From NCBI GenBank assembly GCA_937128595.1, contig CAKZMO010000137.1:1-40945 (forward strand): 40,945 bases of DNA. The letters are read 5' to 3'. The notes beneath the pieces were generated by a model. It was not told the DNA's origin. It was given only the letters and a program-made list of their open reading frames with translations, and made no database searches. Source of the stretch: an uncultured cyanobacterium. GTDB taxonomy: Bacteria; Cyanobacteriota; Cyanobacteriia; CAKZMO01. A program made the translations under genes and the position numbers. Position 1 is the first letter of the stretch; every line of letters begins with the position of its first letter. Of this stretch, positions 1-40,945 are shown piece by piece.

Positions 1-52
1 GGGGGGCTAGGGGGGATCTGAAGTAGCATTGACGACTTCTCAAACATCCTCT
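1..52. repeat. Partial MITE-like element (right end)
   Basis: These 52 bases are identical to 25180-25231, the right end of the complete 154-bp element at 25078-25231. The segment holds the G-rich inner arm and the terminal repeat ending in CAAACATCCTCT. The element continues left of the window. Its outer edge abuts the remnant of a VapC-type gene, so it probably inserted there. No transposase is visible, so the element is probably non-autonomous. Confidence 0.8.
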
Positions 53-211
53 AACGAGCGAGTGGAATTTTCAGCGCCAAACAACAGCTCTCCGACAACG
101 ATTACAGGCAAAATGACTTCATGGTAAAACCAAAACTCTTGCAGTAACATCCGTATCTCCATTCAGAAAACGAATTGCCGTGGAGGTATCCAGCGCAATC
201 TCACCACTCAT
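53..211 (-). pseudogene. VapC-type PIN-domain toxin, frameshifted and truncated
   Basis: The ATG at 209-211 lies inside the end of the antitoxin gene, an 11-base overlap typical of toxin-antitoxin pairs. The reading frame gives an N-terminus with IALDTSTAIRFLNGD, which fits the first beta-strand and acidic residue of PIN-domain nucleases. It stops after 30 codons at 119-121. Removing one T at that point restores the continuation EVILPVIVVGELLFGAENS, a normal PIN-domain second segment with the conserved Glu. The coding remnant then runs into the MITE-like repeat at base 52. It carries both a frameshift and a truncation and cannot encode an active RNase. The family assignment rests on motif recall only. 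Confidence 0.7.
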
Positions 212-410
212 TCAAATCCACCTGACGACAGTCTGCCGTAATGGTTTTCCGTAGTTCTTCAGCTTCTGAATCGCTTAAAATTCCCGCAAATTTTGCAAGA
301 GAATTTTCTTGACGTGTTGCTTTAGCCCGATGCAAAAAGGCCAATACCGATTCCACCAGATCATCAGGAGCTTGCTCAAGTTCTTGAATTAGCTGTTCGC
401 AATTAGTCAT
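201..410 (-). CDS. Antitoxin-like small protein upstream of VapC remnant
   Basis: This 69-residue, Glu/Asp-rich protein (MTNCEQLIQELEQAPDDLVE...) looks helical. It has the size and position of the antitoxin of cyanobacterial PIN-toxin pairs, with the toxin ATG overlapping its last codons. The N-terminal half (about residues 5-30) resembles the helical segment of DUF2281-like antitoxins. The C-terminal half (about 38-69) would be the toxin-binding tail. The reading frame is intact although its partner is broken, so it may be a relic or may protect against a related toxin elsewhere. I cannot name the family with certainty. Confidence 0.6.
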   Translation of the reverse strand: MTNCEQLIQELEQAPDDLVESVLAFLHRAKATRQENSLAKFAGILSDSEAEELRKTITADCRQVDLNEW

Positions 411-741
411 CGGCTAGAAGCTCCTGCTCAAACTGCAATCTCTACCTTTAATATAGCCAAACGCTTGACTCACATCCTTCAGGATTGGAAGTCGTCGTTA
501 GGGGCGATCGCACGTCACTTGTTGGGTTTTCTCCTGCGGAGACGCTTCGCGAACGCTTTGCTCAACGCCAACCTACGGGGCTTGATGGAGGGGCGATCGC
601 CCTTCACCCCCAACACAAAGCTAAAATCATGACATGAAGGCTTCTTTGAGAAGTCATCCGTTTACAAGACCTCAAATAACAAACCGCTCAGCTTTCAGTG
701 GGCGATCGCTGAATCTCTGTATCGTCATAGAGTCTAAGATT
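411..741. other. Intergenic region with HIP1 sites and a dispersed-repeat motif
   Basis: No convincing gene is visible. The stretch holds HIP1 sites at about 503, 593 and 701. At 533-556 it carries the motif GGAGACGCTTCGCGAACG, which I recall as a dispersed repeat in many cyanobacterial genomes. A promoter for the antitoxin at 410 should lie at its left edge, but I see no clear -35/-10 pair. Confidence 0.4.
533..556. repeat. Short dispersed cyanobacterial repeat motif
   Basis: The core GGAGACGCTTCGCGAACG contains a small inverted repeat around TTCGCGAA. I recall near-identical strings scattered between genes in filamentous cyanobacteria. Only one copy was noticed in this window, so the repeat status rests on prior knowledge. 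Confidence 0.4.
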
Positions 742-921
742 ATGCAAATCACAGTTGACCTTCCCGATGAGCTAATTCGGCACTTTAGTCGCGATCGCCT
801 GACTCATGAAATCTTAGAAGCCCTGGTGATCCAAGCTTACCAATCTGAAAAAATTACCCATGCTGAAGTAGATGGATTACTAATTCACCCTCTTGGCTCA
901 CTGTCCAACCTGTTCCCGTAA
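742..921 (+). pseudogene. UPF0175 antitoxin, N-terminal half only
   Basis: From the ATG at 742 the sequence reads MQITVDLPDELIRHFS and continues to a helical segment ending near residue 46. This matches the first half of UPF0175 proteins, the ribbon-helix-helix-like partners of DUF3368 PIN-type toxins. UPF0175 proteins are usually about 80-90 residues. Here the frame departs from the family after about base 884 and ends at 921 with a tail unlike the family. The next bases belong, in another frame, to the C-terminal half of the DUF3368 partner. An internal deletion has therefore joined the two genes. An in-frame extension back to 634 does not look like protein of this family. Confidence 0.65.
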
Positions 922-1196
922 TCGATCTAACCCTCAACAGCCTCGATCCGGGAGAACAGACAGCGATTACCTTGGCTCAAACCTTGCCCGCAGATCTGCT
1001 GGTTATCGATGAACGCCTAGGACGACGGATAGCAAAAGCGCGTGGGATTGCCATTGTTGGCACCCTGGGGATTTTAGATGATGCCGCAACTCAAGGTTTG
1101 ATCGACCTTCCCAACGCGATCGCACAATTGCAACAAACTAACTTTCGTGTCTCTCGTCGCCTCATCCAGGCGTTGCTCAATCGACCAGTGGAATAG
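885..1196 (+). pseudogene. DUF3368 PIN-type toxin, C-terminal half only
   Basis: In this frame the sequence reads PSWLTVQPVPVIDLTLNSLD and on to GEQTAITLAQTL, ADLLVIDERLGRRIA and GTLGILDDAATQGLI, ending in a TAG at 1194-1196. This is the conserved C-terminal half of DUF3368 proteins: the D-x-GE-x-A-I-x-L-A signature, then the acidic LLLIDE motif of PIN domains. The N-terminal half, with the first catalytic Asp, is missing. The frame has no credible start and is preceded by a stop at 864-866. It sits directly behind the truncated UPF0175 gene, which supports one deletion spanning the former gene boundary. No active nuclease is expected. Confidence 0.7.
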
Positions 1197-1295
1197 CACT
1201 ATATCTGCATATTTTTCAAATCACGAAGCTTGTGCATACATGGGCGATCGCCTTTGCTGTAAGGATTGGAGTGGCGATCGTTCCTCTATCAAAAC

Positions 1296-1982
1296 TCACG
1301 GTGTCCAGAAAGAATATCGACAGCGTGATCTGACCGGAACTCCATATCCATCGACCCAATCAAACAAAACTGCATCTTTTGTGCGCTGATAGTAAAGCGT
1401 ATTTTGGTTGTAAAACGAGAGCCGATCGTCAGTCCATTGCAGCGACAGTCGATCTTGAACCCGAGGGCCAAAATTGTTACAGGCGCTGAACACTCGATGA
1501 CACAGCAGTCGCAGCGCCCCACATTCGTATAAACTCAGCAACCCATCATCGTCAAACACAAACAGAGCAACGTGATAGCTTCTGTTCCAGTCACTGACCC
1601 AAATCGAAGGGCCGCGTTCGAAGGCATAGCCTCCAATCGGAAAAAATAGCACCAAAATGGCAACTATGTAGCCAATACACCATCCGATGCTCGACCATTT
1701 CATACGCCTTCGCAGAGCCTTCAGCAGCAGGAGCACCACACTGATAGGCAAAATCGACAACGCAACGAGCCAAAACAGAGATGCAAAAATCCAGTGAAAA
1801 TAGAAGGCTACGTCATAAGAGCTGGGTAAAATGCCTGTGACAAAAGAGCTATAGCCTAAAAGGTAATAGCCAACGATCAGTACAGCGATCCATCCTCCTC
1901 GGCGCAACCAAGTTTTCATAGGTTCAGCAGATTGGGAAAATGACGACTTATCGTTCCCATCGTCGCGTCCTGTCCTGTCCAT
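1296..1982 (-). CDS. Small integral membrane protein, unknown function
   Basis: I do not recognise this 228-residue protein. Three hydrophobic segments are visible at roughly residues 29-48, 60-88 and 98-118, with Arg-rich loops (RRRMKW) between them. They are followed by a soluble, Trp/Tyr-rich C-terminal half of about 110 residues. A second in-frame ATG at residue 22 (MKTWLRRGGW, base 1919) gives a more typical membrane-protein N-terminus and may be the true start. No good ribosome binding site decides between them. The protein has no operon partners. The C-terminal half could be an extracytoplasmic or cytoplasmic sensor domain, but that is a guess. Confidence 0.55.
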   Translation of the reverse strand: MDRTGRDDGNDKSSFSQSAEPMKTWLRRGGWIAVLIVGYYLLGYSSFVTGILPSSYDVAFYFHWIFASLFWLVALSILPISVVLLLLKALRRRMKWSSIGWCIGYIVAILVLFFPIGGYAFERGPSIWVSDWNRSYHVALFVFDDDGLLSLYECGALRLLCHRVFSACNNFGPRVQDRLSLQWTDDRLSFYNQNTLYYQRTKDAVLFDWVDGYGVPVRSRCRYSFWTP

Positions 1983-2620
1983 GCAGGGCTACTGTCATCG
2001 AGCGCTTCCCCTTATCGTGACACTCCATCAGGATCGCTGCATTGACCACACCACCCACCATTAGCAATTCTCATCGCGGTTAAGCCATAACCCCCACAGT
2101 TGATTTTCGAATGGATCGGAAGCCTCGCGATATGAATGTCAAATCAGCGTTTATTCGGACTGCTAACGATCGGGGGCAATGACACAAATCTTACTCGAAA
2201 CTTCACGTCACAGTCCGTGCATTCACTAGTTCTTTATGGCATCTAACGGTACAACCAGACCATAATGGACTCGAGTGTTGCACAGCTCGTCTCTCAAGAA
2301 ACCCGATTAAACACCGGGTTTCTTTCTTATTTTCATAGGGATTACCATCAATGTGAGGCAACTCATCAAACAGTTGGAACTCAAGAATTTTTGACCACGA
2401 ATCCGTAATCAGAACGTTGCGCAGTGTATCTAAGCTCAACGGGTTCACAGATCTCTACATCTCTCTATTCAGTAGAGACAACTCAAATCCAAAACCGCAG
2501 CAATTATGCCCAACAGTCTGCTTGTAAACAGCGCATAGCGATCAAGTCGGAAGGTTTGGGGTCAATGAAATTTTAGACATGGGAGTACTGACGCCGATGC
2601 AACCCACGCATAAGCCCCAC
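1983..2620. other. Intergenic region with a terminator-like hairpin
   Basis: I see no convincing gene on either strand. The one clear structure is the hairpin at 2296-2324. A minus-strand open frame at 2203-2448 runs straight through that hairpin and is not supported. Confidence 0.4.
2296..2330. terminator. Hairpin with T-rich tail (orphan terminator)
   Basis: A 10-bp perfect stem (AAGAAACCCG / CGGGTTTCTT) encloses a 9-base loop and is followed on the plus strand by TCTTATTTTC. It is a good bidirectional rho-independent terminator shape. No gene is obvious immediately upstream on either strand, so what it terminates is unclear. Confidence 0.5.
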
Positions 2621-2845
2621 ATGAAAGTGTCGATCCTGGTTACCACGTTTCTAGGGATCGGCTTAATTGCTGACTTGCTGCCCCACCCAGCCCTAGGCCC
2701 CAGTATTTTAACGATGGGAGTGAATGCTATTTGGGGCGATCGCCAAACGCCAGTCAACGCCGATCGAGAAACCCCATCCATACAACTCGGGTCGAATACC
2801 GTTGAATCGATCACTGATAGAGAATTGGAAGCAGATTTTAACTAA
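2621..2845 (+). CDS. Possible small secreted or membrane peptide
   Basis: From an internal ATG at 2621 the frame encodes about 74 residues. The N-terminus (MKVSILVTTFLGIGLIADLL) resembles a signal peptide or single membrane helix, followed by a polar tail. The frame can be extended upstream to 2579. I recognise no family, no strong ribosome binding site is present, and an opposing open frame overlaps it. It may be spurious. Confidence 0.25.
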   Translation: MKVSILVTTFLGIGLIADLLPHPALGPSILTMGVNAIWGDRQTPVNADRETPSIQLGSNTVESITDRELEADFN

Positions 2846-2888
2846 GACTCATCAAGAAAACGCGATCGCAATCTTTAGAAAGTTCCAG

Positions 2889-2924
2889 AAAAAAAGAGAG
2901 GGAAGGGTATTCGCCTCCCTCTCT
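2889..2924 (-). terminator. Rho-independent terminator of groESL
   Basis: Read on the minus strand, a 9-bp stem (AGAGAGGGA / TCCCTCTCT) is followed by seven T residues, about 60 bases past the groEL stop codon. This is a textbook intrinsic terminator in the right place to end the groES-groEL transcript. Confidence 0.85.
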
Positions 2925-2982
2925 ATATGAATCTACATTGTGAGATTTAGAGAACCTCTAAAACCTCATAAATGAGCAAAAC

Positions 2983-4620
<1,638 letters not shown>

Positions 4621-4669
4621 CTAATTTCCCTTGTGTTTTCAGTAACGGTATATGAGATTAAATCGTGTC

Positions 4670-4721
4670 AAAAAAGCCATGCGTTTAGTGCCGCTAATAA
4701 GCAAACTACAAACGCATGGCT
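4670..4721 (-). terminator. Intercistronic terminator-like hairpin between groES and groEL
   Basis: On the minus strand a 12-bp perfect stem (AGCCATGCGTTT / AAACGCATGGCT) with a 23-base loop is followed directly by five further T residues. It lies 16 bases past the groES stop and about 55 bases before the groEL start. Shape and U-tract fit an intrinsic terminator or attenuator. It could make groES transcripts outnumber groEL, or protect a processed groES 3' end. Confidence 0.7.
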
Positions 4722-4737
4722 GACCCAATTTTGAAAT

Positions 4738-5049
4738 CTACGACACGATGGCAAGAATATCTTTCTCGGACAACAGAACGTATTCGTCGCTGCCTAACTT
4801 GATATCAGTTCCGGCATATTTGGAGTACAGCACCTTGTCACCTACGCTGACTTCCATCCCCTGGCGCGACCCGTCATCGTTGCGCTTACCTGGGCCTACT
4901 TGAACAATTTCACCTACTTGAGGCTTTTCTTTTGCGCTATCAGGCAAAAAGATGCCGCCAGCTGTCTTTTCTTCTGATTCGCTGATTTTTACAAACACGC
5001 GATCGCCCAAAGGCTTAACGGTTGAAACACTTAAAGATACTGCTGCCAT
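4738..5049 (-). CDS. groES: Co-chaperonin GroES
   Basis: This is the 10-kDa co-chaperonin that forms the heptameric lid on GroEL. At 103 residues it is the usual cyanobacterial length. The sequence [12 protein letters not shown] begins the conserved beta-barrel, and the stretch [20 protein letters not shown] (about 25-44) contains the mobile loop with the GG-I-F/L contact motif. The C-terminus [14 protein letters not shown] is typical. A GAGG sequence 7-10 bases before the ATG serves as ribosome binding site. It is the first gene of the groESL operon and lies unusually far (about 290 bases) from the CIRCE element. Confidence 0.97.
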
Positions 5050-5533
5050 AGAAACCTCGTCGGATATCGATATGTATGCGAAAACTACTGTGGATTGCTT
5101 AGCTTAGAGATTTTGAGAATGACCGCTCGGCATGACAGATTCGCGTTAACAAACGTAGAGTCAGATTTTATGCCGAGAACTGGTGATCTCTATGGAGTGA
5201 TAGTTTGGAACAAAGACTTATTGAAGATAGGCAAACGAGAAGTTAAACTTCGAATCAGAATTGGTACCATCAATCGATGCGCCAGATGACGACCTAACCT
5301 ATCACTGTGACTCCCTTTACCAAGCCGGAAATGATTTTAGCACTCCCTAAGACAGAGTGCTAACTTATGAAGCTAATGTAGCGGATTCTGGAATTCGGAC
5401 GCAATGGTTCCGTGAGTACGGGTTCCCGCCCTAAGGCTGTCTCCAGCTCTGTGTATTATTTCGAAGCGCCGAGTCTTTTACCATTTGAGAATCGAAACAA
5501 TCGTGCAATGTTTGTCTAGCTAGGGTTTCAAAA
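5050..5533. other. Divergent regulatory region groES / acyP
   Basis: This 484-base stretch holds the CIRCE operator at 5337-5363 and a predicted groES promoter overlapping it. Between the operator and the groES start lies about 285 bases of non-coding leader. The plus-strand frame at 5095-5289 has no family resemblance and lies antisense to the leader, so I do not call it a gene. Confidence 0.6.
5334..5363 (-). promoter_or_regulatory. CIRCE operator with overlapping groESL promoter
   Basis: The segment 5337-5363 is a perfect CIRCE: TTAGCACTC, nine bases, GAGTGCTAA. CIRCE is the binding site of the heat-shock repressor HrcA. On the minus strand an extended -10 (TGCTAAAAT, hexamer at 5334-5339) sits on the downstream half. 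A TTAGCA resembling a -35 lies 18 bases upstream of that hexamer, inside the other half. Bound HrcA would therefore block RNA polymerase directly. The predicted start near 5327 would give a leader of about 280 bases. The promoter assignment is inference; the operator match is exact. Confidence 0.9.
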
Positions 5534-5845
5534 ATGACTACTACGGATAGCGAGACCAACCCAGTGACAGACGACCTCGTTAGTGCCCATGTCTTTGTCT
5601 CTGGGCGAGTACAAGGTGTAGGGTACCGAGCTTCGACGACTGATGCAGCTGCGTTGCTCAAAATTAATGGATGGGTTCGCAATCTTCGGGATGGCCGAGT
5701 CGAGGCTTTGTTCGAAGGATCAGCCGATCAAGTCGAAGAGATGATTCGCTGGTGCTACAAAGGGCCGCCTAGCGCTGTTGTGAGGGATGTCCACGTAGAT
5801 TATGTAGAACCCAGCCAAGCAAAAGGCTTCCATATCGCTCGCTAG
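5534..5845 (+). CDS. acyP: Acylphosphatase
   Basis: This small enzyme hydrolyses carboxyl-phosphate bonds such as acetyl phosphate and 1,3-bisphosphoglycerate. The 103-residue protein has the signature GRVQGVGYR, with catalytic Arg32 in the phosphate loop, and Asn50 in WVRN, 18 residues later as in the family. The core spans about residues 16-103, and the first 15 residues are a polar extension. FVSGRVQGVGYR has Tyr where many family members have Phe. The gene is divergent from groES and about 170 bases from the CIRCE element, but nothing shows shared control. Confidence 0.93.
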   Translation: MTTTDSETNPVTDDLVSAHVFVSGRVQGVGYRASTTDAAALLKINGWVRNLRDGRVEALFEGSADQVEEMIRWCYKGPPSAVVRDVHVDYVEPSQAKGFHIAR

Positions 5846-5877
5846 GCTTGGGGATAAAAACTATCCCAAAAAAGCGC

Positions 5878-5900
5878 TGATTCTCCTATAGTGAGAATCA
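5878..5900. terminator. Hairpin downstream of acyP
   Basis: An 8-bp perfect stem (TGATTCTC / GAGAATCA) with a 7-base loop lies 33 bases past the acyP stop. It lacks a clear T-tract on the plus strand, so it may act as a transcript 3'-end stabiliser rather than a strong terminator. Confidence 0.4.
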
Positions 5901-6025
5901 AATAAGCATAAACGAGCAAATACTGAAATACCGTAAGACTGCGATCGCCGTTTCTTTTCGACTTCCAAGTTCAAAGTCTGAGTCATTAGAAAATCTCAGG
6001 CTGTCTCCTTAAGAGGACATCTCCT

Positions 6026-6217
6026 ATGTTCGGTCTAGGCTGGCCAGAAGTTTCCATTATTTTGATCGTGGCACTCCTCATCTTTGGACCAAAGAAAATA
6101 CCAGAGCTAGGAGGCGCGTTGGGAAAGACTCTGCGGGGCTTCAAAGATGAGTTTCAGGGCATGGACGACGAGCAACTACCCGAAGGCGAAGAAGCCGATG
6201 CTGAATATCGTGACTGA
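6026..6217 (+). CDS. tatA: Twin-arginine translocase subunit TatA/E family
   Basis: This is a component of the Sec-independent pathway that moves folded twin-arginine proteins across the thylakoid or plasma membrane. The 63-residue protein shows the full family pattern: MFGLGWPE with the conserved Glu8, one short membrane helix (about 9-20), the hinge FGPKKIPELG (20-29), an amphipathic helix (30-44) and an acidic tail. GAGG about ten bases upstream is the likely ribosome binding site. The stop codon lies at the junction of a 13-base tandem duplication. TatB-like function cannot be excluded, because cyanobacterial TatA and TatB are similar in sequence. Confidence 0.93.
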   Translation: MFGLGWPEVSIILIVALLIFGPKKIPELGGALGKTLRGFKDEFQGMDDEQLPEGEEADAEYRD

Positions 6218-6228
6218 ATACCGTGACT
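6203..6228. repeat. 13-bp tandem duplication across the tatA stop codon
   Basis: GAATATCGTGACT is followed at once by GAATACCGTGACT, one mismatch in 13. The tatA TGA stop spans the junction of the two units. The second unit could represent a former longer C-terminus repeating EYRD. Confidence 0.6.
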
Positions 6229-6273
6229 AAATGCTCAGATTGATGAGGCTCGGCAAGCACAACCTTTAGAAAC

Positions 6274-6843
6274 CTAAAACGGAGGCTGAGACGGTCGAGA
6301 CTGAGGGATTGGCTTAGGACGAACATCAAGCTTGTCTGCCAGTGAAGGGGATGCAGGATCTGCTGTAAACGGTGCGCGAAAGCCAGTCTGTGCGAGAGGA
6401 AACCCTGCTGGATTGGCGGAGTAGTTATTAATCTGAACGGTGTTGGGCGTAAACAGAAATACATTGGGGCCAATGCGTTCTTGGTGTCCTTCGAGACCGA
6501 AGACACCACCCGCCACATAATCAACAGATCGCTGAGCTTGTGCCGGATCCATATTCGTTAAGTTGAGAATTACTGTTTTGCGATCGCGCAGCGCCAAAAT
6601 CGCTTCTGGAATCTCCTCAAATGAGCGAGGTTCCATGACCACAAGTTCACTCTGTAAAGACGACAAACCTGGCATCTCAATCACATTATTTTGAACGATT
6701 CCTGTCTTATCAGAAATCTTACTCTTTGAATAGACTGTTTCGCCTCCGTATGCGTCGACTTGTCCATCAACATAGTCGGCATCGCCATAGGGATAAGGGT
6801 CGCCAAGTCCAAGCATGTCTTGCAGGCGCTCTAGGAGGCTCAT
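6274..6843 (-). CDS. sepF: Cell division protein SepF
   Basis: SepF (Cdv2 in cyanobacteria) tethers and bundles FtsZ at the division site. The 189-residue protein has an N-terminal membrane-targeting helix (MSLLERLQDMLGLG), a variable linker to about residue 60, and the DUF552/SepF core (about 65-152). The core contains RSFEEIPEAILALRDRKTVI and the glycine-rich YVAGGVFGLEG strand-turn. A Pro/Ser-rich tail follows. A strong AAGGAG sits 9 bases before the ATG. In many cyanobacteria proC follows sepF; here the downstream neighbour is the convergent tatA, 56 bases away. ftsZ and ftsQ lie 17-20 kb further on. Confidence 0.95.
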   Translation of the reverse strand: MSLLERLQDMLGLGDPYPYGDADYVDGQVDAYGGETVYSKSKISDKTGIVQNNVIEMPGLSSLQSELVVMEPRSFEEIPEAILALRDRKTVILNLTNMDPAQAQRSVDYVAGGVFGLEGHQERIGPNVFLFTPNTVQINNYSANPAGFPLAQTGFRAPFTADPASPSLADKLDVRPKPIPQSRPSQPPF

Positions 6844-7173
6844 GTCGTCATCTCCTTTAACAGTTCATTTATACTAATTATACAATTTTCGAGAACGTTG
6901 TTCATAATTTCTTTGCAAATCATTTTGCTGTTGATCGATGCTTAGGCTCTGCATTGAGGACGACGCTTGTCGCCTACACCTCGAAAACAAAGCTTAAAGC
7001 AAGCTACTGGTCTCGATGGTGCCGAAGTCTGTGTCAGAATAAATAAAGTAAAGATTTATAACGATCAAGGTGTCTAGGAATGTTGTCTTGATCTCCAGAA
7101 AATGTTTTGCTCAGATTTTTATCTCAACTTCCTAAGCAAGTATGAACTCCTCGTTATTTGACGCGTTGACCTC
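6844..7173. other. Divergent promoter region sepF / hydrolase
   Basis: No gene is seen in these 330 bases. Promoters for both flanking genes must lie here. AT-rich stretches near 6865-6925 and 7035-7065 are plausible sites, but I cannot fix hexamers. A good sepF ribosome binding site is at about 6852-6857. Confidence 0.4.
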
Positions 7174-8094
7174 ATGATTTCCCAGACTCCCTCTTCGCCC
7201 CACGACCTGCTGCTGTCTTCTTCCAAGCAATGGCAGTGGCAGGGTCTATCGGTTTGTTATCAATCAGCGGGGACGGAGGGGCCTGCCGTTCTCCTCATCC
7301 ACGGCTTTGGCGCATCTTGGATGCACTGGCGTAAGAATATTCCTGTGTTGTCACAGTCGTGCCAAGTCTACGCCCTCGACCTGTTAGGTTTCGGTGGATC
7401 TGCCAAACCGTTGCCAGGAGAGCCGCTGCCTTATACCTTCGAAACTTGGTCGCAGCAAATCCGCGATTTTTGCCAGGAGGTCATTGGTCAGCCAACATTT
7501 TTGGTGGGTAACTCGATTGGCTGTGTGGCCATTATGCAGGCTGCTGTAGATGCACCAGAGATCAGCCGTGGAGTAGCGCTCATCAACTGCTCTATTCGAA
7601 TGTTGCACGACCGACGCCTAAAGCTTCTGCCCTGGTATCGTCGGTTGGGGGCTCCTATTTTGCAGCAAGTTCTGAGTGTCCGATGGTTAGGGCATCGCTT
7701 CTTCAACCTGATTGCCCGACCGAAGACCGTCCGTAATATTTTGCTTCAAGCCTATGCTCAGCCCGAAGCTGTAACGGATGAGCTTGTAGATTTGCTGATG
7801 GCTCCTGCCAGAGAGCCTGGAGCTGCTGATGTGTTCTTGGCCTTCACTCGTTATTCCCAGGGGCCGCTCCCGGAAGAGTTGATAGCAAAACTCACCTGTC
7901 CAGCGTTGCTGCTGTGGGGAGAAGAAGACCCGTGGGAACCCATTGAAGACGGCAGACGCCTCCTTGCCAATTATGACTGTGTGGAAAAGTTCATTCAGCT
8001 TAAGCAAGCAGGCCACTGTCCCCAAGATGAGGTGCCCGACGCGGTGAATTCTCATGTGCTGGACTGGATTGCTGAGCATAGCGAGGAAGCTTAG
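7174..8094 (+). CDS. Alpha/beta hydrolase, pheophytinase / chlorophyll dephytylase-like
   Basis: This 306-residue protein has a complete alpha/beta-hydrolase fold. It shows the oxyanion HGFGAS at 43-48, the nucleophile elbow GNSIG with Ser114, the acid Asp252 in GEEDPWEP, and His281 in AGHCPQDEVP. The GHCP-x-DE-x-P segment and the overall layout resemble plant pheophytinase and the chlorophyll dephytylase group, which remove phytol from chlorophyll derivatives. Activity on pigments is an inference; other ester or haloalkane substrates are possible. There is no signal peptide, so a cytosolic or membrane-associated location is likely. It appears monocistronic. Confidence 0.85.
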   Translation: MISQTPSSPHDLLLSSSKQWQWQGLSVCYQSAGTEGPAVLLIHGFGASWMHWRKNIPVLSQSCQVYALDLLGFGGSAKPLPGEPLPYTFETWSQQIRDFCQEVIGQPTFLVGNSIGCVAIMQAAVDAPEISRGVALINCSIRMLHDRRLKLLPWYRRLGAPILQQVLSVRWLGHRFFNLIARPKTVRNILLQAYAQPEAVTDELVDLLMAPAREPGAADVFLAFTRYSQGPLPEELIAKLTCPALLLWGEEDPWEPIEDGRRLLANYDCVEKFIQLKQAGHCPQDEVPDAVNSHVLDWIAEHSEEA

Positions 8095-8432
8095 CTCACA
8101 GACAAAACAGAATCACGGCTAAATATCTGCAGCAATAGTGAGGTTGATCAACCAGAGTCAATCCGTCACAAATGGCTCTATGGCGATCGCAGCAAGGATT
8201 GTCGTTGTTAAATGAAACGAAACAATTTGGAGGGGAATCCGGACGTTTCGCGAAGTCAGTGAAAAGTGTGAGCAGTTTGTATCTTTAGTGAATTAACCAA
8301 TTTCAGCCAGAGAAAACGGCTCTGAAGCGATCGCCACTACAAACAAACATGCTTGACCAGGCGAGTTGAAGGGGCGCTACCCGTGGTTTTCGATTCACAC
8401 CTTCAGCACTTGATCTGACGATAAAAAAAGTT
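8095..8432. other. Intergenic region with a 12-bp palindrome
   Basis: No gene is seen. The perfect palindrome GGTTGATCAACC (8142-8153) could be a weak hairpin after the hydrolase or an operator. HIP1-type sites lie at about 8184 and 8326. A run of seven A residues lies shortly before the next start codon. Confidence 0.4.
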
Positions 8433-11400
8433 ATGGAAACATCTTTCCATTCAGTAGAGCTCAATGCTCTAGGGGTTCAACTGCAATCTTTATTGGGGGA
8501 ATGCCCTCTACGAGTGCAGTGTGCCATTCGGGATGAGCGGCTCATCGTTTTGGGTCAGCATCCAGAAGATTCTGCTTTAGATCCACAGCATGTCCTCAAG
8601 CAGCTAGAGCGCAAAATTCAATCTCTCCAGATCAACTTCACGCAACAAGTGCGTCTCTACCTCCGACGGGGCAGAAACCGTCAGCCCTACGCCCATCGTT
8701 GGTTTATGATTCAGCCGCCACCGCCGCCACCACCGCCACCTCGTCGCTTGCCGTTGCCTACGCCGCCTGTTTTTGATCCACAGCAAGCGACAACAAGCAC
8801 TCAAGACTATCCTGATGATGTTCTTCAGCCTCCAGATGCAGGAATCATTGCTGTGGCGATGCGATCGCCCACTGACTTACGCCCTGACTTAGCCCCTGAC
8901 TCAGAGCTTGACACTGAATCGCTCCATTCGACCGCCGACCCCGAGGTGACCTCGACAGAGGTGCCGAACTCGGCAGAACCAGGAGCCACTTGGTTCAACG
9001 CATCAACTAGCATCCTCGATTTGGAACATCCAGTTCTAGATGCTGAGATGTTTCGTGCGATCGGACTCGATGAGCACGAGTTGGCGTTCTCTTCTGACTC
9101 TGCCGAAAACGTGGCTGTTGCGTCAGAACCAGCCCTCGCCGCAGTGGAGAGCAAAGCAGAAACCGAAACCTTATCTGTCGAACCTGAGACTGCAACGGCG
9201 GCTATCGTGGAATCTGCTCCAGCGGTCAACACGGAAGCTGTGCCCGTTCAAGAGGTCATCGCCAGCGAAGCGACTGCGTTAGAACCATCCCAAACCGAAT
9301 TTGCATTTGTTACGGAACCTGCACCAGAGGTTATTGCCGAAGCCCAGATCGCTCAAGGGCGCGTAGAGAGAGAAGCAGATGAGTGGAGCGTTCCTTTTAC
9401 GCCAGAGCCGTCTGTCGCGATGCCGAATGCTGAAAAATCGAATGCTGAAAAATCGGATGCTGAAAAACCGGATACCGAAGAAGCGGTATGGGTAGTTGGA
9501 GATGCAGAACTCGACGACTTGATGAGTCAGCTGACGGCTTCTGTGCCCAAGTTTGCTACGGAGACCATCGAAGAAGTCTCTCCTGAAAACTATTCGTTGG
9601 ATGCTACTTCAGAATCAGCTGTTCTAGAAGAGATTTCAACGGTAGATACGAACCCCAGCTCGTTCGGCATCCTGCCGCTGGAGTTGGAACCGCATTTCGA
9701 CGATCGCTCTACCGAATCCATGGACTCAACGGATTCTCAAGAGCCGCACTTGCCTTCTAACAATGCTTCTAACAATGCTTCTAACAATCTGCACAACTTC
9801 TCCGAAAACCCATCTCAGCAAAATACTGGCTCCATTCTCGAATTCGATACCTCGCTGACATCCGATGTAACTTTCGAAGCACAAACTGCGATTGACGCAG
9901 AGCCTTTGGAACATATCGATTTTTCAGAAGACCACTCCGATGACTACGAAGCTCTTTACGCGTCTGAATCGACTGAGTTCGCTTTTGTTTTGAACGATGA
10001 TGCAAAAGTCAACACAGCGATCTATGGGTCAGAGTTCGACGAATTAGCTCCTGCCTCATCATCTCTCGACAGTCCAGAGCGATCGCCCTCGAAACAGACG
10101 AGTGAGCGAATGCGTCAGCTATCGCAGATTGTGATTCAACCTGTGCGATCGCAGGTTGACAGCATCAGCCGATCGCCTTTAGCACAAATCGATGGTCGTA
10201 AGGCGATCGCCGTTGGAGTCACAGCCATTGGCATGACGGGAGCAGTCTATACTCTGACGCGCCCCTGTGTCATTGGAGCCTGTCCTCAAATTGGTACAGC
10301 TCAAGAGCTGGGCGAAAAATCCTCGGAGATGATGCAGCAAGCAGAATCTTGGCAAGACCTGGAACGGGCAAGCACCTATCTCGATCAGGCCGTTGAAACA
10401 CTAGAACCCATTCCGATGTGGTCGGGCTATGCCTCAGAAGCTCGCTCTTTGCTGACCGCCTATAGCGCAGAATGGCTGATGGTCGAGGCTCTGCTTGATG
10501 TCGAAGAAGTCGCCAATGTGGCTAGCCGCACCAGCCAAGAACCGCTCTATAGCCTTACCGATTGGGAGCGGGTGCGATCGCTCTGGCAGCAGGCTATTTC
10601 GCAGCTATCAGACATTCCAAGCGATAGCGATCTCTATGCTTTTTCTCGCGAGCAACTCCGAAACTATCGGCAGCGGATGGCCTGGGTTGAGCAGCAAATT
10701 TCACTTGAAGAAAATGCGAGAGCATCTCTCGATAAAGCGAAGCAGGCGGCTCAGCTGGCTGAAGCTCGTCAAGGTTCAGCCCAGTCCTTAGAAAACTGGC
10801 AGTTTGCCCGTGTGACTTGGATTGTGGCTCTCGATCGGCTGCAGCTTGTTCCCGAAGATACCCTGGCTTTTCTCGAAACAGAGCCATTGACGAAAAGCTA
10901 TCAAACCTCCTTAGATGCGGTCACCCGTCGGGTCGAGCGAGAACGGGTTGCCCAGCAGCTACTAACCCAAGCGGAGCAGCAGGCCAGAATCGCACAGGTA
11001 GCAGAACGGCGACTCGACTGGCAACAAGCCGTCAGCGACTGGACAAAGGCGATCGCAGCAGTTGAAGAAATTGAGGATGGGACCTCTCACCACCCCAAAG
11101 CCGAAGACTTGCAGGAAACCTATCGTCAATCGCTTTCCACTGCCAAAGAAAAGCTGCTGATCAGCGAACGGATTCAAATGGAGCTAGAGAAAACCTGCAT
11201 TGGCGAAATTCGCATTTGCAATCTGCTGTCTGTGGGCGCAGTGGTGAAGGTGGGCTTAGACGATGGCTATGTCCGTGCGATCGAAGCAGCTCGAAGCAGT
11301 GGCAACAACTCGATTCAGGCAGTCGTCACGGATCACCAACTGATTTTGCGTCGGGCATTAGAGTTTATTGCCAACGAATATGATTTGCCTGTAGAAGTCT

Positions 11401-11447
11401 ACAACCCTGAAAATACCTTGTTGGAGCGCCATTCACCCGATGAATAG
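8433..11447 (+). CDS. Large single-pass membrane protein with acidic disordered region, unknown
   Basis: I do not recognise a family for this 1004-residue protein. The N-terminal domain (about 1-90) is compact and begins with short beta/helix patterns. It is followed by nine consecutive prolines (95-103) and a 480-residue, strongly acidic, low-complexity stretch rich in Glu, Ala, Ser and Thr. One likely membrane helix lies at about 590-612 (AIAVGVTAIGMTGAVYTL), followed by a Cys pair (RPCVIGACP). A helical, Gln/Glu/Ala-rich coiled-coil-like region (about 625-925) and a small C-terminal domain (about 930-1000) follow. The layout suggests a cytoplasmic N-terminal arm and a periplasmic or lumenal helical part, or the reverse. 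It converges on rca but nothing proves a joint role. Confidence 0.85.
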   Translation: METSFHSVELNALGVQLQSLLGECPLRVQCAIRDERLIVLGQHPEDSALDPQHVLKQLERKIQSLQINFTQQVRLYLRRGRNRQPYAHRWFMIQPPPPPPPPPRRLPLPTPPVFDPQQATTSTQDYPDDVLQPPDAGIIAVAMRSPTDLRPDLAPDSELDTESLHSTADPEVTSTEVPNSAEPGATWFNASTSILDLEHPVLDAEMFRAIGLDEHELAFSSDSAENVAVASEPALAAVESKAETETLSVEPETATAAIVESAPAVNTEAVPVQEVIASEATALEPSQTEFAFVTEPAPEVIAEAQIAQGRVEREADEWSVPFTPEPSVAMPNAEKSNAEKSDAEKPDTEEAVWVVGDAELDDLMSQLTASVPKFATETIEEVSPENYSLDATSESAVLEEISTVDTNPSSFGILPLELEPHFDDRSTESMDSTDSQEPHLPSNNASNNASNNLHNFSENPSQQNTGSILEFDTSLTSDVTFEAQTAIDAEPLEHIDFSEDHSDDYEALYASESTEFAFVLNDDAKVNTAIYGSEFDELAPASSSLDSPERSPSKQTSERMRQLSQIVIQPVRSQVDSISRSPLAQIDGRKAIAVGVTAIGMTGAVYTLTRPCVIGACPQIGTAQELGEKSSEMMQQAESWQDLERASTYLDQAVETLEPIPMWSGYASEARSLLTAYSAEWLMVEALLDVEEVANVASRTSQEPLYSLTDWERVRSLWQQAISQLSDIPSDSDLYAFSREQLRNYRQRMAWVEQQISLEENARASLDKAKQAAQLAEARQGSAQSLENWQFARVTWIVALDRLQLVPEDTLAFLETEPLTKSYQTSLDAVTRRVERERVAQQLLTQAEQQARIAQVAERRLDWQQAVSDWTKAIAAVEEIEDGTSHHPKAEDLQETYRQSLSTAKEKLLISERIQMELEKTCIGEIRICNLLSVGAVVKVGLDDGYVRAIEAARSSGNNSIQAVVTDHQLILRRALEFIANEYDLPVEVYNPENTLLERHSPDE
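9424..9480 (+). repeat. Tandem codon repeat (AEKS/AEKP units)
   Basis: A 15-base unit of the form AATGCTGAAAAATCG is repeated about three times with changes, encoding successive NAEKS-like units. It lies within the acidic linker of the large protein and is a likely site of replication slippage. Confidence 0.6.
9757..9790 (+). repeat. Short tandem repeat (NNAS units)
   Basis: A 12-base unit (TCTAACAATGCT) is repeated two and a half times, encoding NNASNNASNN in the disordered linker of the large protein. Confidence 0.6.
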
Positions 11448-11618
11448 TTCCGTCGCAAGGGATGCATCCCAGTTTTGTGTATGCGTGCGAGCGACCCGTT
11501 TTTCCTGATGGAAAGGCGTTGCCAACGTGGGCAAGATGCCTGCACTACAACCATCGATAAATTCGCAAATGTGGGATACTCCCCATCGCAATTTCCATCG
11601 AAGTTAGGCAACCCTGTT

Positions 11619-13004
11619 TCAGGGTCGCTGAATAATCGTTTCCAAAACTCGACGTTTCGCGTTGGGTTCAATTCCGATCAAGCGGACATAGTGATCTGGG
11701 AACTCTTCTAAACAGCTGCTGAGCTGCGCCAAGGTTTCCTGCTCACTCGTTCCATTCAACGCTGCGCAGGTTTGCCAAGAATTAGTGCGAAAACGTCGTT
11801 GATCCACATGTTCTATGCCAATCCGATAGCCTTGGTTCACAAGCTGGCGTACCTGTTCTACTACTTCAGATGAAAGAGTTGCAGAAGACGAAGGAGCGGG
11901 CGATCGCCCATTTCCCTGTTCTCGATCAGTCTGAGAACTGTGACCGTTTGCCCCATTGCCCGCAGAAGAGATCGTCACCTCTCTATGCGTTGGACTCTTC
12001 ACAGGTTCTGTCTGTTCTCGAAACCGTCGATTGCGGCCTGTGCTTGGGGCAGCATCAAAACTTGCCTGATTTCCAGAAGAAGATCCTCCAGAAGACGATG
12101 GCCTCGCTCCAAATGGAGAGTGATTGAGCGATGTGTTGTATTCGCGAACCAGTCGCATTTCTTGAAGGCGCTGCTGCTCACGCACCATCAATCGTCCTTG
12201 ATCAATCAAGTGTTCCAAACTGAAATTGGGCTTCGGAAACTGGGGCGCAGCTTCATTGCTGTTGACAATCCGCTTCGCCACCTTCTCAATGCCAATGCTG
12301 TGGACAAAATCGCGGATCTGCTCGTCATAAATGCGCGATCGCAGCGCACTGTAGAAATCAATCGCCTGAGTAGGAAAGGTATCAACGAGCTGCTCCACTT
12401 GAGATTGAGACAGTCCATCTGGGGCAAAGATGCCGCTTACAACACCGATGCGATCGCCACGAGTCGGTTCCCAGAAAAACTTTTCCATGCGTCCGTCGCG
12501 TACCAAAGGCGCGTAGAGAGTCGCAAAGTCATTGCCTGTCACCAAGATGGGTATCCGTTGCAACGGCTTGTCGTCATAGCTACCAGGAAGCTGCACGTTC
12601 GTCGGATTGTCGGCAATGTTCATCAGCGTGCTGTTCACCATCTGAGTGTTGACGGTGTACTGAGTGCCTGCGTCAAATCGTCCCGCACCCGCATCTAAGT
12701 CATTGATCATCAGCACTGACATCGTGCCCCGCGTGCGCGATAGCTCTGCCGCTTCTCGATACCGCAGCCGAATCAGCCGAGCCGGATCGCCCGCATCGGG
12801 ACTTTCCAGTTCACCCCCGGACACATGCATCACCTCAATCCCCATGCGCTCAAAAATCAGCTCGCACTGAAACGTCTTCCCTTCTCCCTTTCGCCCATGA
12901 ATCCCAAGAATTAACGGGACTCGCACACCTGGTAAATCCAGATAGTTTTTGGTGATGTGAACTGCGATTTTGTCAAGAAAGGTAGGCGAAATATAGTAAG
13001 TCAT
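11619..13004 (-). CDS. rca: Rubisco activase with C-terminal SSU-like domain
   Basis: This AAA+ ATPase removes inhibitory sugar phosphates from Rubisco. Residues 1 to about 290 form the AAA+ module: Walker A GIHGRKGEGKT at 34-44, Walker B VLMINDLDAG at 97-106, and the family segment GRMEKFFWEPTR. A Ser/Gly/Gln-rich linker (about 295-378) leads to a Rubisco-small-subunit-like domain (about 379-461), with RIGIEHVDQRRFRTNSW and HYVRLIGIEP. The same domain is repeated in CcmM and binds Rubisco in carboxysomes, so this activase is probably recruited there. Cys413 and Cys431 are 18 residues apart. The rbc genes are not in the window. The upstream permease gene is 66 bases away on the same strand, so co-transcription is possible. 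Confidence 0.95.
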   Translation of the reverse strand: MTYYISPTFLDKIAVHITKNYLDLPGVRVPLILGIHGRKGEGKTFQCELIFERMGIEVMHVSGGELESPDAGDPARLIRLRYREAAELSRTRGTMSVLMINDLDAGAGRFDAGTQYTVNTQMVNSTLMNIADNPTNVQLPGSYDDKPLQRIPILVTGNDFATLYAPLVRDGRMEKFFWEPTRGDRIGVVSGIFAPDGLSQSQVEQLVDTFPTQAIDFYSALRSRIYDEQIRDFVHSIGIEKVAKRIVNSNEAAPQFPKPNFSLEHLIDQGRLMVREQQRLQEMRLVREYNTSLNHSPFGARPSSSGGSSSGNQASFDAAPSTGRNRRFREQTEPVKSPTHREVTISSAGNGANGHSSQTDREQGNGRSPAPSSSATLSSEVVEQVRQLVNQGYRIGIEHVDQRRFRTNSWQTCAALNGTSEQETLAQLSSCLEEFPDHYVRLIGIEPNAKRRVLETIIQRP

Positions 13005-13070
13005 AGATCTGGGCTGAGGAACGCGCGCAAAGAACGGCCACCTTCCAGAATAGGACGAATCCTCGACCCG

Positions 13071-14294
13071 TTACCTGACAAAGTGGACAAGAACGCCTCC
13101 TGCAAGCCAGACGTAAGAGGCGATCGCCAACCATAACAGCACTTGCTCCACTCTGTTGCGACCGCCGCCATGATGATGGTGATGAGAGTGAGCTGATTTT
13201 TGACGACTCAGCCACAGCAGCCCGCCGCTAATCGCTAAAAAGGCAAGATTGAGAAAGAATGTATAGTCGATCGCAAATCGTTCCGTCGATTGTGGGGATT
13301 GGCTGCTTGGCGGTAAGAGGTTGAATGCGGAAAACCCATAGTGAAGCACCAGCGATGTTGCTACCAATGACGCAAACAGGATGGCAAGAATGTAGAAGGC
13401 CATCTTCCAGCCATAGTATTTGGCATTGACTCGGATCACGGGAAACACAACCAAATCGCTAAAAATAAACGCCATAATGCCCCCGAAGCTGACGCCGTTG
13501 TTGTAGAGGATGGCAGCCAAAGGAATATTGCCCATCGAGCCAATGAACGTCAAAAACGCGGCGATCGGACCCACGATAATATTTTCTAGTAGAGCAAAGA
13601 AGCCGGGATTGGCTCCCTGTCCCGCACCGATAAAAAGAGTCTGAAAAAAGCTGCTAGGCACAAATGCCGAAATAATGCCTGCAATGGTGAAGCCCACGGT
13701 CACATCTTTCCAAACCATGCCCCACTCCATCCAGTACTTGCGGGCAACCTGCTGCCAGCCGTCCCAACTCTGGATTTTGTCTTTCCAGTCGAATTCTTGA
13801 TCCGAGTCTTGCCCATCGTCATCCTGTTGTCGCAGCCGTTTGCGGGCCTTTCGCTCCAGTTTCCGATGCTTCGTTAGGCTAACAAACAACCAGGCAAACA
13901 AAATGAGCAATATCCCGCCAACATATTCACCAACAACAAACTGCCAGCTCAAAAAGACTGCAATGATAATGCCTAGCTCAATAACCAGATTTGTCGATGC
14001 CAGCATGAAGGCCAAAGACGGCACCAACCCTGCCCCTTTCTTGAATAGAGATTTTGTGGTGGACAGTGCCGCAAAACTACAGGAGCTAGAAATAAATCCG
14101 AAAAATGTCCCCAGGGCGACACTGCTTTTTCCGGCGCTTCCCATTGCTTGCTGCATGCGATCGCGCGTCACAAACACCTGGATCATGCTGCTGACGATAT
14201 AGCCTAAAATAAATGCCCACAGAGCTTTCCAGAAAAAACTGAGAGAGGTAAGTGCCGCATCACTATACAGTTGCAAAAAGCCTGTGCTGTCCAT
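13071..14294 (-). CDS. DUF318 / ArsP-type permease
   Basis: This 407-residue polytopic membrane protein has about eight hydrophobic segments in two blocks (roughly 20-145 and 205-400). A charged cytoplasmic loop (about 145-190, RKARKRLRQQDDDGQD) separates them. The motif SSSCSFAA at 69-76 and the later FIGSMGNIPLAAILYNNG and SDLVVFPVIRVN stretches fit the DUF318/ArsP_1 predicted permease family. Some members export organoarsenicals; others have no known substrate. A His-rich loop (HSHHHHH, 369-375) suggests metal contact. It lies directly upstream of rca on the same strand. The substrate is unknown, and the link to carbon fixation is only positional. Confidence 0.85.
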   Translation of the reverse strand: MDSTGFLQLYSDAALTSLSFFWKALWAFILGYIVSSMIQVFVTRDRMQQAMGSAGKSSVALGTFFGFISSSCSFAALSTTKSLFKKGAGLVPSLAFMLASTNLVIELGIIIAVFLSWQFVVGEYVGGILLILFAWLFVSLTKHRKLERKARKRLRQQDDDGQDSDQEFDWKDKIQSWDGWQQVARKYWMEWGMVWKDVTVGFTIAGIISAFVPSSFFQTLFIGAGQGANPGFFALLENIIVGPIAAFLTFIGSMGNIPLAAILYNNGVSFGGIMAFIFSDLVVFPVIRVNAKYYGWKMAFYILAILFASLVATSLVLHYGFSAFNLLPPSSQSPQSTERFAIDYTFFLNLAFLAISGGLLWLSRQKSAHSHHHHHGGGRNRVEQVLLWLAIASYVWLAGGVLVHFVR

Positions 14295-14435
14295 GTCAAT
14301 TTCCTGTCGTCGCAGCTTGTCTTATTCCAAGACTCTACCGAGTTCGAAGGATGGATATGACACTCAAAAGAGGGACTTTTGCCAAGATTTTATCGCCAAA
14401 AGAGAGAGGGGCTAACAATGGGTTTGCCTTTGTTT

Positions 14436-15068
14436 TCAGCGTTCGGATTGAGCCTGTTGATTCACGTCCAGCCATTCTTGAATGATGACGCGGGACAATC
14501 TCAGCTCAACAGGCTCATCCTCTATCGTGGCGAGAGTGAGGCGCAATGGAGTGGGCGATCGCACCTCTTTCAACACCTCTGCTAGGGGATATTGGGCAAC
14601 GTTGGGTTGCGGCGACAAGCCATTTTTGAAAATCAGATCAGAGCGATCGGGCAGAGCAAACTGCTGTCCTGCCGGAGACGCGACGACAAGAGGTTTCGAG
14701 CGATCGATAGACACAGTTCCTGGAAACCCGACTAGCCGTAAATACATGACTTCTGGTGCAGACTCGGGTTGAACATCAGATCGGTCTGCCGATGTTCTAG
14801 CCGATCGCCCATCAGGAATTTGCGTAAAGGCGATCGCCTGCCAGCTATAGCCACGATTGTCATTGAGAGTGCGCAGAGATTTGTAGAGCAAATCTCCCGT
14901 TCGCAATTCTTCTCGCATCACCCGTGCTGATGCAGGAGGGATCACCCAACTATTGACGATGGCGATCGCGACTAGAGCAACTGTTAAACACAACAGGCTC
15001 TGTCGTATCCACATTCGACTTGAGAATATTTGGGCTATCGTGCGAAATTTGTTGAGCATTTTGTCCAC
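14436..15068 (-). CDS. DUF3122-like exported protein
   Basis: This 210-residue protein has an N-terminal hydrophobic helix (about 20-41) followed by PPASARVM, which looks like a signal peptide with cleavage after Ala-Xaa-Ala. The mature part begins REELRTGDLLYKSLRTLNDNRG and contains WQAIAFTQI and YLRLVGFPG strands. From memory these match the cyanobacterial family DUF3122, whose function is unknown. The sequence near residues 80-100 is Arg/Ser-rich and may be a lineage insertion. It is 141 bases upstream of the permease on the same strand, so it may belong to the same transcription unit. It should act in the periplasm or thylakoid lumen. Confidence 0.7.
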   Translation of the reverse strand: MDKMLNKFRTIAQIFSSRMWIRQSLLCLTVALVAIAIVNSWVIPPASARVMREELRTGDLLYKSLRTLNDNRGYSWQAIAFTQIPDGRSARTSADRSDVQPESAPEVMYLRLVGFPGTVSIDRSKPLVVASPAGQQFALPDRSDLIFKNGLSPQPNVAQYPLAEVLKEVRSPTPLRLTLATIEDEPVELRLSRVIIQEWLDVNQQAQSER

Positions 15069-15474
15069 TTGCAGTCATCCGCAACCATCATCACCGATCC
15101 TACCTAACAGCACGATGTCTTTTCTAAAAGGGGGGCTGCTTTTCTATGAACTCCATCCGTTTCAGCAAGTTATACACGACTTCGCTACGGATTTGTGCCC
15201 CAAGGCTAGACTTGTCGAAATTACGGATCGATCCGACACGAGAGCCTTCAGGACAAAAAGCTTCGCTGTCTAAATAGCCTACTCAACGAACACTCGCCCC
15301 AGTGGCTGCCTTTCTTGTGAATCCTTGATTAAACACGATGCCCCATCATGACACGTCAAAGTTTCAATCAAAGCAGACACTGAAGTTCGATTATGAGCTG
15401 GAGATTAATTCAGGAACTGGGGCCAAGATGTATAGTTTTACCTATTGAATTTTCAACCCTCTAACTCATTAACT
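15069..15474. other. Divergent intergenic region before the epimerase gene
   Basis: I see no supported gene in this stretch. A plus-strand open frame ending at 15273 covers part of it but overlaps the DUF3122-like gene and has no family resemblance. The AT-rich part at 15425-15470 is a likely promoter and leader for the epimerase gene. Confidence 0.4.
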
Positions 15475-16509
15475 ATGAACGCCATTCTCGTAACCGGAGC
15501 TGCCGGATTTATCGGATTTCACGTAAGTCAGCGCTTGCTCGACCAGGGCGAGACTGTCATTGGCGTTGATGACCTCAATGACTACTACGATGTCAATCTG
15601 AAGCGCGATCGCATAGCGCTGCTGCAAAAATCGGATCGGTTTCAGTTCTCTTCCCTCAATCTAGCTGACCGCTCTGGCATGGAACGCTTGTTTGCAACCC
15701 ATCAATTCAGCAAAGTCGTTCACATGGCGGCTCAAGCCGGAGTTCGCTATTCCATTCAAAACCCTCATGCCTATCTCGACAGCAATGTGGTGGGATTTCT
15801 GGAAGTTCTAGAGGGTTGTCGCCATCAACAGGTAGAGCATCTCGTGTTCGCATCTTCTAGCTCGGTCTATGGGGCAAACCGCAAGATGCCTTTCTCAGTT
15901 CACCACAATGTTGATCATCCTCTCAGTCTTTATGCCGCAACAAAGAAATCGAATGAGTTGATGGCTCATACCTACAGCCACCTCTATCGCATTCCTACGA
16001 CTGGACTACGGTTTTTCACGGTCTATGGCCCGTGGGGACGACCTGATATGGCAGCCTTTAAATTCACGAAAGCGATTCTAGAAGGTAAATCGATTGACGT
16101 TTACAACTATGGCAAGATGCGTCGAGATTTCACCTATGTTGATGACATTGCGGAAGGAGTGTTGAGAACCCTCGACAAAATTCCACAACCTGATCCCAAC
16201 TGGTCTGCAATGAATCCTGATCCCAGCAGCAGTCAAGCTCCCTATCATCTCTACAACATCGGCAACAATCAGCCTGTCGAACTGCTGCACTTTATTGAAG
16301 TCATCGAAGACTGCTTGGGCATGAAGGCGAAGAAAAACTTGCTGCCGTTACAAGCTGGAGATGTTTTAGAAACCTATGCAGACGTGGATGAGTTGAGCAA
16401 AGATACAGGATTTGAACCAAAAACCTCTATTGAGGAAGGTGTGCGCCATTTTGTCGATTGGTATTGCAGTTACTACAACATCTCTACAAAGTCTTCGGTC
16501 GCTCTCTAA
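15475..16509 (+). CDS. NAD-dependent epimerase, UDP-glucuronate 4-epimerase type
   Basis: This short-chain dehydrogenase/reductase-type enzyme interconverts nucleotide sugars. The closest recalled group converts UDP-glucuronate to UDP-galacturonate for surface polysaccharides (CapI/GAE type). Counting from the ATG at 15475 (344 residues), the Rossmann motif GAAGFIG is at 8-14, a serine cluster ASSSSVYG near 127-133, and the catalytic Tyr153/Lys157 in YAATK. The downstream FFTVYGPWGRPDMA and RRDFTYVDDIAEGV segments are typical of this group. An in-frame ATG 30 bases upstream would add MNFQPSNSLT, which is unlike the family, so I prefer the inner start. The exact sugar is inferred. It appears monocistronic. 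Confidence 0.9.
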   Translation: MNAILVTGAAGFIGFHVSQRLLDQGETVIGVDDLNDYYDVNLKRDRIALLQKSDRFQFSSLNLADRSGMERLFATHQFSKVVHMAAQAGVRYSIQNPHAYLDSNVVGFLEVLEGCRHQQVEHLVFASSSSVYGANRKMPFSVHHNVDHPLSLYAATKKSNELMAHTYSHLYRIPTTGLRFFTVYGPWGRPDMAAFKFTKAILEGKSIDVYNYGKMRRDFTYVDDIAEGVLRTLDKIPQPDPNWSAMNPDPSSSQAPYHLYNIGNNQPVELLHFIEVIEDCLGMKAKKNLLPLQAGDVLETYADVDELSKDTGFEPKTSIEEGVRHFVDWYCSYYNISTKSSVAL

Positions 16510-16814
16510 CTTCATCCTCAAGCAGATCACGCTACACAAACCAATGCCTCAAGCTCCCTCGCAGTTTTTCTTCTCAGGTAACTAATCATCTGGGGTAAGT
16601 CGCGCTGGTCAGGTTCACCAGATTCGTTCATCATGATGGTGGATGTGTAACGTTTTTGTTACATAGACAATAGATCCAAGGTGAATAATGTTTATGCCTG
16701 TGGATTTTGGTCTCTAAAGATTCTATTGCTTTGGAGAGCGTGTCTGACATCTGGGCTGAATACCTAGGGGATTTCACCGACTGAAATGATCATGCTGATG
16801 AGGGAGCGATCGCC
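16510..16814. other. Intergenic region with a palindromic site
   Basis: No gene is seen. The inverted repeat TGTAAC-N6-GTTACA (16646-16663) stands out, and a 10-base palindrome CATCATGATG lies just before it. The spacing does not fit the NtcA site (GTA-N8-TAC). It could be an operator for the MFS gene or a weak hairpin after the epimerase gene. Confidence 0.45.
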
Positions 16815-18071
16815 TTGCAAGTTTTCAAAACGCTGACTCCGGAGCAACGTCTCAATCTATCTGTCTTGTTTGCGGCAGGTCTGCTCTTTTGGGCTGGTTT
16901 AGCCTCAATGTTGCCGACTCTGCCACTCTATATTCGCGATCTGGGTGGCTCCAGTCAGCAAGTGGGAATCGTCATGGCTTGCTTTGCGATTGGACTATTG
17001 ACTTCAAAAGCTTGGCTTTCACGCATGGCGGATGAGCGGGGTCGCAAAATTGTGCTGATGATTGGCATGAGTGCGATCGCCATTGCTCCAATTGGCTACT
17101 GGCTGTTTCAAACGGTGCCCATGCTAATGGTATTTCGAGCGCTACACGGTATCAGCATTGCGGCATTCGCGACGGCCTTCAGCGCTCTTGTCGTTGATAT
17201 TTCTCCGGCAAACAATCGCGGTGAGCTCATTGGCTATATGAGTTTGGTCAATCCGCTGGGTTTAGCATTGGGGCCTGCCTTAGGTGGATTTCTACAAGAA
17301 TCTGTTGGCTACACTCCTGCGTTTCTAGTCGCAGCAGGATTGGGCGTGATTGGCCTGCTCTGCACCGCACGGGTGAAAGAGTCTAGTACTTACGACGGCC
17401 TTTTGAAGGAAGACGGTGAGGCAATCAATTCGAGCCATGATCCTGACGCCAAGAAGTTTTGGAGCTTGTTGGGCACACCTCGTATTCGCATTCCGGCCTT
17501 TGTGCTCTTGATGGTTGGTCTAGCCTTTGGCACCATCAGCACCTTCGTCCCTTTGTTTATCAAAGAAACAGGCATCGATTTGAATATCGGCTTGTTCTAC
17601 ACCGCTGCCGCTATCTCCAGCTTCAGTATCCGACTGCTGACGGGTCGAGCCTCCGACCGCTATGGACGAGGGGTGTTTATCACGTTGAGTTTGGTCTTTT
17701 ACAGCTCAGCAATGGCGGTACTTTGGCTAGCAGATAGCCCAGCGCTGTTTCTGCTATCAGGCTTGATCCAGGGAGTAGGCGCTGGAATGCTGATCCCGAT
17801 GATTGCAGCGCTAATGGCCGATCGCTCGTTACCCAACGAACGAGGCAGAATTTTTGGGCTTTGCATGACTGGCTTTGATTTAGGTATTGCTGCCGCAGGG
17901 CCAATTCTCGGAACGTTGGCTGACTGGATTGGCTATCGCGACATCTTTGGCATCACAGCATTGCTGGTTGTGGTCGGCCTGGGTGCGTTCTTGACGCTAT
18001 CAAGCAAAAATCCAAGCAATTCTTTGCGATTTGCATTAGGAAGAGGGCCTGATGTTTATGCCGTCAAGTAG
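16815..18071 (+). CDS. MFS transporter (drug/metabolite exporter type)
   Basis: This 418-residue protein has about twelve hydrophobic segments in two six-helix halves, with a charged central loop near 190-220 (VKESSTYDGLLKEDGEA). The motif-A-like loop SRMADERGRKIVL lies between helices 2 and 3, with the equivalent ASDRYGRGV in the second half. This arrangement fits DHA1-type proton-coupled efflux proteins, but the substrate is unknown. The start is TTG at 16815: AGGGAG nine bases upstream is a good ribosome binding site, the nearby upstream ATGs are in another frame, and later ATGs fall inside the first helix. It appears monocistronic. Confidence 0.88.
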   Translation: MQVFKTLTPEQRLNLSVLFAAGLLFWAGLASMLPTLPLYIRDLGGSSQQVGIVMACFAIGLLTSKAWLSRMADERGRKIVLMIGMSAIAIAPIGYWLFQTVPMLMVFRALHGISIAAFATAFSALVVDISPANNRGELIGYMSLVNPLGLALGPALGGFLQESVGYTPAFLVAAGLGVIGLLCTARVKESSTYDGLLKEDGEAINSSHDPDAKKFWSLLGTPRIRIPAFVLLMVGLAFGTISTFVPLFIKETGIDLNIGLFYTAAAISSFSIRLLTGRASDRYGRGVFITLSLVFYSSAMAVLWLADSPALFLLSGLIQGVGAGMLIPMIAALMADRSLPNERGRIFGLCMTGFDLGIAAAGPILGTLADWIGYRDIFGITALLVVVGLGAFLTLSSKNPSNSLRFALGRGPDVYAVK

Positions 18072-18249
18072 GTGAGGTGGGTTCTTTCCCTTCAACACAA
18101 TTAGCGCGATTAGCCTTAGGAATAATATTGCGTCATCACAATATTTGTTGCGATCGCTACAAAATGAATGCATTGGGACGCAATTTCACCAAAAATGAAC
18201 GTGAGCCTGAGCGAAGCTCCAACTCAGGTAGCGTCACTGAGGTGAAAAT

Positions 18250-18492
18250 ATGGCCTCTCACAACAACTCAGATCATCATGCTGACGAGCATTTCTTCAAC
18301 AATCACGAAGAAGTCGAGACGAATCTAGAATGTCCGCGATGCGGCAAGCACAGCATTTTGCATGTCGGCGACCAAACCTATGCCTGTCTCAACTGCGGAT
18401 TTCGTCGTAGTCTGTCGAATTCGTCATCTGGAGAATTCAATGTTGTGGTTTTTATCGGCATTGTTCTGCTTTTGTTTGCCCTTATTGCCTGA
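18250..18492 (+). CDS. Small zinc-ribbon protein with C-terminal membrane helix
   Basis: The 80-residue protein has a polar, His-rich start (HHADEHFFNNH) and a four-cysteine zinc ribbon: CPRC at 28-31 and CLNC at 46-49. It ends in a membrane helix (about 63-80, NVVVFIGIVLLLFALIA). This is a tail-anchored layout facing the cytoplasm. The ribbon probably binds one zinc ion; I know no function. The gene is flanked by MFS and pgi genes in the same direction, but spacers of about 180-190 bases make an operon uncertain. Confidence 0.75.
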   Translation: MASHNNSDHHADEHFFNNHEEVETNLECPRCGKHSILHVGDQTYACLNCGFRRSLSNSSSGEFNVVVFIGIVLLLFALIA

Positions 18493-18681
18493 AAGCCTCC
18501 TATGCCAAGAAATTCAGCTTAATATTTTGTGTCCACCCCAAGCGTGAACTCACATCAATTTAGATTCAAACTCAGACGAATCTTGGAATTCTCTGAAGTC
18601 CTTTCGGGTCTCGTGCTATCAGTCGCTACACTGTGAGTGATTCGAATGAATACTCTGACGTAAGAGGCTGCGAAAATTCCT

Positions 18682-20268
18682 ATGGATGCTGCTGCACTTT
18701 GGCAACGATATCAAGACTGGCTCTACTACCATGAAGGTTTGGGCTTCTACGTCGACATCAGTCGAATGCGCTTCACTGATGAATTTGTGTCCATGATGGA
18801 GCCAAAGTTTGCGCAAGCGTTTACTGACATGACAGCGCTCGAAAGAGGGGCGATCGCCAACCCCGACGAAGATCGTATGGTCGGTCACTATTGGTTGCGC
18901 GACCCGGATCTCGCTCCGTCTGATGGGCTGAAGCATGACGTTGTCCATACGCTGAAGCAAATCGAAACTTTCGCTCAAAAGATTCACGCTGGAGAGATTC
19001 GCCCCCCCCAGGCACAAACCTTCACAGAAGTACTTTCGATTGGAATTGGCGGATCAGCTCTGGGTCCCCAGTTTGTCTCGGAAGCTCTCAGTGGAGTTCA
19101 GCCGCCGATGAACATTCATTTCATTGACAACACAGATCCGGCAGGCATCGACCGAACCCTAGAGAAGCTTAAAAACAAGCTGTCGAGCACCCTAGTCATC
19201 ACCATCTCCAAATCCGGGGGGACACCTGAAACGCGCAATGGCATGTTGGAAATCAAGCGGGCCTACGAGGTGCGTAGCATGAACTTTTCTCAGCATGCAG
19301 TTGCAGTGACCGGGGAGGGCAGCAAGCTCGACGAACAGGCCAAGCGCGAAGGATGGCTTGCCCGATTTCCGATGCACGATTGGGTGGGGGGACGCACGTC
19401 AGAAATGTCGGCAGTTGGATTACTTCCTGCTGCGCTTCAAGGCATCGATATTCGCGACATGTTAGCTGGAGCCAAGGAGATGGATGCGGCAACTCGTATT
19501 CACTCCCTTCAAGAGAATCCAGCCGTGTTGCTGGCGCTGAGCTGGTATGCTGCCGGGGGTGGCAAGGGCGAGAAAGACATGGTCATTCTGCCTTACAAAG
19601 ATAGTCTGTTGCTGTTTAGCCGCTATCTCCAGCAGTTGGTGATGGAGTCATTGGGTAAAGAACTTGATCTCAATGGCAATACAGTTCATCAAGGCATTGC
19701 CGTCTATGGCAACAAAGGCAGCACGGATCAGCATGCCTACGTTCAACAGCTCCGAGAAGGAGTGAACAACTTCTTTGTCACGTTTATTGAGGTTCTGAAA
19801 GATCGAGAAGGCAATTCGATTCAGGTAGAGCCTAGTGTAACAAGCGGAGATTATCTATCGGGGTTGATTCAGGGAACCCGGCAGGCTCTCTATGAAAACA
19901 ACCGCGATTCGATTACGGTGACGATCCCAGAGGTGAACGCCAAAACGATAGGGGCATTGATTGCCCTATACGAGCGTACCGTTGGATTCTATGCCTCTCT
20001 CGTCAATATCAATGCCTATCATCAACCAGGTGTAGAGGCAGGCAAGAAAGCAGCAGCGTCTGTTCTCGACCTCCAGCGGCAAGTCGTTGATGTGCTCAAG
20101 GCAAGCGGTTCGTCAATGTCTCTTGCGGCATTGGCAGAAAAGGTTGGAGCAGGCGATCGCATCGAATTCATTTACAAAATCGTGCGTCATCTTGACCGAA
20201 ATGAGCGGAGTGTCTCTATCAGTGGAAATCCAGGGAATTTGAGTAGCTTGCAGATATCAAGCCGATAG
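18682..20268 (+). CDS. pgi: Glucose-6-phosphate isomerase
   Basis: This enzyme interconverts glucose 6-phosphate and fructose 6-phosphate in the cytosol. It links glycogen, the oxidative pentose phosphate pathway and the Calvin cycle. The 528-residue protein has the sugar-phosphate isomerase layout. It shows [11 protein letters not shown] at 121-131, the [10 protein letters not shown] phosphate loop near 176-185, [14 protein letters not shown] near 234-247, and the C-terminal [13 protein letters not shown] segment that carries the catalytic His and Lys. AGAGG upstream of the ATG is weakly placed as ribosome binding site. treZ is convergent downstream; both belong to storage-sugar metabolism. 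Confidence 0.96.
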
Positions 20269-20309
20269 AGACTTAGCCCTGTGGCTGAAACCTGGGGTCA
20301 TCGGGTCAG

Positions 20310-22130
20310 CTAATCGCCTTGGGTATAGATCGCTATGCTCGACGCAGGCAGTTGAGCAAAGTGACCTCCCATAATCTGCTTGGGCAAGGTGCGTCCTGTT
20401 CCGTTCCATTCGGTAGCGGCAGAATCGAGTTGCTTGTCCCACTGACCAGGTGGCACCTCAAGACTGATCATCGGCTTGGGACTGAAGTTGAGCAAAATTA
20501 GCACTGACTCCTGACGCTTCCAACGACGAATCGAGAAAGTGCGATCGCGCTCACTAAAATCCACAGAAAGGCTTTGACGGTCAAAATGCCTTAGAGGAGA
20601 GAGCGATCGCCGCATCTGAATCAGTCGTTGATAAAACCGCCGCAACACCAAATGATGGCCTTGGGTATGCTGCTCCCACCGCAAGGTCGATTGGTGAAAA
20701 GTGTCGGGACTAGAGGCATCCGGAGGGTTGCCTAAGGAATGGAGGCCAGAAAATTCTCGCTTTCGTCCTTCGCGGACGGCTTGCACAAGATCGGCGTCGC
20801 TGTGGCTGACAAAATATAAAAATGGCGCGTCATCAGCGTACTCTTCACCCATGAACAACAGCGGTAAAGCTGGAGCCGTCAGCACTGCGCCCGCCGCGAG
20901 TTTTAGGGCATCAAAAGACACCAATTGAGAGAGGCGCTCGCCCAGCATCCGATTACCTATATGGTCATGGTTTTGGGCAAAGGCAACAAACTGGGAGGGA
21001 GGGCGATCGCTCACGTTGTCTCCGTGATAGCGTTGCCGAAATTGAGAGTACTGTCCTGTATAGGCAAAACCCTGTGTCCATGTATTCGCGAATTGTTCGC
21101 AGCGCCCAAAGTCTTGATAGTAGTCGGCAGTCTCGCCTGTAAGCACCGCATGTAGGCTGTGGTGAAAGTCATCACACCATTGGGCGTGAATGCCGTGGCC
21201 GCCTTGGTGACGCGGACGAATGACGCGGGGATCATTAAGATCGCTTTCCGCAATCAAATAAAAGGGACGATTTTCTTGGCGGGAGAGGTCGGCAACCCGA
21301 TCGGTCATTTCTCCCAAGAGATGCTTGGCACTGCAATCATAAATGGCGTGAACAGCGTCCAGCCGCAACGCATCGAGGCGAAATTCTCGAAACCAATAGA
21401 GCACATTTTCTAGGGCAAAGTTGCGTACTGCGGGACTATGAGCATCGTCATAGTTGATCGCACTGCCCCAGGGAGTCCGATAGCGTTCGGTGAAGTAGTA
21501 GCCAAATTCGTGGGTATAGCTGCCTTCTGGGCCAAAGTGGTTGTAGACTACATCGAGAATGACCGCGATTTCTGCTTGATGGCAAGCATCAACTAAGGTT
21601 TTCAATCCCTCAACGCCGCCGTAGGAATACTGCACAGCATAGGGATAGACGCCATCGTAGCCCCAGTTGCGATCGCCCGGAAACTGGGCTATTGGCATGA
21701 GTTCAATAGCGTTAATGCCAAGCTCTTTGAGCGCTGCCAATCGGGGAATGATGGCAGTGAACGTGCCCTCGGGTGTAAACGTGCCAACGTGCAACTCATA
21801 GATAATGTAGTCTTCGAGAGAGACGTTGTTCCAAGCGGCATCGCTCCACGAAAAAGCAGAGTGGTCAACAACTTGAGACGGGCCACTCACATCGTCGGGT
21901 TGAGCAAAAGAAGCTGGGTCTGGATAAGCCGCTTCGCCATCCAGCCAATACAAATAGCGATCGCCAGGTTTCACCCCTGAAACCTCAGCTTGCCAATAGC
22001 CCCACTCAACAGACTTCAAAGGAATCTTCTTCCCACTGCGAAGCAGCTCTAAGGTAACCTCCTGCCTCAGTGGAGCCCAAACGGTGAAATCACAACGTCC
22101 GTCACCTTGATATATTGCGCCGATCTGCAT
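20310..22130 (-). CDS. treZ: Malto-oligosyltrehalose trehalohydrolase
   Basis: TreZ releases trehalose from the maltooligosyltrehalose that TreY makes from glycogen. The 606-residue protein has an N-terminal carbohydrate-binding-type beta domain (1 to about 95), a GH13 barrel (about 100-480) and a C-terminal beta domain. Visible GH13 regions are DVVYNHFG at 193-200, RLDAVHAI with nucleophile Asp258, YLIAES with acid Glu295, and AQNHDHIGN. The opening pattern GRCDFTVWAPLRQEVTLEL is typical of the family. No treY lies beside it, although the two are commonly adjacent. Trehalose synthesis fits salt or desiccation protection. Confidence 0.94.
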   Translation of the reverse strand: MQIGAIYQGDGRCDFTVWAPLRQEVTLELLRSGKKIPLKSVEWGYWQAEVSGVKPGDRYLYWLDGEAAYPDPASFAQPDDVSGPSQVVDHSAFSWSDAAWNNVSLEDYIIYELHVGTFTPEGTFTAIIPRLAALKELGINAIELMPIAQFPGDRNWGYDGVYPYAVQYSYGGVEGLKTLVDACHQAEIAVILDVVYNHFGPEGSYTHEFGYYFTERYRTPWGSAINYDDAHSPAVRNFALENVLYWFREFRLDALRLDAVHAIYDCSAKHLLGEMTDRVADLSRQENRPFYLIAESDLNDPRVIRPRHQGGHGIHAQWCDDFHHSLHAVLTGETADYYQDFGRCEQFANTWTQGFAYTGQYSQFRQRYHGDNVSDRPPSQFVAFAQNHDHIGNRMLGERLSQLVSFDALKLAAGAVLTAPALPLLFMGEEYADDAPFLYFVSHSDADLVQAVREGRKREFSGLHSLGNPPDASSPDTFHQSTLRWEQHTQGHHLVLRRFYQRLIQMRRSLSPLRHFDRQSLSVDFSERDRTFSIRRWKRQESVLILLNFSPKPMISLEVPPGQWDKQLDSAATEWNGTGRTLPKQIMGGHFAQLPASSIAIYTQGD

Positions 22131-22302
22131 GGCGATCGCCTCTCAATGTAGTACATGGAGTTTGCCTCATCTTGACTGCAGACAATCAGGCAATCGAGCC
22201 GTACGAACGATCAAGCCTGTCCCTGCCCTGAAGAAACAAAAACACTCCACGGGTCTTTCTCCCCCTCCAACGCAAGGCCAGCGGGAAGAATTTTCTAATA
22301 AT

Positions 22303-22995
22303 CTAAGCTGACTTTGGCAGAAACGCAGATTTGAGCGCGATACAAGGCTGCAACTGTTCTTGCCGCTGAAGCTGATGCATGTGGTTGAATAGCTTCCAGC
22401 AGTACTGCTCAGGCAACCCGCAGGTAATCGCTCCCCGCATCACCACATCGAAATACCAATCGTTGGGCGCGTACTCCATCGTGAGTTTGTCTAACACGGT
22501 GTAAGTGCGGACGTTTTGATAAAGCTGATTGTCGCACTGCACCTGAATCAACTCATGACCGTAGCCTTCTTCTCTCTCATCCAGGCGATCGCTCAGATGC
22601 CAGGGCAGTCGATACAAAACTCCTTGAACATGTGCTGAGGAATCCTGAATCACATCTAGAACACCACAGTTTCGTCGCTGAGACTTACGAAAGAATCCTA
22701 ATCGATATCCGTGCAAAACAGCCGGCCCGACGACATAGGCATGTGTTTTCTCTCCCAGCGATCGCTTCAAATCAACGGGGCACATACATGAGCCGTAAGC
22801 AAAATAATCAAAATATCTACCGCTAACAAATGGGACTTGAGCTGAAGATTGACCACTCGAATAGTTGTGTGGTCTAGCGTGTGAATTGCTCATCAAAGGG
22901 AGTTGCAAGGGATTAGAAGAAACCTCAGACATGAACATAGGAATACAGTAATGGCGATCGATAAGAGTCTGGAGTAGTGTTGATGCCACTCTCAA
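22303..22995 (-). CDS. Gamma-glutamylcyclotransferase-like protein
   Basis: The fold signature is clear: FDYFAYGSCM (about 62-71) gives the YGS glycine loop, then LHGYRLGFFRKSQRR, then VLYRLPWHLSDRLDEREEGYGHEL with the conserved acidic pair of the GGCT/AIG2-like active site. Family members cyclise gamma-glutamyl peptides or amines to 5-oxoproline; the substrate here is unknown. Residues 1 to about 55 are polar and unlike the family, so the true start may be an internal ATG such as residue 20, 22 or 35. It lies 172 bases upstream of treZ on the same strand. Confidence 0.8.
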   Translation of the reverse strand: MRVASTLLQTLIDRHYCIPMFMSEVSSNPLQLPLMSNSHARPHNYSSGQSSAQVPFVSGRYFDYFAYGSCMCPVDLKRSLGEKTHAYVVGPAVLHGYRLGFFRKSQRRNCGVLDVIQDSSAHVQGVLYRLPWHLSDRLDEREEGYGHELIQVQCDNQLYQNVRTYTVLDKLTMEYAPNDWYFDVVMRGAITCGLPEQYCWKLFNHMHQLQRQEQLQPCIALKSAFLPKSA

Positions 22996-23068
22996 GTTAT
23001 CAACACGTGGTAACTCAGGTCGGTTGACGATACGGAAAAACGTTTGGATACTTTACGTCAAAACTTAC

Positions 23069-23097
23069 GTCTGCATTGCGTCTGCATTGCGTCTGCG
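23069..23097. repeat. 11-bp tandem repeat GTCTGCATTGC
   Basis: Two perfect copies of an 11-base unit and a partial third lie between the cyclotransferase gene and ftsZ. It is probably a slippage-prone microrepeat with no obvious function. Confidence 0.6.
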
Positions 23098-23181
23098 AGA
23101 CAGTTGCTTGCCATCATAGCAAAAGGTTATCCCGTTTTTATCACAACCCAATCGGAGAACTGTAGATTCAGTCCACAACAA

Positions 23182-23209
23182 AGAGAGGCACTTTAGTCAG
23201 TGCCTCTCT
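23182..23209 (-). terminator. Terminator-like hairpin after ftsZ
   Basis: An 11-bp perfect stem (AGAGAGGCACT / AGTGCCTCTCT) with a 6-base loop lies 44 bases past the ftsZ stop. On the minus strand it is followed by TTGTTGTGG, a short and imperfect U-tract. It is likely the ftsZ terminator. Confidence 0.7.
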
Positions 23210-23253
23210 ATTCGACTATTGAGTCTGACCAAGGTCGAGCCACCCAGCTCCTA

Positions 23254-24459
23254 CTAGCGAGTTGGTCGTCGTCGCTGTAGAAATTCTGGAATGTCCAGTC
23301 CAGGCTTGTTGTCTGACTCAGAAGATGGATTGCTATTGCTAAAGGACGGAGCAGGAGCAGTACGCTTGTTGAGGGGTGAAACGCGATTGGTTGACGTTGT
23401 TGAAGCCGAAGGCATACTTTCAGGAGCAAAGCCCGTGGCAATCACGGTAATTCTGACTTCTCCTTGGAGGCGATCGTCAATGACTGCGCCAAAAATGATG
23501 TTTGCGTTGGGGTCAACCGCTTCGTAAATGATCTCAGCCGCTGCATTGACCTCATGCAACGTCAGATCAGTGCCACCTGTGATGTTGAAGACGACACCTT
23601 TGGCTCCATCAATCGAGCTTTCTAGAAGAGGAGAAGAAATAGCTGCGATCGCCGCTTCTCTAGCGCGAGATTTGCCAGAGCCAACACCAATGCCCATCAA
23701 CGCTGAGCCTGCATCCGCCATGACCGCACGAACATCAGCAAAGTCAACATTCACTAGCCCTGGGATCGTAATGATGTCAGAAATGCCCTGAACACCTTGA
23801 CGCAAAATATCATCAGCGACCCGAAATGCTTCTTGGACAGGAGTTTGTTCGGAAATGACCGCGAGAAGCTTGTCATTCGGAATCACAATCAACGTATCGA
23901 CACGACTTTGAAGCGCTTCAAGTCCCTCTTCCGCCTGAGAAGTTCGACGACGACCTTCGAAGGTAAACGGGCGAGTCATCACACCCACAGTCAGAGCGCC
24001 GACCTCCTTCGCCACCTCAGCAACAACAGGAGCCCCTCCGGTTCCGGTACCGCCTCCCATTCCAGCGGTAATGAAAACCAGGTCAGATCCTTCTAGTGCA
24101 GCGGCAATCTCATCCCGCGACTCTTCAGCGGCTTTTTGCCCAATCGACGGATTGCCTCCTGCACCCAGTCCTCGAGTCAGTTTCTGGCCCACTTGCAAAG
24201 AATTTTGCGCAGCCGAATTTTCCAGAACTTGAGCATCAGTATTGATAGACCAAAACTCAACACCGGACATATCACTGGCGATCATACGGTTGACTGCATT
24301 ACATCCGCCGCCGCCAACACCGATGACTTTAATTTTGGCTACACTGTCTGACACGATTTGTTCACCCCTAGTTTCTTGTTGTGTTGCGCCCTCGCTGTTT
24401 GCTTGCCCCAAGTGTAGCCCAGAGTTTGTAAAAGGATTTGATGTATTCGCAGTGTTCAT
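23254..24459 (-). CDS. ftsZ: Cell division GTPase FtsZ
   Basis: FtsZ is the tubulin homologue that polymerises into the division ring. The 401-residue protein has the [11 protein letters not shown] nucleotide loop at 49-59, the tubulin signature [12 protein letters not shown] at 133-144 and the NVDFADV T7 catalytic loop at 237-243. A linker of about 45 residues leads to the conserved C-terminal peptide DIPEFLQRR that binds partners such as SepF. The 40-residue N-terminal extension, rich in Asn/Ser/Gln, is typical of cyanobacteria. No strong ribosome binding site precedes the ATG. ftsQ lies upstream but 770 bases away, so ftsZ probably has its own promoter. Confidence 0.98.
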
Positions 24460-25077
24460 TAGAAGTGAAGAAACCGATTAGCGAAAGGTAAGAGTAGGGT
24501 TTTTCTCATCCTGTAGAGCAGACCTGAGAGCTAGTCGAAGAACTGAATGGATATCTCGCTGCACCAGAGAATTGAACAACTCGATTAAAGCTACAACTCA
24601 GTGGCTCAGGCATTCCTGAACTGCTCATGTTCACTATAGGGTAAGTTGCTTCAAAAACCAATGACCGCGATATACAGAACAACCTTTAGATAGACCCCTT
24701 TGAAGATCACTCAAGACTTAACTATTCAAGCACTTTTCGCTTCTGAATTCTTCTCGCGAATCTATTCGATCAAGGTGCTGTATGTCATTCGGGTTATTTC
24801 ATCGATTTTATTTCGATCGTTCACTTATTCTAATCACTCAAAACGTGAGTTTTGGATTCGCTGGATTGTTATCGCTAAATGTTGGATTGTACAACTCTTG
24901 AAAACATCTTTCATCAAGGCAAAATTTGAGTTTCGTGGCAATTCAAGGATCACGGTGCAGCTTTACCGAAAAAAATCTGCAGCGCCTCGATTGCCTCCTC
25001 TTTGTTCTTAACCAATACAAATCGACCTCGAACAACCTTATTTCGACGCGATCGCCTCCTTCATTCGGTTTCCTCTC
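24460..25077. other. ftsQ-ftsZ spacer, probable ftsZ promoter region
   Basis: This AT-rich stretch has no supported gene. A plus-strand frame at 24700-25011 is rich in Ile, Phe, Ser and Lys and looks like translated AT-rich spacer. Promoters and a leader for ftsZ should lie here. I cannot assign hexamers with confidence. Confidence 0.4.
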
Positions 25078-25231
25078 AGAGGATGTTTGAAAAGTGTTAG
25101 ACAGCACGCTGGAACAAGACTGATCCCCCTACATCCCCCTTGAGAAGGGGGACTTTGATTCCGGTTCCTCCTTTTTTAAGGGGGGCTAGGGGGGATCTGA
25201 AGTAGCATTGACGACTTCTCAAACATCCTCT
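25078..25231. mobile_element. MITE-like element between ftsQ and ftsZ
   Basis: The element has 18-base terminal inverted repeats with one mismatch (AGAGGATGTTTGAAAAGT at 25078-25095; ACTTCTCAAACATCCTCT at 25214-25231). Inside are C-rich and G-rich arms (about 25122-25141 and 25178-25197) that are inverted copies of each other, so the whole can fold into a long hairpin. It has no coding capacity. Its right 52 bases recur exactly at 1-52. The 8-base string TCCTCTCA occurs at both edges and partly overlaps the terminal repeats. Its right end supplies part of the ftsQ stop codon. Confidence 0.8.
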
Positions 25232-26277
25232 CACTCTAAATCCACGTCTGATCCCGAATCCACTCCAGAATCTGTATCTGTTGAGTTGACTGGCTCAGTG
25301 TCATCAGATTCGGTCATGTCGGCATCTTCCTCATCGTCTTCTCGAAAATTGAGTTTTTGATCCAATGCAGGCAACAGAGGAGTGGAGGTTTGACTATAGT
25401 AGGGCGATCCTGGATTGAACTGTAAGAGAGGAGACTCCGGATTCTGAATATCTAGGTACTCTACTGTATCGATGTCTAGTACATCAGGTAGCTTACGCAT
25501 CCGATCGAGTGTTTCGAGCTGAGTGGCAAACTTTGCCTCATCGTAGGAACCAAGATGTACCACGCCAAGTTCTGAATTAATCATTAAATTGGCTGGGTTG
25601 CGCCAGTCGATTTCATAGACTTCGACTGGACTGCGCCTCACCAACTTATAGAGTTCGAACCAATAGGGACGATATCTCTCTTGCATTCCAATCAGTCGCA
25701 GTTGGGGAAGGTCTAGGTCTTGGCTAATGTTGAGATAGCTTTCTAAGGGCATCCAGATGCCATTTTCGTCAATGAGCCCTGTCGGAGTCCGCTGAGACGG
25801 AATGGACTGAGCCGCTGTCGAAGAGGCGACCTCTATATCGCTCGATGAGAGAGTTGTCGGCGATCCGACATAACTATTTCCAATCAAAACAGCGACCGGA
25901 TGACGCTCTGTCACGTGAACCGCAAGACTGGGAGGAAATAGCTGACGGCTAACCTGGACACTTGCAATGGGGCCGCGAGCCTTGAGTTCTTGGGCGATCG
26001 CCTCAGGCTGTACATCCAAAATTGAGCGGGGATACGAGAGCGGGATCAGGTCGCGCACTGTGTCTTCAGAGAGAAACTCAACTCCGTCTACCGAAATTTG
26101 ATTCGCATCTCGAATCACCCATCCTGGTTGAGAAATGAGCCAGACCAGGCTTCCGGCCAGACTCCCAACGAGCAGCAGTTGCCAAAGGAGCCGCAGGAGT
26201 CGCCATCGTCGCCGCCATCGCAGTCGCCGTCGTCGTCGGATTAAGTCCGAATGAGAAATAGTGGTGATTGGGGACAT
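25231..26277 (-). CDS. ftsQ: Cell division protein FtsQ/DivIB family
   Basis: FtsQ is the bitopic scaffold of the divisome. The 348-residue protein has a cytoplasmic Arg-rich N-terminus (RRRRRLRWRRRWR), one membrane helix (about 30-49), a POTRA domain (about 59-128, ISVDGVEFLSEDTVRDLI to HVTERHPVAV) and the FtsQ beta domain (about 160-290). The last 35 residues are strongly acidic (EDDEEDADM, DSGSDVDLE). The stop codon TGA overlaps the end of a MITE-like element, so the original C-terminus may have been longer. It starts 61 bases after the stop of the next upstream gene on the same strand, so the two are probably co-transcribed. Confidence 0.93.
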   Translation of the reverse strand: MSPITTISHSDLIRRRRRLRWRRRWRLLRLLWQLLLVGSLAGSLVWLISQPGWVIRDANQISVDGVEFLSEDTVRDLIPLSYPRSILDVQPEAIAQELKARGPIASVQVSRQLFPPSLAVHVTERHPVAVLIGNSYVGSPTTLSSSDIEVASSTAAQSIPSQRTPTGLIDENGIWMPLESYLNISQDLDLPQLRLIGMQERYRPYWFELYKLVRRSPVEVYEIDWRNPANLMINSELGVVHLGSYDEAKFATQLETLDRMRKLPDVLDIDTVEYLDIQNPESPLLQFNPGSPYYSQTSTPLLPALDQKLNFREDDEEDADMTESDDTEPVNSTDTDSGVDSGSDVDLE

Positions 26278-26338
26278 AGACGGTCTATGACGTTTCCAGT
26301 CTGGTCAATAGCTAAACAACGTGAATTCGCGAGAAACC

Positions 26339-26836
26339 TTATGCGGGGTCAGATTCTTCTTCTGCCTGGGCTTGGGTCAGTCGGGGATCGCTTACTTGAG
26401 CACTGGCGATCGCATTTCCCTGAGCTTGGATGAAGCGTGCCCATCGAATCGCCAAATCCATCTCTGTAAATGGAATGGTGATGGTTGAAGCGTCTTTCAT
26501 GTGCAACTGTAGATTTGCCTGCTTTGCACGATCAGGCGGGCTATCCCAATCGATGGGTTGTCCTCTATCTGTTACCTGTACATCGTCAATGTCTCTTAAC
26601 CAGCACTGCTGGAGTTCAATCGGGCCCCGACGAGTCGGTTTTCCCCAAACAACCAAATTTCCCTTAAGACCCAACACAGAGTAGATATCATACTTCGCCT
26701 GATCCAAAGTCTGTGCCCAGACTTTGTAAGACTCCAGCTTTTGATATTCGCTCCAGCCAGCCCACGCTAAGCCGATAAAGACTACCAACAGCGGCAACCA
26801 TAGCAACCCTCGTGTCATCTCATACTCCCCAATCAC
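26339..26836 (-). CDS. Cyanobacterial membrane-anchored protein upstream of ftsQ, unknown
   Basis: I recognise no named family. The protein has one N-terminal membrane helix (about 8-26, GLLWLPLLVVFIGLAWAGW) followed by a soluble domain of about 120 residues. That domain has WAQTLDQAKYDIYSVLGLKG, NLVVWGKPTRRGP and a helix ending MDLAIRWARFIQ. A second ATG at residue 7 (26818, MTRGLLWLP) is the likelier start, giving 159 residues. It precedes ftsQ on the same strand with a 61-base gap, so a role in the envelope or division is possible but only suggested by context. In many bacteria ddl precedes ftsQ; no ddl is seen here. Confidence 0.7.
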   Translation of the reverse strand: MIGEYEMTRGLLWLPLLVVFIGLAWAGWSEYQKLESYKVWAQTLDQAKYDIYSVLGLKGNLVVWGKPTRRGPIELQQCWLRDIDDVQVTDRGQPIDWDSPPDRAKQANLQLHMKDASTITIPFTEMDLAIRWARFIQAQGNAIASAQVSDPRLTQAQAEEESDPA

Positions 26837-27006
26837 TCCTGATCTTCGAACGCCCTATGCTGCTTCCATTGTCCACAAATTCTCCCAGTTGTCGCGATTA
26901 ACTATCACGAGTTGTTTCGGCCATTCACAGTCCTAAACAATCTGAAAAAGGAATATCGAGCCGTAGGTTATGGTAGTGAAAAATGCCTGGAGTTCTAACC
27001 TAAGTC

Positions 27007-28788
27007 ATGAAGCGGCTTGTCTGGACTATTTTATTTTTTGTGGGATTGTTTTGGGCTTTGGCTACATTCTCAGGATTAGCCAATCGAGGAACCTACGAGT
27101 CCCTGATTCTCGACTTTCGGGACGACGTTTCGTCCGAACAGGTCAATCAGCAACTTGGAGCGATCGCCCAGCAATTTAGTGTCGATCCCCACCTCAACAG
27201 CGCGTTTTCTGAGCAAGACCATGTGTATGTGGTCAAAGGCGATCGCCAACTATTAAAAACGTTGCGACGATCAGAGGTGAAAGAGCTTCTGGAATACGCG
27301 GAACCCAACTATATTTATTCGCTGCAGTCTCCTCCCAACGATCCCGACTATACAAAACAGTGGAACTTCCGCAGCATCAACGTTGAAGCCGCTTGGGCTG
27401 ATACTCAAGGCGAGGGGATCACCGTCGCTGTCATCGACACAGGTGTGAGTCCTGTTCCTGACCTGGAACAAACCAATATCGTGGAAGGCTACGACTTCGT
27501 CAACCAGCAAAAAGAGGCTCTGGACGACCACGGCCACGGAACCCACGTCGCTGGAACGATCGCCCAATCGACCAACAACAACATGGGTGTAGCAGGCATC
27601 GCTTACAAAGCCAACATTATGCCGCTCAAGGTATTGGCCGCCGCAGGAGGCGGTACGGTAGCCGACATTGCTGAAGCGATCCGCTACGCTGCTGACCACG
27701 GAGCCGATGTCATCAACATGAGTTTGGGTGGGGGCGGCGATAGCAAGCTGCTGAGTGATGCGATCGCCTATGCCCACAGCAAAGATGTCGTCATCGTAGC
27801 AGCGGCAGGAAACGCAGGCACAAATTCAGCGTCTTATCCAGCTCGATACGACCAAGTCATTGCCGTCTCTGCTTTAGACTCGGCTGGAGCAAAAGCGCCA
27901 TACTCAAACTATGGCGCAGGAGTCACCATCTCAGCTCCTGGAGGCTCAACCGCAGCAGGCGAAGACGGCGGCATTTTGCAAAACACCATTGATCCCCAAA
28001 CAGGAGATTCCACGTTTCGAGCCTTTCAAGGCACAAGCATGGCCGCACCTCACGTGGCTGGTGTTGCGGCTCTGGTCAAAGCGTCAGGCATTGACGATCC
28101 CGACCAAGTGACAAAGATTTTATATGAATCGTCACGAAAACTAGAGAACGATGAGTTGAACTATTTTGGTTCGGGTCAACTCGATGCGGCGGCAGCAGTG
28201 ACACTTGCGAGCCAGAACAATCTATCTTTTCGCGATTTCTTTCGTTGGCTACGGCACAACGGCTATCTTAGCCTCAGATTCTGGTTTGACGGCGGGGTGG
28301 TGTCTTTGACGCCAAAGATTCTCATGGTCGTCGGAGCCTATCTCTTGAGCTGGCTGCTGCGAGTTTATCTACCTGCGGTGTGGGGTGGCTTTTTCACCAG
28401 CGGTCTTGTTTTCGGCAGCGCAGGACTATTTCTACTGCGAGGGCTTTATGTGTTTGACCTACCCCAGTGGCCTTTGCGAGTGGCGGGGAGTTCTTTGCCT
28501 GAGCTAGGGACAGCCGTGCAAGGCAGCAACGTCTTGAATCCAATTACGGCGAGTGTACTGATTCCGTTTGCATTACTGGCACTGTTGTTGTCTCACAACT
28601 CTCTGAAGTGGTTAGCCTTTGGCACAACCCTAGGCGTGGCATCTTGTTTAGCCGTCAGCGCAGTGCTTGATCCCACAATGGCTTGGCTGGGGAGTGGGGC
28701 GATCGCCCGCAGCTATCTTGGGATCAATGCCCTGCTATGCTTCATACTGGCGTATCTCGCACTCAAAGCGGAGGCAGAAGGAGTATGA
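27007..28788 (+). CDS. Subtilisin-like serine protease with C-terminal membrane domain
   Basis: This 593-residue S8 peptidase has an N-terminal membrane helix or signal peptide (about 4-25), a propeptide-like region (30-105) and a complete catalytic domain (about 115-400). The catalytic Asp144 is in VAVIDTG, His177 in HGHGTHVAG, the oxyanion Asn269 in AAAGN, and Ser344 in GTSMAAPHVAG. Unusually, residues from about 430 contain four to five hydrophobic segments. These would anchor the protease in the membrane, probably with the catalytic domain outside the cytoplasm. Its stop overlaps the next gene's start (ATGA), so the two are translationally coupled. Confidence 0.93.
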   Translation: MKRLVWTILFFVGLFWALATFSGLANRGTYESLILDFRDDVSSEQVNQQLGAIAQQFSVDPHLNSAFSEQDHVYVVKGDRQLLKTLRRSEVKELLEYAEPNYIYSLQSPPNDPDYTKQWNFRSINVEAAWADTQGEGITVAVIDTGVSPVPDLEQTNIVEGYDFVNQQKEALDDHGHGTHVAGTIAQSTNNNMGVAGIAYKANIMPLKVLAAAGGGTVADIAEAIRYAADHGADVINMSLGGGGDSKLLSDAIAYAHSKDVVIVAAAGNAGTNSASYPARYDQVIAVSALDSAGAKAPYSNYGAGVTISAPGGSTAAGEDGGILQNTIDPQTGDSTFRAFQGTSMAAPHVAGVAALVKASGIDDPDQVTKILYESSRKLENDELNYFGSGQLDAAAAVTLASQNNLSFRDFFRWLRHNGYLSLRFWFDGGVVSLTPKILMVVGAYLLSWLLRVYLPAVWGGFFTSGLVFGSAGLFLLRGLYVFDLPQWPLRVAGSSLPELGTAVQGSNVLNPITASVLIPFALLALLLSHNSLKWLAFGTTLGVASCLAVSAVLDPTMAWLGSGAIARSYLGINALLCFILAYLALKAEAEGV

Positions 28789-29015
28789 GTCAGAGCATCA
28801 CCATTGAAGGTACGGTTCAAAAATCAGCCATGGGAACAGGCACATGGTCTTTGGTCGGCGGTGGGCGCACCTATGAAATTTTCAAAGGCCAGCCTCAGGA
28901 CATGTTGAAAGAAGGCAATCGGGTGCGGGTCACTGGACGCGTTCGTGATGATGTGATGACGCTTGCGATGATCGGCCCAGTCTTGGAAGTCGAAAACTTC
29001 GAAGAACTGTCTTAA
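28785..29015 (+). CDS. Small OB-fold-like protein coupled to the subtilase
   Basis: The 76-residue protein (MSQSITIEGTVQKSAMGTGT...) alternates short strands (TIEGTVQKS, WSLVGGGRTYEIF, GNRVRVTGRVRDDVMTLAMIG, LEVENFEEL). This is a small beta-barrel pattern like bacterial OB-fold proteins. GGAG lies just before the ATG. The ATG overlaps the TGA of the protease gene, which implies translational coupling. I see no signal peptide, so it is probably cytosolic, on the opposite side of the membrane from the protease domain. The function is unknown. A longer frame beginning at 28683 lies inside the protease gene and is not the real start. Confidence 0.75.
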   Translation: MSQSITIEGTVQKSAMGTGTWSLVGGGRTYEIFKGQPQDMLKEGNRVRVTGRVRDDVMTLAMIGPVLEVENFEELS

Positions 29016-29071
29016 GTAGCAGGTCTCATTGCAAAATGAGAATCAGAGTCATTCAATAGAGGGTTTGACCC

Positions 29072-29995
29072 ATGCCTCACACTGAAGCAACTCCCTCATT
29101 TCTTGTTCCTGGCACCCTTTGGGACAAGATCAAAACTCAAACTCAACATGCACTCGACATCGGAGCGCTGCATTCGATTCCAACTCAGTATGAGTTCATC
29201 ACAGATGGAGGGATCGAATTTGTGGTGCGATCGCTCGACAACATTGCCCGCAAAGAAAAAGCCCGCAAGCAACAAACGCAGGCTAGCTCCGAGGGCAAGC
29301 CGAACAATCCCTTCCTTCCATACGAAACGAATCTATTTGTCAGCAACCTTTCAGACTCTCACCTCTGTCTACTCAACAAATACAATGTGGTCGATCATCA
29401 TTTGCTGATTGTGACCCGAGCCTTTGAAGAACAAGAAACCTGGCTCAACTCCCGCGACTTTGAAGCACTGTGGCGCTGCATGGCAGAAATAGACGGCCTC
29501 GCCTTTTACAATGGTGGCCAGGATGCAGGAGCAAGTCAGCCTCACAAGCATTTGCAGCTCGTGCCCATGTCTCTGACGCCTGGAACGTGTGATATTCCCG
29601 TAAATAGCTTGATTCACAGCAAGCCTGACATCGACCCATCGCCTCTCCAGTCAATTCAAGCGTTTCCATTTCCTCATGCAGTTAAAGAATATCGCCTTGA
29701 CTCTCATCTCTCAATCCAAGAAGCAACGGCAACATTAATCGAGACCTATCGTCAACTAGTCCACGAGCTCGAATTGGGAACGGTGCAAGAGGGCGATCGC
29801 CAAACAGGCGCTTACAACTTACTTGCAACACGACGCTGGATGATGCTAGTGCCGCGATCGCAAGACCGCTTTGCCTCGATTTCTGTGAACTCTCTAGGAT
29901 TTGCCGGATCTCTTTTCGTCTCGACTGAAAAACAAATGAAGACCCTCAAAGATCTGGGCCCAATGACAGTGTTGCAAAATGTCGCATGGTCATAA
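29072..29995 (+). CDS. ATP adenylyltransferase (Ap4A phosphorylase)
   Basis: This enzyme splits diadenosine tetraphosphate with phosphate into ATP and ADP and can act on related nucleotides. The 307-residue protein has the family layout: NPFLPYETNLFVSNLS (about 79-94), the LLIVTRAFEEQE segment, and the HIT-like active site GGQDAGASQPHKHLQLVP. In it His158, His160 and Gln162 form the H-x-H-x-Q motif. The C-terminal YNLLATRRWMMLVPR stretch is also typical. It follows the OB-fold-like gene after 56 bases in the same direction, so all three may form one transcription unit. It probably clears stress-related dinucleotides in the cytosol. Confidence 0.93.
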   Translation: MPHTEATPSFLVPGTLWDKIKTQTQHALDIGALHSIPTQYEFITDGGIEFVVRSLDNIARKEKARKQQTQASSEGKPNNPFLPYETNLFVSNLSDSHLCLLNKYNVVDHHLLIVTRAFEEQETWLNSRDFEALWRCMAEIDGLAFYNGGQDAGASQPHKHLQLVPMSLTPGTCDIPVNSLIHSKPDIDPSPLQSIQAFPFPHAVKEYRLDSHLSIQEATATLIETYRQLVHELELGTVQEGDRQTGAYNLLATRRWMMLVPRSQDRFASISVNSLGFAGSLFVSTEKQMKTLKDLGPMTVLQNVAWS

Positions 29996-30156
29996 CGGCT
30001 ACTTCCTATTGAGCCAGTTTCAAAAGTTTCACGCTTTCTTTACCATAGCCGTAGAGGTATGATAACGAAGCGGGGTGTACGGTCTCCCTCTGAGAGAGTA
30101 ACTCAGAATACTTCAACCCAAACTCTTTGAGCTGTAGACTCGTGTGGATAAACGCC

Positions 30157-30372
30157 ATGCTAAATGCCATGTTGAAACGAACAGGAAAAAGCGAACCCTC
30201 TTCGCCCTACGAAGCCATTGTCAAAGGCCTTGAACAGAGAGGAATGTCATCTGACAAACTACAAGAGCCGACTGCACCAGAGGACCTGAGCAGCCGTAGC
30301 GTATTTCCTCATGAGCAAAGCCGAGAACCAGGACTTTACGACGCCGTCCTCACCCGACACGACAAGCGATAA
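30157..30372 (+). CDS. Small hypothetical protein before the SDH-type protease
   Basis: From the ATG at 30157 this encodes about 71 residues. There is a basic N-terminus (MLNAMLKRTGKSE), a helical stretch (PYEAIVKGLEQRGMSSDKL) and a C-terminus GLYDAVLTRHDKR. That end looks like conserved protein rather than random translation. I know no function. The frame can start upstream at 30127 with another start codon. Its end overlaps by 62 bases a longer possible start of the next gene. That overlap argues that either this frame is spurious or the next gene starts at 30392; I prefer the latter. Confidence 0.5.
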   Translation: MLNAMLKRTGKSEPSSPYEAIVKGLEQRGMSSDKLQEPTAPEDLSSRSVFPHEQSREPGLYDAVLTRHDKR

Positions 30373-30391
30373 ACATTCGTTCACTCGACGA

Positions 30392-31189
30392 ATGTCATTT
30401 CCTAGAACCCCAGAATTGCCTATTCAATCCCCTAAATATTGGGTCAAGGAAAAAGATCGCTATTTGCGCCAAATCTTGATCGAAGACATTCAAGATTTGA
30501 CGGGTCGAGCTCTCGTCGTCTACTTCACGAATAAGGGAATGCTGGACTACCGAGATGCTGATGATATCTCGGAAGTTTTGGATGACTGTCATAGTCATGA
30601 CATCGATTTGCTGCTGCAAACTCCCGGAGGCGTCGTTGATGCCTGCGAGAAAATCATCAGCGTCTTGCGGCTGCGAGGAGGAGAATACCGTGTCGTCATT
30701 CCAAGCTGGGCCAAGAGCGCAGGCACGATTATTGCTCTATCGGCCAGCAGCATTGTCATGGGGGTCAACTCAGAACTAGGGCCTATCGATCCTCAGTTCA
30801 ACGGCATCCCCGCAGAGTTTATTCGCGATGATCCCGACGAGAAATACCCTTACAAGCAAATCGCTGAAAGCGCGATTAGCCGGACTAAAAAGCTAGCAAA
30901 TCAAGTCCTCAGCAAAGGCATGCTTAAAAAGGGTGATCCTACTGAAGTCGAAAATCTCGTGAATCAGCTCTCATCGGCTCAGCGCTATGCTTCTCACGGT
31001 GCCGTCATCAACGTTGAAGACGCAAAACACTTGGGTTTGAACATCACCTATCTAGAGCCTCGCTCTGCTCTCTGGCAAAAGATATGGTTGCTTTACTGCA
31101 TGTACGACTTTGACTGTCAACGACAAAATTACGCCAAAATTTTTGAGGGTTCGCGAGTCAGTATTGCTCGTCCGCTTTCCAAAAAGTAA
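30392..31189 (+). CDS. SDH-type serine protease (ClpP-class, SDH_sah family)
   Basis: This cytosolic ClpP/crotonase-fold protease is of the family named after serine dehydrogenase proteinase. From the ATG at 30392 it has 265 residues. It shows LVVYFTNKGMLDYRDADDI, then LLLQTPGGVVDACE (the glycine loop), and SWAKSAGTIIAL with nucleophile Ser109. SELGPIDPQFNGIPA follows as in related ClpP/SppA proteins. An upstream start at 30311 would add 27 residues (MSKAENQDFTTPSS...), but these overlap the preceding small gene and look like its shifted reading. There is no signal peptide or membrane helix. A hairpin downstream probably ends the transcript. Confidence 0.88.
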   Translation: MSFPRTPELPIQSPKYWVKEKDRYLRQILIEDIQDLTGRALVVYFTNKGMLDYRDADDISEVLDDCHSHDIDLLLQTPGGVVDACEKIISVLRLRGGEYRVVIPSWAKSAGTIIALSASSIVMGVNSELGPIDPQFNGIPAEFIRDDPDEKYPYKQIAESAISRTKKLANQVLSKGMLKKGDPTEVENLVNQLSSAQRYASHGAVINVEDAKHLGLNITYLEPRSALWQKIWLLYCMYDFDCQRQNYAKIFEGSRVSIARPLSKK

Positions 31190-31217
31190 TTGTTTACCCA
31201 CTTCATGGAAAAATTAA

Positions 31218-31268
31218 TCCCTCGAATCGGCGACATCAAGATATTTTGCTATCGAGGGAACTTTTTCC
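31218..31268 (+). terminator. Terminator-like hairpin after the SDH-type protease
   Basis: An 8-bp stem (TCCCTCGA / TCGAGGGA, 31218-31225 and 31252-31259) with a 26-base loop is followed by ACTTTTTCC. It lies about 30 bases past the stop. The long loop makes it weak. Confidence 0.45.
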
Positions 31269-32493
31269 AACTTCTCTGCGACAAATAGGCTAGTTCTGTT
31301 CAGTAATCATAGCCTTAGCTCAATTTTCCTGAGACGAGGAGATTCCTAAAGTTAGACATCTGATGAGATTCAAGGCAGGTAAATTAAGCTCAAACTACCC
31401 TAAACACGTATCCACAGCATGATTTTAGAGAATTCTCAGCTTACTTTCAGGTACGAATGCTTTACTAGACTCGTATAAAAACGCGTTTAGTCCCTGGCAA
31501 GCACACAGGTTTTTACCTAATGTTCTGCAAATAGAAATTGGCAAAAAGTTAGAGTTTTAGCCCATCAAATTCGATAATTTTACCTATATCGAGTTCGGGA
31601 ATTACTCCCTAGAGACCATGTTCTAGCTTAGAAAAAAGCTGCATCATGTAAACAGTGACGCATTTGCATTTGTTTTGCATTTGTAGAGAGTAGCTTTTCT
31701 ATCCGAACAATTGATTCACCCAAGCTATGTCAATATCTTGTAGCTGCGAGCCACGTTGGACGGCAAGATATTCTGAAGCTCACTCGCGTGAAAGCCCATC
31801 ACATAGCATCCGCATCAATAGTTTCAGGTTTAAGTACTTCTCGCCCATGCGTGTACAGCGCAGTCTCTCGAGACCTGTATTACTTATCTAAAACGGGCTT
31901 TTACACAGAAGCAAACAGAACAAGTACTGGGTTCCTTGAGCGTTTAGAGTTTCGAATAAGCGTCGAAAGTCTCATCCTAAAGGGTGAATCGCACATCTTT
32001 ACTAAAGCCTAAGATTGCAATATCATAATGCTAAAGCGAAATCAGTATGAGTTTGTATAAGTTTGCGCCATGAGCATGCTAGGAATCCAAGAGAAATAGA
32101 GTAGTTTGTTGAAAGCTTGCGGAGGGCTTTGATGTATGACCACCAATCGGATACTTCAGTGCAAGTGTAGCTCGGCACGCATCAAGCCTGTAGCCTTTTT
32201 TGAAACTAAGACATCACGCTTCACGAGAAAAGTTCTCCTAAATCGTGCCTGAGAGATAATTCTGAATGCTGTCTAAATCTTTTTTATAGGGGCTATCCTA
32301 GATGCCCGGTAGCTTATGAGCTGTCGTCGCTAGCTCCTTCAGCCCCTTCCTTCATTAAGCATTTGCTAGCCGTTGTCAGTCTTTGCCCTCGACAAAGCTA
32401 GTCCGTCATTCACCACCGAAAAAGTTGTTGTCGGTCAGCTTCTCGGTTTATTCAAGTCTAGCCGGCCCTGACGAACGCACTCCAGTAGAACCC
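31269..32493. other. Long non-coding stretch upstream of sigB
   Basis: I find no supported gene, tRNA or strong hairpin in these 1.2 kb. A plus-strand frame at 31788-32012 has no protein-like features. The length suggests several promoters or a long leader for the sigma factor gene. The AT-rich segment near 32275-32300 is a candidate promoter. The in-frame extension of the sigma gene to 32383 looks like translated leader. Confidence 0.45.
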
Positions 32494-33486
32494 ATGCAAA
32501 CTGCAACAGCCAATCTTGGCGATACCAAAAAAACAAAATCAATGTTTACTGCGGATATGGTGCGTACCTATCTGCACGAAATAGGCCGTGTGCCTTTGCT
32601 AACTCACGAACAAGAAATCATCTTTGGCAAGCAAGTTCAAGCAATGATGCCTGTCTTAGATCTCCGTGATTCTTTGCAGGAGTCTCTTGATCGTGAACCA
32701 ACTCGTCAAGAGTGGGCTGAGGCTGCGGATTTGAGTGAAGAAAACCTCGACACGATCCTCGAAAAGGGACAGCGAGCAAAGAAAAAGATGATTGAGGCAA
32801 ACTTGCGCCTCGTCGTTGCGATCGCCAAGAAATACCAGAAGCGAAATCTAGAGTTTCTCGACCTGATTCAAGAAGGAACGCTAGGTCTAGAGCGAGGAGT
32901 TGAGAAGTTTGATCCCATGAGGGGTTACAAGTTTTCAACCTACGCATACTGGTGGATTCGACAGGCAATCACACGAGCGATCGCCCAGCAAGCTCGCACG
33001 ATTCGTTTGCCGATTCACATCACTGAAAAGCTGAACAAAATCAAGAAGGTGCAGCGAGAACTGACCCAGTCTTTGGGGCGCAGTCCCAATCCAGCTGAGA
33101 TCGGCGAAGCACTTGATTTGGAAACCTCGCAAATCCGCGATTATCTAATGATGGCACGTCAGCCCGTATCTTTAGACATGCGCGTCGGTGACAACCAAGA
33201 CACCGAGCTTCAAGACTTGCTTGAAGACGAAGATGCGTCTCCTGAAAACTACACTACCCAAGAGCTGCTACGCCAAGACATCAACAATTTGCTGCAAGAG
33301 CTAACGCCTCAACAGCGTGAGGTGTTGACCCTTCGCTTTGGCCTCACAGACGGAAATGCTTTGTCACTTGCAAAAGTTGGACAGCGCATGAGCATCAGTC
33401 GAGAGCGAGTACGCCAGCTTGAGCGCCAAGCACTTGATCAACTCCGTCGCCGTAAAGCAATGGTAAGAGGCTATCTCGCCAGCTAG
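32494..33486 (+). CDS. sigB: Group 2 sigma-70 factor, SigB-type
   Basis: This is an alternative, non-essential sigma-70 factor that redirects RNA polymerase under stress or dark conditions. The start at 32494 ([12 protein letters not shown]) gives 330 residues. The 37 codons upstream in frame do not resemble the family. Region 1.2 reads [19 protein letters not shown], region 2 [38 protein letters not shown] and [17 protein letters not shown], and region 3 begins [16 protein letters not shown]. Region 4 is [15 protein letters not shown], then [20 protein letters not shown]. The N-terminus lacks the long region 1.1 of principal factors. From memory it is nearest SigB; SigD or SigE cannot be fully excluded. 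A strong terminator follows. Confidence 0.9.
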
Positions 33487-33515
33487 TCACGCATCGCAAT
33501 TCAATAGAGTGTATG

Positions 33516-33549
33516 GGAGTGCTTCCGTTTGGGAGCACTCCTAATTTTT
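33516..33549 (+). terminator. Rho-independent terminator of sigB
   Basis: An 11-bp stem with one G-T wobble (GGAGTGCTTCC / GGGAGCACTCC) and a 4-base loop is followed by TAATTTTT. It lies about 30 bases past the sigB stop and is a classic intrinsic terminator. Confidence 0.9.
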
Positions 33550-33794
33550 GTGCAAAACCTCTCCCAAGATGAAAAGAATAGAACCAATTTTAGATAAAAG
33601 ATAAAAAATGTCCGAAAACATCTGGAATTGATTGTGAAATACCCCAACATCTCGGATGCAGAACTTTGAACTTGTTGTCCTCAACGAACAGCCTGAAAAC
33701 CGTCCTGATGTGTGTTTGTCTCTTCAAGAGAGATATGGAGAATTCACTCAAAAATTAAAGGGACTGCAGAACACGCCTTGCTATCTTTTGCAGA

Positions 33795-33865
33795 TTATAG
33801 CAATGCGCCGATAGGTTAGGACAGATATTGATGGAGAAGCCGCGCGGTGCGCGGCTTCTCCATCA
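33795..33865. repeat. REP-like hairpin element, copy 1
   Basis: The 71-base unit begins TTATAGCAATGCG, runs through ATAGGTTAGGACAGATAT, and ends in a 17-bp perfect stem (TGATGGAGAAGCCGCGC / GCGCGGCTTCTCCATCA) with loop GGT. The same element recurs at 40868-40942. The GC-rich, palindromic, non-coding, multi-copy nature fits REP-type elements, often mobilised by a transposase elsewhere in the genome. Confidence 0.8.
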
Positions 33866-33948
33866 GCTATTGGTTTTATATCAGCGCGTAGCACTATACC
33901 AATCGAGCTTGGAATGAGTTGAACCAGACCGTGTCTTTTAATCATGAG

Positions 33949-33973
33949 TTGAGGAGGCGATCGCCCTCCTCAA
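33949..33973. repeat. Extended palindrome around a HIP1 site
   Basis: TTGAGGAG and CCTCCTCAA flank a central GCGATCGC, giving an almost perfect 25-base palindrome. It may simply be an extended HIP1 site or a stable hairpin in RNA. Confidence 0.5.
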
Positions 33974-34283
33974 AGCACTCATACAAATGATCTAAAATGA
34001 TGGCTTTGAAAACCGCTCACAGAGCCGCTTAGAGAAAGTGCCAGTCTTTTCGGATTTTTTTAACAATAATTAACAAAGCCTTTCAAGGAGGCGATCGCCC
34101 CTTCCTCGTTTTTTTGAAACGCTTGCAGGGAAAGGATTAGGCCGTTCTTAGTGGATAATTCCTTATTTAAGAATTGTCTGACGCTACCGCTGGTGTACCA
34201 CAAGATATAGCGCTTGATCTTGCAAACTGTTCCTCGAATACGCTACAAAATGTCCATCAACACTATTCGCCCCCTCACCGCTT

Positions 34284-35168
34284 ATGTCCGACACTATTCG
34301 TGAATATCTTCAAGCTATTGGAAAGCATCAACTTCTCTCTCACAGCGAAGAAATTGAGTTAGCCCAGGCCGTGCAAGCTTGGCTCAGTTATGATGACCCA
34401 GAGAATCATTCTGAGCCTTGTCCAACAGATATTAAAAACGCTGGTCTAAGAGCAAAAAGACGACTGATTGAGTCTAATCTACGACTGGTTGTTAGTATTG
34501 CAAAAAAATATACGAATCGCGGCATGGAACTGCTGGATTTAATTCAAGAAGGTACGATTGGGCTCGACCGTGCAGTTGAAAAATTTGATCCCACAAAAGG
34601 ATTCAAGTTTTCAACCTATGCCACTTGGTGGATTCGTCAAGCTATTACGCGATCGCTCTCTCAACATGCTCGTACCATTCGGCTCCCAGTTCACATTGTT
34701 GAGAAGCTCAACAAGATCAAGCGCACTCGTAGTGAGTTGACCCAATCTTTTGGCCGCACTCCAACACTAGATGAATTGTCATCGGCTGTTGAAATGTCGC
34801 CTGAAAAGATCAGAAAGCTACTTCAGCAAGCATCTCATTGCACCAGCTTGGACATGATGGTTGGTAAAGCGGAAGACACTCGGTTGCTGGATTTGATTGC
34901 AGATGTCAACTCAATGAACCAGCTAGAATTGCGAGAAATTCGCGATCAGCTCACAACGATTTTTGCCTCTAGCAATCTGACCGACCGAGAGCGTGCCTGT
35001 GTTGAACTTCGCTTTGGCCTCGATCGAGGCAAGCCTCGCAGTTTAGACGAGGTTGCCAAGACACTTGCCCCGATGATTGGACGTCCCCACATCAGCCGCG
35101 AAAGAGTTCGCCAAATCCAATCAAAAGCGATGAGAAAGCTTCAGGCACAGGTTCAAAAAATGGTGTAG
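34284..35168 (+). CDS. Group 2-like sigma-70 factor with enlarged region 4 HTH
   Basis: This 294-residue sigma factor starts directly at region 1.2 (MSDTIREYLQAIGKHQLLSHSEEIELAQAV). It has a full region 2 ([41 protein letters not shown] in outline, then [16 protein letters not shown]), region 3 (RTIRLPVHIVEKLNKIK) and region 4. In region 4 the helix-turn-helix reads SLDEVAKTLAPMIG then [13 protein letters not shown]. Compared with SigB this inserts about seven residues before the recognition helix. The protein also lacks any region 1.1. It resembles group 2 factors in the DNA-melting region, so it should read similar -10 elements. It lies 0.8 kb downstream of sigB but behind a terminator, so it is separately transcribed. 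Confidence 0.88.
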   Translation: MSDTIREYLQAIGKHQLLSHSEEIELAQAVQAWLSYDDPENHSEPCPTDIKNAGLRAKRRLIESNLRLVVSIAKKYTNRGMELLDLIQEGTIGLDRAVEKFDPTKGFKFSTYATWWIRQAITRSLSQHARTIRLPVHIVEKLNKIKRTRSELTQSFGRTPTLDELSSAVEMSPEKIRKLLQQASHCTSLDMMVGKAEDTRLLDLIADVNSMNQLELREIRDQLTTIFASSNLTDRERACVELRFGLDRGKPRSLDEVAKTLAPMIGRPHISRERVRQIQSKAMRKLQAQVQKMV

Positions 35169-35232
35169 GTTCCCTCTGTCTACATCATCTTAAAGTGCAA
35201 TTTTTTCAATTCAATAGGTCGGTTCCATAGTG

Positions 35233-35270
35233 AAAAAGAACTCTTACGATTGTGAGAGTTCTTTTCGTTT
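35233..35270 (+). terminator. Rho-independent terminator of the second sigma gene
   Basis: A 13-bp stem with one wobble (AAAGAACTCTTAC / GTGAGAGTTCTTT) and a 4-base GATT loop is followed by TCGTTTC. It lies about 70 bases past the stop. Confidence 0.75.
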
Positions 35271-35410
35271 CTCAGAAGCGAACACCCCAAGGCAGTGAAT
35301 CTCTTTGTTGTCACTGAATTTTGTTGCCCGTGAATACAGTTGTCACTGAACAAACTGCCTACACATAAACTGAAGCAATAGCGCTGTAACAAGAAAGTTG
35401 GAGGTGACCT

Positions 35411-36097
35411 GTGACGAAAAAAGTCGCACGAGCCGCAGAGCAATTATTCAAGCGACGAAATCGCAGATGGGTAGCGATCGCCCTATGGAGTGTGCTGCTT
35501 GTCATCCTATTACATACTGGAATCTCTCTAGCCCTAGCGCGATCGCGCCCTATTGATGCCGTATTAGTTTTAGGAGGCAGCATTCGTCGAGAAATTCATG
35601 CAGCAGAGGTGGCGATCGCCTCTCCTCAACTCAACGTCTTGATTTCTCGCGGCTCGGCTGATCCGTGCATCTATCTTATCTTCGAGCGAGTGCAGGCTCC
35701 CCTTTCATCCGTTTGGCTTGAGGAATGTGCCCGTTCGACGTTCGGAAATTTCTTCTTCAGTTTGCCGATTCTGAATCAATGGAACGTTCATCATATTTTG
35801 CTCGTCACATCTGAAAGCCATGCCCCAAGAGCGGTGTGGATGGCGCGAGTCATGTTAGGGACTCATGGGATGTGGGTCGAGCCTGACCTTGTTCACGAAG
35901 AGGGAATTCCGGGCAATCAAGAGCACTGGGTCAAAACCATACTGGACATCATTCGTGCAGTCGGGTGGGCGATCGCCAGTCAAGTTTATGCCCCTCAGTG
36001 TCATGACGTCATTAGCTTGGCTGAGGTCGATCTAGCCACCTGGCAACAACGAGAGTTTAGTTGTGAGCACCAAGGACAAGTCGAAATTCCTAAATAA
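35411..36097 (+). CDS. YdcF/ElyC/SanA-family membrane protein (DUF218)
   Basis: The 228-residue protein has an N-terminal basic segment (KRRNRRW), one membrane helix (about 21-43) and a DUF218 domain. That domain starts at DAVLVLGGSIRREIHAAEVA (about 49-68), followed by VLISRGSADP, ARSTFGNFFFSLPIL and ILLVTSESHAPRAVWMARVML. The family includes E. coli SanA and ElyC, which affect envelope integrity, and YdcF, which binds S-adenosylmethionine. The function here is unknown. Translation starts at GTG (35411), supported by GGAGGTG eight bases upstream. The domain probably faces the cytoplasm or periplasm; the sequence does not settle which. Confidence 0.8.
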   Translation: MTKKVARAAEQLFKRRNRRWVAIALWSVLLVILLHTGISLALARSRPIDAVLVLGGSIRREIHAAEVAIASPQLNVLISRGSADPCIYLIFERVQAPLSSVWLEECARSTFGNFFFSLPILNQWNVHHILLVTSESHAPRAVWMARVMLGTHGMWVEPDLVHEEGIPGNQEHWVKTILDIIRAVGWAIASQVYAPQCHDVISLAEVDLATWQQREFSCEHQGQVEIPK

Positions 36098-36676
36098 TTT
36101 GAGGTCACGTTCGTCCATGTTGAATTCATCAGCATGGATCGAAGTCAGCCATTGTCCCTCAAGAGATAGATCACAACTCAGGATGTTCCGTAGATGATGA
36201 GGGGCAAGATTCACGTTAAGTAAGATTAAATTTTGCCAAAGCTTTATCCGATTACATCTTGTATGTCAGCACGTCGTAAAGTGAGCCGACCGATTTCCTC
36301 TGATTCATTCGCGAAACGACTGCTTCTCCATTTGTAAAGCGGAATGAGTGTCGAATCCCCAACCCTTCGAGAGCGATATATAAAAGTATTCAATGATGCA
36401 AAAAGAGGTGCGATCGCACCTCGATAAAGTGTCAGAGCATTGAGTTATAGTGCCACTAGTCCAGCTCAAATCCAAGTTTGGAGCAGACTTCAAAAGACTG
36501 TAGAGCGGCATTAAATGAAAAGATTTTCTAGATCTGATGAGAAACTGAGCATTTACATGAAGAAACGTGGAGATTTTTTAGAACTCTAGGCAATGAACTT
36601 TTCCCACGATAGAAATATGTCAGAATGTAAACGGTTTTGCCAAATTATATAAAGAAGTGTGAAGTAGGCATTGGTT
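36098..36676. other. Intergenic region upstream of ndhF
   Basis: I see no confident gene. The perfect 18-base palindrome GAGGTGCGATCGCACCTC (about 36405-36422) is an extended HIP1 site with the form of a hairpin. A TATATAAA about 30 bases upstream of the ndhF start could be a -10 element. A minus-strand 60-codon frame at 36032-36214 overlaps the YdcF-like gene and is not supported. Confidence 0.45.
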
Positions 36677-38755
36677 ATGGAATCAATTTACGAGTACGCC
36701 TGGCTAATCCCAGTGCTGCCCTTGTTTGGGGCAATGCTGCTGGGCATTGGTTTGGTGTCTTATGGTAAGGCACTCAACGGATTCCGGAGCATTTGCTCTG
36801 CGTTTATCGTGTCGCTCACCGGAGCGGGAATGGTGCTATCTTTCGCGTTGCTCTGGGGTCAAATCCAGGGAGATGCACCCTACGCCAAAATTATCGAGTG
36901 GGCATCGGCGGGCAGCTTTAGTCTGACGATGGGCTACACCATTGATCATCTATCGGCGCTGATGCTAGTCATCGTCACCACCGTCGCGTTTCTGGTGATG
37001 ATTTACACCGATGGCTATATGGCTCACGATCCGGGCTATGTCCGGTTCTATGCCTATCTGAGCCTGTTTAGTGCTTCTATGTTGGGTCTTGTCATTAGTC
37101 CTAACCTGGTGCAGATTTACATCTTCTGGGAGCTAGTGGGTATGGCCTCGTACCTGCTCATTGGCTTTTGGTACGACCGCAAAGCTGCCGCTGCCGCCTG
37201 CCAAAAAGCGTTTGTCACAAACCGCGTAGGCGACTTTGGCTTGCTGTTAGGCATTTTGGCTCTCTATTGGGCAACCGGAAGCTTTGAGTTTGAAGTCATT
37301 GGCGATCGCCTCCAAGAGCTAATCGCATCTGGTGCAATCAGCGCCGGACTAGCAGCGTTCTTCGGAGTTTTGGTCTTTTTGGGGCCTGTGGCAAAGTCAG
37401 CTCAGTTTCCTCTGCATGTCTGGCTACCCGATGCGATGGAGGGGCCGACCCCGATTTCGGCACTGATCCACGCGGCAACCATGGTTGCGGCAGGAGTCTT
37501 TCTAATCGCTCGCATGTTCCCTGTGTTTGAGCACATTCCAGAAGCAACTAACATCATTGCCTGGACGGGAGCATTCACGGCCTTCTTAGGCGCTAGCATT
37601 GCAATCACCCAAAACGACATTAAAAAAGGGCTTGCCTATTCCACCATGTCCCAGTTGGGCTACATGGTTATGGCAATGGGGGCAGGAGCCTATGGCGCAG
37701 GCTTGTTTCACCTAATGACCCACGCCTACTTTAAGGCGATGCTGTTCTTAGGATCAGGCTCAGTGATTCATGGCATGGAAGGCGTAGTTGGTCATGACCC
37801 GGCCCTTGCTCAAGATATGCGGCTGATGGGTGGACTGCGAAAATACATGCCTGCAACCTCCATTACATTCTTGGTTGGAACCTTGGCAATTTGCGGAATT
37901 CCTCCGTTCGCCGGATTTTGGTCAAAGGATGAGATTCTGGGTTCTACCTTTAGCGTCAGTCCGGCACTGTGGATTGTTGGCTGGCTGACCGCCGGAATCA
38001 CGGCATTCTACATGTTCCGCATGTACTTCATGACCTTTGAAGGTGAATTTCGTGGCAACGATGATAGCTTGCGTAAGCAGCTAAAAGTGGCTCAGCTTCA
38101 GGGCATGGGTCTCTCCATGGGGCCTGGAGCCATGAACTCTCAGGAACTCACGACAGATCAAGAGGCGGAAGGTCACGACGAGCATGGACACAGTCATGAA
38201 CCTCACGAATCTCCACTGTCGATGACATTTCCTCTGATTGCTTTGGCGATTCCCTCTGCTCTCATTGGTCTGGTCGGCACTCCTTTTGCGAACTACTTCG
38301 AGGCGTTTATTCACCCACCCGGTGAAATGGTTGAAGCAATGCCAGCGTTGGAAATTCCTGCTGAGTTTGAATGGGGCGAATTCCTGATTATGGGTGGCAG
38401 TTCGGTGGGTATCGGGCTCATCGGCATTACGCTGGCCTCACTGATGTATCTCAGCCGCAAGATCGATCCGGGGGCGATCGCTCAGTCGATTCAACCGCTC
38501 TACAAGCTCTCCTTGAACAAGTGGTACTTCGATGAAGTCTATGACACCGTTTTCGTCAAAGGTCTCCGTCGTACTGCTCGTCAGGTACTAGAGGTGGACA
38601 TCCGAATTGTGGATGGCATCGTCAACTTAGCTGGTTTTGTCACGTTGGTCACAGGTGAAGGACTGAAATATTTCGAAAATGGTCGTGCTCAGTTCTACGC
38701 TCTGATTGTCTTTGGAGCCGTGTTGGGACTGGTAATCGTGTCTGGAATCACCTAA
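36677..38755 (+). CDS. ndhF: NAD(P)H dehydrogenase subunit 5 (NdhF1)
   Basis: This is a large antiporter-like membrane subunit of cyanobacterial NDH-1, which drives respiration and cyclic electron flow and pumps protons across the thylakoid membrane. The start MESIYEYAWLIPVLPLFGA at 36677 gives 692 residues; a TTG two codons earlier is less likely. About 15-16 hydrophobic helices are visible. The conserved core includes IFWELVGMASYLLIGFWYDR, KSAQFPLHVWLPDAMEGPTP and STMSQLGYMVMAMG. A His-rich loop (GHDEHGHSHEPHE, about 497-509) and a C-terminal lateral-helix region follow. The sequence looks like NdhF1 (respiratory and cyclic NDH-1L) rather than the CO2-uptake NdhF3/F4. ndhD1 follows in the same direction. 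Confidence 0.95.
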   Translation: MESIYEYAWLIPVLPLFGAMLLGIGLVSYGKALNGFRSICSAFIVSLTGAGMVLSFALLWGQIQGDAPYAKIIEWASAGSFSLTMGYTIDHLSALMLVIVTTVAFLVMIYTDGYMAHDPGYVRFYAYLSLFSASMLGLVISPNLVQIYIFWELVGMASYLLIGFWYDRKAAAAACQKAFVTNRVGDFGLLLGILALYWATGSFEFEVIGDRLQELIASGAISAGLAAFFGVLVFLGPVAKSAQFPLHVWLPDAMEGPTPISALIHAATMVAAGVFLIARMFPVFEHIPEATNIIAWTGAFTAFLGASIAITQNDIKKGLAYSTMSQLGYMVMAMGAGAYGAGLFHLMTHAYFKAMLFLGSGSVIHGMEGVVGHDPALAQDMRLMGGLRKYMPATSITFLVGTLAICGIPPFAGFWSKDEILGSTFSVSPALWIVGWLTAGITAFYMFRMYFMTFEGEFRGNDDSLRKQLKVAQLQGMGLSMGPGAMNSQELTTDQEAEGHDEHGHSHEPHESPLSMTFPLIALAIPSALIGLVGTPFANYFEAFIHPPGEMVEAMPALEIPAEFEWGEFLIMGGSSVGIGLIGITLASLMYLSRKIDPGAIAQSIQPLYKLSLNKWYFDEVYDTVFVKGLRRTARQVLEVDIRIVDGIVNLAGFVTLVTGEGLKYFENGRAQFYALIVFGAVLGLVIVSGIT

Positions 38756-39143
38756 ATTTCCAGGACGGATCCAGCATGGGTTGACTTCATAGAGTGCATC
38801 GCTCGATTGTGATGAAGTCAACTCCACGCTTTTTATTAGCTCTGCCCTGGTTCCCCGCTGTTCTAAATCGATTTCTTTAACGTTATTTTCTGTTTATTTG
38901 ACGGAGTGCTGCTGCACAATATCGGTAAGTTGGGCTGGCCTAATAGGTCATCGTGCTTTGTCCTCCTGGCTTCTTAGAGTCATAGCTCGATGCTTGCAAA
39001 ACCGCTCAAGGTACATTGAACGTCTGGAAATATTGGGCGATCGCGCGCTCCTAATGCGCTCCTTGCAATCGAAAAATACGCGAACGGATCTGTGCTCTGC
39101 GCTATTTTTTTGAACGATTCCAATTTAATAAGAATGCTCTGCA
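38756..39143. other. ndhF-ndhD spacer with hairpin
   Basis: This 388-base spacer has no supported gene. A hairpin lies at 38781-38821. The AT-rich stretch at about 38870-38900 (TTTCTTTAACGTTATTTTCTG) is a plausible promoter for ndhD. A HIP1-like site lies near 39040. Confidence 0.45.
38781..38838 (+). terminator. Terminator-like hairpin after ndhF
   Basis: A 10-bp perfect stem (TTGACTTCAT / ATGAAGTCAA) with a 21-base loop is followed after a few bases by CGCTTTTTATT. It lies 25 bases past the ndhF stop and may end or attenuate the ndhF transcript before ndhD. Confidence 0.55.
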
Positions 39144-40760
39144 ATGGACACTGCTAACTTTCCTTGGCTAACAACCATCATCTTGTTGCCAGTCGTGGCA
39201 TCGCTGGTTGTCCCGTTTCTTCCAGATAAAGACGGTAAAACGGTACGCTGGTTTGCTTTGACGATTGGCCTCATCGACTTCAGCATCATTTCGTACGCTT
39301 TTTACAGCCAATACGATCCGTCACTTTCCACCATGCAGCTCGTCGAGAGCTACACCTGGGTCGAGTCTCTCGATCTCAAGTGGTCTGTAGGCGTAGATGG
39401 TCTATCGATGCCGCTGGTCTTGCTGACCGGGTTTATCAGCACTTTGGCGATTCTGGCATCGTGGCCAGTCACTTTGAAACCAAAGCTGTTCTATTTTTTG
39501 ATTCTGGCGATGTATGGCGGTCAGATCGCTGTATTTGCTGTGCAGGATATGTTGCTGTTCTTCCTCGTGTGGGAACTAGAGCTGATTCCGGTGTATTTGC
39601 TGCTGTCTATTTGGGGCGGCAAGAAGCGCCTATACGCAGCAACCAAGTTCATTCTCTACACCGCCGGAGGATCGCTATTCATCCTGGTTGCAGCTTTGGC
39701 AATGGCATTTTATGGCGATACGATCACATTTGATATGCGATCGCTGATGGATAAAGACTTTCCGCTTCGGTTCCAGCTCTTTGTCTACGCCGGATTTTTG
39801 ATTGCCTACGCCGTCAAGCTCCCTATTTTTCCGTTGCATACTTGGCTCCCTGATGCCCACGGGGAAGCAACCGCGCCCGTTCACATGCTGCTAGCAGGTA
39901 TTTTGCTGAAGATGGGAGGCTATGCCCTGATTCGGATGAATATTGAGATGCTGCCAGATGCCCATGCCTTTTTTGCACCCATTTTGGTGATTTTAGGCGT
40001 GGTCAATATTATCTACGCCGCCCTCACCTCGTTTGCTCAGCGAAACCTGAAACGAAAAATTGCCTACTCATCGATTTCCCACATGGGCTTTGTCCTGATT
40101 GGCATTGGTTCATTCACCGATCTGGCACTTAGTGGAGCCGTCCTGCAAATGGTGTCTCACGGATTGATTGGAGCCAGTCTCTTTTTCTTAGTGGGAGCAA
40201 CCTATGACCGGACTCATACTCTGATTCTGGATGAAATGGGTGGCATCGGTCAAAAGATGCCGCGCATCTTCGCCATGTTTACGACCTGCTCGCTTGCGTC
40301 CTTGGCGCTACCTGGGATGAGTGGCTTCATTGCAGAAATCATGGTGTTTGTGGGCTTTGCCACAAGCGATGCCTACAGTCTCACGTTCCGTATTTTAATA
40401 GTGCTGCTGGCAGCAGTAGGGGTTATTTTGACACCCATTTATTTGCTGTCGATGCTGCGAGAGATCTTCTACGGCCCTGAAAACAAGGAGCTGACCTCTC
40501 ACGAGGCGCTAGTTGATGCGGAACCGAGAGAAGTGTTCATCATCGCCTGTCTGCTGATCCCCATCATCGGCATTGGCCTTTATCCCAAGCTTCTGACTCA
40601 GATTTATGATGCTAAGACGGTGGAGATTACGGGACTGATGCGCCGTTCGGTTCCTTCTCTAGCAGAACCAGAGGTAGCCTCGGCGTTTCTCTACGAGCAG
40701 GATTCACTCAGCTCTCCTACGCTACAGTCTTCCTCCAAAGACATGTCAGCATCGATTTAG
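39144..40760 (+). CDS. ndhD: NAD(P)H dehydrogenase subunit 4 (NdhD1)
   Basis: This is a second antiporter-like membrane subunit of NDH-1, next to NdhF in the proton-pumping arm. The 538-residue protein begins [20 protein letters not shown], typical of NdhD1. It contains [32 protein letters not shown] in outline, with the conserved Glu of the pumping channel, and [19 protein letters not shown] and [18 protein letters not shown]. About 14 hydrophobic helices are visible. The C-terminal 40 residues are polar ([14 protein letters not shown]) and variable in the family. It follows ndhF in the same direction after a 388-base spacer. The NdhF1/NdhD1 pair suggests the NDH-1L complex. Confidence 0.96.
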
Positions 40761-40867
40761 AGAAGAGGGCGATCGCTGGTCTTTTCGCCTAATTCTCAAA
40801 GACGCGATAGGGATTGCAGCCATGCTGTAGTCCCTATTCTTCCATCTGCCTTCTCTAATTTGCATCG

Positions 40868-40942
40868 TTATAGCAATGCGCAGATAGGTTAGTTAGGACA
40901 GATATTGATGGAGAAGCCGCGCGGTGCGCGGCTTCTCCATCA
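40868..40942. repeat. REP-like hairpin element, copy 2
   Basis: This 75-base copy matches 33795-33865 except for a 4-base insertion (GTTAGTTAGG for GTTAGG) and one substitution. It keeps the 17-bp perfect stem with GGT loop. It lies about 110 bases past the ndhD stop and could also act as a 3'-end stabiliser or terminator for that transcript. Confidence 0.8.
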
Positions 40943-40945
40943 ACT

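Follow-up and report, generated by a model that had tools for sequence, protein, structure and literature searches.

A subtilase gene in an uncultured cyanobacterium ends in a multi-helix membrane domain and runs directly into the gene of a 76-residue protein, and this locus raises the question of whether the two products form one membrane protease with a part on either side of the membrane, or are neighbours with separate roles. Cyanobacteria use proteolysis on the outer and lumenal side of their membranes for photosystem repair and for quality control of the envelope, and few regulators of this activity are known. The locus lies in a stretch of 40,945 nucleotides (the window), and its features are collected in the table below.

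The positions of the subtilase and of the small ORF given in an earlier note on this sequence proved correct in an ORF check, as did the overlap of the protease stop with the start of the small gene, formed by an ATGA at 28785; the TAA of the small gene ends at 29015. Between 26700 and 30320 the count of promoter- and terminator-like sites did not exceed that of shuffled sequences, and none of these sites fell between the two genes. A ClpP-like SDH-type serine proteinase (PF01972, 73.1 bits) is encoded at 30311-31189 (+), 3' of the Ap4A phosphorylase gene and on the same strand. The assembly that holds the window consists of 801 contigs with an estimated contamination of 7.95%, and the rest of it is to be used with care.

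Features of the protease locus, with positions in the window
Feature	Position	Strand	Basis
S8 subtilase with C-terminal polytopic membrane domain, 593 aa	27007-28788	+	ORF; Peptidase_S8 and DUF5942 over Pfam cut-offs
N-terminal signal or anchor helix, residues 1-26	27007-27084	+	hydropathy; positive start
Subtilase catalytic domain, residues 135-390, D144/H177/N269/S344	27409-28176	+	Pfam E 8e-56; alignment
DUF5942 membrane domain, residues 404-590, five predicted helices	28216-28776	+	Pfam E 2e-89, hydropathy, low-confidence model, loop charges
Small OB-fold-like partner, 76 aa	28785-29015	+	ORF, conservation, model, fold comparison
Ap4A phosphorylase gene	29072-29995

The subtilase and its membrane domain

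The protease carries the Asp, His and Ser of the S8 family in order, and sequence comparison indicates an intact triad. In an alignment of 116 proteins, composed of that of the window, those of the cyanobacterial loci L002 and L003 and 113 others, the catalytic D, H and N were kept in 115 and the S in all 116, the lone exception (L119) being a shortened frame. The best NCBIfam match was to the mycosin model of type VII secretion (TIGR03921), at 231.3 bits below the cut-off of 278.75, and mycosin identity was rejected on this score. An anti-phage role of the pair was also rejected, as PADLOC returned matches only to its subtilase and IetS models, and none for the small protein.

The membrane tail is already on record as the Pfam family DUF5942 (PF19366), to which it was assigned at 298.9 bits against a cut-off of 23.8. 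Pfam names the family and lists no function, the match makes no mention of a dependent OB partner, and our literature search found no paper that names DUF5942. Hydropathy analysis predicted one hydrophobic segment at residues 1-26 and five within residues 429-593. A structure model of the membrane domain, built from three sequences, contained five long helices and short ones at a mean pLDDT of 59, and this low-confidence model placed the same five helices as hydropathy, with a short one ahead of them. The multi-helix tail put forward in the earlier note is therefore predicted by both approaches, and a soluble tail, which was named there as the observation that would speak against it, by neither. 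A fold search with the poor DUF5942 model returned no match under E 0.69.

Across the 116 proteins, positive charge prevails in loops 1-2 and 3-4, where acidic residues are almost absent, whereas loop 2-3 carries negative charge and loop 4-5 is neutral. The C-terminal tail has a slight positive charge, and the N-terminus of the protease is positive as well. From these charges we predict an external catalytic domain and a cytosolic C-terminus. The invariant positions of DUF5942 include F411, G419, W426, K437, G466, P489, S495, N511, P512, S516, P520 and N574, and since many invariant positions fall on the predicted outer side or within helices, the conservation pattern suggests that DUF5942 does more than anchor the enzyme.

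The small OB-like protein

The small protein has no leader, in line with the cytosolic location expected in the earlier note, and the same applies to the members of its family that were translated. In 33 members, G9, G19, W21, T59, G64 and V66 are invariant. A Pfam scan of the window's small protein placed no family over its cut-off; for DUF5818 (PF19135) it scored 15.3 bits against a curated cut-off of 27 bits, 25 of the 33 members matched at E up to 1 (best E 7.2e-8), and a rescan of seven members reached at most 26.4 bits. Curated NCBIfam names were of no use for this family.

A model of the protein, also built from three sequences, revealed an OB-like barrel at a mean pLDDT of 79. Since a Foldseek search with this model gave nothing under E 0.001, the OB assignment rests on fold comparison of the predicted model by VIA-align, which matched it to many OB folds at Z of about 7-8.5, among them single-strand DNA-binding proteins, NigD-like proteins, PriB, potempin A (Z 7.8) and others. 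The beta-barrel proposed from the sequence alone is thereby upheld, and these comparisons support an OB fold (a five-stranded barrel) in the modelled protein while saying little about its function.

GTDB genomes were scanned once with the small protein of the window, a search limited to close relatives, and five loci were obtained. L002 and L003 are cyanobacterial pairs, whereas L005 was discarded as an antisense chance match. The proteins of L004 and L006 (about 4743-5849) come from Acidobacteriota, are longer and have a hydrophobic leader; near the N-terminus they contain a segment that is OB-like and related to the small protein.

Linkage and co-occurrence of the two genes

The flanks of 115 DUF5942 matches were inspected, comprising those of 113 other genomes and two weak matches that were left out afterwards. 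A relative of the small protein was found downstream on the same strand in 80 loci, namely those of 78 other genomes together with L002 and L003; 37 of these show a 4-base overlap, three a 1-base overlap, one has the genes 2 bases apart and 39 have a wider spacing. Counted by genome and with the window's own included, linkage was observed in 79 of the 386 genomes searched, across 21 families, and the small gene thus lies 3' of the protease in 79 of the 108 genomes that contain both. The ATGA overlap is not universal: with start codons picked by a script rule, 36 linked genomes (window included) have a 4-base ATGA or GTGA overlap, three a 1-base overlap, one a gap of 2 bases and 39 a larger gap, of 43-303 bases except for one of 1036 bases that may contain another gene. 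Tight spacing occurs in 39 of the 78 other linked genomes (16 families), and of the 39 with wide spacing 35 belong to one family, f7.

DUF5942 was found over its cut-off in 114 of the 386 genomes of the phylum, that of the window included. When a profile of 33 small proteins (A1) was searched against the same genomes it matched 109, of which 108 were strong matches, and every one of these 108 genomes also encodes a DUF5942 protease. The remaining match (G053, L207 4803-5246; E 7.5e-6) is weak, has a lipoprotein-like start and comes from the same phylum but another class. A small gene commonly found without the protease had been named in the earlier note as evidence against coupling; no such case occurs among the 108 genomes, and the coupling of the two genes that it described proves strong.

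In 29 of the 108 genomes both genes are present but are separated in the assembly; in at least one of these (G199) both lie near contig ends, and an assembly break may account for the distance. Around the unlinked small genes (30 loci, from these 29 genomes and G053) a search for a hidden partner revealed no neighbour common to more than three groups other than the small gene itself. Conversely, six genomes (G076, G093, G105, G147, G183 and G268) contain the protease without a detectable small gene, and no diverged copy was found near their proteases. No protease residue was found to change in step with this loss; positions 501, 514 and 562 vary in two of the three lineages without the small gene, but also in a relative that keeps it.

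The phi coefficient between DUF5942 and the small protein was 0.963, against 0.502 between DUF5942 and Ap4A phosphorylase as a control. Fisher's test on the pair gave p of about 3e-87 but ignores relatedness, and for this reason better evidence comes from the five families (f7, f9, f16, f24 and f27) that hold both genomes with the two genes and genomes with neither. The window's class was taken to comprise 186 genomes, 174 of which match the profile of the divergent gene described below while 12 were listed as not matching it. A count by eye gave 72 class members with neither gene of the pair, and as 57 of these fall in a single family (f20), part of the co-occurrence is due to shared ancestry. 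With linkage in 79 genomes and co-presence in 108 of 108, the pair is nonetheless more than chance.

Two further neighbours were considered as third members and rejected. Ap4A phosphorylase, to whose proximity the earlier note had drawn attention, is incidental: it is present in 149 genomes, is shared by 87 of the 114 with DUF5942 and occurs in 62 without it. In the fetched flanks, some of which stop at contig ends, it appeared in only two of 117 loci (window left out), L145 (G093) and L146 (G076), 1.3-2.3 kb away and on the opposite strand. The divergent gene at 26339-26836 (-), whose small product has no Pfam match and carries a hydrophobic helix at its N-terminus, is near the protease in 56 of the 78 linked loci. 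As its profile matches 174 of the 386 genomes, including those of the pair-less family f20, we regard it as a gene of cyanobacteria in general whose position is conserved, and not as a dependent partner.

Interpretation of the pair and comparison with known systems

Based on these findings, we consider it somewhat more probable than its opposite that the locus encodes a two-gene cyanobacterial membrane protease, in which the small OB protein acts as a cytosolic accessory or regulatory subunit. The N-terminal helix would export the subtilase, whose activity would then be exerted on the periplasmic or lumenal side, and the five DUF5942 helices would keep it in the membrane with its C-terminus left in the cytosol. 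The small protein would remain cytosolic and dock on the cytosolic face of DUF5942; given the predicted sidedness, this contact may involve loops 1-2 and 3-4 or the C-terminus, and the docked protein would regulate or support the protease. The presence of the protease in all 108 genomes with the small protein, including the 29 in which the genes are unlinked, and the linkage across 21 families argue for this scheme, as do the five mixed families, the lower phi of the Ap4A phosphorylase control, the loop charges and the missing leader of the small protein. The six protease-only genomes, the 29 with the genes apart, the lack of protease residues that change with loss of the small gene and the poor DUF5942 model count against it. 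We favour control of the protease from the cytosolic side; the alternatives are that the small protein inhibits it, has a function of its own or serves in assembly alone. A bolder and distinctly tentative form of the scheme is a transmembrane signalling protease, in which a cytosolic OB sensor would control the outward-facing subtilase through the five-helix domain. This would amount to the NfeD layout realised independently and with two genes, and proteolysis in the periplasm or in the thylakoid lumen would then be switched by the state of the cytosol.

It is rather unlikely that the OB protein serves the subtilase as cognate inhibitor, or as a guard before export, and binds catalytic domains still in the cytosol. 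Such a role would resemble that of the potempins of Tannerella forsythia, small lipoproteins whose genes directly precede those of the KLIKK proteases and which are reported, in an excerpt of the source (PMC7296668), to inhibit the co-expressed protease; they show that a small protein whose gene adjoins that of a protease can inhibit it specifically. The fold matches include potempin A, but other OB folds match equally well, the gene order is the opposite, and the small protein is leaderless whereas the catalytic domain is predicted outside. An intact protease without the small gene in six genomes is also unlikely for an essential guard, and since the protease occurs without the small gene but the small gene was never found without the protease, an accessory subunit is favoured over such a guard. 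Mere co-inheritance, with the OB protein performing a separate job such as nucleic-acid binding, appears similarly improbable: the concentration of pair-less class members in f20 and the single-strand DNA-binding proteins among the fold matches would suit it, but adjacency in 21 families, the mixed families in which both genes were gained or lost jointly, and the absence of solitary small genes, a pattern that the Ap4A phosphorylase control does not share, argue otherwise, as do the relatives of the small protein found in proteins with hydrophobic leaders. Least probable in our estimate is a biogenesis factor that aids insertion or folding of DUF5942 and then leaves the mature protease. The tight spacing in half of the other linked genomes (39 of 78) would suit assembly during synthesis and the six genomes without the gene a dispensable helper, yet 29 genomes retain both genes apart from one another.

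With the pair, a conserved, uncharacterised membrane protease gains a partner gene that, at the level of sequence, strictly depends on it, which renders its control testable in model strains. A partner never found alone, together with a membrane enzyme present in many cyanobacteria, points to a two-part protease across the membrane.

Mycosins are membrane-tied extracytoplasmic subtilases with one helix, as opposed to the five predicted tail helices of the present protease. A likeness in layout is provided by NfeD1b, in which NfeD carries an N-terminal ClpP protease domain and for which a membrane-anchored OB fold is cited (excerpt of PMC2636767): both follow the order of serine protease domain, membrane helices and OB domain, although here the protease is an S8 subtilase rather than ClpP-like and the OB part is a separate gene. 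NfeD homology of the OB part was unsupported, as none of the 33 small-protein members matched Pfam NfeD at E up to 1 and hhalign against cyanobacterial NfeD gave a probability of 2.7%, in a weak test whose alignment held three wrong short reads (from L212, L213 and L221) and whose controls gave artefactual high scores over 4-8 columns in 3 of 15 runs.

The potempins share with the small protein a position beside a protease gene and, in potempin A, an OB-like match, but as exported lipoproteins encoded before the protease they form a class to which a leaderless protein encoded after it was not assigned; a literature search for potempin, OB-fold and inhibitor together found no paper. The cyanobacterial subtilisin-like protease A1379/slr0535 is listed as inner-membrane and was enriched by a PsbU-APEX2 probe in a 2020 study (excerpt of PMC7880944), and if it is a DUF5942 subtilase this location would agree with the predicted sidedness and offers a lead. 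Our search of titles and abstract openings found no paper on this pair, nor one that describes DUF5942 subtilases with a dependent OB partner. The protease belongs to two families already known, S8 and DUF5942, each over its cut-off.
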